Of a stretch of 64,000 nt of DNA, positions 1 to 64,000 are shown in pieces. The notes beneath the pieces were generated by a model. It was given only the letters and a program-made list of their open reading frames with translations. It was not told the origin of the DNA and did no database searches. The translations under genes and the position numbers were made by a program. The stretch is from Protonemura montana (lineage: Eukaryota > Arthropoda > Insecta > Plecoptera > Nemouridae), in assembly GCA_947568835.1 (NCBI GenBank), contig OX387605.1, positions 20,774,418-20,838,417 of the forward strand. Direction: 5' to 3'. How positions within the stretch are numbered: position 1 is the first letter of the stretch; every line of letters begins with the position of its first letter.

Positions 1-7
1 GATTTCA

Positions 8-163
8 GTGGAAAGGATACTTTCTTATGAGATGCTTTGGCGTCGAGGAAGATGTTGCATACCATATAAGGATTTACTGGTATCGTCAACTGGCATTGTG
101 TGCTATTTGTCATACATTAAAAATTAAAGCTGACATTCCTAGACAGCTAGACACATTATCATA
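8..163 (+). other. Exon-like open frame at the window edge, unrecognised
   Basis: A 52-codon open frame beginning WKGYFLMRCFGVEED follows a TTTCAG at the very start of the window and ends at a TAG. It could be the end of an exon of a gene lying to the left, but 50 open codons can occur by chance in AT-rich DNA and I recognise no family. It is listed only because the window edge prevents a proper test. Confidence 0.12.
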
Positions 164-637
164 GTTGCACATCATCTAGCGATCTACTTTAGTGTTTGCA
201 TCTAGAGCAGCTTTAAACTCGTAAGGAGTTACATAAAAAAAAAAGATATATATATATTTATATATATTTACATAGAAAAATCAATTATAACATATCGGTG
301 GAGGTGCCAAGTTCCATGCTTGCTCTGCGGGCTGCGTTCAGGGGCCAGAGATTTACCCGTAACGTCAAGTTCACAATCTCGACGTATCCCGTCTCGAAAC
401 GTGAATCTCATTCCAGCAAGATTAGAAAATTATACCGAAGAGCACCTATGCTCCACGGAATTCAATGTTACCCGGTGGAAACAAAGACATGGCGGCGCCT
501 AGAGCTGCACCCTGCGCCTAGACACCTGTAACGTGCACTGGTTGCGTCGTTACTACATTTGCAATGGCACGTAGCGAACATTCGCGATTTAAACTTAACC
601 TTAGCTGTTCAAGCATATAAAGAGCATTGTACAGGGT

Positions 638-657
638 GGGGGGGGGGGGGGGGGGGG
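638..657. repeat. Poly-G run of 20
   Basis: An uninterrupted run of 20 G on the + strand, in intergenic DNA. On the complement it is poly-C. Such runs are error-prone in assembly, so the length may be inexact. The only open frames through it encode poly-proline and are not credible. Confidence 0.9.
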
Positions 658-1158
658 TAAATAATAGGAACCCCCGAGCGATGTCAAAGTGAGTACAATT
701 AAAAGAACGCGTGCTTTGTAAATGCAAATAATCATTTCGGCATCGCTTTGACATGGCACCCAAGCAGAGCACCGAAGGGCATGCTTAGAGTATAAACAGT
801 TTTGCCCCCTCTCTGGGAGGCCTTGCGCCATAGACTGAACGTGTAAGAGGGTTTTTAGTTCAACAACCCCTATTTAGAGTAGACTATTTTGCCTTCTTTC
901 TCCCCGGTCTTGAGCGCATTTCATCGCGAGTGAGAGGTATTCGATATGTGCGTTCAAAGAACCCTTGTGCAGCTAAGCTTCAGAAAAATGTTCACGAGAC
1001 AAAATTTTAGAAGCATATGGTACTCCTTCTCAAAATCCAGTGGATAAACATAAGCAAATAGCCTTAGCCTAAACCCCCAGCCTACAAAAGTTTAAAGAAA
1101 ATAACCCTGAATAAATATCCTGCCTAAAATAACAAATTTTCTGTTGTCTCCCTCAGGA

Positions 1159-1413
1159 CGATGTGATCATCCAGTCTCTCCAGGTACTGGACTCGGGCTC
1201 TAGACTATGATCCAAGGCGTCCCCTCAGCATCACGTGCGACTGTTCCGTTCCTTCAACGGCGCTCCGCTTCACCGGCACCAGCACTACGACGACGCCCTC
1301 GTCGCATTCGAAGCGGCGCTTCGCTCCGAGTGGGCGTCGGTATGCGTGCTGGGCGCCGGCTAGTCACGACGCCCTCGTCTCTGGATACTCGGGTGGACGC
1401 TACTCAGGACGCG
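1159..1413 (+). other. GC-rich exon-like segment, possible 3' exon of an upstream gene
   Basis: The segment is clearly more GC-rich than its flanks and follows good acceptors (CTCCCTCAG ending at 1157-1158, and TCTCTCCAG ending near 1183). From the first acceptor the frame reads DDVIIQSLQVLDSGSRL and then stops. From the second acceptor a different frame stays open to about 1413 and is rich in Ser, Thr and Arg. The two readings exclude each other, so the frame is undecided. It may be the last exon of a + strand gene mostly to the left of the window. No family recognised. Confidence 0.25.
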
Positions 1414-1697
1414 TGAGTCGCGCTTGACGAATTGGACGGTGATTCGGTGACATTTGTTTTGCAATGCTGATCGTCTCATACCATTGTGAAGAAGTGACAT
1501 GAATTATTGATCTAATTTATCTCCCTAACAAGTTGAGGACACAATAGAGTTCAACATTTCTTTGACCATGTTATTTGGCGTTTAAATATGTACACTACAG
1601 CTCAATGAAAAGCCGGTGTACATTTTGTTTTACTTATTTGCGGAATATCCTAAACAACATGGTCATGAGATTTCCTGCTGTGTCCTATTCTTCCTAG

Positions 1698-2014
1698 GGA
1701 GCAAAGAAAGCGTCATTCGTCCTTGAGTGTATGGCCTTGAAGCCAGAGTGACCTTCAATCTCCCAAGTGACCGTGCATACGCGACAGACACACCTTTCAT
1801 GGAAATTGCAACCAGCATTAAGGTCATCTTGACTTCAGTTTTTACCGGCAATCTACGTCAGTATCTAGAGATGGGTGGGCAGAACGCCTCGACTAAGACA
1901 CCGACGCCACCGACGCCACCGACGCCTCAGCGCAAGAAAACATCTTCAATCAGCCTTGACTTCATCTCTGGTCGTCGAACCGTCGGTTCTTCACAAGAAA
2001 CTCGAGCGGAATAA
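1698..2014 (+). other. Exon-like segment with a Thr-Pro repeat, unrecognised
   Basis: After an acceptor-like TTCTTCCTAG the phase-0 frame gives GAKKASFVLECMALKPE and a stop. A second overlapping frame from about 1727 to 2014 is open for 95 codons and contains three tandem TPP units followed by a basic, Ser-rich tail; it has an in-frame stop just upstream and no ATG start. Either could be a small terminal exon of the same hypothetical upstream gene. The TPP repeat comes from a CCACCGACG DNA repeat at about 1904-1927. Support is weak. Confidence 0.2.
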
Positions 2015-3119
2015 GTGTTTTTTTTTTCGGTTGAACATACAGTGAGTCGTATCGTGGTGATGCCTATTGTTGTTCTAAAACTCCACAGTCCTCGTTCCTG
2101 CCAAAATAACTGCACGCTGTTTTAAACTTCTGTACATGCCCGTCTATTCCAAATCGTCACTGTGATCGTTCCGGCGTCATGATTACTCTCGAATCACTAC
2201 TCGATTTGTTGCCATCATCATCAACAACAAAATATTCAGTAAAAATAAAGCGTAACGGTTTTTTTTTTTTCAATTCGGTGTGATTTGACGCATAGACTTG
2301 ATCCAGTTAATTGTTTAGCGATTTCTTGTGACTGTTAATCGACAAGAGGTCATCTAGATCTTTAAGAGCTACACCAATGCCTGCTGAGAATTCGACCTGC
2401 TGCGAGTCTGGCATCTTGTTGGCCACAATGAACCGAGTGTCTGAAATAAAGAAGTCTTAGTAGTGAAGAACTGAATCGGAAAGGAGACCCACGCGGTATG
2501 ATAAGAAATGATGGGAGAGAGGTGAAAAAGGGGAAAGATAGATTTTAATGAGTACCTGAGATGGAAGTGGGCACAAAAGTATTGGATAAATATTTTTGAA
2601 AGAAGCGGCAGCGATTGGTTTCTGGTAAAGTCAATCGTGATATAAAAGCTTCGAAAAAAACGAGTATAGACTGAAACAAAAAAACAAAAAAAACGGCGCA
2701 CTCACGATGTCGGTGTGAAATTGATTTGAAAACAAAATATTAGTTTCGTGCACAACCCAACCACAAAATCGCAGCAATATGTTTGAAAAAAATATTCTAT
2801 TCGCAGAATTAACACGTTGGACACGTTAAATACTCGTTGAATTATTATAAATAGGATCATTAAACTCGCCTTATCATTTACAAAAATAATTTTTAAATAA
2901 ATCTAACCACATCAATCTATATGTTTCAACCGTAAAACTGGAATAACCGTCTTTATCTCACTTCATCGTAATATTTTACTGGTGTTTATGTGAACGTGAG
3001 TTATACAATACCATACATTTTATTTCGATCCACAAATGACACGATTAATTGAAGTCAACGTAACCTACATCCACATGGAATGAAAGTCTAGACTCAGATC
3101 GAACCAGAGAATACTAATT

Positions 3120-3222
3120 ATATCTGTGTTTCCCCTAGGATCTGTTCCCACCACGCGGCCGATGGGTCGTGGGTTCGGTGCTCGAACCCGAAGACATGGG
3201 ACAGATAATCAGAAAAGATTAA
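3120..3222 (+). other. Exon-like segment with acceptor, possible terminal exon
   Basis: The sequence TCTGTGTTTCCCCTAG is a good acceptor, followed by a 27-codon frame (DLFPPRGRWVVGSV, then LEPEDMGQIIRKD) ending in TAA near 3222. The segment is GC-rich in an AT-rich neighbourhood. A related, shorter and diverged copy lies inverted at about 3628-3692. The GGGTTCGGTGCTCGAACCC stretch also resembles a tRNA-type B box, so it could instead be part of an old SINE. Confidence 0.25.
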
Positions 3223-3399
3223 TTGACTTAATTTTCAATGTGACCCACGCAACCAGCTACCAGGCATTGACCAGTAATGAGAAGGTAACAGAAATTAAAC
3301 TTGATCAACTTTCACGTCCATTTTCGAATCACATTGAGCAAAGGGAACTAAAAACGAACTGGCGAGTTTAAGATTTACGTTTTCTTATACGCACTAACA

Positions 3400-6300
3400 T
3401 TCGTTTCTGCAAATTTAAAACTTGAAGTCGATTTTCCGCAGTTTCTTGTCACAAAATTTAGGCGTTATGGTAACATCTCTACGCAGGCAAGCAACCAACA
3501 GATATGCTTTTTTAAATGCTTAAATTGGTGAGTTTTTATTTCGATCAACAATTAATTTTGCCACAAACTTGCCGCAGTACCGCAAACACTTTGACATCGG
3601 AAATCAAGTTCAATGATATCGCCTGCAAATTGTCTATCATCGAATCGACACCGAACTCAGGACGCATCGGCCCATCTGTGGGGAAACACAGATAAAAATT
3701 GTTTTTCTCGAGCTCGATCAAACCGTAGCCTCCGCTTGGTCTTTTGCAGCTAGGGTGTCCCGTGTCTATGTTTGAAATATCGACGTTAGCCTTAAACCAA
3801 TATAAACGTCAGTGTAGGGGATGGCCGACAGTAATGAGGGTAATTACTAATTACGTAGTGGAGCAATTAGCAATGGTGTTTATAGACTCTGGCAGCTAAG
3901 ATTACAAGAATGCTCAACTAATAATGAATAGTAGAACTATCGTTGATATTCGTTTTGATGCTACTAAATTATTGTTGAAATTACACGATGTTAAAACGTT
4001 GTTATTTTTTTTTTCGCTGGAACATTATTTGCTGTTAACTTTCGGTGCGTAATAAAAAATAACGTAAAGATGATTTTATTTAAAACGCATTAAGGGTGGG
4101 GATTTTTTTTTTTTTTGTTGTAAATAAGTCGGTTTTTTCCGTTATTTCAATTAAATTTAGCTATAATATTTAGCTAAAGACGGGTACGCTTCGATATATT
4201 AAAGTTAAACACTGAGAAATAAACAAAATTTATTTAAAACTGTTGCCTCGGGCCATAAAAATAGTAATAAACTTAGATAAAGTGTTTTTTTGCCAGAGCG
4301 GAAATTTTCGACTGGTATATATGCGTTGATTGAAAAAAATAAACGCCAAACATTTGTGCAATTATCTAGCGTGGTTGCGTGTTAACATTTCGCAGATTCG
4401 CCTAAAAATGTCGCTTAAATTGTAAAAAAAGATGTATAATTAATTTGTTTCTCCACGTGTGTTTATTACTTATGAATAGTTATGTTAGCTATGTCCCGAA
4501 ATGAGACTTAATTATATAAAATAACGCCATTCCTTTTGAATTTATTATCTTATATATAAAATGCTCCTTTAGTATACCTCATATCATAGGGCCTAAAACC
4601 TAGCGAGTAGCCGACATAGCCTAAAATGTGTACCTTATATCTCGACTTATTGTTCTTATTACATAGGATGGGATGATATGCATTAGATCATTGTCATTAT
4701 TATTATAAGTTTATTAAAATTGAAGGGTAGTTAAACTAACTAACACAGCAATTTAGCCAGGTGCTAGAATAATTTCATTATAATTATGAAACTAGAAATT
4801 CAAGTCTTCCCGATATTAAATAGTTTAGAATATTATTAACCGGGCAACGTTGTAATTTATATAGCTGGAAATTTTTTTTGGTTTTGTAATCATTAATTGG
4901 TTGCTAAATCGTAAATGAAGGCGATATTGGAAATTTTAGTTCGGCTATAGAGCTTAGAGAACATACACCTGGTTATTCTATGTCGCGTTGCAGAAAAGGA
5001 TTGAAGGTGATCATTGACGCCTTTGTCGAGCCAGAAAGGAATAGAATAGGATATTACTGGGACTATCCAAACAAATAGTTAAAAATATTAAAGAAGACGT
5101 TAAAAAAAATAGTAAACATAACCAAACACACAATTTGTTTCACATTTATAGCAGAAAATGACTATTTTCATCGTCGAAACATCTCAATTCTCGACATTTT
5201 TTCTGTTACCGAGGCCCATTTTCAAACATCCCTTTCGAAACCGTATAAAATGACTTTTCGTTGTTTCGTCTAAAGGCCTAACGTTCATACAAATACATTT
5301 TCAAGAATGGGAAACTGTGAAAAATGATTATTACTTTCTATATCATCATCAAAACGTGATCGTATTAATTGTAACTATAGTTTGCTTCACGCTTTAGCAA
5401 ATCTCTTTTATCTGTTGCAAACTGTTTTACCCTTTTTTTTAACGCTAGCAGTGTGGCTTTGGTGAACCAAAGTTTAAATATTTCTTTTTAATGTGAGTGC
5501 ATCGCCAGAAAAAAAAGTACATGGAAGTCTACGCAAAATGTTTAATTTTCTATGTGTTTTGCTTCTTCTCGGACGAGCACCAGCTGTGACAGTTTGACAC
5601 TAAAATGGTGCCGTTATCGTCGTGAATCGACACGTTACGTTGGCGGTAATCGTGAAAAGAATTGTTAAACCTCTCCCACCAAAATAATGAGAACTGCCCA
5701 CCAGTAAAATTGTTCATTATCTTCAAATACTATTAACATATGAATCTCTACTTGATAATTTGATGGTTTGCATTATATTGTAAATATATACTGAATCTTG
5801 TTATTATTTACAGAGTTCTTTGCGAGTCTATGTGAATACTGTGTTTTATAATCTCGATATAGTTATTTAATTATCATTGATAAGGCAATAAATCCCATCT
5901 TAATTGAACTCAGGTGTTCTTGATGTTTAAAACGAAGAAATGGTTAACAAGGAGTAACGTTAATAAAGAGGTAATCATAAAGAAAAGTCGAAAATGTGTA
6001 ACCTAACCTTATAATTTATTCTAATTGGATGCTGGACAAACGAAATAAAATATGAAAATCACTTAATTGAGGTGACTGAGCCCGGATCGCTCAGAAAAAG
6101 AGGTCACTGTATGATCGGCAATTGCTAATTGCATTGATAATTTCAATTAAACTCCACTTCATAGTAGCACTACACTTAATTAATTTGCAAACCATAAATA
6201 TAATATAACCACATAAAAGTCACTACGCGGTCAGCTCTGGCAAATGATAAGCACAACCTATTTAGATTTCCAAAAATAGTTTCTTTGTGATATTAACTAG

Positions 6301-6890
6301 TAATCAGGCCATGATTCAAGAGGCCTCTCTGAACCGTCCTGATTTGGTAAACCGATATCCTGTTGCTATGTCCTGTCGCCAAGCGAAACCTTCCATACTT
6401 TCTAGGACGAAAGAATCGCTTTTAGTTATCTCATGTGATGAGACACTCGTACGACGCAACAATTGCGATAGGCGCACATCGCAATGTCTAAACGTCAAAC
6501 TAAACTTGAATCACTGTCTAAGAATGAGTTGTGCAATTTTAATGATAATTAGTAAGGAGTCTATGACGTGTCCTATACGTATAAACGATCATGGAATCGA
6601 AGAACATTCGATATTTGGTCATAAATGTCATACATGATTCTATTCTATTTTTTTATTGTTTTACTTCTCAACATAGAAAAATACCAATAAGCAACATTTT
6701 CCAACTATGATGAATTTGCAGTTTTTTTAAAACACAGCTTCAATCATCATTAGTCATTTTTTTATTATTCTTAAATGCACACACAAACAAGTGTTTTTTT
6801 TTTCTTGCACAAGACCACAAACCCAAATCGGGCTTATCTACTAAGTTTCAATTAAACCGAAAATAGCTTCACTATTCTTCCATCCGCGTT
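3400..6890. other. Non-coding AT-rich stretch
   Basis: Apart from the inverted copy at 3.65 kb, I see no exon with paired splice signals, no RNA gene and no clear repeat. A 116-codon open frame at 6287-6637 lacks codon bias, family resemblance and splice context, and I do not treat it as a gene. Long T and A runs are common. Confidence 0.5.
3628..3692 (-). repeat. Inverted, diverged copy of the 3120-3222 segment
   Basis: Read on the minus strand, this has the same TATCTGTGTTTCCCC lead-in followed by an AG, then a block matching the + copy over GGCCGATGxGTC and GTTCGGTG. About 18 bp present after the acceptor in the + copy is missing here. Its reading frame closes quickly. With the 3120 copy it forms an inverted pair about 0.45 kb apart. 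Confidence 0.5.
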
Positions 6891-7039
6891 TTGTACTCTA
6901 GCCTCTTACACTCAAATCATGGACCATCGTCCATTGGCCATCTTTACTTATCAACCATTCTCTAATCGACGACGAAATACGTATTGGCTGGTTAACAAGA
7001 TTTTTGCACATTAAAAAAAAAGTTATGGCAGTGACGTAA

Positions 7040-7253
7040 TTGCAACAGCGACCCTGGAGGCGTTTGCTTTGTTTATCAACAGCAAGAGCAGCTTGCACAG
7101 AGCATGCACTCTCAAAGATCGGCTGGACATCGTGAGAAGAAGACGTTGCAGCTCCTCGGCTCTCTGGCAGGATCAGTGGACAGCATTTTAGTGTCATCTT
7201 GAGAACATACACGGGATTTTGGGAACGTTATCATATCTGTACTTTGATTTTGG
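7040..7253 (+). promoter_or_regulatory. Candidate 5' non-coding exon upstream of the astakine gene
   Basis: A stretch that is GC-richer than its flanks ends in a strong donor (GATTTTG then GTAAGTAC at 7254). It has no long open frame. The astakine coding exon begins after an acceptor at 10072-10073 with an 18-nt leader before the ATG, so at least one upstream non-coding exon is expected, and this is a plausible one. A second possible donor lies near 9740. Inference only. Confidence 0.25.
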
Positions 7254-7259
7254 TAAGTA

Positions 7260-10070
7260 CTAAAAATTATCGTGAAATTATTAAACTTTGCTTTTTTTTA
7301 GATCAACGCAGTCCCAGGTGATCATTCACAGTGGGATGTGTATTTGACGTAGAAGTTTTTACTGTAAAATCCATCTGATCAGAAGCTGTAGTAAGTCTGT
7401 TGTTTTAGAAAAATACAATTTCATTTTTCTGAACGCTTGTATTTGACAGTTTTTGGACGTATCTTAGCAATGAGTTTCCCGTTGTTATGGAAAACTCAAT
7501 GGTATTAACTGTATTACTTAAGCGTGCGAATGCTTCAACACTGGCCGACACCAGTTATTGCCTACGGCAAAAGATGCGCAATCACCCCTGGGGCTGTAGA
7601 AGACATAAATAATAATGAACCCACAGATAGAGTTTTGTTGTTTTGAACAAATTTGCTTGTCATAGTAGGTGATGTCGGGGTTTTTTTCATAGACCAATTA
7701 CTATACCTTTGTCGTGCCATGGATTAATGAGTTGTATTATGGTTGTTCCGTCAAATAAGTGAATGCGAGTTACAGGCATGTGTTTTCTCTTTGCGCTATT
7801 GCCCGGGAAATGTGATGTGAAAATAATTTTGAAGATGAACACACATCGGTTATTCTGTCAGTCACGTGGTCTTTTTGCAAAATTTGATGTTTGAGTTTTT
7901 TTTATGGAGTAATTGAAAAAGTTGTTGCCTGAATATTACATACTTAATTAATCCTGGCCGTATCCACAAATCATTTGATGGCAAAGTTGTTCTATCACCT
8001 TGTTAACAACCCATAAAAATCTGAAAACACAGTCTATGATTGGCCGATCACCTTTAAACTCCGAGGCTAAATCTAAAGCCTCCTTTTGTGGATCCGGCCC
8101 TTATAGAATACATTTTTAAAATCATTTTTCTATGATAACACAAAAAAAAACGAGAAACAGATTTAAAAAATAGCTATAAGTTTGTGAACAAACCAATGCT
8201 GTTTCAATGCTAGAATATTCTTCACATCCGCATTTAATTATTAAGTATGCGCGTGTCTTCCTACTGAATAGAATGCAGGTAGCACCGACGTCTTATTGTA
8301 TTTTATTTCTATGCTACTTTTGCTTTTGTTCCAACTAATGCAATTATTCTTTTCCCACTCTCTTACCCATCCACGCGCTTCTAATTGCATGGAAGAAGTA
8401 CTTACTGTAATCAAGGAAAGACAATCTTGCTAATTGAATGCATACGGCGCATATTCTACATTAGCTCACGCTGACATAGCTTTAAAGTGCATTATATTAT
8501 TAAATAGTCGCAGATCAAGTCGTTTATATTTTACTATTATATGTTCATTTTCTACACACAAAACGAGCGGATCTGACTGGTTCGATCCATGAGGTCAGCG
8601 GTCATAGGGCATCAAAGATTACGTTCCATTGACCATCGCGTCAGTTATTGACTTAAAAAACTTATCAGTATTCTCAAATGAAAATTGCATCAGACCAACT
8701 TGTGCGCAAAATGATCGACCGGCTGTCTTCACGCATATTTAGTTGACATTGAATTTGAATTCAGTAAATTTACTCTCGTTCATTCAACCTGCGAATAATC
8801 CGTAAGTGCATTTTGAAACAGCATTGTCTCTCGTTCTGGTTCTTTTCAATTTGCGTTGAATTCCAGTCTTTCTCCGGAACAAGTTCGTTATAAAGTTTTC
8901 TACCGTCATTTTATTCAAACAAACCGGGAACTTTGTAACACAAAGTAAAGTCAAACAGAGAAATTCCTACGTTTCATTACAAAAAAAAAAAAAAAAAAAA
9001 AAAACATGTCTTGGTATTTGTCTTGAAACAGATTTTTTTTCTTCTGTGTAAGTGAATCGTTGACCCTAAGTCACGACTCCTAGTGACCAACCGAGCTGAA
9101 ATGTTGTAGAGGTGTTGGCCAGACGTTGCAGTCGTACGGTATCGCCTGGAGAGGATAATAAATCGAATTGGAAATCAGCATAGCACAGACCTAGGAGTCA
9201 AGTTCATTACCAATGCGATTGCAATTGCTATGTACACTGCACAGACCTTGTAACTTCTAAGCCGACACGAGACAGCGATCGATACAGTGCGTTAATTGTA
9301 TGTAGGTACATGCGTGCCATGGCTCAGCCGCAAATTTACCAAGCACTAGACGCTAAAAGCCATACGACGTGTATCTTCAAATTGTTCAAATTAAATCAAA
9401 TTGTCGCTCGTTTTTCTTAAAGATTTTCGTAATTAAAAATACGAGACAGACAGAAGAAAACAGTATTATTACATACCCGAATCCAATGCGAATCGTAACA
9501 CACAAGATTAACATACAAATTACATTTTCATTTATATGATATTTAATTAAAATCAGCGAGTGAAAAGACTCGAAACGTTTTGAATGCAAATTACCAAGCT
9601 GCTTTTTTACTTGTTTTTACTTTGCGAGTGCATGAGGCTGCCAAGATCAGCGAGAAGACGTGCTGAAGGTTGCCGTGGGGCGGACCAGAGATTTGAATGA
9701 AGGATAGGCGAAGACGATGATTACCGCGTAATAGCAAACCCGGTACGTAGGTGCTTGCTCGGGGAAACCCCTACCGGAACTTCCAAGAGCTCAATTTGAT
9801 GACGCGCACATTGCTCGTGAAATTATTCACGAGTATCACGTTTTTAATAACGCGTACCTGATTGTTGATGTGATTTTAAGATATTAAATTGTGTACCAGT
9901 ACTTATACTTAATAACCGCGTCGACCATTTTCTTTGATTATTGCCGCAGATAATCGCCAAGGGTTAATTTTAATTTGGTCGAAGTTCATCTCGTGTGTAT
10001 TGTTGTTTTGCTTCAAGGAGCATGCGTTTAAAAAAGATAACGTTTGGTTTCTGTTTTTTTTTTTTTTGTC
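7260..10070. other. Non-coding stretch, probably astakine upstream region or intron 1
   Basis: I see no coding exon here. It holds a poly-A run at 8981-9004 that may be the tail of a retrotransposed sequence, but no recognisable body precedes it. If the 5' exon at 7.2 kb is real, this is intron 1 of the astakine gene, ending in a T-rich tract and TCTAG at 10073. Confidence 0.45.
8981..9004 (+). repeat. Poly-A run of 24
   Basis: An uninterrupted run of 24 A. Upstream sequence shows no recognisable SINE or processed-gene body, and no obvious target-site duplication was found. Confidence 0.8.
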
Positions 10071-10091
10071 TAGACCGCTGAAAAGTTCGCC

Positions 10092-11476
10092 ATGGGCAAG
10101 TTCGTCATCTTGGCACTGTTGGTGGTCGCCTGTTCGACGACGCTACTCGCAGCGTCGGTGAGTCGACCCGAGACGCCGACGCCGACGATCACCTACTCGC
10201 GTCCGAATTACATCGAGTGTCAGAGCAGTGAAGAGTGCGGCCTGGGTTACTGCTGTGTTCTGGGTAAACAATTCCATCTTGCATCACAGCAAATTTAGGT
10301 GTTATGAGTTTATTGATATGTTGTGTTTAACGACGCACTCTTTTGATGATTGGCCCTGTGGCACTGCTGATTAGTGGATGATAATGAGTGTGATGATGAA
10401 TCTAGCCTAGCCTAAGAGGGAGGAGGGGAAACCCGGTGCCGGCATGTAACCTATTCCTGTTGAACAGCAGGGGACTATCGGCTTACCGTCCTTCCAAAAG
10501 GCGGTAAGGTAAATAAAGTCGTTGCACTAACTTCCATCGTATCTCCCGAACAGACCTGGCCATGTGTGTGACGTCGTCACTGGTCACCCATCCAACACCT
10601 GACCCAACGCAGTATTGATTAACTTCGGCTATCTCTCAAGAACCGGCGTTTTCAAAGTGGCCGTCTGTTCGGTCACGAATTTATTTATTTTATTTAGAGC
10701 TTTGATTTCTCCCAACATTTTACCATGCGGCACAGTAATTTCGCTGTGAAATGCATGGATTGTATGTATATCTGAAGGGAAAATGTTACCTGCCATCGCC
10801 ACGTTTTCCTACCAAGCGTTCCAAAATGCATTTTAAAATTGACTTTTTCATTTTAAAATAGACTTTGGTCTGAAAATAGGAGTCTGACAGAACTCTTATC
10901 TTACTCATCTTTACCAGGCAAGCACTTATCTTACTCGATACTCCTACACTACATTTGTAATTGCTCATACCTAAAATCTTCCCCAAAGTCTTACACTGTA
11001 TTGTCTTCGTCTTATCTTCTTCCATAACTAATCTTCTAATCTACCATATATCCTCAACAAACAACCAAACTACAGTCAGCATTTGCTTCAAGCCGATTAT
11101 CACCTCAAAATCTGTAAGCAACACTGTACATTTTTGAGAGGGTAGAGATGTTCCTAATAATAAAATACCCCGCGCATTGCAAGCGTTTGCAATTTAAATC
11201 AGAAATTCACAGACAATTTACTGTTATTGTTTTACTGTTGCAGGCATGGGCCGATTCAGCATCCCCTCTTGCCAACCGTTCCAAGAATCCAACGGCAGCT
11301 GCCGCCCCTTCATCCACCGTTCGTTCAACACTTCAGTCAGCTACCCCGACGGTGCCAATGTGAAACTCAGCGGCGTTTACCGTCTCTTCTGCCCCTGTGC
11401 CGTCGGTCTCGGATGTGACTTAGAAACCTCCTCGTGTCAAGATACCAGCTATGTGTACAATACCGTACTGGTTTGA
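10092..11476 (+). CDS. Astakine-like (prokineticin-domain) secreted protein
   Basis: Two coding exons, 10092-10263 and 11244-11476, joined in phase 1 across a GG/GC glycine codon, give 134 residues. Residues 1-22 (MGKFVILALLVVACSTTLLA) form a signal peptide. The mature part has ten cysteines in the prokineticin pattern: ECQSSEECGLGYCCVLG, then PSC, GSC, LFCPC, GLGC and SSC. The YRLFCPCAVGLGC block is characteristic of invertebrate astakines, and the AVIT N-terminus of vertebrate prokineticins is absent. Astakines are secreted cytokines that promote haemocyte production in crustaceans. The ATG follows an acceptor at 10072-10073 by 18 nt, so the leader is spliced. The intron carries a 5S-derived SINE at 10323-10673. 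Family assignment is strong; function in this species is inferred. Confidence 0.88.
10323..10673 (-). mobile_element. 5S-rRNA-derived SINE, diverged, in the astakine intron
   Basis: Minus-strand copy of the SINE family defined by the intact copy at 20697. In + orientation it shows, in order, the tail complement (GTTTAACGACGCAC), the GTGGCAC block, GGGAAACCCGGTGCCGGCA, the TCCCGAACAG block and the 5S-like head complement (GTCACCCATCCAACACCTGAC and AAGAACCGGCGTT). It is older than the 20.7 kb copy, with many substitutions. Confidence 0.8.
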
Positions 11477-12029
11477 TTCAAAATCAAGCTTTAATGCTGG
11501 ATCAAGATTATTTATCAATGAAATGGTTCAATTATAGTAATCAAAGTTATGGTTTAAATTCAAGCAATCCATTATTTCTTCCTAAAAATTGACGGCTGTA
11601 GTACCGTGGTACTATCAAATTGAGTCAATTCTAAGTGCATATGCTTCGTGGTGCCATTGTTTGGCGCGGTCAGTTTCTATTTGGTTTTAGCTCCAGCAGC
11701 AGCTAGCTATATCCAGAGAGAATGACTCTAGCAAATATTTGACTTAGCAAGGATATGCTGATATCTTTTTGGGTTACATTTGTTTACGGTGTTAATTGCT
11801 CTCTTTTCGATCAAATTTTAATTGGATTCTGTCAGTTTTCGAATGTTTGATTAAATCATTATAATTCTAATTCTGTAAGCAAATTCTGTGCCAGTTTATT
11901 TACGGACTGAAGTCAATTGCTATTTTGATGAGATTGTGGCGTAAAGTTTAAAACACTTGTTTGAAGGGAGGTTAGTTTTAAAGTGATGTGAAATTTGGAG
12001 ATTTTCTGATTTTCCTCCGACTCATGGCA

Positions 12030-12044
12030 CCCCCCCCCCCCCCC
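12030..12044. repeat. Poly-C run of 15
   Basis: Homopolymer in the intergenic stretch between the astakine gene and the convergent coiled-coil gene. No other structure seen. Confidence 0.85.
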
Positions 12045-12201
12045 TGCCCCCTCTCAGCTCCAAAACATAGTTACATAGTTGTGAAATTACTGTTAATGTT
12101 CGATGACGATTGAAATGGAAGATACTTACACTGACAGTTTCTATAAATAATTGTATAATCTAGTCAATATATGATTTATATCATTTACGCGGTGAAACCC
12201 T

Positions 12202-12226
12202 GCTTTTCCTTTTCCTTTTCCTTTTA
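12202..12226. repeat. TTTTCC microsatellite
   Basis: About four units of a 6-bp pyrimidine repeat ending in TTTTAG. Nothing functional is inferred; no exon follows it on the + strand. Confidence 0.75.
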
Positions 12227-12684
12227 GTATTGTGAAGATCACAAACAACATACTCCAAAACCAATTTCCTTTCAATAATTGTATTAGCTAGAAGTACAAA
12301 CAGGTAAAATAGTTTGAGGTTTGCATTTTTGACATGCGACAAAAGTTAAGCATTCGATTTGATATCTTGCCTCTCCAACAATTTTGAGTAGATAACATTC
12401 GCTAACAAATTCAGTGTCTCTTCCGTAGCAGAGAGGTATCTGAAAAGCGATAATATTTCAACAGTTAAAAACGTCATGGCCAATAATACATGCAGTGTTC
12501 CAACCTTAAATAGGACATAGTTCTATCTATAAAACTCTGGGTTTGGATATTCTTACCTTAGGTATTGTAAGAAACATTCGGGGAACATACTATCAGAGAC
12601 AATTTTCCTCATTTTGTTGCTTCAGATTTCTAAATTCACATTAGACTGGTGATTTATCGTTCTATTTTGTATTTTTTCCGTTGA

Positions 12685-14949
12685 TTATGCTTTCGTTGTT
12701 AATTTATCGCGCTGGTCAGGCCCCTTCACATTGCAGTGCCTGTCTTTGCTGATGGGCACCTCACATCGCCTGAACCGATGTTTATTGGCCTCCATAATCA
12801 TTGCCTTCACTTGGGCCTTATCGCTTATCGACATACAGGGCTCCGCTCCATTTCCTGGGACATCCAAACCTGGCTTCGAGGGGTCGTCAGACTCTTGCAT
12901 TGCAGGGCAGACCTTCTTGTGCAGAAATTGGCCAGCCTTTACTTTAGATTCATCAAGGGCTTCATTTTCTGAGCAAAGCGTGTTTTCCATCGAGAACAAT
13001 TCATCGTTGTATTCGCCGTAAGGATTTACTCGTTTGTACTTCTCAGCAAGTCGCTTGTTAAGCCTTTCCAATTTCTGCCACAGAATTTCTTCTTCCTTGG
13101 CAAGAGCATCTCGTCTGAGGCAGAGTTCTTCTACTAAATTGAAAGTAGCTTCCTTTACCTTGAACATTTCCCTGTTTTCACTGGATATCGTATGGAATTG
13201 TTCGTTGAGCACCTCAATCTCATTCTTAAGGTTTGTCTCGCGTTGGGCCAAAGCTTCCACTTGATCGCTCAACCCTTTCACTTCGGTGCAGAGTACTGCT
13301 TTGTCTTGGGACAATTTGTTCACCTCTTGCTGCAATGTATGTACAACGCCATTCAGAACAGAAGCACTATCATCTTTAAGGGCGCCATTCAAGCTCTTGT
13401 TTCCTAGAAAATACACACTTTTCTCAAACTTTTCATCATGTTTGGCCTGTTTCTGCTTTTGTTCTGCCTTTTTCAAGTCTGCTATACTTGGGAGTCTCTT
13501 GATAACGTTTGTCATCTTATTAATTGTCTCTCTTGTGTACGATTCTCGATTCAAGACGTTTCCGTTGGGTTCCGAGCACGACTTTAAAAACTGCTTCCTT
13601 GTTGGTGACCTGTCATTGGATTGGATCGCTTGATCAGGCACCGCGACGCCAGCATTAGAAGCATTCTGTTCAACCACCCAACTGGTACTGAACGCTCTCT
13701 TCACAGCTATGAAATGGATGGGACTATTCAGTAGCCCTTCTGTAAATTTGGATGTATTTGGCTGAAGACGTGGGTAAGGAGGTTGGTACGTGAAAACATC
13801 ATTAAACCCCAATTTATCTCTCAACATCTTTTCATCGAAAACCTTGATCGCCGGGTGAGACTTGTCGAGATTTTCTCTGAATGCAGCTGCCAGATTTTCT
13901 TGCGCTTTCATGAGTTCAACCACGTTGTTTCGGGGAAATGTGTTAAGCTCAGATTTTGGCGTGTAGTACAGGTCGTCAGGTTCCTCTTGCTTTATGTTTC
14001 GTTGGTACATCTTGCTTGCTGCAGAGCAGAGCGTCTGTGCCCGTTCCGCCGACCAAATACACAACATAGCAAGCAACAGCTTGATTTGCGAGAACTGTGA
14101 CAGCTCCGATGATTTCGTCCCTTCGTAGAGACCCCACCATTTACCCTTCTCGAGTGCCGGGAACCTGTTCATCCCGATCTGATGAAGGAAGTCGAGATCG
14201 GAGTCTGTCGCCGCGTTGTTGAACGCATCTGTGTGTGTCTGTGGGAAGCTGGGTTGATCATGCTGAGGCTCAACAGCAGCTGGAGTGTTGGGCGGTAAGA
14301 CGGTCTTTTCAGACATAAAATCATACTGTTTCACCGAAGGCATTACACAGACATTTTCTGCCTCCTGTCGCCGTGCAAGAAAACGCTCTTTTGCATTATC
14401 ACGAGTTGATTGGTGTCGGGTTTGGCTCTGAAAGGGTTTAGAAAAGGTTTCAAACTCTCGGACTACGCACATTTGTACATGGATACATGAGAAGCTACAA
14501 CTTCGTAAGTTTTTCAATTCAATTCAATTTGCCTATTTTAAATTGTAAAATATTTTACATGTTAAAACAGGCTTTAGAAATTGTCAATGTTAAAAATAGT
14601 ATGTCCTGCTATGGTGTTAGTTCTCCTGGTATTTTTTATTTATTACGGATATTCAGCTTAGGCATGAAGACATTACCCGGTGGCTGAAGCAAAATAAGTG
14701 GAGCTATCAATATCTTTGATATCTAATAACTAATATTTAACTCTAAAAGATTTTTAGAGCGGTGAAATGGTAGGATTACACCGGCTTACACGATGCACTT
14801 TTGAATGGGCACAAGTTCGACATTTATTGTTGAAAAACGTTACTTTGTGATAAGGGCTTGGTAAAAAAAATACTTACACCAGATGTTGGCAGCTTTGTAG
14901 AAAGTTTTTGGGAAATTTTGAGTCCTGACCATACTTTTAAGTTTGCCAT
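12685..14949 (-). CDS. Unrecognised 604-residue protein with a C-terminal coiled coil
   Basis: Two exons: 14949-14878 (24 codons, starting MANLKVWSGLK) and 14427-12685 (580 codons plus TAA), joined in phase 0. The intron has donor GTAAGT at 14877 and acceptor CCCTTTCAG before 14427. The frame is open 30 codons upstream of that acceptor, but the good splice pair and an in-phase ATG in the upstream exon favour the spliced start. Residues about 90-150 contain a conserved-looking segment (FLHQIGMNRFPALEKGKWWG, then a hydrophobic LLLAMLCIWSA helix). Residues about 400-520 form a charged heptad-type coiled coil (QQEVNKLSQDK through LEKLNKRL-like repeats). The tail is basic. No signal peptide or clear membrane anchor. 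A cytoskeletal, centrosomal or meiotic scaffold is possible, but I do not recognise the family. Confidence 0.75.
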
Positions 14950-15700
14950 AATTTTGATTCAAAAATACTTAAACATGTTTGTTTCCATGTAACCTACAAT
15001 GAAAATGTTTTTAAAGAATTAACAATGCAATAAATGACTGTAACAATCTTCATAAATCATCTGGCAACAAAGATTGCCAACAATTCAGACTTATCCCATA
15101 TGCAATCTAATTATTAAGCAGGTGACAATTTACAGGAAGGAATCAAGGTGATCGATGAAGGACACACACCTACATGTATAAGAAAGGTTTTATTTCCACA
15201 AATACCTTCATGTTCCCCTCCATACGCATGTATTTTGAATAGGCCAATGCACAAAACTGATCCTGGCCTCAACCAGAGTAGCAATATATTAATAGATGTT
15301 ACATTCTCCACTATCAGTTTGAGTTGATTAAATCCCATTTTGCTAAAGTTTCTTTTACTAAGTTGTTACCGACTACGGCAAACACAGAGCTATAGGATCC
15401 CAGGGCCAAACCAGCCCCAAATAAACGTTAACCCCACAAGTCACAAATTTAAGTATGATTCACAAACATTCCAAATTGAAAAAACATCTACAGCCAAATA
15501 CAAGCATTTCCAATATTTATAAAAAACATGTCACATTTCACCACATTGAAATTCTAACCTTGTTTGGAAGTAATGGGTAATTAATAATAACCACATGGCT
15601 TTGTTTAGAACGTCTGAAAACTCACATACATCTTTCTTCTTCTTTCCAGTCCTACCTAATGTGGACACTTGCACACACCTACAACATCTGGACTGCTATA
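14950..15700. other. Intergenic stretch between the coiled-coil gene and ARH3
   Basis: About 750 bp separating the start of the minus-strand coiled-coil gene from the stop codon of minus-strand ARH3. It should hold the promoter of the former and the 3' UTR of the latter. I see no exon, RNA gene or repeat in it. Confidence 0.5.
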
Positions 15701-15704
15701 AAGC

Positions 15705-17752
15705 CTACATCCTTTCTTGGACTGCTTCAAGTAGCTCGTCTGCCAACTCGATTGTGTCTCCCGCATCTTCGCAGTGTTTCTGTAGAGCAGTACTGATGCC
15801 AGTATCGCCATAGTACGCACCAGCAATTGCTCCCGCCATGCTTGCAATGGTGTCTGTGTCACCACCCAGCGTTATGGCATACTGGATTGCACGTCGGAAT
15901 GGATTGTCAGTCTGGAAGGATATAGAAAGAACTCCGTAAAAGATTTGAAAGAAATTCAGAAATCTGATCATGTGTTTTTCATTTGCAAATTGCATACTTA
16001 TCTGGGAGAAATGAAGCCAAAAATCTATGGAGAAAATCTATGGAAAATCTATCTATCTATAGCGATGGAGGAACGTTAAGCTAACTATTCGTGCTTCCAT
16101 GATTACATCACAAGCTGCAATTACCCGAGCCTTCAAGTAAGTTGGCACGTTTCCTTTCTTCCTGCCTCACAAATGAACTTATCGAGCAATTTACGGCTCT
16201 GTACCAACATATTTGTGTACTAGCACAACATTCTGGCATAATTTAAAATTTAGTAGTACCTATCTTACCTAATTACTAACATAGGTTGAAGAAAAGTTCC
16301 TCCACATAACTAGAAGGGTCTTATTTAACTAGACCAGACTAAGGATTTAAACAAATAAACCCAGGCTCACGTCAATATTCGGGATGTCTTGCTGTGCTCG
16401 GAGGAAGCAGAAGATGGCAGTGGGTACTGAGTATATAGCTGTCACACTAGTGCCGAGAGTTTTCTGGACCTGATCGTCCCGCGCTCCTTCTGGCAGCGCA
16501 AGCAGACGCTCTACGTGCGCCAGTTGCTTCTGATATGGTGCTGCATCCTCAAGACCCAGGCTGGTCACAAGATTGATTAATGGTTATCATGTATTTACTA
16601 CGATTAAAAGTCTAGACATAAAAGTAGTAGGTAAATTTAGCAGCCCTTGGGCTTGACAAGAACTAACAGCACTGGATGATGTTAATAGAAATGTGAAGGG
16701 TAGCCTAGAGCAGAACTAGCAAACAGAGGTTTATATGAGTAGCCAATTCAAAATATGTTTATAAATATAAGTTAAAAACCCTTTTTAAAGATAGAAAACT
16801 AGCCATTTTAATTTGAAAAGATTAAATGTTAGATAATTTTACTCTTGGAGTTACACCTTTTTCATTTCCTTACCCTTCTTCATCTTTTTCTATATTCTTC
16901 ATTTTCTGTATCAGATTACTGGTGAACTCTTTCACGTCTAGTGGCTGCTTTGGGTTCAGCTGTACGCTTTGATGTATTGCCACTGCTTGTAATATTGCAC
17001 CATCAATCCCTTGCTTATGAGTATGTGTGATTGACGTGGTCTGTCGAGCCAACTCGATCAGTTCATCATATTTATCATGACAGAACAATGCTGCAGGTGC
17101 TATTCTCATAGCACCACCATTGCCGAACGATCCAGAACCTTCAAATTGTTCTCTTGCTGGACCAAACGGATCCTTTAATTTCTGAGCACGAAGTTTGTAG
17201 AAAACTTCCACCACATTTTGTCCATACCCTCTCCTGGGTTCATTGAAGTACTCTACAACAAAACTGTAAGAGGAAGATTCTTATTATGAGATTTTAGATG
17301 CTAGCATGATATGCTAGTTATAAATTTAGTTTTACTGACTCAATAAAATCAATTACGCATATAACCTACCGCTTTGCCAAATCCTTTGCATTAAAGCCTT
17401 TATGTTCTATTAAGGAGTTTGCAATGCATTTTGTCATAGCAGTATCATCAGTGTACTGTTTTACTGGCGCTGGAACAAAGTGTAATCATTAATTAGAATG
17501 TTCATACTAATAAATAATAATAATACCTGTCAACAAGCACTCTATAACCTCAAACTTTCATTCAACAAGTCACAAGTTACCTTTAAAGTACGGTCCATCC
17601 AATTTGTCAAAGTCCTTTTGAACAACCAGTTTAGAAATTTGATCTTCGTGCTCGTAAGGGGCTCCTAGACAATCCCCTAAAAGAGAGCCAATCAAGCAGC
17701 CTCGAAATTTATTAGCGAGTAAAACGCCATCGACTACCGCGGACGCCGCCAT
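15705..17752 (-). CDS. ADPRS: ADP-ribosylhydrolase ARH3 (ADPRS)
   Basis: Five exons: 17752-17581, 17469-17370, 17263-16874, 16560-16371 and 15911-15705, with GT-AG introns and consistent phases (1, 2, 2, 0), give 352 residues; the human protein has 363. ARH3 removes ADP-ribose from serine and degrades poly(ADP-ribose), using two Mg ions, in nucleus and mitochondria. Visible hallmarks are the N-terminal FRGCLIGSLLGDCLGAPYE with the metal-gating Glu at residue 34, YTDDTAM with T64, D65 and D66, the GSFGNGGAMRIAP block, SVPTAIFCFLR, and LGGDTDTIASMAGAIAGAYY with D302, D304 and T305. All expected catalytic and metal ligands are present, so the enzyme should be active. It is divergently transcribed from Misato with 352 bp between start codons. 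Confidence 0.95.
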
Positions 17753-18104
17753 TTAAAATCTTCTCGATTCACGTGCACTGGTCACGTGGTTGGCATTGTC
17801 CAATGACAGACCGGTGCCCAAGAAAAAAACCGCAGTACCGACACGTTTATTTTGGTAATTTGCTTAATTTATTCGTATATGATTGAGTATACTCCCTTAT
17901 TTGGAGAGAAATAGAGAGTGGGGTGTCTGAAAGTAACGCGGGGCACATTTGGAGAGAAATAGAGAGCTCAAGTGTCTGAAAGCAACGCGGTGCACATATT
18001 TTTTAATCTCCGATTGCCGCCAAGTGACCTTCCAAGGCCAAGCATGTCATTCCAGCGTGGGCTGAGCAAGTGAAGTATTTTGCCCGTAATTAATTTTTGC
18101 TATA
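17753..18104. promoter_or_regulatory. Bidirectional promoter between ARH3 and Misato
   Basis: Only 352 bp separates the two start codons on opposite strands, so both 5' UTRs and both promoters must share it. It contains CACGTG-like motifs (TTCACGTGCACTGGTCACGTGG near 17767) and the 48-bp tandem duplication at 17899-17994. Shared regulation is inferred from the spacing. Confidence 0.7.
17899..17994 (+). repeat. 48-bp tandem duplication in the shared promoter
   Basis: Two adjacent 48-bp units, 17899-17946 and 17947-17994. Each begins ATTTGGAGAGAAATAGAGAG and ends GTGTCTGAAAG, AACGCGG, CAC. They differ at only about seven positions. Each carries one ACGCGG core. Confidence 0.9.
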
Positions 18105-21100
18105 ATGGCGACTGGTAGAGAAATAGTAACATTTCAATTAGGTCATTATTCCAATTTTATCGGTGCTCATTGGTGGAACATTCAGGTAAGGCTTAACTTT
18201 ATGGTACGACCATTCAACATAATAGAAAAGCAACGTTTGACCACAGTGAGGTTAGAAGCGGGCGGTCAATTGGAGGCTGTTGATCACTGCATTACAGCAT
18301 TCAATTGCTTTCTGGCCTGCACCAGATTGTTCATTAACTGCTTGTTGTTAGCTTTGCCCTTTTCTAAAGTTTAATGAGTGTACGCTTAACAATCTAGCTG
18401 CTCGCTTAAATTAAAGTTTTCTCCTGTGCTCTCACCAAAACACACACTCTCACCTGTAAAGTATGAGAATTTACCTTTGGTAGTGCGTTGTTCTGTGTGG
18501 TTCTTAATTGCTCTAAACATTGATCTCTGTTGTTAAGTTTTTTTCATATTATAGCAAAACTGCCCTAATAAATCATCATTTGGTAAGCGTCTGTTTTTAT
18601 AGCTCTTTCGGTACTTATTCTTGATATCTACACTTACAGGAGTCGAGTTTCCAATACAGTGGCGACAATCCATCTGAAATAAATCACGATATTCTCTTTA
18701 GAGAAGGTCAAACAAGCAGGGTAAGCTTTATTTATATATATTCACTGAAAAGCAAATTATAGGTTCTTTTACAAAAAACACTGTTCAAACACAGAAAATG
18801 CATGCAATAAACTTTTTTTTTTCCAGCACGAAGTGACATTTACTCCTCGCCTCCTGTTGTTAGATCTGAAAGGAAGCTTGAAGCACCTGTCTGAGAATGG
18901 AGAATTATATGATCGGCCAGAAGATTCAACATACAACTTAGTTGAATGGCCTGAAGAAAATTTAGAATTGCTGAAGGCTCCTACAGAAAATAAGAGCAAA
19001 TTCTTGGAAAACCTTGAAAATGAAGTTTCAAAGAGCTCCTCAGGTGATGCAGGTATCACACAATTTTCAAAAAAAATAAGTTAATTAAAAAAATTGTCAT
19101 ATAATTACATTTTATTTCTTTACCGGTGCCAATTTAAGCAAGATTTTACATGCAATTCCATGTTTTCATCAACCTTTCTCCCAAACAGTGCCAGATTCTG
19201 CCCTGGAGGAAGACATACGAGTGTGGTCAGACTTTCTGCGCACGAGATATCACCCTCGCACAGTTAATGTGGTCAACGAGTATGAACACGAGAGTGAAAC
19301 TGTTCCGTTCGACATGTTCAACTATGGTGCCGACTTGTGGAAAACCGATCCATACCAGGACACATTTGTCGATCTCATTAGAAACTACGCAGAAGAGTGT
19401 GACAATATTCAGGTGAGAGAAAGAAGATTTATTTATTCCTTCATTAAAAAAAATATATGTTAACTGTGGATGACACATAGCCTAGTTAACAATAATTTAC
19501 TATTAATTTAATAGTATGAAAGTGAGAAAATTAAGAATATTTACACTACCTTCTTAATACAATCATTGTGGCTTTTACTCGATTAAGTTATCGAAACTTC
19601 CTCTACTAGAAAATATCTTGTATTGGTCCCTATAATTAAGTTACTTGAGTAATGCTTTTGGGAACCTAGCAAAGTTACCGTACTACAAAAATGTCCTAGC
19701 TGTCTAAAATATTGTGTTACTGTACAGCGATGACATATAATATTTTATAGTGCTCTAAAATTACATGTACACAATTTATGCTGCCTATTGTCAATTCCTG
19801 ACCAACGATGTTCCTTCTAGGGATTTCACGTGCTCCATGACGGAACCAACGGGTTTGCAGGTTTGGGAAGCGGGACCCTTCAGCATCTCCGCGACGAATA
19901 CCAATCGAAGAACGTGCTTGCGTTTCCAGTGATACCAGCACCCTCAGCTAATTCCACGCCAATGCAAGACAGCATCAGGGCAGTGAACTTGGCACTGGCA
20001 TTCCAAAACCTGGCTGAAAACTCCTCACTTTTTGTTCCATTAAGTGTTGCCTCTTTGGGATGGAAATATTCGACAAAATCCACAACTCACCCATTTTTAA
20101 AGTACACCGTAAGTACCTACTTTGTATATACTATGACATAACAATATTTTTTAGACCCCATAGCCCTATTTTTGCAGGAGCCCTTTTTATACAAGAATTT
20201 TAGCCCTTACGTTTTTACTAGTTCATCCCCATATCCTTGCAAACTTAACCCATGTCAAAATCTTATAATGAATTTGCTAGTCCAGCATCTTAGTTTATTT
20301 GTCTAGTACTTATCTTAGTCAGAAATTATGTTTACCAAAAATTCTCATCCTGCAGGAGCAGCTACCATTCCACAGCAGCGCAGTGCTTGCGTCTGCGCTG
20401 GAAACGTTGACGATGCGTTATCGACTCCGTGCCGACCACTCTTCTCTCGGCGAGATGGTCGGCAGTCTGAGCTACCTCGGCCGAAGAGCAGCTGCTGCTA
20501 GCCTTGGCCTGCCATTCCCAATCAAGGACAAGGTGGGCACAAAATAGACAAACGTTATCCACCATTTTATGCCAGTTTTTTTTTTTTTTAACTATTTGCT
20601 TAATTTAGGCATAACTAACAATACCTAGTACCTAGTACCTAGTACCTAGTACCTAATGTCATTTCTTTATGTAAAATAAACTAATTGAATTTGTCAGTAC
20701 CAAACGGTTTGGCATGTTGGAAACACCGGTTCTCATTAGATCTACGAAGTTAGCTACACTGCGCTTGGTCAGGTATTGGATGGGTGACCATCATATACAT
20801 GACCAGTTCTGTTCGGAAGAGAGGTTGGAGGGATGAAAGTTAGTACAGCAACTTCACTCGCCTTGCTTATCAACCTCTCGACAGCATGGATTTGTGGAGG
20901 AATCCTGTTGTTCCCGTGTACTGTCCTTCGGAAGGGACGTTAAGCTGGTGGTTTCCTTGGTGCTCTTCGACATAGTAGGCTACGTGCCGGCACCGGGTTT
21001 CCCCTCCTCCCTTCCAGGCTAGGTTAAGTTCATCATCATCCTCATCATCATCCACTCATTCACCGACGCCATTAGACCAGTGCCGCATGGCCAGATGTCA

Positions 21101-23165
21101 AAACTGTGCGTCGTTAAACACCACAAATAATAATAATAATTTGTCATTGAGCTCTGTGCAGAAACCAATTGGCCTGATTGGCTTTTTTTGAATTTGTAGA
21201 CTGAAAAATTATTTTTTTTAAAGCAGAAATGTTCAAAAGCAAAATTCAATTGGTTTATATTATGAACATACCTACTGTAATTGTTAAGCATGACCTTCTT
21301 TTGAATTCATGACACCATCGATATTTCTAATTTTGCTACTCGGTCTCACTTTTTAAATACGCATTATCCTGTTTGTACTTGACATAAATCACGTGATATT
21401 GACATTCAAACAGGCATTCCTGTTCGACGCATTGGAGGGCCTTGACGGGTCTCTTTGGCAAAGTCTAACACCTGGTTGCAAGCTCGAGGATGACCACATG
21501 TGGATCCAGTCGGTCGTACTCCGAGGAATTCCACTCAGTCAACTGCGAAGGTACGTGCCAAGTAAACTAAGAACAATGCACAGAACAGAATTTTTACCTA
21601 AGTTCTCAAGTTGCCAGTCTCTATTTGAATTTCCCATCAAATTTGATAATTTACCTACAGTTAAGTGCTGGGCTTATATGTTGATATGTGTTGTATGGAT
21701 ATCTTCCTCTTTAGGGAATGTATGGACAGAATTTGTGGCTGAAAAAAACTGTTTAAACTGGGTTTTGAATTCCAAGTGAAGAACAACAAATTCCCCAACG
21801 TTTCATAACTTGTACCTATTACTTTATGAAGGGTTAAAGTAGTCCTGACAATTTTCCGATAATAAAGTCCACACACACAATTGGTTAGTTAATAAAAAAA
21901 CTTCAATTTGTCTGGGGTAATATTTTCAAAAATAATTAAAAATTAAAGAGATTTTTAATTTTTGACCTAGATTATTTTAGTTAGGTGCATTTAGGATGCT
22001 TGAAGTAGGTAATTGTTTTAATTTTTTTTTTTCAAAAAGTGCTTTGTTGATAAAGTAGACATGAGTCTAAAAATCATTATAAAGAATGTGTGGCTATTTT
22101 CTAGGCTTTTTTCATGAGCATGCATTTTGCAAACTTTTGAGAGAAAAATGAAAGGACTAAAACATTTTCTTGCTATATTTTTTTATATTTTTCATATTTT
22201 TTTAAGGTGATATGCTTGTGACTACTTTGGAACATGCTCGAATTTGTTGATTCCTTGAGAACGTTGCTATGATGTTTAACTCGGCCTATTTATTGGGTCG
22301 TGGAGTAGATGTCCAGTGTCCTCTATCATAATTTGAGTAGAATTTGCTAGGTAAATTATGTATTTTAAAAAGTCTCTTTTGGAGTGGGTGGCAAAGCAAA
22401 CCTCCAAAAACTTGGGTGTCCACATGTGGAGCACCTAGTAACTAAATACAAATTTGTTCTCAAAATTACCAATCTATCCTTTTGTACCCACAGTGCAAAT
22501 GCCATGCCCAGCCGTTCAGCAGATAGTTACCAAGGCAACAACCCAGCTTATCACTGCAAGACACGGGAGGAGATGCTCCGCTTGTTCTTGGCATTCAACT
22601 GCTACTCAACAGCATCGCATGTGACGGCCGTAGACGCTCCGCTAAAAATCGTGCCTCCTTTCCCGCAAATATTTTCCGAGTCCGTCGGACCGTTCGGCGC
22701 CATCGATAAGGTCAAGCGAGCAGAGAATCTGAGTAAGGCATCGCCATTGACATTTTTTCCCATTCTGCCAAGACATCAGGTGTTTCACTATTAATCTACA
22801 ATTTGTGAGATACACCCCAAAAATAAAATCATTGAAGAGTGTCCACCCTAAACAATAAAAATTGGAAAGATAAACATTTCACTCAACCTGTTTTTAAACA
22901 ACCAGATCATTAAACTAACCAATTCTTTTTAGTTAACGTATCATAAATGTTGCTTCCAGATGTGGAGTCAGTGCCAAGCGTGGCAGGATTGCACAGTTGC
23001 CGGGGTCTAGGCGTAATGCTCCAAACGCTTTACGACGATGTCAAAAAAGTACCTTACAAACGACAGCACAAGTTCCAAGAGGCTGGGCTCGAAGAGGACG
23101 AACTCAAAGACTGCCTCGAGCAGCTGATGGGCCTGCGAGAGTGCTATCTTGAAGACATCAACTGA
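18105..23165 (+). CDS. MSTO1: Misato homolog (DML1/Misato tubulin-like protein)
   Basis: Nine exons: 18105-18185, 18640-18720, 18827-19052, 19189-19412, 19821-20108, 20356-20532, 21414-21550, 22494-22732 and 22960-23165, all phase-consistent with GT-AG introns, give 552 residues (human 570). Misato is a tubulin/FtsZ-related protein needed for mitochondrial distribution and morphology. The N-terminal Misato segment is clear (REIVTFQLGHYSNFIGAHWW), as are EDIRVWSDFLR, a glycine-rich loop at about residue 212 (HDGTNGFAGLGSGT) matching the human HDGFSG position, SVVLRGIP, and a C-terminus ending YDDVKK through ECYLEDIN. Intron 6 holds an intact 5S-SINE, and intron 7 holds Penelope-like debris. 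No broken exon is seen. Confidence 0.95.
20622..20656 (+). repeat. CCTAGTA heptamer microsatellite
   Basis: About five copies of a 7-bp unit in Misato intron 6, about 40 bp before the SINE. Simple tandem repeat only. Confidence 0.85.
20697..21137 (+). mobile_element. Intact 5S-rRNA-derived SINE with target-site duplication
   Basis: The head matches the animal 5S rRNA internal promoter: GGAAACACCGGTTCTC, then GATCTACGAAGTTAGCTACACTG, then a C-box-like TTGGATGGGTGACC at 20776-20789. The body follows with AACCTCTCGACAGCATGG, GTGCCGGCACCGGG, a CATCATC tract and GACGCCATTAGACCAGTGCC, then a tail GCGTCGTTAAACACC and an (AAT)n end. The identical 9-bp sequence AATTTGTCA lies immediately before (20688-20696) and after (21138-21146), a perfect target-site duplication. 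SINEs with 5S heads, such as SINE3 of zebrafish and some wider superfamilies, are known in animals. This is the reference copy in the window. Confidence 0.93.
21740..22095. mobile_element. Rearranged Penelope-like terminal fragments in Misato intron 7
   Basis: The part at about 21745-21895, read on the minus strand, matches the + strand 3' terminal region of the Penelope-like element at about 42350-42510 (GGAAAATTGTCAGGAC, GAAACGT, CAAAACCCAGTT). The part at about 21960-22090, read on the + strand, matches about 42275-42350 and 42500-42540 (GCATTTAGGATGCTTGAA, AGTAGACATGAGTCTAAAAA). The two pieces are therefore head-to-head. No protein domain remains. Confidence 0.7.
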
Positions 23166-24130
23166 ATCATAGGCATGCATCGATTCATCTCGGACGACAT
23201 TTTTTACAAAAAAAATGTGTGCATTTGTACTTCATCTTGCGACTGGTTGGGTAATTGAAAATATGACACATCAAGTAACTGATTTGACTGTTACCTAATA
23301 TCTGATGGAGCACCAAACATATCTTTTTTTACTAAAATGAAAACTTCCAAAAGTCCTATTGTATAGCACCAGATCCCTCACTTGCCCAACAGTGTCATAT
23401 TCATCTGCCCAGTTTGCACTGGTTCTATAAGGTAGTCCCAATCAAGCTGTCCTAGAGAAAAGAATGGCTGATTTTTTGCCAGAAAAAATGGTTGTTCTGG
23501 AATCACGCTAGATCGCGTGACCCCAACCTGTTTAAATTATATTAAATAATTTAACATGGCAAAATAAAATAAAAAATATAACAAGTTCTGAAACTTTCTG
23601 AAAATTTCTGCATGTTGTCATATGGTCTGACTAGTGGATACTTAGCTCGCAAAATCTAAAACACGATCTACAAGCAGCCAGTCAACATATCGCATCCACA
23701 AAAGAGCCGAAAAAACTCGTAAGCCTTAGCCTCCAATAAAACGCAATTACTCTTCATTAAATTAATAATTCCTCCCATTTTATTCCTCACTTTTTAACAC
23801 CTAAACGTACAATGAAACCCCTGAATTATTTCAGAGATGATCTAGGACAAGACCAGCTATCTAACTGCCATAGTACAAAATGTTTGCCCAGCTTTGACAA
23901 AAAAAAAACTGACAATTACAAAGAAATTGGCCTTGATTTATTTGTTGTGGTGAGTTTCGGATTTGCTCTGTTTTGATTAAATTGTGGTCCTAAAAAGGAC
24001 CTAAAAAGTTGACATTTCGTCGGCTCTGAGGCCGACATCTTATTTATTTGCCGATTTATTTGTGTGAAAATGAAGGAAGGGTACCTCCTTGAATGGGGAG
24101 GAAGAATCGCACGTTTTAAATATGTTGAAT
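23166..24130. other. Misato 3' flank, non-coding
   Basis: 3' UTR and intergenic DNA after the Misato stop. No clear gene or repeat is seen. AATAAA-like hexamers occur near 23565, but none is clearly the polyadenylation site. Confidence 0.45.
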
Positions 24131-24135
24131 GAAAA

Positions 24136-24489
24136 CTAGTCTGGGCGAAACATTCGTTTACCGCCACTGTGCACTTCAGCTTTGTAATTATATGCACTCA
24201 GAGACCATGGTTTTGTCACCAGCGTGTGTCTCAGTTCGTCGGCTAGGGATGAGGTTGAGTCCTGATTCACGAAGTGGCCAATATCCAAAGCAGCTTGAGG
24301 ACCTAGATCACATTCAGTTTTAAAGGCTGGTATTGGATTTTCAGAATACGCCGTCGTTGATGTAGATGCACATGCACTTTCAATACTGCGATCGCTGTTG
24401 CCATGGCTGTCCGAAATTTCACGCGCGTCATCGTTCGCCTTTCTCTTCACACTCGCACTATAAAATTGCGTATATCCATCCTCCCACAA
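24136..24489 (-). pseudogene. N-terminal fragment of a TTF-zinc-finger/hAT-like transposase
   Basis: A 117-codon frame without an ATG start, reading through SASVKRKANDDARE, a Ser-rich linker, LDIGHFVNQ, LADELRHTLVTKPW and GGKRMFRPD before a stop. This order resembles the N-terminal region of TTF-type zinc-finger (ZMYM/hAT transposase-like) proteins, in which an acidic linker and a D-I-G motif precede a KRxFxxxW segment. The fragment stops just where the zinc-binding region would begin, and no continuation is seen downstream. It is either a decayed transposon fragment or a lone exon. Family assignment rests on remembered pattern, not a search. Confidence 0.45.
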
Positions 24490-24897
24490 TCAACACACTT
24501 AACTAAAACGCTCGGGCTAACAAACCACCCTACTCGAGTCGCTCTCAACACATAACTGACTTACGTAAAGTTGGGTTCGACCGGTAGGAAAACTAAAACT
24601 TCATTAAGTGTAAAATTCTGTTCGCGGAATCGGAATCACGAGGGAGAATTTTGGGGAAGTTCATCTCTGCACACCTGCAAAGTTCATCTCTTGTAGGATC
24701 CTAGTTTCATAGAATTACGCCGCGATTTTTTTCGCTGGAAAGATTGGATGGTCACTCACCTTTCCTCTCTATGAATGCAATACAAATTTAGCGTTTTCCG
24801 TTTAAATGGCACTATTTAGATCAATTAATGTTTAACTTGCCCTTTAAATGATAAAATAACAAAGCCTTTATAGAGTGTTTATTTTTTAAAGTTTGAA

Positions 24898-24956
24898 GAT
24901 TTCCAGGGGTGCAAGCGCACCCCCCTTGCACCCCCTTCCAGACGCCCATGGCAGCA
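24898..24956 (+). repeat. Copy of a short C-rich repeat end
   Basis: TTCCAGGGGTGCAAGCGCAC followed by a C-rich stretch and GACGCCCATGGCA. The same motif ends the two larger repeat copies at about 32639-32692 and 45437-45488, so it is probably the terminus of an interspersed element. Only the last 60 bp or so is present here. Confidence 0.75.
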
Positions 24957-26437
24957 AGTGTTATCGTGTGGCACCTGACGTTACCACGTGTTGCCGGCTC
25001 GTTTGCTCAGCAGACAGTTTAACAGTAAGGCTCTGACTCTGCAGAACTATACTATCATATGAATCTACTTTATGAATATACTTCAATATAAGAGCCGATT
25101 TTTCAGTGTTCCGTTACAAACCTAACAGTCGTTTAAATTGTGTGTGTGTTTTTTTTTGGCAACGGCCAATAAGAAAACGTGGTAAGACACCATTACAACT
25201 ATTTCTGGATTTTTTTCTGCCGATTCCAAGGGCGGTAAAACTTACGCATACCTCAAATCGCTTGTGCTTAGATTTGTGGATTGGCGGTAAAAGAAGCTAC
25301 ATATTATTACACCACAATAATCAGTTCGCTCGCTCGCTGCCTTTGAGGGCATACCGATGCACGTGCGCTTTAATTTTTAAATACAAATTAATTTTTAGCT
25401 AAACTGATATATCTACTACCATTTCTGAGCTTTCAAACAGTATTTTCATAATTATTACGAGTTCTAGTCATAAAAAAGGGTGGTAATGCCCTTATACCAT
25501 CATGCACTATGAGTACTGCATGGTCTAGTACGAGGGTTGAAAGTTGTTTTAAAAAATGAAGCATTATAAGAATTATTTTGATCTTTGTGACTGAGATGTA
25601 TCACCCAATGGGACTGTCAGTGACCAGGTGCTAAAGCCACAATTGATAAAACCAAATGAACAGAAATTCATTTTGACGACGGTTCATTTTTGGATGGCAG
25701 TGAATTTAAAGGTGACTTTTGATGATGAAACAATGTAATTTTGCTATAAATAAAAGATAAATGGGTGGCAGACCTCAGTGAATTAAGAACTTCAGGGCAA
25801 ACTAGTGTAATTGAGCACTTTAATCGCGCAATGATAACGACGTAGCGTCCAGAAGAAGACCCGTCGTTATTTTATTTTGTTTATTTATGTCTATAAGAGT
25901 TTTATATTATATTCATATTGATTTTAAATTATTGTATCTAATGTTTTTCCGTCATTAGTGATTTTTGAAGCATATCTTATCTTTTCGCACTGAATAAGGT
26001 AAACACGCTTGCTACATGGTAGTATTGTATTACCACCCCATAGGGATGGGAGAGTTGGTGATAAAAATTAGGTAGGTACACGTATAATAGTGTTTGCCAT
26101 CCAATAAGCATTAAACCCATCAACTTTAGAAAGATAAAAATAAACAAGAGTTAAAAGTTTGATAACGGTTTGTTTGTCAACCTTTGACAAAACTGTGAAT
26201 CTAATTTCTTTCCTTTATAACATTTACTTGGGAGTGCATATACAACTTTGGGAAACATTTCTTCCAGCGGGCAGTTTTAATATGTCCAACTTAATTTATG
26301 AGACTCATACCCATGGTTACACCTAATCAGATACTTCTGTTTTTATCTTAACCTGCTTATAACTGGCATTTAGCATTATGAAAACGGTGAGAATAGAAAT
26401 GGAGAAGTTCGGCTGAAATTTAGGTATTTTTCAGGAA
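24957..26437. other. Non-coding AT-rich stretch
   Basis: No exon with paired splice signals, no RNA gene and no repeat shared with other parts of the window were seen. An open frame at 25106-25402 shows no coding character. Confidence 0.45.
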
Positions 26438-26439
26438 GG

Positions 26440-26690
26440 CTTCCAGGAAGGTGCAACTCGAACAGCATGATTCCTCCACAAATCCATGCAGTCGAGTGTT
26501 TGATAAGCAAGGCTAATGAAGTTGCTGTACTAACTTTCATTCCTCCAACCCCTCTCCCGAACATAGCTGATCATGTGTGTGATGGTCACACATCCAATAC
26601 CTGACCCAGCGCAGTGTTGCTTAACGTCAGTGATCTCACGGGAACCGGTGTTTCCAGCACGCCAAACCGTTCGGTGTGACGATTCGAAAA
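26440..26690 (-). mobile_element. 5S-derived SINE, head and first half of body
   Basis: Minus-strand copy containing the body from ACAAATCCATGCAGTCGAG through CTCTCCCGAACA, then the head complement (CCAATACCTGACCCAGCGCA, GGGAACCGGTGTTTCCAGCA). The tail half is missing. The head passes without a break into repeat block X, so the SINE head and block X were copied together elsewhere. Confidence 0.85.
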
Positions 26691-28371
26691 GGGCTCGTAA
26701 GCAATTGGACCCGCTGGCGCTGTGTGACTTTATTTGGTCAAGAACACTCACATCTAACAAATAGTAACATAGTTAAAATGAATCTAATTAAAAATCCGCA
26801 ATTAAAGTACGAGTATTTGCAGTTCTTTAGCATCTGCATGCCAGGAAAACATTTGGTCTGCGATAGCAGCCGTGGACGCCATTGCTGTTATCACCTCAAT
26901 CCACTTCGAAAACCGGTCAGCCAATGGGAGCCGATCTTCAGTCGATCGATTGTACGAGGCGGGGTCGATCGAGCACGTGTTGTGACGTCACTTGCACAGC
27001 GATGCAGTAGGTTTCAGGCGATACTCTTCTGTCGTCTACTCGCCTGGTACGAAGAGACAAATTTTCGCCTCGTTTTAGACGATTATTTCAGTTGAAACTT
27101 GTCATGGTTGGATTAACCGTCCGTATAGGCAGTCCCGTGGCACTCACGCGTACCGCGAGTTGCTTCGAAATTTTCACAGGCAAACTAAATTTCCTAACAA
27201 CGTCATTCTTTCCCAGCAACTTGACACAATTTTATGAAATAAAGCTTTGAATTTCAGGCATAGGCAACGTCTCAAAATAGGACCGATCGGGAGATAAAAA
27301 TATGTGATATTCTGACTTTTGTTGCAAACCTTTACAAGATACGATATTTTCTGCGTTGTAGTGCGATCTTACCAGCGCACGCAATGGCAGTGACAACGGA
27401 CCGGAAGTTAATATGCCTAATATACCTTAGAGCCTTTACCATCAGCGAACTAAGGATCCGCATTTAAAATATTATGATGGCTGTGGATGGTACGCACGGT
27501 ACCCACGTGTCGTGGCTCAATCTTGCTTGGCTATGGGAGGGGTACCCGTCACATAGAGATCACTCAGGCACTGCATATTTAAACCCAAATTGCATTTTTA
27601 TTGCATAACAAATAGCAACATTACACTTACGACAAGCCTGATAATAACGAGCGTGCACACAACAATAACAAGCTTAGTTCATCCGCACACTGTCCATATT
27701 CTATCCTCTTATCACAACAGATTGCTCCTACCAAAGTGATCACATGCCAATATAAAAATATCTGTCTCTTCACACGTATCTCTGTAACACACGGGTGTAA
27801 GGGTTTAACTGCACTTATCAGCAATTTAGTCAGAGAACCCTAGCTCGGTCTTGACTCCCAAAGTAGACTGTGTGTTGACGGACCAGTAGATCGCCAGAGG
27901 AACCTTGCTCGGTCTTAGCTCTCGGTCCCAGAGGCCTAGGCTACCGCATAGCCTAGCTCTCGACTCCAAATCTAGACTGTCACTCCCCAAAGGACAGTGC
28001 CAGTGGCCTAAATAAACCTGTCCGAGCCACGTTCGACATGTGCGTTTTAGGCCACTGGCTAGCTTACCTCCTAGTTATTTCGCCTTGGTCAGCAAGATCA
28101 AAGTCTACAGTTTATCATTACTGCTATTGCACGCTCGGTTAAAAGTGTGCTTGTCATTACTTATACAATTTAAAAATGCTTATTCAAAAATACCAAAAAG
28201 CAAAGGAAATGAGAAGGCACTATGACGCAAACCTCGTGACGCGCCACAATATCAACCGAGCAATTTTATAAACAAAACCGAGTATGCCCACTCAAAAATA
28301 TTATTTTGAGAGGTCAAGCAATTCTCAAAAAGAACTGCTCCAGTCGCTCGTTTCATACCTGTTTTACTAGA
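26567..28371 (+). repeat. Repeat block X, copy 1 (about 1.8 kb)
   Basis: Collinear with copy 2 at about 29549-31355, with only scattered substitutions and small indels visible by eye. It starts in the SINE head (CTGATCATGTGTGTGATGG). It includes a 13-bp perfect inverted repeat at 28000-28012 and 28046-28058, and AT-rich TATTTAAAC-like boxes. No reverse transcriptase, transposase or gag domain is recognisable in any frame. It could be a non-autonomous element or the untranslated part of a retroelement. Confidence 0.85.
28000..28058. repeat. Perfect 13-bp inverted repeat in block X copy 1
   Basis: CCAGTGGCCTAAA at 28000-28012 pairs perfectly with TTTAGGCCACTGG at 28046-28058, leaving a 33-nt loop. 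Copy 2 keeps the right arm but has a change (CCTATATAAACC) at the inner end of the left arm, which creates a TATATAAA box. Confidence 0.85.
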
Positions 28372-28499
28372 TCCTGTGATTGGACCAGCATCGGACTGGC
28401 TCCAAAAGGCCCCGGCGGCAATGAGACTTTTGGGGCCCCGCAAAGCCCATGCCTTGCGGGAGGGGGGGGAGGGGGGGGGGGTCCGCCAAGCAGGAAAGA

Positions 28500-29200
28500 A
28501 ATGTATATGCAATGTGGTGTATAGGTTAACTAAGGGTTGTATACACATAAACTGGTAGCAGCGCTCAAGTCCGGCGTTAGAGAATGGAGATTGTACAGAT
28601 ACAATGATCGATCAATGGCCAATTTGAAATTAATTTAACCAAAATTATACACCTGTGACGTATCGACTTGAGATACAGTTGTGTCGTGTACGCACAGTGT
28701 AGGGTTTAGACGCCCGAAGCAAAACCCAAATTATGTGCCCCGAAAAAAACTCAGGCAGCACCTCACACGCCAAAATTAAATGAAAAAATTTGTCGACAAG
28801 AGTCAACACGTCGACGATTCATAAAATTGAATAGAAGATTTACAACCAGGCTACAGGACTCTACGAAATCGTAGAAACACAATACACGATATTAACACGA
28901 TATTACAACACAATATTAATTGCCTTTGGAATTACTGAAAATAAAGCCTTTTTGTAATCGTCTATCTACTTCTCAGAAAAATGCTTGTGCTAGGGCAAAA
29001 AAATACTGGTGCATTTCTTTGTCTGGAATACGATACATTTTCTGGCCACTGCAGAGGTTATTTTTGGCGTACGCTCACGTTAGCCCCGCGTACCCACTTT
29101 TTCTTGCGATAGTGTAAATCGATCATTCATTTCCGGAAAGGTTGCGGAAAGGGTTCGTATCCCGCTTGGTGCACTATTTTTAACTAAGAATCAATCACCC
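28500..29200 (+). repeat. Repeat block Y, copy 2
   Basis: About 0.7 kb matching 42545-43240 almost base for base. It starts near TGTATA, includes AACTGGTAGCAGCG (reminiscent of a retroelement primer-binding site, TGGTAGCAG), an AATAAAGCC polyadenylation-like box and a GGGTTCGTATCCCGC B-box-like motif at its end. A third partial copy lies at 33845-34150. LTR-retroelement origin is possible but unproven. Confidence 0.75.
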
Positions 29201-29548
29201 ACCAAGATTGTTAAAGTATTGTCATGCAACTCTCGCCGGTCTTCGTAGCGTCCATTCGGCGGCGAGTGAAGATCGCTCTCGTGCTCAGCGCCAGGGTGCA
29301 GAGGGTCGCTGGTTCGAAGCAGGTAAGTCACATGTGTGTAAAACTGCTGGATATGTATTAATCTTTACAGAGAAAACTAACATCTCTTCTCGATGGTGTA
29401 CCGTGATCCCCGCCAGCTGTTATTCTAGTATATGTTATTTCCCTTGGTATAGCAACGCGTCTCAGTGGCCGTGAGGTACGGCCACTTCTTCATGGGGACA
29501 TTGCTTCAATGTCTCGAGTTCGAATCCTGCCCGATTCGATCATGTGTA
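29200..29548 (+). repeat. Repeat block Z, copy 2, with tRNA-like segment
   Basis: About 350 bp that is nearly identical to 43242-43592. It ends in a tRNA-like segment at about 29460-29530 with an A-box-like CAGTGGCCGTGAGG and a B box GAGTTCGAATCC, directly before the 5S-like head. Z therefore contains a tRNA-related promoter piece next to a 5S-related one. Confidence 0.75.
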
Positions 29549-31355
29549 TAACTGATCATGTGTATGATGGTCACCCATCCAATACCTGACCCAGCGCATT
29601 GTTGCTTAACGTCGGTGATCTCACGAGAACCGGTGTTTCCAGCACGCCAAACCGTTCGTTGTGACGATTCGAGAAGGGCTAATAAGCAATTGGACCCGCT
29701 GTGTGACTTGATTTGGTCAAGAACACTCACATCTAACAAATACTAACATAGTTAAAATTAATCTAATTAAACATCCGCAATTAAAGTACGAGAATTTGCA
29801 GTTCTTTAGCATCTGCATGCCAGGAAAACATTTGGTCTGTGATAGCAGCCGTGGACGCCATTGCTGTTATCACCTCGATCCACTTTGAAAACCGGTCAGC
29901 CAATGGGAGCCGAGCTTCAGTCGATCGATTGTACGAGGCGGGGTCGATCGAGCACGTGTTGTGACGTCACTTGAACAGCGATGCAGTAGGTTTCAGGCGA
30001 TACTCTTCTGTCGTCTACTCGCCTGGTACGAAGAGACAAATTTTCGCCTCGTTTTAGACGATTATTTCAGTTGAAATGTCATAGTTGGATTAACCGTACG
30101 TATAGGCAGTCCCGTAGCACTCACGCGTACCACGAGTTGCTTCAAAGTTTTCACAGGCAAACTAAATTTCCTAACAACGTCATTCTTTCCCAGCTACTTG
30201 ACACAATTTTATGAAATAAAGCTTTGAATTTCAGGCATAGGCAACGTCTCAAAATAGGACCGATCGGGAGATAAAAATATGTGATATTCTGTCTTTTGTT
30301 GCAAAACTTGTTGCAAACCTTTACAAGATACGATATTTTCTGCGTTGTAGTGCGATCTTACCAGCGCACGCAATGGCAGTGACAACGGACCGGAAGTTAA
30401 TATGCCTAATAAACCTTAGAGCCTTTACCATCAGCGAACTAAGGATCCGTATTTAAAATATGATGGCTGTGGATGGTACGCACGGTACCCACGTGTCGTG
30501 GCTCAATCTTGCTTGGCTATGGGAGAGGTACCCGTCACATAGAGATAACTCAGGCACTGCATATTTAAACCTAAATTTCATTTTTATTGCATAACAAATA
30601 GCAACATTACACTTACGACAAGCCTGACAATAACGAGCGTGCACACAACAATAACAAGCTTAGTTCATCCGCACACTGTCCATATTCTCTCCTCTTATCA
30701 CAACAGATTGCTCCTACCAAAGTGATCACATGCCAATATAAAAATATCTGTCTCTTCATACGTATCTCTGTAAAACACGGGTGTAAGGGTTTAACTGCAC
30801 TTATCAGCAATTTAGTCAGAGAACCCTAGCTCGGTCTTGACTCCCAAAGTAGACTGTGTTTCGAAGGACCAGTAGATTGCCAGAGGAACCTTGCTCGGTC
30901 TTAGCTCTCGGTCCCAGAGGCCTAGGCTACCGCATAGCCTAGCTCTCGACTCCAAATCTAGACTGTCACTCTTCAAAGGACAGTGCCAGTGGCCTATATA
31001 AACCTGACCGAGCCACGTTCGACATGTGCGTTTTAGGCCACTGGATAGCTTACCTCCTAGTTATTTCGACTTGGTCAGCAAGATCAAAGTCTACAGTTTA
31101 TCATTACTGCTATTGCACGCTCGGTTAAAAGTGTGCTTGTCATTACTTATACAACTTAAAAATGCTTATTCAAAAATACCAAAAAGCAAAGGAAATGAGA
31201 AGGCAACTTGACGCAAACCTCGTGACGCGCCACAATATCAACCGAGCAATGTCATACACAAAACCGAGTAAGCCCACCCAAAAATCTTATTTTGAGAGGT
31301 CAAGCAATTCTCAAAAAGAACTGCTCCAGTCGCTCGTTTCACACCTGTCTTACTG
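29549..31355 (+). repeat. Repeat block X, copy 2
   Basis: Collinear with copy 1 (26567-28371) and, up to 30361, with copy 3 (43592-44411). Begins with the 5S-head complement at 29549-29666. No intact coding domain. A weak 87-codon frame starts at 31162, but the matching copy 1 frame is not conserved, so it is not called. Confidence 0.85.
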
Positions 31356-31629
31356 GAACCGGAGTTTGGACCGAAATGACCGGTCAGAGAACACTTGCTT
31401 GGCGGCCCATTCACACACTGCCTAATCTTGTTGTGTCGTTTCTTCTTGGCGAGCCAGAACTGGTTTCTTGCGTATAAATTTAAATGCAGATATTTTTCTT
31501 GTCTCGCGTAAAGACGCTCCCAATCCCTTGTGCGCGGATGCTTTATTTTCATGACCCGTGAAATCCTTGCTCTCCCGACAAGTCCTTGCTCACATCGCAG
31601 GAACCAGCGATGTGTATCATAAGAGCAGA

Positions 31630-32013
31630 TTGATTGATTGATTGGTGACGTTTAACGACGCACTGTTTTGACAACGGACAATGTGGCACTGGTCTAATAG
31701 TGCCGGTAAATGAGTGAGTGGTGATGAGAATGATGATTTACCTTCCTAATTAAGAAGGGAGGAGGGGAAACCCGGTGCACGTGGCCAACTACTGAGGACG
31801 AGCACCAATGGGACCACTGGCTTAATTAACATTGACAGCTTAAATTGACAGCAATTGACAGCACTTAAAGGACGATACAACTCGAACCACAGGATTCCTC
31901 CACAAATCCATGCTGCCGAGAGGTTGATAAGCAAGGCGAGTTAAGTTGCTGAACTAACTTTCAACCCTCTCACCTCTCTCCCGAACAGAACTGGTCATGT
32001 GTATGATGGTCAC
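31630..32013 (-). mobile_element. 5S-derived SINE, head truncated
   Basis: Minus-strand copy with an intact tail (TGATTGATTGATTGG, GTTTAACGACGCACTG), the GTGGCACTGGTCTAATAGTG block, GGGAAACCCGGTGC and the CTCTCCCGAACAG block. It stops after GGTCACCCAT, so about 80 bp of the 5S head is missing. A near-identical, identically truncated copy lies at 44421-44812, so the truncation predates duplication of the larger block. Confidence 0.88.
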
Positions 32014-32692
32014 CCATATTTCAACCATGTGAAATGACCATGTGAAATGATTTAAAGCATATATTTAAATGGCAAATGGGGTTGGATTGTTTCGCTCACT
32101 ACGCTCATCAAACACATAACATTTCAATGTTTTAATGTCGAAGTTGATACGGGAAAAATAACTTAAATAACCACAATTTAAATGTCAAATTAAGTTGCAG
32201 AAGACATTTTGCATTACATGCATGCTCCCTTATGATATCAGCCAACAGAGGCGCCGGAGCAGCGATCATATTTCAGAGATTAGCCAGATCAGTGAACTCC
32301 AGTCTGCTAGAGCTTCTCTTGCAGTCCTAGAATATCTAACACGGAGAGAGATATTGCTGCTTTTTTGACTGCCGAGTTAAATTTTAACCCGTGGACTTGT
32401 TTCGCGGCGACCAGCACCACAGCGAAATGAGTAATTCGGCTCTGGATGGGCGCGGAGTTTCGTGTCTGCAAGATAGCCGTCAAAAGCAAGGTGTGAGCTT
32501 ACCGATTCTTTTGAAATAAGGAACCTGGACCGATACTTTGTTCGCTGCCAGCAAAAATTAAAAATGTATTGCGTTGCGTGGAGCGAAACAAGCACCCTGT
32601 TACGGAATGTCCTACACAGAGGTGACGGCGAATGTTATTTCCAGGGGTTGCAAGCGCACTCCCTTGCACCCCCCCTCCGGACGCCCATGGCA
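32014..32692 (+). repeat. Repeat block W, copy 2
   Basis: Matches 44813-45488 along its length (TTTAAATGGCAAATGGGGTTG-type start, GCGCCGGAGCAGCGATCATA, CGGCGACCAGCAC, and the C-rich end). The only open frames are short. It forms the right end of the larger block that starts at 28500. Confidence 0.8.
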
Positions 32693-33844
32693 CACTCCCG
32701 TTATACAGCGATTTGATCGGGATTGATCATATCCTAAACAAACTGGCAAGGGAAGATTCTGCCACATTTCAAACGGGATCACACAACTTCAATAACTAAA
32801 CAATAATAAACACATTGGGAGAATGCAAAAAAAAGACCTCAAGAAAGTGTGTCCTCGGTGTCTTTCCAATTTCTTCTGGTGCTTATTTCCTTGACAACTT
32901 TCAGTAACATGATTAGAGAGAAAATCAAGTAATTAATTAATTAATTGACAGCTATCCATTTACATGGTTGACCATTAAAACGTCTTTGATTAAGACCTAG
33001 CGTACTAATCTATATTATAAAATACAATTTCTTATTAAAGTATCAATCATATTTTGGTATGATTATAGTTTATGATTATGATTTTAGTAATTATGGATTG
33101 TTGAGTCTAGGATTGAGAGCGAGATGAAAAAGTCAGTGAAAAACGCGGGTATTCCTGCCCGAGCACTGCAAGAATTATAGCCCACCTGGAGGATACTTCA
33201 TTGATTGAAATACTTAATTGATTTATGAATTGATTTCCTGTTTGTGCTTTAGTTACCAGCAACTACCCTCGCCCTATGGTGACTCCACGCATGGTGACTC
33301 CACTGGTTTCTCAAATTAATTGTTGAAATGTGATGTCAATGGTTGGGGGGGTCCCCTAATTCCACGTTTGACGAAAAATAACACCAATTAAGCCAATTTA
33401 TTTTTTAGATAAAATAATAACTGCCATGATTTACAAAATTAAGTCGGAAACTTGTTAATGAACAGAGAAATAAAACACATATGGGTTCCAAATTTTCAAA
33501 ACCACTTCATTTTTATGTATTTCACTTTTCTCAGAAACATCCAATGACGTGTCCTGTTTCATTTTTATTTATATTTGTACATTTCATTGTCCCGTTTCCC
33601 ATGCCCACGACCTACAAAGTGTAAACAATTTCCGTGTGCTTAAAATGGCTGACAGAAATGATCGTTGTAGTGAGAATACTGTCAGCTAATTTCTTTAAAA
33701 CAATGGTTCCAGCTTAATGCTTGCTGGTAATCTAGTTTACCATGGGGCCGTCCTTTGCCATTCAAGTGTATGTCTGTCGTCGTAACTCGATAACAGGTTG
33801 AATATGTTACTTCTCTACCACATGTATTAAACAATACATTAGAC
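32693..33844. other. Non-coding stretch within the repeat region
   Basis: No exon, RNA gene or within-window repeat was seen, apart from a short (TAAT)n tract near 32935. Confidence 0.45.
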
Positions 33845-34150
33845 AGATTTACAACCAGGCTACAGGACTCTACGAAATCGTAGAAACACGATACACGATA
33901 TTAACAAGATATTACAACACAATATTAATTGCCTTTGGAATTACTGAAAATAAAGCCTTTTTGAAATCGTCTATCTACTTCTCAGAAAAATGCTTGTGCT
34001 AGGGCAAAAACATACTGGTGCAATTCTTTGTCTGGAATACGTCACATTTTCTGCCCACTGCAGAGGTTATTTTTGGCGTAAGCTCACGTTAGCCCCGCGT
34101 ACCCACTTTTTCTTGCGATAGTGTAAATCGTTCATTCATTCCCGGAAAGG
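33845..34150 (+). repeat. Partial third copy of repeat block Y
   Basis: Matches 28834-29138 and 42885-43180 (ACAACCAGGCTACAGGACTC through TTGCGATAGTGTAAATCG). Similarity stops at CCGGAAAGG and resumes near 36874 with GGGTTCGTATCCCGCTTGG, so about 2.7 kb, including the palindrome, now separates the two halves of what is contiguous in the other copies. Confidence 0.8.
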
Positions 34151-34774
34151 TTTGCTCTTCTCTGCTCTTATATTCAAAGAGCACGTGTTATTTTTACGTG
34201 TTAGTGAAAAATTTATTTGTAAGTGGAAATCTGCGATAACGTACCTACGTATTTTCATAGGATCTTATCATTCTGAAAATAATAAGCCAACACCCGAAAC
34301 TCGAAGTGTTGTAGGAGTACAGCTAATTTGATGACAACGCAAAGCGATCGAACTATCTAGGCTCGACGCAGCGCCAACAAAGCACTGCTACACTCGAAAG
34401 AGTGGATATTTTTTCAATGTTAATTCAATGACAAATTCGCTGTAATTTTAGCCGTTTTTTTCTGGAACTGTTCTGTTTCAAGATACTGATACACACATAC
34501 CGACACAACAGCTGTTCGAAACATCACTCTAAAACACATTCTGTAGCCAGCTCAGACTTCAAATTTGAGTTTAGGCTTGCTCAGGGTCATCATTCAGGCA
34601 ACAATCTGTAGACAGCAAAGCACGAGTAAATCCGCCAGACCCGTGTAGCTGACAAATAAAAATCTTAATTTCCCCGTAGAAACGCCAATAATTATTGTTG
34701 CTAATGTGAAATAAGCGCGAAATACTGGCTAGATGTGATTTCTTTATATCTTGTTTTATTTGCTTCCTGCAAAA

Positions 34775-36831
34775 GGGTCATTCCATGTCAATTCAACCAA
34801 TTTTTTGGGAAAATTGACCGTCACCTCTTAGAAATCGACCAAACTTGATAGGATGATGACCACATTATTTCTCTTGTTGACGTATTTTTTTGTTTGCCTC
34901 TGAGTCAAATGGTTCGCCCGGTACGGCCCCGAAACGGCGGTTCGGCACTGAATTTTGGGGTACACGCGTCTTTTTTCTTTCTCAAATTGCGCCGGCTGTA
35001 GATAAGATAGATTAATGAAAAAATTTTGTATGAAAGGTATTGAAATTTTGTTTCATAAAACATAAATTTCGTTTAAAAAAAAGTAAAAAATCCCCCCCTT
35101 CCCCCTTTTTATTTTTTCTACCCCTATTATCTTTTTAAATACTATTTTGATTTTCTTAAAAAATTCTATTTGATAGCTATAAGTATAAACTTAATTTTCT
35201 GAAAGTTTCAGAGTGGGACATCGAGGGAATTTTGAGATAAAAATTAAAAAGTATCGCCGTGTGAAAAAAAACGCATGTTTTTACATGTGTTTACGTGCAT
35301 ATGGGATAGTTCATACAAAATCAACACATCATTAAACCTGACCAACTTTTATATGAAATAAAAGTATGCTTAGGCATAAAGTGGACTTAGAACAGACTTT
35401 CACTATTTTTTTCAAAATTTTGTCCCGCATCATTCATGCGCAGTAGCAGTCCAAACTTGAGCACTTTTCAGTGTTTTGGTTCGCCTTTCAAGACGTTTGG
35501 GCTTCTAGCTAACGACCCGTTAATGATAACGAAAAAATAAAAACACTGATAGAAAGCTGAGAAAATTTAGGAAATGTCGAATTGAAAAAAAATCTTAACA
35601 ATATAAAAACTACCCTTAATGTACAAACATCCCCTAAATTGAGAATAAAAACAATTTACCCTACTTTTCACTTAACAAAAATTTAAGAAAACCTCACCAA
35701 AGAACTGGCCAAGCTGATCTAAAAGTTTCGTGACGACTAACGCGCCAGTTTTCGAGATACAATTTTTTTCTCGATTAAATATGTGTAGTAGGTAAATTAG
35801 CAAATCTCGTAAAATTGTGACATTCTGATTCGATTCAGAAATCGTGATAAAAAAATATCTGAAAAACTGTTGCGAGTTCCATCACGAAACTTTCAAATAA
35901 GCTTAACCAGTTCTTTGGTGATGTTTTTTTTAATTTTCGTCAGGTTCAAAGTATGGGGAATCTTTTTTCTTCTCAATTTAGGGGATGTTTGTACATTAAG
36001 GGTAGTTTTTATATTGTTAAGATTTTTTTTCAATTCGACATTTCCTAAATTTTCTCAGCTTTCTATCAGTGTTTTTATTTTTTCGTTATCATTAACGGGT
36101 CGTTAGCTAGAAGCCCAAACGTCTTGAAAGGCGAACCAAAACACTGAAAAGTGCTCAAGTTTGGACTGCTACTGCGCATGAATGATGCGGGACAAAATTT
36201 TGAAAAAAATAGTGAAAGTCTGTTCTAAGTCCACTTTATGCCTAAGCATACTTTTATTTCATATAAAAGTTGGTCAGGTTTAATGATGTGTTGATTTTGT
36301 ATGAACTATCCCATATGCACGTAAACACATGTAAAAACATGCGTTTTTTTTCACACGGCGATACTTTTTAATTTTTATCTCAAAATTCCCTCGATGTCCC
36401 ACTCTGAAACTTTCAGAAAATTAAGTTTATACTTATAGCTATCAAATAGAATTTTTTAAGAAAATCAAAATAGTATTTAAAAAGATAATAGGGGTAGAAA
36501 AAATAAAAAGGGGGAAGGGGGGGATTTTTTACTTTTTTTTAAACGAAATTTATGTTTTATGAAACAAAATTTCAATACCTTTCATACAAAATTTTTTCAT
36601 TAATCTATCTTATCTACAGCCGGCGCAATTTGAGAAAGAAAAAAGACGCGTGTACCTCAAAATTCAGTGCCGAACCGCCGTTTCGGGGCCGTACCGGGCG
36701 AACCATTTGACTCAGAGGCAAACAAAAAAATACGTCAACAAGAGAAATGATGTGGTCATCATCCTATCAAGTTTGGTCGATTTCTGAGAGGTGATGGTTT
36801 TTTGGTCGGTTGATTTGACATGGAATGACCC
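34775..36831. mobile_element. 2.06-kb long inverted-repeat (foldback-type) element
   Basis: Starts GGGTCATTCCATGTCAA and ends with its complement TTGACATGGAATGACCC. AAAA flanks both sides (34771-34774 and 36832-36835), possibly a 4-bp target-site duplication. Each arm is about 1 kb, and the arms meet around 35800 with only a short unpaired centre. The middle of each arm is almost perfectly complementary. The last 60 bp at the outer ends and the inner 100 bp or so are more diverged. No transposase frame is seen; the open frames are low-complexity. This structure is typical of foldback or long-TIR non-autonomous DNA transposons. A collapsed palindrome assembly artefact is less likely because the arms differ. 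Confidence 0.9.
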
Positions 36832-36869
36832 AAAAGGTACATGAAAGTGGAACGGAGGATAAACGGGGC

Positions 36870-36935
36870 CGGGTTCGTATCCCGCTTGGTGCACTATTTT
36901 TAACTAAGAATCAAACACCTACCAAGATTGTTTGA
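36870..36935 (+). repeat. Right-hand remnant of repeat block Y
   Basis: GGGTTCGTATCCCGCTTGG through ACCAAGATTGTT, matching the end of block Y at 29153 and 43199. With 33845-34150 it brackets the palindrome region. Confidence 0.75.
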
Positions 36936-37139
36936 AAATATCTTCGATGCTGCTGATTCTGATTCTGTGTTCGAAGTAGGTTATTAAATGTAAAATCCTT
37001 ATTAAATGTTAAAGCCTTTGTTAAAACCCTCTCTTATAGGAGCCGCTCTTGCAGTCGAGCGGTGAAGCCGTCTGGTCGATGTGGTGAGGGGTCCACGATC
37101 AAATCCCGACCAAGCGATAATTTAATATTTTTTTGTTAT

Positions 37140-37460
37140 CATCATCCGGGTTACCGACCGAAGTGCAGCATAAATTGATCGAGTACATTTGATATCCAAC
37201 AGAATGCGCTGGGGGTCACGGTGCGTCTTAACACGATTGCGTGTTCGGTGAAACTGTATAGATAAGAGTAATTAAGAAGACCGCGACCGTCCATCAGGCT
37301 TTGACTGGTGTTCCTCCTGTCAGCCTCTAAAGCTTGCATTCACGTTAGCGTGTTGCAAATGGTGAAAGCCCATATTTTGGAGTTGTAGAGTGCTTCTGCT
37401 CTGCTAGGTGTGGCGACCTAGTACCTCTGCACTGCTTGGTGTGGTGGCCGGGTTCTAGCT
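37140..37460 (-). repeat. Left member of an inverted repeat pair
   Basis: The reverse complement matches 38865-39180 in order: ACACCAAGCAGTGC, GGGCTTTCACCA, ATGCAAGC, GGAACxCCAGTC, TGTTGGATATCAAATGTAC and ATCGGTCGGTAACCCG-like. Overall divergence is moderate (roughly one quarter of positions by eye). It is either two inverted copies of one repeat or the ends of a 2-kb element. Confidence 0.75.
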
Positions 37461-37826
37461 CTTGCTTGCGAGGACGAATAATACTTCTCCATGATATTTT
37501 CTTAATTATAAAAGCTAGATACCCGGACCGCTAACATGAGTATACTTCGGACCTAACTAATCAGAAGGTGAAGTCGATGTCATGTACCAACCTAGTAAGC
37601 GGGTTTTCAACCATGAAAATCAAATAGGTCCATCGATCTTCACAATGTATGTCAGTCTGCGTGGCACATTGGTATTGTCGCTGCTTCGGCATCGTCTAAA
37701 TGATACGCTACGTGGATCGCACCCACTCGACGGAGGAAGTTTTTGACTGTTGAAATGCAACATTCACCCGTGGGAGTTGCGGTCAGGAGACTTGTATATG
37801 TCAAAAAATGAAGAGGTAAATGTTTA

Positions 37827-38090
37827 TCCGCGTGGTCGTGCGGTTAAAGGCATCGGATTGATCGATCACATGAAAGTCCAATTGACGACGTACCGGGTTC
37901 GAATCACGCTCGTGTCTCCACACAGTGTCATACTTTTCCATTTTTTTTGGGCGTATGTTTTTAGACAGTAGCAAAATTGCCGGGCGCTCCTGGCGCTCCG
38001 CGCCAGTCGCACCCGCCAATTTTGCGGGGCGTTCCCACGACCCCAGACCCCACCTAACCCCGTGTGCGGCTCCTAAGTCTAGCATCAAGT
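37827..38090 (+). mobile_element. tRNA-derived SINE-like element with a GC-rich hairpin
   Basis: Begins with a tRNA-like head: A-box-like GTGGTCGTGCGGTTAAAGG and a perfect B box GGGTTCGAATC at 37894-37904. The body includes a GC-rich hairpin at 37971-38025 (GCAAAATTG pairing with CAATTTTGC, with nested CTGGCGC/GCGCCAG at 37990-38006). The end of the element and target-site duplications were not identified. It is too degenerate for a working tRNA. Confidence 0.6.
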
Positions 38091-38239
38091 ATATAGGAAC
38101 AGTTGTGAGTGCTAAACTGCCACCTGTTGGCAGAATATCGAACTACACTCTGGACTTATAACATTTTTGATATTTTATTCAGCTTCATCGAGTTTGATTA
38201 TTAGCTACCAGAGCGACTTGAGCTCAGAGCTGCCAAAAA

Positions 38240-38312
38240 GCTGCTCGGCCGGGATTCGAACGCCTGACCTCCTCAACACGAAGCAAGCAAGCTAACCACG
38301 GAGCCACGCTGG
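38240..38312 (-). mobile_element. tRNA-like SINE head or tRNA pseudogene
   Basis: On the minus strand, TGGCTCCGTGGTTAGC resembles an A box and GGCGTTCGAATCCCG a B box, with normal tRNA spacing. The arms do not fold into a convincing cloverleaf by eye, so it is called a tRNA-derived repeat and not a gene. Confidence 0.6.
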
Positions 38313-38864
38313 ACTGATGAGAGGGAACTGAAATAAAGCAACTAAAATGTCAACGATTCGATGTAGCTACAATCTCTTTACATATCGTTGTGTTGCAATA
38401 ATTTATATTTATTAAAACTCTGCGCTACTTTGTGACCAGCCTCGTGGTCAAGTTTTCACGTTGCCTGTTTTAAGTATGCCAGCGGGGCCGAAGTATGATG
38501 CCCGCTCTGTGAATCTAATATTATTTCACTAAAAGTTTAGTTGTTCGACCTATCATTGACTTCAAATTATACGTTTATTTGCCAAAGTTGAGAAAATGTA
38601 CATTTAGGCGTACTCAGTAAATTAAATTAATAATAATACAAGTATGAGTAGCAAATAAATGTATGTTAAAATTTAAAAAAAGTTCATCTATATAGTTGCA
38701 CTCAGATTATAACAAATATGACAGATGTACTCAAGAATATTACATTATTACAGATACGTACACAATTATAACATTATTTACTACATGTACAAAGAACAGA
38801 TTACATATAACCACCAAGATATTAACTACGGGTAACTAGAGAAGGAAGGATTCGCTTCTACACA

Positions 38865-39180
38865 ATGTGTAAATGCCGGACCCGACCCCAACACCAAGCA
38901 GTGCTGCGGCACTCGGCCACTCCAAAAAAAGTCTGGGCTTTCACCAGTTGCCACGATCTAACGCGAAAATGCAAGCCTTGAAGTCCGACTGGAGGAACGC
39001 CAGTCGAACCCCGTTGCTCGCAGTCAGGTTCCCTGGTCAACCATACCAAACAAGTATCACCGAACCAGCAGTCGAGTTAAAGCACAGAGTGATCGCAAAC
39101 GCAATCTGTTGGATATCAAATGTACCTACTTGATCAATTAAAATGTCGATAAATCACGGCCATCGGTCGGTAACCCGTGT
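38865..39180 (+). repeat. Right member of the inverted repeat pair
   Basis: Partner of 37140-37460, about 1.4 kb away in opposite orientation. It carries a 60-codon-scale open frame that is not matched in the partner, so no protein is called. Confidence 0.75.
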
Positions 39181-39863
39181 ACCCACCTTGCTGAGCTGCC
39201 AACCTTGAAGCTATAAAATAACGGAATCGTGCCTATAATAGCCCATCGTGTTCGGGGGTGCAAACTACCCCATAGACCACAGTATGGGCGAATCTTCAAA
39301 AATCAAGAAGAAACGTAAGAAACGTATAAAACGTCCATTGATTTTTCAATATTTTTTGAGTGGAAATTGAAGTGACAGCACGCCCAACGCCTGGACTGTA
39401 AACACGACGTCAGTGCACACGTGTACGATGAGTGGCCTACCCATCAGGATTCACACATAAATATTACTGCTAGAAGTGATTTATTTACATCTTGTTTTAT
39501 TGACTTGCATGCAAATTTTTGGTTTTCATTTATGGGTTCGCGCGCTGTCTGGGATCCGATCTCGGTTCGCCTGAAATCTCTGTGCAAAGTACCCTTTCAA
39601 TGAACGTACTTGAAGGCGGAAATTTTTCTCAAAAACGTGGAAAGTGGTAAGGATAAAATGTTGCTCTAGAAGCGAACACAAGAACAACTCATCCTGAGTA
39701 AAAGTTTCAGCTAATTATTTGAATATAGAGTGTAGTGTTACGCTTGCAAGGTGTCCAGTGTCCGCAAAAACTGTGCATTTCAACGCATTTGCGAACAGTG
39801 TTTTTTTTTTCCGAAAAATCAGAAAATAACACCGAAAAAACTGATAGGTATTAACTTCTTACC

Positions 39864-39998
39864 GTAACAGACGCACGAGGAGCTCGAGGCCCAGGACACG
39901 TGGAGGTCCTGCAGGAACAGACACACGTGATGTTGCACGAGAACTGCGACGTCCCCATTGAGAGGCTACTGGGCGACATGGTCAAGTGCACCATCAGT
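39864..39998 (+). pseudogene. Exon-like fragment with a frameshift, unrecognised
   Basis: After a TTCTTACCGTAACAG acceptor, the GC-rich sequence reads THEELEAQDTWRS in one frame and, after a shift near 39902, VEVLQEQTHVMLHENCDVPI then ERLLGDMVKC in another. The coding look and GC contrast suggest a decayed exon, but there is no donor at its end and I do not recognise the protein. Confidence 0.35.
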
Positions 39999-40361
39999 GC
40001 ATATTATCTTATAAAACTGCACTAAACTTTTTTAGTGTAGAATCTTTCAAAATTCTGCTTGGGAATTGATCCAGCTTTACTAAGATTTATAATGACTGCG
40101 TATGTTAGTGATAGTGGAAAGGGAATAATTGTTTATTTGTAATTATGTTATTTACAGGGAGTGGTTACTTTTCTTTATAATAGTACAAAACTATATAACC
40201 GATTTTTTTAAAAAACGTGGAAGGTCCAAGTTGACAACACAAAAATGTCAGTGAAGACATTTAGCAGCTAGAGAGCAAACAAATAAAAAAACCACGTCAG
40301 CGACTTTATTGGGGGGTATGTGAAATTTACGATTTTGTTTCGCTCGCTACGCTCATCAATG

Positions 40362-40937
40362 ACTTCGAACGGTTCGGAACACCGGATCTCATGAGGTCAC
40401 CAAAGTTGAGCAACATTGCGCTAAGGTGGTAGTGAATGGGTGACCATCATGCATATGACCGGTTCTTTTCGGGAGAGAGATTGGAGGGATGAAAGTTAGT
40501 GCAGCAACTTCATTCACCTTGCTTATAAACTTCTCGAAGGCATGGATTTGTGGAGGAATCTTGCTGCTCGAGTTGTATCGTCCTTTGGAAGGGACATGAA
40601 GCTGGTGGTCCACTTGGAGCTATTCGACAAGAGTACTTTGGCTACGTGCCGGCACCGGGTTTCTTCTTCTGCCTTCTTGGCTAGGTTAGGTTCATCATCA
40701 TCATCATCATCATCATCCACTCACATACACCGACGCCATTAGACCTTTAATATCTACATATAAACATCTTTACTAGAATAGGCCCATACAACTACAATGT
40801 AATTGTCAGCAGCTAATAAACAAATATATACAACAAAAAAATGTATAATCATTACTAGCCGTTTAATGATCGAAGATTATGCCAGTGCCACAGGTCCCGT
40901 TGTCAAACAGTGCGTCGCTAAACACAATAATTAATCA
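40362..40937 (+). mobile_element. 5S-derived SINE split by a 136-bp insertion
   Basis: Head (GGAACACCGGATCTCATGAG through GTGAATGGGTGACC), body (TTGTGGAGGAATC, GTGCCGGCACCGGG, a (CAT)n tract, GACGCCATTAGACC) at 40362-40745, then about 136 unrelated AT-rich bp (40746-40881), then the tail (CCAGTGCCACAGG, GTGCGTCGCTAAACAC and AATCAATC) to about 40937. The body and tail are collinear with the copy at 20.7 kb across the insertion. Confidence 0.85.
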
Positions 40938-41423
40938 ATCGACTGAGTCTAAATGGACTCCAATCCGTGGACCCCAACGAGCTATATAAAGGGTACCCCC
41001 ATTTACATTTCGTGAACCCCTTTTTCTTTCATACGGACCACTGTGTGAACCTATGCTATAAACGAATACCCCTAAACACGATTATTGGCACAGCTAAGGG
41101 AAATATTTAAAATATTTGTAGACGGAAATGTATTGTGGTTGTAGCATAAAATAATGGTTCGTTATTCTAGGGTTGGAGATGGTTGTAGCGTTGGTTGTAG
41201 TTAAAAGGGCCCGTTATTAGCAAAGACATTTGAAGCTGCTGCCAACCGCAGATCTTGCTGCCAACCTTCACATCCCAACAGCTGTTCGAGTGGGTTTCAC
41301 CCAGTTTCACCCACTGGTTTCAATCGCTTGACAGTACACAAACTTTTGGAGTGTTTCCATGTATTCTGGTACACAATTTATTAAAATGAAATAAAAACTC
41401 TTTGATTCGCAAACTGTTTTAAA

Positions 41424-41722
41424 ATGGCATCATCCATTTGCAAAGTAGGAGTTGATGAATACGAGGTAAGTCACAGAGGTAGTCAGTCTGATTACTACCG
41501 GTGTTCAAAAATGTGGTAAAAATGTCTTACCTTCTTTCAAAGATCACCCCTTTTCCTTTTTGATTAATTAAATTATATCAATTAATGAATTTTGTGACAT
41601 TTTTTTAGAACTCAGATCTAAGACGAAAGCTCCAGAGTAAAGCTGAGGCTCTGTTCATCTTGAGTAAGGAACTCGACCAATGTCGAACAGAACGGGACCA
41701 GTTTAAGCTCATGGCCGAGCAA
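41424..41722 (+). pseudogene. First two exons of a CCDC149-like gene, interrupted
   Basis: Exon 1 (41424-41465) encodes MASSICKVGVDEYE with a GTAAGT donor. Exon 2 starts at 41609 after TTTTTTTAG and reads NSDLRRKLQSKAEALFILSK, then ELDQCRTERDQFKLMAEQ. This matches the N-terminal coiled coil of CCDC149 (human SKKEALLILSKELDTC and QYKLMANQ). Immediately after MAEQ the sequence becomes a 5'-truncated Penelope-like element, giving a stop four codons later. No further CCDC149 exon is found before UBAP2. Either a gene fragment or a genuine gene broken by the insertion. Confidence 0.7.
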
Positions 41723-41723
41723 A

Positions 41724-42540
41724 AGTTTACATAGGAGAAACAGGTAGGAAAATTAGCACAAGAGTCAAGGAACACGAAAGACACATAAGATTAGCAAAAC
41801 AATCTAGCAGTGTTGGGGAAAAACAAAGCCACTTGAATCAATCAGCTTGTGCAGAACACGGAAATGAGTTTCAACACCACATTAAAATAGACACGGTAAG
41901 GATTTTATGTCGAGATGATAGGAAATTCACTAGAAAAGTCAGAGAAGCAATAGAAATTAAAAAAACAACCCAATAACTTCAATAGAGATGATAGTTTTCA
42001 ACTAGATAGAGCATGGGGAACAATTTTACAACAGAAAAATAGAATAGAGAATATCAGTGAGGAGACAGAAGAAATCAGCACAAAGAATCCAGAAGAAAAT
42101 ATTTGGATAGGTAGATTAAGAACCAAACATAATGAATAAGGAAATTTTGATTGTAGAACATAACGTTAGGACAACCTCGAAAAATTGGCGTTTTTTCCAT
42201 ACACATAATTAGTTAGTTAAAAAACGCCAATGTGTTCGAGTTCTTATTTCAGAAAATACATAATACATTATATTTTTTAAGTTATTGACCCTGATTATTT
42301 TGTTTACATGCATTTAGGATGCTTGAACTAGGTAATTTTTATAATTTTATGTGGTTCTTTTGTTATCGGAAAATTGTCAGGACCGCTCAAACCTCTGAAG
42401 AAGTAACTAGTATTTGTTACGAAACGTCGGGAAATTTAGTAGCCCTTTACTTAGCATTCAAAACCCAGTTCAAATAGTTTTTCTAAAAACTTGTGCTAAG
42501 GATAAATCAAGTAGACATGAGTCTAAAAACCATCATAAGG
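41724..42540 (+). mobile_element. 5'-truncated Penelope-like element, GIY-YIG end
   Basis: The frame from about 41725 reads VYIGETGRKISTRVKEHERH and onward through SACAEHGNEFQ, RDDRKFTRKVREAIEI and, after a one-base frameshift and stop near 41973, NFNRDDSFQLDRAWGTIL. This is the C-terminal GIY-YIG endonuclease of Penelope-like retroelements, with the YIGETGR start and a conserved terminal W. The reverse transcriptase is missing, as expected for 5' truncation. The untranslated end (about 42130-42540) contains a hammerhead-like motif. The element is inactive. Confidence 0.85.
42392..42431 (+). ncRNA. Candidate hammerhead ribozyme in the Penelope terminal region
   Basis: The core CTGAAGA at 42395-42401 is followed by GTAAC/GTTAC as stem II (42403-42407 with 42416-42420), then GAAA and CGTC at 42421-42428. 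Stem I appears short (three pairs visible) and stem III minimal. Hammerheads with very short stem III are known in Penelope-like elements. The diverged copy in Misato intron 7 has lost the core. Activity is not established. Confidence 0.4.
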
Positions 42541-42544
42541 AAAG

Positions 42545-43240
42545 GAATGTATAGGCAAGGTGTTGTATAGGTAAACTAAGGGTTGTATACACATAAACTG
42601 GTAGCAGCGCCCAAGTCCGGCGTTAGAGAATGGAGATTGTACAGATACAATGATCGATCAATGGCCAATTTGAAATTAATTAAACCAAAATTATACACCT
42701 GTGACGTATCGACTTGAGATACGATTGTGTCGTGTACGCACAGTGTAGGGTTTGGACGCCCGAAGCAAAACCCAAATTATGTGCCCCGAAAAAAACTCAG
42801 GCAGCACCTCACACGCCAAAATTAAATGAAAAAATTTGTCGACAAGAGTCAACACGTCGACGATTTATAAAATTGAATAGACGATTTACAACCAGGCTTC
42901 AGGACTCTACGAAATCGTAGAAACACGATACACGATATTAACACGATATTACAACACAATATTAATTGCCTTTGGAATTACTGAAAATAAAGCCTTTTTG
43001 AAATCGTCTATCTACTTCTCAGAAAAATGCTTGTGCTAGGGCAAAAACATACTGGTGCATTTCTTTGTCTGGAATACGATACATTTTCTGCCCACTGCAG
43101 AGTTTAATTTTTGGCGTAAGCTCACGTTAGCCCCGCGTACCCACTTTTTCTTGCGATAGTGTAAATCGATCATTCATTTCCGGAAAGGTTGCGGAAAGGG
43201 TTCGTATCCCGCTTGGTGCACTATTTTTAACTAAGAATCA
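42545..43240 (+). repeat. Repeat block Y, copy 3
   Basis: Collinear with 28500-29200. It begins directly after the Penelope fragment. Same AACTGGTAGCAGCG, AATAAAGCC and GGGTTCGTATCCCGC landmarks. Confidence 0.8.
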
Positions 43241-43241
43241 A

Positions 43242-44411
43242 TCACCTACCAAGATTGTTAAAGTATTGTCATGCAACTCTCGCCGGTCTTCGTAGCGTCC
43301 ATTCGGCGGCGAGTGAAGATCGCTCTCGTGCTCAGCGCCAGGGTGCAGAGGGTCGCTGGTTCGAAGCAGGTAAGTCACATGTGTGTAAAACTGCTGGATA
43401 TGTATTAATCTTTACAGAGAAAACTAACATCTCTTCTCGATGGTGTACCGTGATCCCCGCCAGCTGTTATTCTAGTATATGTTATTTCCCTTGGTATAGC
43501 AACGCGTCTCAGTGGCCGTGAGGTACGGCCACTTCTTCATGGGGACATTGCTTCAATGTCTCGAGTTCGAATCCTGCCCGATTCGATCATGTGTATAACT
43601 GATCATGTGTATGATGGTCATCCATCCAATACCTGACCCAGCGCATTGTTGCTTAACGTCGGTGATCTCACGAGAACCGGTGTTTCCAGCACGCCAAACC
43701 GTTCGTTGTGACGATTCGAGAAGGGCTTGTAAGCAATTGGACCCGCTGTGTGCCTTGATTTGGTCAAGAACACTCACATCTAACAAATGCTAACATAGTT
43801 AAAATTAATCTAATTAAACATCCGCAATTAAAGTACGAGAATTTGCAGTTCTTTAGCATCTGCATGCCAGAAAAAACATTTGGTCTGCGATAGCAGCCGT
43901 GGACGCCATTGCTGTTATCACCTCAATCCACTTCGAAAACCGGTCAGCCAATTAGAGCCGCGCTTCAGTCGATCGATTGTACGAGGCGGGGTCGATCGAG
44001 CACGTGTTGTGACGTCACTTGAACAGCGATGCAGTAGGTTTCAGGCGATACTCTTCTGTCGGCTACTCGCCTGGTACGAAGAGACAAATTTTCGCCTCGT
44101 TTTAGACGATTATTTCAGTTGAAACTTGTTATGGTTGGATTAACCGTACGTATAGGCAGTCCCGTGGCACTCACGCGTACCACGAGTTGCTTCAAAATTT
44201 TCACAGGCAAACTAAATTTCCTGACAAAGTAATCCGTTCCCAGCTACTTGACACAATTTTATGAAATATAGCTTTGAATTTTAGGCATAGGCAACGCCTC
44301 AAAATAGGACCGATCGGGAGATAAAAATATGTGATATTCTGACTTTTGTTGCAAAACTTGTTGCTAACCTTTACAAGATACGATATTTTCTGCGTTGTAG
44401 TGCGATCTTAC
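43242..44411 (+). repeat. Repeat blocks Z and X (truncated), copy 3
   Basis: Nearly identical to 29200-30361: the tRNA-like segment, then the 5S-head complement at 43600-43715, then the first 0.8 kb of X. X stops at GCGATCTTA, where copy 2 continues for another 1.26 kb, so a deletion has joined X directly to the next SINE. Confidence 0.85.
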
Positions 44412-44420
44412 AGATCTCAC

Positions 44421-44812
44421 TGATTGATTGATTGATTAGTGACGTTTAACGACGCACTGTTTTGACAACGGACAATGTGGCACTGGTCTAATAGTGCCGG
44501 TTAATGAGTGAGTGGTGATGAGAATGATGATTTACCTTCCTAATTAAGAAGGGAGAAGAGGAAACCCGATGCATGTGGCCGACTCCTGTCGACGAGCACC
44601 AATGTGACCACTGGCTAATCGTCCCCTCCGCAATCGAACAATTGACAGCAATCGAAAAAATTGAAGGACGGTACAACTCGAACCACAGGATTTCTCCATA
44701 AATCCATGCTGCCGAGAGGTTGATAAGCAAGGCGAGTTAAGTTGCTGAACTAACTTTCAACCCTTTAACCTCTCTCCCGAACAGAACTGGTCATGTGTAT
44801 GATGGTCACCCA
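44421..44812 (-). mobile_element. 5S-derived SINE, head truncated (copy 3 block)
   Basis: Same structure and same truncation point as 31630-32013, beginning with (TGAT)n and GTTTAACGACGCACTG and ending at GGTCACCCAT. It differs mainly in an internal stretch around 44610-44665. Confidence 0.88.
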
Positions 44813-45488
44813 TATTTCAAAAGTCAAATCCAAAAGCTGACAGCCCTGTAAAATGATTTAAAGCATAGATTTAAATTGCAAATGGGGTTGGATTGTTTCG
44901 CTCGCTATGCTTAACAAACACAGACCATTGCAATGTTTTAATGTCGAAGTCAATACGGGAAAAATAAATTCAATAACCACAATTTAAAGGTCAAATTAAG
45001 TTGCAGGAGACATTTTGCATTACATGTATGCTCCCTTATGATATCAGCGATCAGAGGCGCCGGAGCAGCGATCATATTTCAGAGATCAGCCAGATCAGTG
45101 AACTCCAGTCTGCTAGAGCGGTAGAGAGAGATATCTCTCACGGAGAGAGATATTGCTGCTTTTTTGACTGCCGAGTTAAATTTTAACCAGTGGACTTGTT
45201 TCGCGGCGACCAGCACTACAGCGAAATGAGTAATTCGGCTCTCGATGGGTGCGGAGTTTCGTGTCTGCAAGATAGCCGTCAAAAACAAGGTGTGAGCTTA
45301 CTGATTCTTTTGAAATAAGGAACCTAGACCAATACTTTGTTCGCTGCCAGCAAAAATTAAAAATTGATTTCGTTGCGTGGAGCGAAACAAGCACCCTGTT
45401 ACGGGATGTCCTGCATAGAGGTGACGGCGAATGTTATTTCCAGGGGGGTGCAAGCGCACCCCCTTGCACCCCCCTCCGGACGCCCATG
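44813..45488 (+). repeat. Repeat block W, copy 3
   Basis: Matches 32014-32692 to the C-rich end GGGGGGTGCAAGCGCACCCC and CCGGACGCCCATG. One local difference near 45115-45140 replaces sequence by a short GAGAGATATC repeat. Confidence 0.8.
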
Positions 45489-46849
45489 CTTCCTTGTTTC
45501 TTTAAAACAGTCGATAACATTAAACATTAGAATCGATTTGGTTTCGTTTCACACTTGTGGTTTTGTCAAGCCAGCTTGAAACTGATGAAAACAACGGTTG
45601 CTACCAGTTTCGAAAAAAAAAGCACACCGCTTTCCCTTTCCTGGCAATCGCTAGCCTGTCGACAGGCTCACAAACACCGCATTTTCTAACACGCATCTCA
45701 TGTAGTTGCTTGCTGTGCCACAAAATCCAGCAATCACTACCCGCTAGTACCCCAAACAACTGCTGCGATCATGGTGATTCCAAAAAAGGTCCAGAAAACC
45801 GGTAGAAAACTTAACTTAGATTATACGGCTCTAACCTACCTACTCTTTTCTCCTAGACGCTGTCAGTTCAGGAATTGTTACTGCCTTTTGTACCTATGCT
45901 GACAATTCTAAAAATAATAAAAAAAAACACTTCTTAAAAAACATGCAACAGATTGTTTTAGATGGCACTGCACCTTGTAATATAGTATCAGTCCTTTAAT
46001 CTGTCCTTGTCATAAGTCTGCAGCAACATTTAACCATAAACAGTACTTCTACACTGACCCTATGGAGTCCACGTATTACTAAACAGACAGCACGTATCAC
46101 AGAGTCATGAGGGTCAAAATCGTAAGATATCTATCTTGGTACAGTCTTCGGGGAAAAGGTAAAAACCAAACTTACCAGAAAATCAGGACTGTTGTCACAA
46201 TAGAAACCAGCTTGGTTTGACGTTTTGGCATCTTGCAATGACAAAAGTAGGAAGAGAAAACCTAACGAGTACTTTTTCTTTGGCAGCTTGAATGTTGTCC
46301 ATCGAAACACAAGTTAATCAGTAGGTAGCAGCGAACGGCAGATCCTTTATTATACATATGCAATGCAATATGCATGCCTTGGACTTTCGATACACTTTTC
46401 CACGGAACTAACACAAGATATGATGCACGTTCATGTGCAAAAAAGGGTTACTATTAAACACAAACAGCTAGATCAAGAGTAGTATAATTATTTCACCTAC
46501 AAAAGATAATAATTCCATCAAGAAAAGAATACACATACTCTTTTGAACGTTACTTATTAATAATTATGTATCCAAACATTACCAATGATTTTACTTAACA
46601 GGTACAATTATTATGATGGGCATGACAGCATTTTGGGCAAATTATTCATTGCAATTAAAATATTTTATAGTAAAAAAGTTATTAGTAATGTATTCTATTC
46701 CAATCATTTTCAAACATAAATGTTTTAATCATCAATGCTCGATTTGCACAAAGAGCAACCATCATAGAGTTGCACTATAAATATATTTTCACAAAGCACC
46801 TGCTGGGCATTGGGAGAAGGTATCGCCAAGTGAAGTCGTCGGAGGGTGC
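45489..46849. other. UBAP2 3' flank, non-coding
   Basis: Contains the 3' UTR of the minus-strand UBAP2 gene. AATAAA on the minus strand (TTTATT in the given strand) occurs near 46346, about 500 bp past the stop, a plausible polyadenylation signal. No other gene seen. Confidence 0.45.
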
Positions 46850-49800
46850 TTAGTTGGGCGTCCAGTATGATGGATTGTAGCCCTGCTTCGAACCCGACTT
46901 GTTGGCCTGAGTTGCAGACTGTCGTTGATTCGAACTGCCACCGGACTCCTGCTAAAGAAATGGTAGCGTTAGCGTGACCCCTCATTTCCCCGTTTGTTAG
47001 CCACGCCCCTCCCCAAAAACACGCTTTCGTGGAAAAACCATCCTAACCAGTTTCCTCAATGTAACAGCAGATCCATCACTGTATCGTAAACTAACACCTT
47101 AAAATTCTGGCCAAAGCAAACGTCCAAACAACTTACCGAACGTCTGTTTGGGTTTCTCATCTCCATCTAAAAATAAAAGACAACCATTAACTTACTGAGA
47201 TATCTTATCGATAAGATCTTAGAAGTTAATGGTCCTACCTTCTTAGTTCTTTCTTGACGGATGGATAGAGGATGGATTCTTAGTTTTAAATACTGTTACA
47301 TTGTGAAAACAACTCATACCATATCTTGTAACCGTCTTATAATTCCCATGGTTGTGATATCAGATTCGCTACAATATGCAGATATCGAGTTTGCACGCGT
47401 GGTCACAGCTCTTGATTTGTCGTTTTAAGTTTTAGTTTGTCATTTTAACTTAGCCTGGAAAATTGTATCTGCTTAATGAATAACCCCCCCAATACCAAAT
47501 CGACAACCCTCATATCAAATGGACAACCACCCTGCCTAGATGACCCTTCTACCACTCATATAACCCCCCACCACACGGATAACGTGCTAGATCTCCTGTT
47601 TGCTGCAAGGACAACACTCGGTCGCAGTACCTGGTGTGGCGGCTGGTGCATCAGCGTCGTGGAGTGGTGCTGCTGCTGATGAGGCGGCATCGTCGGGATG
47701 AACAGCTGGGGGGCGTACGCCCCACTGCCCGCCATCGCCGTGCTAGCGCTGCCTGCCAGGTTGAACGGGGGCGGCGTGCCCGAGTGGAATCCTTGCTTCT
47801 CGTACGACTGCGAGCAGATGAGAGGGCCGGGCTTGATTAGCACGTGGAAGTGATCGGATTTCAAGAAACCATAAAAACAACTTCCTTTAAAAAGTATCTG
47901 CATACTCAGAAATATCTGGGTCTCTTGTAGTGAAACTAAGTAATAAGATAATTGTTTACATCTCCCTAGTGACTTTCTCCCATCCCCATGGCCAGGAAGT
48001 AATATATCTGAAAGTTTTGATACTTGCCATTTACCAATCATTCCCTCACTCAACTGTCTTTCACAGAGGCCCAGGACCAATGATCCCCATGGATCACTTC
48101 CAGAAACATATTGTTTTCTCGTTTCATTGAAACCAGAGCCAAGAATTATTGAGTAACCATTAAGATTTACTGCAGAAATCAAACAGAATAACAGACAACA
48201 GATAACGTTAACAGATAACGTTTCAGCTAGAGCTCTTGCCAGCATGGGCATATCTACTTCTACCCAATTTTGTGTTGTCAACCTTTAAAGACTGGACCCA
48301 ACGGTCCAAAGATATTCAAGAAGTTGTTCCGCTTCCCTCATGGTATGGGTCAATCGAAACCAATAGATAACCATACAAAATTACAAGTTATTGCATGACA
48401 ACTTATTCAACAAATGTGTACTCAATCACCCTTCCTGCCACATCACACACTGCATCCTCTATACTCACATTGACCTTGCTGAGCGCCACGTGGGACTTTC
48501 CATACATCATGTTGGCGGCGATGTCAGTCGAAGCCGACCCTGTCGTGCCCGCATTTGTGCCGACTCCCGGCTTGCTCTGCGACTGGCTGTTGGACACATA
48601 GCCACCTGTCTTGCCGTAGTCCTGCGTCTGCGTCAGGCTGTCGTAGCCGCTACCATAACCGGCGCCATAGCCGCCCGGCTTGGCGTACTGCGTCGAGCTT
48701 GCACTGCCATGCGCGTTGCTTGCAGCCGGCATCTGCTGAAAGGGCAAACATTGGGTTTAGTTTAGAAAGCAGAGCTGCAATGTGTCTTTGAGATTGTGCC
48801 TCATGTAAGTGCTGAATCCTAGTGAAACCAGCAGCAATTTCAGATCAAGCATATGGAGTGCTTGAGGCTGGAACTTTGCCTATTTAGGTAGCTTAATTGG
48901 CTATTTAGGTAGCTTATTTGCCTATTAGGTAGCTTTGTGAGGCCTTTTTCCCCCACACAAAATCTTCCCTGAATCTTTGCAACCGTAACCTCAACATTAC
49001 GAGGTATCTTGATTTAGTTCCAATGATGTTCAGTTCAACACACCAGGGGCTGGATTCACAAAACAGGGTTTTCGTCAGACCGCCATGGTTTGAAGATCCT
49101 ATCACAGCTGTGCTTCCATATTTTAAGGAGTCTTTACCGTAGTGATAGCAAACTTGCCCCCAGATTTATTTTAACTCAGCTTAAGGCCAGCATAGCCACA
49201 TTCCAGCCCATGACAGAAGACAATTTCAAACTCTGCAAAGTGAATTTGTTTCCACCAGCTCTTATGGCTAGGTTTTTAGGGGCTTTGAAAAGGTTTCTTC
49301 TCTCACAAGTACTTTAACACAATCGCTAGCGTTGTCGGCCAAAGCAAGTTTCTCTTACGGGATATAGCGCCGGCGTGCCATACTGGAAGCCTCCGGGCAC
49401 CATGCCCCCCTGGATGTAGTACGTGTAGCCCGGCGGAAGGCCGGACGCGTTCAGCATCGGCTGTGTGTGCGCCTGACTCGCGTTTTGCTGCTGGATAATG
49501 CAAGTGACAGACATTAGCACCAAAGTGACTCCTCTCAGAAATGGCAGACATGCCAAAATATTGTGTTAAATTCATGAAGGCATATCATTTATTTTTATGT
49601 CTCATTTCACTGCAATATGAGACCAATATTCTACTGGAATTTCACTGGAATCTGAGACCAACATTTTCTAGGCCAACATTCAGTAACAAAATCAACCTCT
49701 CAACATTAATCAAGTTGAATCCATGTACTGGCCTGGAGAACTGGCATGTACTGGCATTGAGAAATAAAAAAACAAACGGATCGGACATTTTTACGGCAAG

Positions 49801-52800
49801 GCAGTAGAAAGCAAATCATTTTGTAATATGATCATATTGTTAAGTTTTCAAAATTTTGACAAAATCTCTGTAAATTATTTTTTCAATCAATGCAAATTCT
49901 TACATTTCATGGAATTGTTTACAACAAATATTAAAAATTAATTTACTTTCATTCAATCTTAACAAGCCACTAGTCATGCTACCTTGAGACGGTTTGCATT
50001 ATTTGCCATGCACCCATGCATGGCAGCAAGCCAGCTACGGTAGTTAAACGGGCCTCTCGTTATTACCGTTACCTGCTGCTGTTGCGACAGCGTGGCCGGT
50101 ACTGGCGAGGCGTTGTCGTTGCGCGGAAACCGTCCATCAGACATCGAGTACGCTACGCTGGCGAGACCTTCGCGGCCGGTAGCCAGGCTTGTCGGCGCTT
50201 GAAACGTCATGTCGTAGTAACCCGTTTGCTGCAACACACGGAAAACACTTTAGGACGCCATACAAGTCGCTAGATGAGTGCGCTTGTCAACACAGAAGAA
50301 CAACTAGAGTCAACAATTTCATCCAGACTGCATGAACAAGGCGACAAGGTCTAGAACATCACTCTGCATCTATCACAACCTGCGTTTTCAACCTCGATAA
50401 GTTGCGTTCTATGCAACGAAGCAATTTTCTCATCCAGCAATTACTGGTAGAAGAATTATCTTGATGCAGTACCCAAATTATGTGGTACCCGGCTCCAAAA
50501 TCACTACGCACCCCTAGTCAGAATCAATATATCTTCTCTAAATCAAACCAACCTGGCTGAATTTGACCAAAGAAACAAATATAGCAACCACTCACCATGT
50601 GAGGTATTCTCTGCTGCATCAACTGCATATCCTCGTAGCTATACATTGGCGTCGCCTGCTGGTAAAACGGTAGACCGGTTTGGCTCATGATGTACTGGTG
50701 CGTGTTCATCATAGGCGGCACACCCGGTGGTATGTTTGGCACAACCCCGCTCTTGCCCCCGGCCGTCGCACTCGAAACCTTGGTGGAAGAAGCGCTTGTT
50801 GCCGCTGCTGGCGTAGTGCTCGAGAGGCTCGAAACGCCGCCGCTTGAAACGCCGCCGTTTGAGTTACTCAGGTTTGACGTCGACGTCGTGGTCGCGTCGT
50901 ACTGGAAGGAGGTGGGCGTGGTTAATGCAAATTCAAGCTTATTTCAAGGCTGTTTAAAAATTTCCAAGCTAAGATTTTACATGGATGTTCTGAATCACTT
51001 AGGATTGTTGCTTACAATCATAAGATAGTTTACCTCCAAGATTGTTTAGCTGAATTAGGAGGCATCAACGCTTGGAGGCTGAAAGAGCTAGCAACCCCCA
51101 TCTTCAACATATAATTGATCATAAAATATTCCCATGAGAACATTTATTAATTGTGGCCGTTAAATTAGCATCCTATTCTAGAGTTGCTAAGAACTCGTCC
51201 ATACGGGTCGCCTCGGCCTCTTCCCCCTTTGAGGGATCCCTTATCCCACCCCTGGGAAAGCTGGAATATGTGTGCTCAGATAGCTCGGTTGGTAGAGCAC
51301 CTGACCGGCAATTAAGAGGTCTTGGGTTCGTATCTCAGTTCGGTTGCACATTTTTCCAGTGTAGATTCCTTTCCATCATTCGCTTGCTGGTTTCAGCTCC
51401 CTCGTGGAAACGCCAGAAAACCCTGCAATTCTTTTTAAGTTTGCCAGCATGCCTTACCCTCTGGTAAACACATTTAACCTAATTTGTGCCAGCCACTCCA
51501 GTCTGCTTAGCTGCCAGCACTGACTTTTGAAGCCAAGACTAGTCAAGCTAAAGCTAACAAGCTTCAAGCGAATACTTTCGCAAAATGGCCGTTAAATGTA
51601 CATTCCTTCAGGGAAAACTTTTTGTAATTTGTAATCTGTATAAATTCTTAGACACAGGGTGTAAGCCCAAATGTAAGCAAAATAAATAAAAAAAAAAAAA
51701 AAAAATACCATCTCCTTTGGAAACCCCCGCAACAAAATAGCATGCCTGGTGCTCAAGCATTATCCACCTCTCAATTTCTTTACATCTTACACCTTTCTTT
51801 GTACCTTCCAAACAACATCTTTGCCTCTCTAGGTCATTACAGTTGTTCTCTCGTGAGCAGCTTACCTGTGACTCTTTGGTTGTTGTGCTGAGCGCCGAGC
51901 TGAGCTTGGTGTGGTTCTGCTGCGCCGTCGTGGCCGCCGTTCCGTAGTTGTTCTGATATTGTCCGGAGTTGGACGACGCGTAGCCTGAGCTACCGAGGCC
52001 AGACGAGCTTCCGTAGACCGACTGGCTATTGCCTGCAAGGTACAAACAATAAATTCAGATTGATAATAGTGGCTCACTTGTAAAATACATTGTAACGGTG
52101 AAGACACAGCACATGAGTTCTATTTGTTATTCAGATACACTTGGATTATGGTGGCCTAGATTTGATGAAGAACTCGAGTTAAACCTCTTCGATAGTAAAG
52201 AACTATGCCACCTTGGACAGTAGAAAAAGTTATCTTTACAATTTCACAAGATTAATAAACCGGACAAGGCAAACAAATTTGCTCGTGTGTAGAGTAACAG
52301 TTACACAATCACAAAATACATTATTACTTTGCAAAAGTTTGGTACCCATCAAAGCAATGTCTCTCACTGAACCTTTGCAATTCTCTAGAGTGCTGACTTA
52401 ACCTAAAATGGCGACTCAATTCAAAACTAATCGAAGCTGTCAAGATTTCTTGCGCATCTCGCCATTTTTTAACCAGTAAAACAGACGTCAACCACGATCA
52501 GCACGAGACTTAGCTGAATAGGCAAACGTTCTAGGTCCGCGCACCAAGGTGCAGATAAAACTTCTGAAATCAAGGATCCAAAGAGCAGCACCCACCTTGG
52601 TAGGAGGGCCCAGTGGCAGAGAACGCCGAAGCCTGGCTGATGGAGGGATAGGATGCCTGCCCGGTCTGGTAAGACCCGCTGTTGGTGCTCGACTGCGAGT
52701 ACGCACTGTTCTGGTAAGAACTCGGCGCTGCCGCCGCTGGCGTGCTATAACTTGAGCCTGTCGACGCGTAGCTCATCTGCGATTGGTTTGCTGGGTACGA

Positions 52801-55800
52801 CGTTGTCGACGACGTCACCTGCGAGGGTAAACAAGATGTTATTGTAAGTATAGTCGAAACGAAAGCGACTGTTAAATCGTGATAACTGGTCTAAAACCGT
52901 TTTAGTTTGCAAGGATCACTTTATGGCTAAATATTTCAGACTAAACTAGACTATATTCCAGTTTCCAACTACTAATTGCTAAGTGGGGTTCAGTGATGCA
53001 CTGTTGGCAGTGGCAGTTGGCACTGTTAGCTTTGATAAAAGAGTGAATCATCATTCTAAACTTGGCCTAGCCTAGAAGGGAGGAGGAGAAACTTGGTGCT
53101 GGCAAATAGCATATCCCTAGGGCAGTGCAACGGAACAACAGGATTCCTCCGCATTTCTACGCTGTCGAGAGGTTGATTAACAAGGCGATTGAAGTTGCTT
53201 TACTAACTTTCATACCTCCAGCCTCTCTAAAGAACTGGTCCACCCATCCAATACCTAATTTAGCGCAGTGTTAGGTAACTATGGTGATCTCACAAAAACA
53301 GGTATTTCCAAATCGCTACACCGTTCAGTTTCCAACAACTCATTTCCACCCCAACAATTTCTACGCCCAAGTATGTGTTGTTAGTGATCCCTTTAAAATC
53401 TGCATTACAATATCTTAAATTAACTGACCAACAATTAAAATAACTGCAAATTTTTTAAGAATCCTAGGGCATACCTAGACCGTTTAATGCCTAAGACTCA
53501 ACATTTTTGCACGGATAGAAGAAAATGCGTACAATTTCAAGCCAGTGAATAAAGTACCAAATAAGAAATTGTGTAAAAATTACAATGTTAAAACCAAAAA
53601 TTCAAACTACACTAGCAGATGATTTGAAAAGAAATTTATGGCCACATCTCAATAAACAAATAAACGAAGTACCCGCCAAATGCGAAGAATCTCTGCTCAG
53701 AAGCGATATCTCAAAAACCGCTCACCGCGTTGTTAGAAGCGTAACTTGAAGACGAGTAACTAGGAGTCTGCTGATAGTTGCCCGCGGCCGACTTCTGGTT
53801 CTGGTACGTCTGGTAGGCAGCGGGGCCGCTAGCCGCAGAGTACGAGAGCACGTCGTTCTTGTCGAGATCCTGCAGCTGGCTGCTGCGACTTTGCTGGTAG
53901 CCCTGCTCGCTACCTCTTGACTTGCCGTGCTCCGACGACGACAGGATAGAGTCTACTCCGCTTGACGACAGCTGATGACCAGGAGAACGACACGGTTAGC
54001 AAACAGAAATCCCTGTTCAAGTGTTACCTGACCGTTGCTTTAAAACGTAAGATATAGAATTTCAGAAGCACATTACAAGATAGTATATTTTACAGTTAGT
54101 ACAATACTCAATGAACTTGCTATTTTCTTGGCAACTATTTCTCACTCACGGACTGTTTATACCCACAAAGATATGCGAAAAATCTGGCACTAGATTGCAA
54201 TCCACACAGGATATCAAGCATTGATTGACCAGTTGGTAGCTAGCACTGATTCTTCTCTATCAAATAAACGGTATTCTCTATGTGTCATGAGTGGACATTA
54301 ATCAGAAAATTACATATACAAATTAGCCTTGATATATTGTAAGCCAGAAATAAATACAATGCCAATTTTTTAATATTTGAGTAGAAATTAATTTTGAGCC
54401 AGTAATTTTTGGCTGGCTAGGTGAGCCCTATTTTTAAATTCAATAAAAACCATAACCCATAGCTATGAAGTCCCCCAGACTTTGACACACTTACGCTCTG
54501 GCTCATCTGCTGCGCCATGCTGTTCTGTCCGGCCTTCTGCGCGGCCGCGTACGAGTCCATGACCTGGCTCTGAGCAGCGGCAGCTGCGGCCGCTAGGTCG
54601 AGGTTGGCAGTGGCGTTCCGTGAGGCGCCTCCCGCCGTCATCGATTCCAGCACTGAAGCGGACGTGTACTTGCTCGACTGCTCGAGACCGGGCGGCTCGA
54701 AAGTCCCAGTCTCGCTCCCGAACTCGAGGCCGCCAAACTGTACGTCCAGAAAGCCCATGCCGCTGTTGATCGCGTCGCCAGGCATCTCCACAGCGCTCGA
54801 TGGGATCTACAGGGAAAGTAGATCATTTTTTAAGAGTGGCTAGACTTTAAGGGAAACACTTCCAGTTCAACTTTTTGGCTTCGATAAGATAACTTTCAAG
54901 CCAAAAACATTTCCCAGTAGATAAACAATCCCCAACAACATCACCAACAAATCATCAACAATTCATGCTAACAGATAAACATCTGTGTCACATCCACTTA
55001 ACCACGAGTAACTCTGATTTGACGTTGGACACGTTTTATGCTGTGAAATTTGATTTAAATTGCAAATTCTTACAATGAGTAGAAAAATGTATAATAAGAA
55101 TCGCTAATAACTTCCCAAAAATTGGTCCCTATATAATTTTTTTAACCTCAAGCTTTAATCATATCTACCTTGGACGGCGGTGGCACCCTAGGCCGCTGCT
55201 GCGCCTTCGCTCTCGGCGGCATCTGCACGGAATTATGGCCGGCAGCGTCGACATCGTAGCTGTTAGCGTAGCCCGCGGTCACATATGCTGCCGCAGCCGA
55301 CGTGGCCGTGTACGCAGACGGGGTCGTCTGTGCAGCCGACTGGAATACTGACGAGGAGGTGGCCGGATACGCGCTTCCCGAAGCCGATGTGGCCGACGAC
55401 TTGAGAGAGTCGGAGCCTTGCGTGAGCTGGCTCAGGTACTCGGACTGCGCTGCGTTAAGCGTGCCGACGCCCATCGGCACCGGGCTCTGGAACCAAGGCT
55501 AGTACGGGTTAATGCGGGTGCTGTGCTTTGGATTGGTTAGGAGAATGGCTTAGATTTCTGAATAGAGGGAGCTAACATTTAGCAGTAAAAAAAGTGGTAC
55601 GATATCTGTGTGTATTTTTCTGATCTTTTTTCTGTGTAAGACCTGGAATTCCTTACTCCTACGTGGTAGTTGAAAAAATTGTGAATTATCAGTTAGCCTG
55701 AAACCACAGATGAAGAATATGGTAAAACCAGACCAATACAGGCATGCACATTGCAGAATTGATCTCGGCACAGATAGACATACACAGATTGTCCACTCCT

Positions 55801-58800
55801 ATGCTATTGGGAGCTACGCGAAAGCTTTCGCCCCGCAAGATTCGCGCCAATCCCCTCACCCACAAGCTAAAATAGTTTGCCCTCTGGACACGGGATGGCG
55901 CTACGTTCGCTCCCTCTCAAGTATACTATCTGTTCCAAGCTTGCTCGGTCATCGGTCTAAAGTCCTTTCGCTCACATTCGCTCTCAGCGCTGCCGCTATC
56001 CTACTGTATCCAGGCGATAACTGCAGCGGAGTTCGAGCAAGTCCAACATTGAAGAAAAATGTAAACACCCCAGAAAATAATTATAATGATGCTCGGGTGC
56101 CATATTTGGGGAAGATCGTTTTGAAAGCGATCTTTTAAAAAGATCAAGATCGTCGTCAAAAAACAATCGCGATCGAAGATCGAAGTTCGCGATCGTTTTT
56201 TTTAGATCAAATTCAAATTCGTTTCAATAAAATATCAAGTTGAATAAAAATATCAAATATCAAATATCTGCGTGGTTCAATAAGAAATCAATAAGAAATA
56301 GGATTAAGTACATAAAGGGTGATTTCTTGTTCCCTGCTTTGTTGTATATTTTCATTATTAGTTACACCGTTAATTAGTTCAATTTATTGCACCGAGAAGT
56401 TCAGTTCGGTACAGAAAGAATATTGTCACAATGCACCTCAGAGCGATGTCATGAACGAGTTTTCTTAGCTGTAAATCGTACACGAGATATGTCAAATCTA
56501 GTCGGCTGCTTATTTCGGCCAGTAAAATGCTTGCTACTGAACTAAATTGTGATACCATATTGCAGCCCGTTAGACTCGGTGGATATTGCTTATATAAACA
56601 CGCTTGGAAGTCGCTGTGAGCCTCTCATTGCATAAATTCACGATCATGACCAAGTCATATTGAAATTGTTGGGTGAGAACTTATGTCAAATCGCTAAATC
56701 TGGGGCTAGGATGTCGATCAAAAAAGATTTCCGCATAGAAAATTTCGGAAAGTAATGTGGATTGTTTCAAATTTCGAAAATCTATTAAATGATAGGTACT
56801 TTGACTTGGCGGGTGCTTATCTCAATGTTGATTTTCTTGGAATTCCCGCATTGCTGGGTTTTATAATAATATCGCCAGGCGATTACGATGGTTTGGCGAG
56901 ACTGAGCAGGTGGCCCAGTAACCTTGCTGGTTGATCACGGTAAATTGATGCTAGAGAGGGTAGTTTCAACATTAGAACAAAAATTCAAACTGATTTGAAA
57001 TCAGGTTTCGAAGCCGAATGTAATGGTGCTTTAAAAAATTTCGAAATTTAATTATTAGCATAAGATGGTTTTGTGAGTTAAATGGCTCTGGTATTAGCGA
57101 TTCTCGGAACATTTTTATCGCAAATCGGCTTAGATATTCAGTAGTGTTTTGTTCCAAATCAAATCTAGACGCATAGCTAGACACCCACGCGATACACTCC
57201 CCTTTTGCCACGGTTGAAAAAGTGTGGAAAGGGAAAATGCACACCGCGTCCCGTATTACTCCCCCGGATGCGTTTAACACTGCCCTATTAAAGGAAATCA
57301 ACAAACAATTCACAGCTGTTACAAATCCTTAATACATTAGTAAATCTGAAACTGCAAACTGACCAAAACGTGATTTGTGCCCCTTTAATGACATCATTGC
57401 TGGTCGTTCTTGTTACGAAAGGATCGGTCATGTACTGAGAGTGGAAACTACAAAAATAGGGGTATTCGCATTGCTTTGTCGGCGCTGCCTTACAAAGGGT
57501 ATGCGGTGCGCTGACCTTGGCCAAGCTTATAGTTTCGCGATCGCGTAGTCAATATTATTATGAGCGAGCATAGCTGTTGTCATATATTTTTCAGAATGAT
57601 TTTGTAAGATTCTTTGAACCATCTTACTGTACGGCAACTCATGCCATACGGATGGCTTTTACTTTTTAGTCCTGGAATGTTGACAGCTATTGATGAGTTA
57701 CGGAAAAAAATCTCGTATCGAAAGATTTGAGAATATCTAAAGAGTTTTCGAGGGTTGCTCGAGCTCTCGGGCACACACGTAGTCGGCGCCCCTGGTATTG
57801 GGACTTGCTTTGTATTTTCATTTGATCTCTTTAGATGAGACTGACTTTTTGTTATAGTTTCTTCAAATTGAAACCTGAAATATAACAATATATTGTTGTT
57901 AATGTATTTTTATTTCCCCAGCCATTATGCATTTGTAATAGAAACAAAATAGGTACTGTCAGCTTGCAGTGCCTTCAGAAGGAAACACACATATGTCCCT
58001 GCTTGCGATTAAAATATAGTTTAAATATGATAATGGACTCGCCTTTCTTTTTATTCAGCTGCAGTGTACCGACGTTTGCACCTAAATCCTCAATTTTCTT
58101 CAATTTTTAACACTAACACGATCCCTTTTCCAATGACAAGTACTTCGCCAAATCCAGTACCCATTTTTTAGTTCAGCAAGCTGTACTCTCGCCCCACCAC
58201 TCGGTCAAACCGATTACCCTGCACTCTGGTGGCCCAATATTCAACTGATGCTACTATATATCGCGATGCCAGCGCCCCTCAGTGCTCGCGTACCAAGTAT
58301 TTTTTTGCCGTAGCGTGCCGTAGCCAAAGCTGGGTAAGGTGATATATCTGTGTATGTCAATCTGTGATCTCGGTTTTAGTCGTTTACCAAAATGTTAATC
58401 AATCTAATTTTTTGCAGCACCATCTTCAAAATAACTAAGTTGTGCTAACACCCTGTCATAATTTCTTCTCAATTTCAATCATCCAGCTATTGGGAACTCT
58501 AGCTAACAATATAAAAGTATAAACTTTCAAAACATTTCTGGGCTTTTTTGTATTTCATTGAGAGTCGATGCTTACTTGAGACATCTGGCTTGACTGCTGA
58601 AGATCGAGTCCCTGCGACATTTGGCTGGTGCTGGAAGTCAGGCTGCTCGACAGATTCTGAGCACCAAGCGACGTCGAGAGGTCCGCGACGGACGCCTCAT
58701 GAATCGGCTCGGAGTCGGGAGCTGATTCAGCCGTTCCTCCGCTCGGAGTGAATACTTTAGTGTCGGCCAGAGATCCAGTGTACTCTTCATTGTCCCAGTC

Positions 58801-60592
58801 TTCTGGTGGTGGAAAGTCATCACCCCAGTTTGCTTAACATATATGTTTCAAGGGGCCAATGCTAGACGCCCTGAAATCACGACTCAAGGGATTCCTAACC
58901 ACAAAACTATATCTGGTTTGATACAGATACTTTGATAGTGTGCCATGGCGGCATAACTTTAATCGTTGATGTTAATAACTTAAAAATAATCTCATCACAA
59001 AAAGGGGTTAACAGACCACCAATTTCTTAATGTGCCCCTGAAAAACTGACACTAAAGGACATTCCTAGGGACATTTGAATGCTTCTGATGCTTCCAAACC
59101 AATTTCGACCAATTCATAAATGCTCCGCTCCTCACCCATTTTGAGGGGCTCGCTAGCACTGCTCTCTTCCGCGCCGGGGTTGTTCCAGGTGTCGATGGAA
59201 CGCGGGAAGCTGCTCGAGTCTTCCGGCTTCTCCCGGCTCTGGAAGGTGCGTGGACCAAGACGTCCCCCGCCCCTGCCGCCCCTCCCTGACCTGCCCGGGC
59301 CGCTAGTCATACGACCGCCCCCGCGGCGAAAGCCGTCTCCACGGCCGTCGTCAAGGTTGCGCTCGTTTTCTTTGTTCTCTCGGCCCCGCCCTGAGAAAAA
59401 TGGCAATCATTAAGATTATCAGTGGCAACGTTTTATGTCAATGCACGCTACCAGGGAGAAGAACTGGTTTATATTGTGGATTTGGGAATGTAGCTGCATT
59501 CAGCGCTTTTGGTTTCTATCTACAATGCTTAGGATAGCCATAAAAACAGTTATTTTCCCATTCCACACTAAAAAAATCTTATGAACTCAATTTACGATCC
59601 ATGTAAAAAAACGCATTGCAGAGCTTTTACAGCAGATATTTGTGGTTGAAACTTAAACCATTAGGCATGCAGAAAGAACTACAGCTTATAACGGAAGAGT
59701 TTATATTTGGTCGAGTAAAGACAATAAACCTCAAGAAAAATTGAGCAAGTGATACTCGGAACTTTTAAATTTATTACACCAGTGCTACCCACAGTATTTA
59801 AAAACCTTCATTCTTTTTAAGTGCATTAATAAAATATCAGCAGTAACTCACATCCCCGGTTGTCCAAGGACCCACGACCACGCATGCGAGGCGGGCCTCC
59901 ACCCCGCGTACGAGATCGTTCCCTCTCCGGATTGACGGTGACCGGCTCAGAGTCTCCCCAGTCTTCTTCAGGATTAGTAGCAGCTATGTCGGACTTCATG
60001 CCACCAGGTGCAGGCTGTCGGCTTTTCTTTTTCTTCACCGACGTTTCCCATTCACCCTAAAATAGTAGGCAAGTTAGAAAATGATATCGAAAGCTTTCTT
60101 GTTGCTTCAAATAAGATAAGGGTCATAAATGTAAGTGAACTGACCTGTGCCATTCCCTCCAAAAGCATGTTGACAGCTCTATCAAGATCATTATCACAGT
60201 CATGGAGTGCTGTGCAAACTTCGTCCTCAGTTTTACGAGTTGCTTCCATAACTTGTCTGATCTTGTCTTTAAAGCCAGGGTCGTCTGTTCTGGTGTCGAT
60301 GATTTGTGCAATTCGCATTTGTTCGGCTGTAGGCTGTAATAGAAACACATTTTTGTAATGTCAGCCTCCTATCCAAGAGCAACCTCTGGGTGCATTACGA
60401 TGTGCCATGCACGTCTAATGGCGCATATAGTATTGTATAAAACATGCATTGTGACATTCTCCTTACCTGTACTTTAGGGTTGTGATCAGGTGTCTTTGTT
60501 GAATCTACTTTAGTGTCATTTCTAAGGGCTTTTGTTGCTTCCTGCTTAGCCCCTTTTCCACCTCTGGCGGTGGAACGGCTTACAGAGCTCAT
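46850..60592 (-). CDS. UBAP2/UBAP2L (Lingerer) homolog, UBA and RGG protein
   Basis: Seventeen phase-consistent exons: 60592-60467, 60333-60145, 60056-59852, 59390-59136, 58832-58576, 55486-55169, 54806-54495, 53971-53726, 52818-52596, 52032-51866, 50901-50596, 50228-50073, 49490-49359, 48735-48469, 47807-47631, 47166-47137 and 46951-46850, giving 1155 residues. Lingerer/UBAP2L proteins bind RNA and ubiquitin and act in stress granules and translation. A UBA domain lies at about 44-100 ([31 protein letters not shown]), an RGG-rich tract at about 150-215, the UBAP2 core at about 460-484 ([14 protein letters not shown]; human LQFGALQFGSE), PPGVPPMM and [12 protein letters not shown] near 840, [12 protein letters not shown] near 940, [16 protein letters not shown] near 1055, and the end [12 protein letters not shown]. 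The middle is Ser/Tyr/Gln-rich and probably disordered. Confidence 0.95.
47137..47166 (-). other. 30-nt micro-exon of the UBAP2 gene
   Basis: Flanked by a CTTTTATTTTTAG acceptor and a GTAAGT donor, this phase-0 exon encodes [10 protein letters not shown] between the HQ-rich exon 15 and the last exon. Since it is 30 nt, skipping keeps the frame, so it may be alternatively used. It is too short for ordinary open-frame searches. Confidence 0.75.
51272..51355 (+). mobile_element. tRNA-like (Ala-type) pseudogene or SINE head in a UBAP2 intron
   Basis: TAGCTCGGTTGGTAGAGCA forms a good D-arm/A box, and GGGTTCGTATCTC a B-box-like T-arm. The anticodon loop reads CCGGCAA with a GGC anticodon position and a four-of-five paired stem. 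The acceptor stem pairs at only four positions, and T33 is C. A TTTTT terminator follows. This is most likely a tRNA-derived SINE or pseudogene and not a working gene. Antisense to UBAP2. Confidence 0.55.
52990..53335 (-). mobile_element. 5S-derived SINE, diverged, in UBAP2 intron 8
   Basis: Old copy with GGGAGGAGGAGAAACTTGGTGCTGGCA-type body, GGATTCCTCCGCATT, TCGAGAGGTTGATTAACAAG and the head complement CCACCCATCCAATACCTA, GTGATCTCAC. It lies in the same transcriptional sense as UBAP2, between exons 8 and 9. Confidence 0.8.
55500..58570. other. UBAP2 intron 5 (3.1 kb), no recognised element
   Basis: The largest UBAP2 intron. It contains a local CGATCG-rich run at 56110-56200 (repeats of GATCGAAGATCG and GCGATCG). 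A 142-codon open frame on the opposite strand (55710-56138) has no family resemblance. No nested gene is supported. Confidence 0.5.
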
Positions 60593-61986
60593 AACAAACT
60601 CTTATATACAGAGACTATTTACAACTTTAAAGGTTATACTGAAACAAAAATGTACAAACAATCAGCGATGGGTCCGGTCGATATTCTACATAAATGAAGA
60701 AAATCAGGCTTTCAAAATGAGCTTTAATTCTAGACCTAGTCATAGGCCATCAATAATGAGTGTCATTAGCCTCCCTCCGCCTAACAAAGGAATGGAGGTT
60801 AGGTTATTGACCGGGTGTCAATATTTTTGCGGCTTATTATTTACTGACCGGCAGCTCAATACGTTTAGTTTAAGACACCAATAAACGAAATATTTTTAAT
60901 AACAAAGCCGGGGTTCTATCAACCATGTGGGGAGGACGCCATTTCAAAGCTTAGTTAGGCTTACTGTTGACAACTATCAAACTTGAACAAAGGTTTGTAC
61001 CAAAATCTACGCCATTCCATTGCTATTTCGAAGTTGGAATAGTTACGGAGAATTACATACTTCAATTAGAAGCTAAAATAGAGAACCTCCCGGGGAAGAG
61101 AAACAGGTAAAACTTAAAATAAAGCCTCGTACCAGTACCTGCAAAATGCGCCCAAAACGCAGTCAAGTCACGTGACTCATTGACCTAGTACAAAAAGTCT
61201 CCGCGGTGAGTAACTCAAGGGAGCGCTAAAGTTGGTAGCGTCATCAAAATCGCCGCTAGCAGTATTTCCTTAATCCGGAAAGGAAACTTCGAAATAACGA
61301 AAAAGGTGCCGGCCAATAAGATAATCGGTATTTTGTCCCCTCGACATAAAACTTGTCCTTTTGAAGTCGAAAATAGACGTCAAATTAAACGAATAGCCAA
61401 GGCACCATCAGAGACGAAGTGAGATTTGAGAATTCATATGGCTGACCATGAATTAGCCTGATGCCCTTGTTTATCAAAATATTGCCAAGCACGAAAAAGT
61501 GAAGGCTGCTAAAGCATGTTTTGTCTCACATTGTCCCCTCCCCCTCACCCCATATGAAAAATAAATCTGACATGCTGCCTCACTTTAGGGTTATATGGAA
61601 ATGGTTTTTGGGTACTTTCCCACGGGATGGTCGTTGCGCGGCCACTTCCCATGATACAAATGTAGCAGAATTGTTTCAACATATCCCTACCGGCTTTCGG
61701 CTTCGTGAAGGCTTCAATTTTGATTTGACTTCAATTTTTAGGACCATCGAAAGTGCAAACAAATATAAATTCAGCAGTCTAGGTGAAGTTGGGTGGGTTC
61801 TTCTACACCAAATAATAATTCTGGATTTTCAGATCACTCCGTATAAGGCCACATTAATCGATGAGCACAATTGACAAGGCATATCTTTGAAGAAAATTGT
61901 CTTTGAGCTTTGAGTATACACCAAACATTGACCTTCCCGAGCCAAATACCTATGAATATGTTTGAAAGCGCGCCCAAAGATGCTAA
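60593..61986. promoter_or_regulatory. UBAP2 upstream region
   Basis: Contains the 5' UTR and promoter of the minus-strand UBAP2 gene; exact start unknown. CpG-richer sequence around 61190-61270 (CTCCGCGGTGAG, AATCGCCGC) may be the promoter core. No opposing gene is found close by. Confidence 0.4.
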
Positions 61987-61987
61987 T

Positions 61988-62240
61988 GATTGATTGGTTG
62001 TGGTGTTTTATGACGAATTTTTCGACAACGGGCACTGTGGCACTAGTCTAATAGCATCGGCGAATTTGTGGGTGATGAGGTGTATGGTTTTACTAAATTT
62101 CACCCTACTTCCCTCTCCCCAAACATTACTGGTCATGTGAATGATGGTCTCTCATCCAATACCCAGCCCAGCGCAGTGTTGCTTAACTTTGGTGATCTCA
62201 CAAGAACCGGTGTTTCCAACACGCCAATCCGCACGGTGTT
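61988..62240 (-). mobile_element. 5S-derived SINE with an internal deletion
   Basis: Has the tail complement (TGATTGATTGGTTGTGGTGTT), GGGCACTGTGGCACTAGTCTAATAG, then jumps from the ATGATG-type tract to CCCTCTCCCCAAACATTACTGG, losing about 190 bp of the body, and ends with a complete 5S-head complement (CCAATACCCAGCCCAGCGCA, AAGAACCGGTGTTTCCAACA). Confidence 0.85.
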
Positions 62241-63930
62241 TGTACCAAAGCAGTAAATGGTTACTGGTAACTTTTCCACTCATCTTCGTCTCGCATCTCT
62301 CATCTACGTTGTTTCTTAGTCGAGAGGCGAGAATTATCTGGAAACCCGAGCCCAGTCTGGCCTAGGGCGGATCGAGCAGGATTCAGGCAGCTTGTTTACA
62401 AACTTGCGTTTCCCTTCCCTTGTTGACAACTCAGGGAAAAGTTTTTTCAGCCTACAGACCATCAAAGAACAAATCTATTCTGACTAATTATCATACAATA
62501 TTGGGTGGGTCACAGGTGGCAACATATTGACTGGACCTCTCCAATTTGTTTACAATATCAATCACCTTGGCCTGAGTCTTTGAGATACCCAAATGAATAT
62601 GAAAGGCATCCTTGTTTTGCAATCTCCTATTGATTGGTATACTTCATTATTCATGTTTTGGTCAACAAACAAACTACCTATTGGCAATCAATCACCAAAT
62701 GATTTGATAGAATATTAACGTCATTTTGATAAGATTTTTTGAAAATTCTTCATAATTTCAAGATGACAACTCGTGCAGTCTAAGAAAGATGACCATTTAG
62801 TTAAGTTAAAATACGTTAAAAAGTGTATCATCAATAATTCTGTTTGAATTCACCTAGTTTTTCTCGTCCGACATGCCATGACCTCCAAAAATATTATAAG
62901 CAACAATGACAGCAAAACAATCAAACGTCAACGCGCTGCGATTGCAAGAAAAAACATAAGATATGAAGTGTCCATGATTTTTCTCCATCTCGTAGGTACT
63001 ATGCCTATCTTTTGATTACTTAAAAAGTGAAGATGACAGTGACACAGTTCGACCTGCGTTTGCCACGAAGGGATTGCCTATTGTTTGTCTTCACGAAAGC
63101 ACGTCACTAGGCGAGAATTAGGTCATCGCAATTTAGCGTTCTGGTATACCTTCGTTTCATATCATAATTCAGTGTTACATATGGCAATGGCGAGCTGTGC
63201 CTGTCATTCTTGTCAATAGGTATATCGCACGTTCCCCTCTTCACCCTTGAACTGCAAAACATTACCAGTGTGATAATTAATCTGTATTTGAAAGGAAGGC
63301 AGCTTATACTTCTGGATTAAGTTTTATTTTTAATAATTGCTAATTTTGTTAAAAACTAATTACGCTAGTTTTACTTTTTATCGCGTTCATATCCTCGAAG
63401 AAACTGTAATTTTCTTACCATAAGATGAATTAAATATTCATGAGATACAAAAAACGCGTGCGTCGGTGCAGCAGACCAAACCCAAATCTAAATTTTCCTT
63501 GGGTAACTTCAATTATAACTTTTAAATTAGCCGCTGCCGTGAACTTTTTTAGAATTAAAAGGCATTCGAAAATGAACTTAAATACGTACGCACGCATTAT
63601 CGAGGTCAATAATTCCTACTTTCGCCATAGCAGAGTGCGGCGTCGGATCTTGAGTGACCTAATGCTGCAAATGCCAATGACAGCTCGAGCTCAGACTTCA
63701 AACAGATCAGTGCTAGTTTCAAACGTTTGTCTATGTAGGGAAGACTTGGGAAAACCGCAAATAAAAATGCCGTCATGTCACGTAGGATGAGGGATGATTC
63801 GGTTGAAACAAAAAATAAAAAGACAATGATACCTTGGATAATCAACTTATCATTGTCAACATAATGCATCATTTTTATTGAATCATGTCACATTATTATC
63901 ATAAATAACCTTTTTTTTTCTTTAGCAAAA
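62241..63930. other. Non-coding stretch near the right edge
   Basis: No exon with paired splice signals, no RNA gene and no repeat shared within the window was seen. The open frame at 63440-63790 does not look coding. Confidence 0.45.
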
Positions 63931-64000
63931 AATATACAACACTCAGGGCCCTTCGTTCGTATCGCTGCGACAAACATTATTCAGTCTTTCGTCGGTACAC
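63926..64000 (+). other. Possible exon start at the right edge
   Basis: A T-rich tract ending CTTTAG is followed by a frame that stays open to the window end (QKIYNTQGPSFVSLRQTLFS). It could be the first part of a + strand exon of a gene to the right, but only 25 codons are visible. Confidence 0.15.

Follow-up and report, generated by a model that had tools for sequence, protein, structure and literature searches.

The locus raises the question of what a nearly perfect palindrome of 2 kb represents in an insect genome, and how its two halves have remained so alike. It could be a mobile element, the template of a functional hairpin RNA, or an artefact of the assembly. We analysed the 64-kb stretch of Protonemura montana DNA that contains it (C3:20774418-20838417, hereafter the window) and searched the genome, 258 Mb in 34 contigs, for related sequences. 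The palindrome is with high probability a non-autonomous, foldback-type cut-and-paste DNA transposon from a dispersed family, which we consider the best explanation of the observations as a whole.

A search of the window for inverted pairs of at least 60 nt, up to 6 kb apart, returned four, among which the palindrome is the longest, the runner-up measuring 162 nt. The first-pass annotation had described a 2.06-kb near-perfect palindrome with defined ends, AAAA on both sides, arms of about 1 kb and a short centre. Its boundaries proved right to the base, the bordering AAAA is exact on each side, and arm alignment gave two arms (34817-35766 and 35849-36798) of 950 nt each, 96% complementary and 82 nt apart (Table 1). 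With 1,900 of the 2,057 bp lying in the arms, inverted repeats make up nearly the whole element, which is a foldback-type architecture. The element terminates exactly in GGGTCATTCC and GGAATGACCC; its outermost zones (42 nt at the left, 33 nt at the right) have GGGTCATTCCATGTCAA in common and then diverge. Within the window, the 23-base end motif is present twice, and in 100 shuffles it never appeared. The element was also said to lack coding capacity, and its longest open reading frame indeed has 78 aa (ATG, GTG or TTG starts); an Rfam scan at gathering scores gave no match over the element. The 36 arm mismatches are unevenly distributed, as had been noted: 4 fall within the first 829 positions and 32 within the innermost 121, and the outer zones differ as well.

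Table 1. Features of the palindromic element and of its surroundings (window positions, unless a contig is given)
Feature	Position	Strand	Remark
Palindromic element	34775-36831		2,057 bp
Left target-site duplication AAAA	34771..34774	.	single AAAA at empty sites
A-type terminal zone (GGGTCATTCCATGTCAATTCAACCAATTTTTTGGGAAAATTG)	34775..34816	+	conserved among A ends, unlike B ends
Left arm, homogenised part	34817..35645	+	825/829 identical to right arm
Left arm, inner non-homogenised part	35646..35766	+	32 mismatches to right arm
Central spacer, 82 nt	35767..35848	.	core = spacer + inner arm parts
Right arm, 950 nt	35849..36798	-	inner ~121 nt = part of core
B-type terminal zone (GGGTCATTCCATGTCAAATCAACCGACCAAAAA read inward)	36799..36831	-	
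Right target-site duplication AAAA	36832..36835	.	
Right flank, other dispersed repeat hit by the element	36832..37300	+	best copies elsewhere 96-98% identical
5S rRNA-like stretch	20700-20817	+	Rfam RF00001, 42-46 bits (range of all four)
5S rRNA-like stretch	26555-26675	-	Rfam RF00001
5S rRNA-like stretch	29549-29656	-	Rfam RF00001
5S rRNA-like stretch	43596-43703	-	Rfam RF00001
Further one-armed copy	C12:3913833		
Further one-armed copy	C13:16371178		
Further one-armed copy	C16:17070494		
Further one-armed copy	C13:15640778		

Other genomic copies had been anticipated, and among the 100 matches listed (40 of 463 candidates scored) we found, besides the window copy, at least 12 that are nearly full-length, covering at least 2,033 of 2,057 bases at 95-97%. 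These 13 are spread over 11 contigs, four of them being segmental duplicates of one insertion: L004, L005, L007 and L008 have identical flanks, and the elements differ by 0-1 bases, so that one insertion must have been copied. All four lie within 0.3 Mb of a contig end (C6:987954, C5:20648456, C13:17716292 and C9:12894, respectively); the segmental duplication is recent and possibly subtelomeric.

When the flanks of the window copy were joined over a single AAAA, they matched at least 22 uninterrupted places elsewhere in the genome (43 matches listed, two of them the window's own flanks; 40 of 284 candidates scored). Two matches, C3:20493455-20493854 and C3:20294828-20295227, extend over all 400 bases at 99%, and most of the remaining ones cover about 148 bases across the junction. 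Uninterrupted flanks with one AAAA are empty sites, which identifies AAAA as a 4-bp target-site duplication (TSD). The alignments show a precise insertion, the element having entered another repeat with duplication of 4 bp of the target. The right flank of the window copy (36836-37300) includes a unit of 148 bp, at 150-297 of the joined flanks, that recurs at many places; with its tRNA-like GGGTTCGTATCCC, recognised by eye, it is perhaps a SINE.

The duplication length holds across the family. The loci fetched include 22 unique two-ended copies shorter than 2.5 kb. In 13 of them the 4-bp duplication is exact, in six it has one mismatch, in two it has two and in one it has three, and none has a duplication of 5 bp or more. 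Mis-paired flanks gave 0.92 exact duplications on average and five at most in 5,000 trials. The nine copies that lack an exact duplication count against the transposon explanation. The 13 exact cases comprise 12 different duplications (AAAA, TATG, CTTT, ATCT, AGAT, TATA, TTTT, ATGT, TTAT, ATTT, ATAT and TAAA). At 106 unique ends, C occupies position -5 in 60 and A or G position -6 in 85, and the duplicated 4 bp are rich in A/T, which describes a palindromic target preference near RC-WWWW-GY. A duplication of fixed length relative to the empty site and terminal inverted repeats (TIRs) common to dispersed copies characterise class II TIR elements, and the copies, the duplication and the empty sites together support the foldback or long-TIR mobile element that the first-pass annotation had suspected, the absence of copies and duplication having been named there as grounds for rejecting it. 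Inverted duplications are a known assembly fault in general, but it is barely credible that the palindrome is such an artefact, or a host palindrome from a local inverted duplication: the empty paralogous sites with one AAAA refute this unless they are themselves wrong, and both the further copies on other contigs and the end-specific termini of the two sides speak against it.

Incomplete copies were also observed. In one-armed copies (L010, L013, L014 and L016, and the further loci of Table 1), the match comprises one arm and the core and ends close to the beginning of the second arm, of which it includes 16-62 bases in the four loci read; this suggests breakage beside the palindrome centre. 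At C14:6.82-6.86 Mb, L021, L023 and L024 have, inside a B-type end, repeated units that are 97-100% alike; here an element fragment has been carried along in a local duplication, which further includes open reading frames chemoreceptor-like by eye, one of which was scanned and gave no Pfam match. The end motif had no exact match in viral contigs.

The two ends of the element are of unlike types, which we call A and B. The 24-base end motif with up to three mismatches occurs 303 times in the genome, against none for the reversed control, and at least 105 A-type ends (up to two mismatches in 32) and at least 108 B-type ends (up to three in 40) were recognised, again with no hit for reversed controls. 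Over the first 42 positions in the alignment of 14 copies described below, divergence is 0.033 among A ends and 0.017 among B ends, as opposed to 0.27 between A and B. Pooling 220 ends gave 37 adjacent facing pairs, three of them with one untyped end; all 34 fully typed pairs are A+B, a count that draws on 100 of the 105 A and 100 of the 108 B ends listed, includes four segmental duplicates of one insertion, leaves 146 ends unpaired and is blind to pairs in which one end has strongly diverged. L042, taken from other listings, has two clear B ends with flanks that differ in three of four bases, and L025 is B+B in appearance, its left end being decayed; A and B letters are mixed in L015 and in an end at C2:21305339. 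We infer that an unlike pair of ends is preferred or required for transposition.

Inward of these zones, the distinction between A and B disappears. We aligned both arms of 14 full-length copies, selected from 18 by leaving out the duplicates L005, L007 and L008 and the truncated L040. Between copies, A-A, B-B and A-B divergences at positions 43 to 842 are alike, about 0.05-0.11 depending on the zone, and within copies the A-B divergence is lower in eight of eight zones; inward of 842, the within-copy divergence is higher (0.178 and 0.367). Mean within-copy arm divergence is 0.042 compared with 0.070 for randomly re-paired arms, and none of 20,000 re-pairings was as low; the same holds for the ten younger copies (0.0196 compared with 0.0353; 0 of 20,000), with the qualification that re-pairing ignores kinship, as copies of one subfamily may share arms made alike in an ancestor. 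Own partners are not always closest: for 14 of the 28 arms, the most similar one lies in a different copy. Variants private to one copy are present in both arms in 50 cases and in one arm in 266; at 128 further sites, where at least two copies share a variant, it occupies both arms in 159 cells and a single arm in 223.

The core behaves differently. Sites diagnostic of A and B, defined on the ten younger copies, occur only at positions 18-55 and from 867 inward, and the core is oriented one way relative to the ends in nine copies and the other way in five (L033, L034, L038, L039 and L041). A crossover between the arms produces such a flip, so the flipped cores indicate that the arms recombine, although the five flipped copies, read among 14 related ones, need not represent five independent events. 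The border of the homogenised zone also shifts among copies. The longest tract is found in L035, in whose A arm the 17 diagnostic columns between 867 and 935 show the B allele and those from 942 towards the centre the A allele; in L036 and L001, the B alleles of the A arm are confined to the first three and the first two of these columns, respectively. Exchange of sequence between the arm interiors of about 800 bp is well supported. The uneven divergence has two causes: an end-specific outer zone conserved among copies, and an inner core that escapes homogenisation and flips.

When does the exchange take place? In four older copies (L037, L038, L039 and L041), 206 private changes are found in one arm and 26 in both, compared with 60 and 24 in the ten younger copies. 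The arms of L041 differ from each other by 0.134 and from those of other copies by 0.134-0.140; for L039, the values are 0.118 and 0.104-0.128. The arms of older copies have thus drifted apart, which suggests that exchange for the most part precedes or accompanies insertion, whether in the lineage that transposes or in the course of the jump, and that fixed copies decay. Continuous gene conversion after insertion, which would keep the arms alike in every copy independently of transposition, is unlikely: it would account for the core flips and shifting borders, which demonstrate that arms exchange sequence, but the arms of L041 and L039 are about as unlike each other as the arms of different copies. 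The window copy has four private variants in both arms and none in one arm, and its four arm differences are variants also present in other copies. That roughly 1,600 arm bases contain no private change confined to one arm is most simply explained by a fairly recent insertion.

The same variation bears on the hairpin. A functional long double-stranded RNA feeding small RNAs, its arms kept complementary by selection, appears very improbable. A very long hairpin can form, and 216 nt around the centre fold with z = -7.05, as any palindrome would; the excess of one-arm over two-arm changes in the older copies speaks against it, as do the one-arm private transitions, of which 68 preserve G-U pairing and 60 break it (p = 0.54). 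Nothing in the arm variation points to selection for a hairpin RNA. The first-pass annotation had offered homogenisation by gene conversion or a selected hairpin as causes of the arm identity; homogenisation is supported by the within-copy divergence and the flips, and the selected hairpin finds no support.

A transposon without coding capacity would depend on a transposase from elsewhere, and we found no transposase gene with these ends among the end pairs and interiors searched. The longest typed A+B pair spans 3,574 bp (C13:14676215-14679788) and lies beyond the interiors searched. Widely spaced end pairs (12 kb and 7 kb on C4, 6.9 kb on C14) gave no transposase in an open-reading-frame listing and in Pfam scans of selected frames and of three forward frames of one stretch; they contain a CAP-domain gene, an endonuclease VII-like fragment and host-like frames, and the pairs on C4 are themselves segmental duplicates, related to one another, whose left end has decayed. 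Forty further ends, followed inward for 600 bases after masking, revealed no transposase-like sequence common to the ends, the common matches being segmental duplicates and short, weak ones, and three of them followed 2-3 kb further showed no transposase among their open reading frames by eye. A degenerate end variant had no matches. A transposase gene with THAP and Mutator domains, which we take to be Kolobok-like, adjoins an end at C14:6915195; the element has inserted into this gene, which is therefore a target and not the partner. Separately, 747-aa frames with THAP and Mutator-like transposase domains are found at L054 (C4:23279941), L055 (C5:1542483) and C14:10105387, the domains having been scanned in L054 and the third locus judged by its equal score. 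Over 3.3 kb, L054 matches L055 at 99.97% identity, and the three loci, presumably Kolobok-like as well, represent a second, apparently recent DNA transposon in this genome.

The 4-bp duplication restricts the possible superfamilies. Kolobok elements duplicate TTAA. None of the 12 different duplications is TTAA, which excludes Kolobok and also piggyBac, whose target duplication is TTAA (PMC5199201). The P superfamily with Galileo is likewise excluded by its TSD of 7-8 bp, with the consensus GTATTAC in D. willistoni (PMC4168063). In Repbase, a non-autonomous element is classified by two traits, the length of its duplication and its first 11 bases (PMC4455052). Sola fits best, although this is as yet unproven, and we would give it somewhat less than an even chance. 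Sola elements have group-specific target preferences, and the preference near RC-WWWW-GY might be a counterpart. They are described with 4-bp TSDs and TIRs of 11-1124 bp (PMC10741241), a range into which the 950-nt arms with their terminal zones fall, and the TSD is here exact in 13 of 22 copies and longer in none. No DDD transposase was found with these ends in the search made, and the fit is one of TSD length and TIR length range. Another origin, in Academ, in a 4-bp subgroup of another superfamily or in an undescribed one, stands at slightly better than even: the termini were aligned to no named family and the searches made yielded no transposase, while the Sola fit in TSD and TIR length (PMC10741241) and the 3-bp TSD given for Academ (PMC5199201) argue against it. 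A text search of the literature for the end motif listed matches that are unrelated by title.

In behaviour, the closest analogue is Galileo of Drosophila, a foldback-like member of the P superfamily with long TIRs and many TIR-only copies. The TIRs of two intact copies, GalileoN-1 and -2, are more than 99% identical within a copy and differ by about 7% between copies (PMC2775673), so homogenised long arms are already known. Galileo ends are more conserved than the remainder (PMC4168063), and long TIRs have been proposed to draw in recombination and conversion (PMC3573991). A further likeness is the occurrence of chimeric copies whose duplications have been exchanged (PMC2775673; PMC4168063; PMC3573991). 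Unlike A and B ends and a core flipping between the arms have no Galileo counterpart in the accessible portions of these papers; as far as those portions extend, the present family might add pairing of unlike ends and a flipping core in a 4-bp element. MITEs resemble it in being non-autonomous, with inverted repeats and no coding capacity, but are usually under 800 bp (PMC5199201), whereas this element measures 2 kb and is almost wholly palindromic. Among other foldback elements (Drosophila FB, Tetris, Tm1) there is also a likeness. In FB, inverted repeats form most of the element, as they do here, but FB duplicates 9 bp rather than 4 and its arms are internally repetitive.

The window contains other features. 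The four 5S rRNA-like stretches (Table 1), of which two lie within or beside an inverted pair (20752-20913 and 26460-26621, 89%), probably derive from a 5S-derived SINE, presumably SINE3-like. A 612-aa stop-to-stop frame at 12685-14523 (-), coiled-coil-like by eye, had no Pfam match at E <= 0.01.

These observations might be combined in one mechanism. A transposase supplied in trans by another, putative element would bind the terminal ~40 bp and would need an unlike pair of ends. Most arm exchange would belong to the lineage that transposes or to the jump itself, for example through repair of breaks at the palindrome, and silent copies would decay arm by arm after insertion. The arms would then need only length and homology and no further function. 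More speculatively, and we would not expect it to hold, one arm might serve at each jump as template for the other, by way of a hairpin or of an intermediate in break repair of the palindrome, with the transposase enforcing A+B, so that the transposition cycle would be a built-in repair keeping arm length and identity in the active lineage.

For annotation, the genome gains a family whose ends, duplication length and target preference are described, and a palindrome of this kind is to be read as a recent insertion rather than an RNA gene. The copies provide an unusually clear record of half-to-half swapping and copying in a palindromic element of a known kind. The family serves as a natural record of how a near-perfect palindrome behaves in an animal genome, namely which stretches the requirements of transposition keep distinct, which are exchanged and when, and this record makes it testable whether the arms are homogenised at the jump or later.
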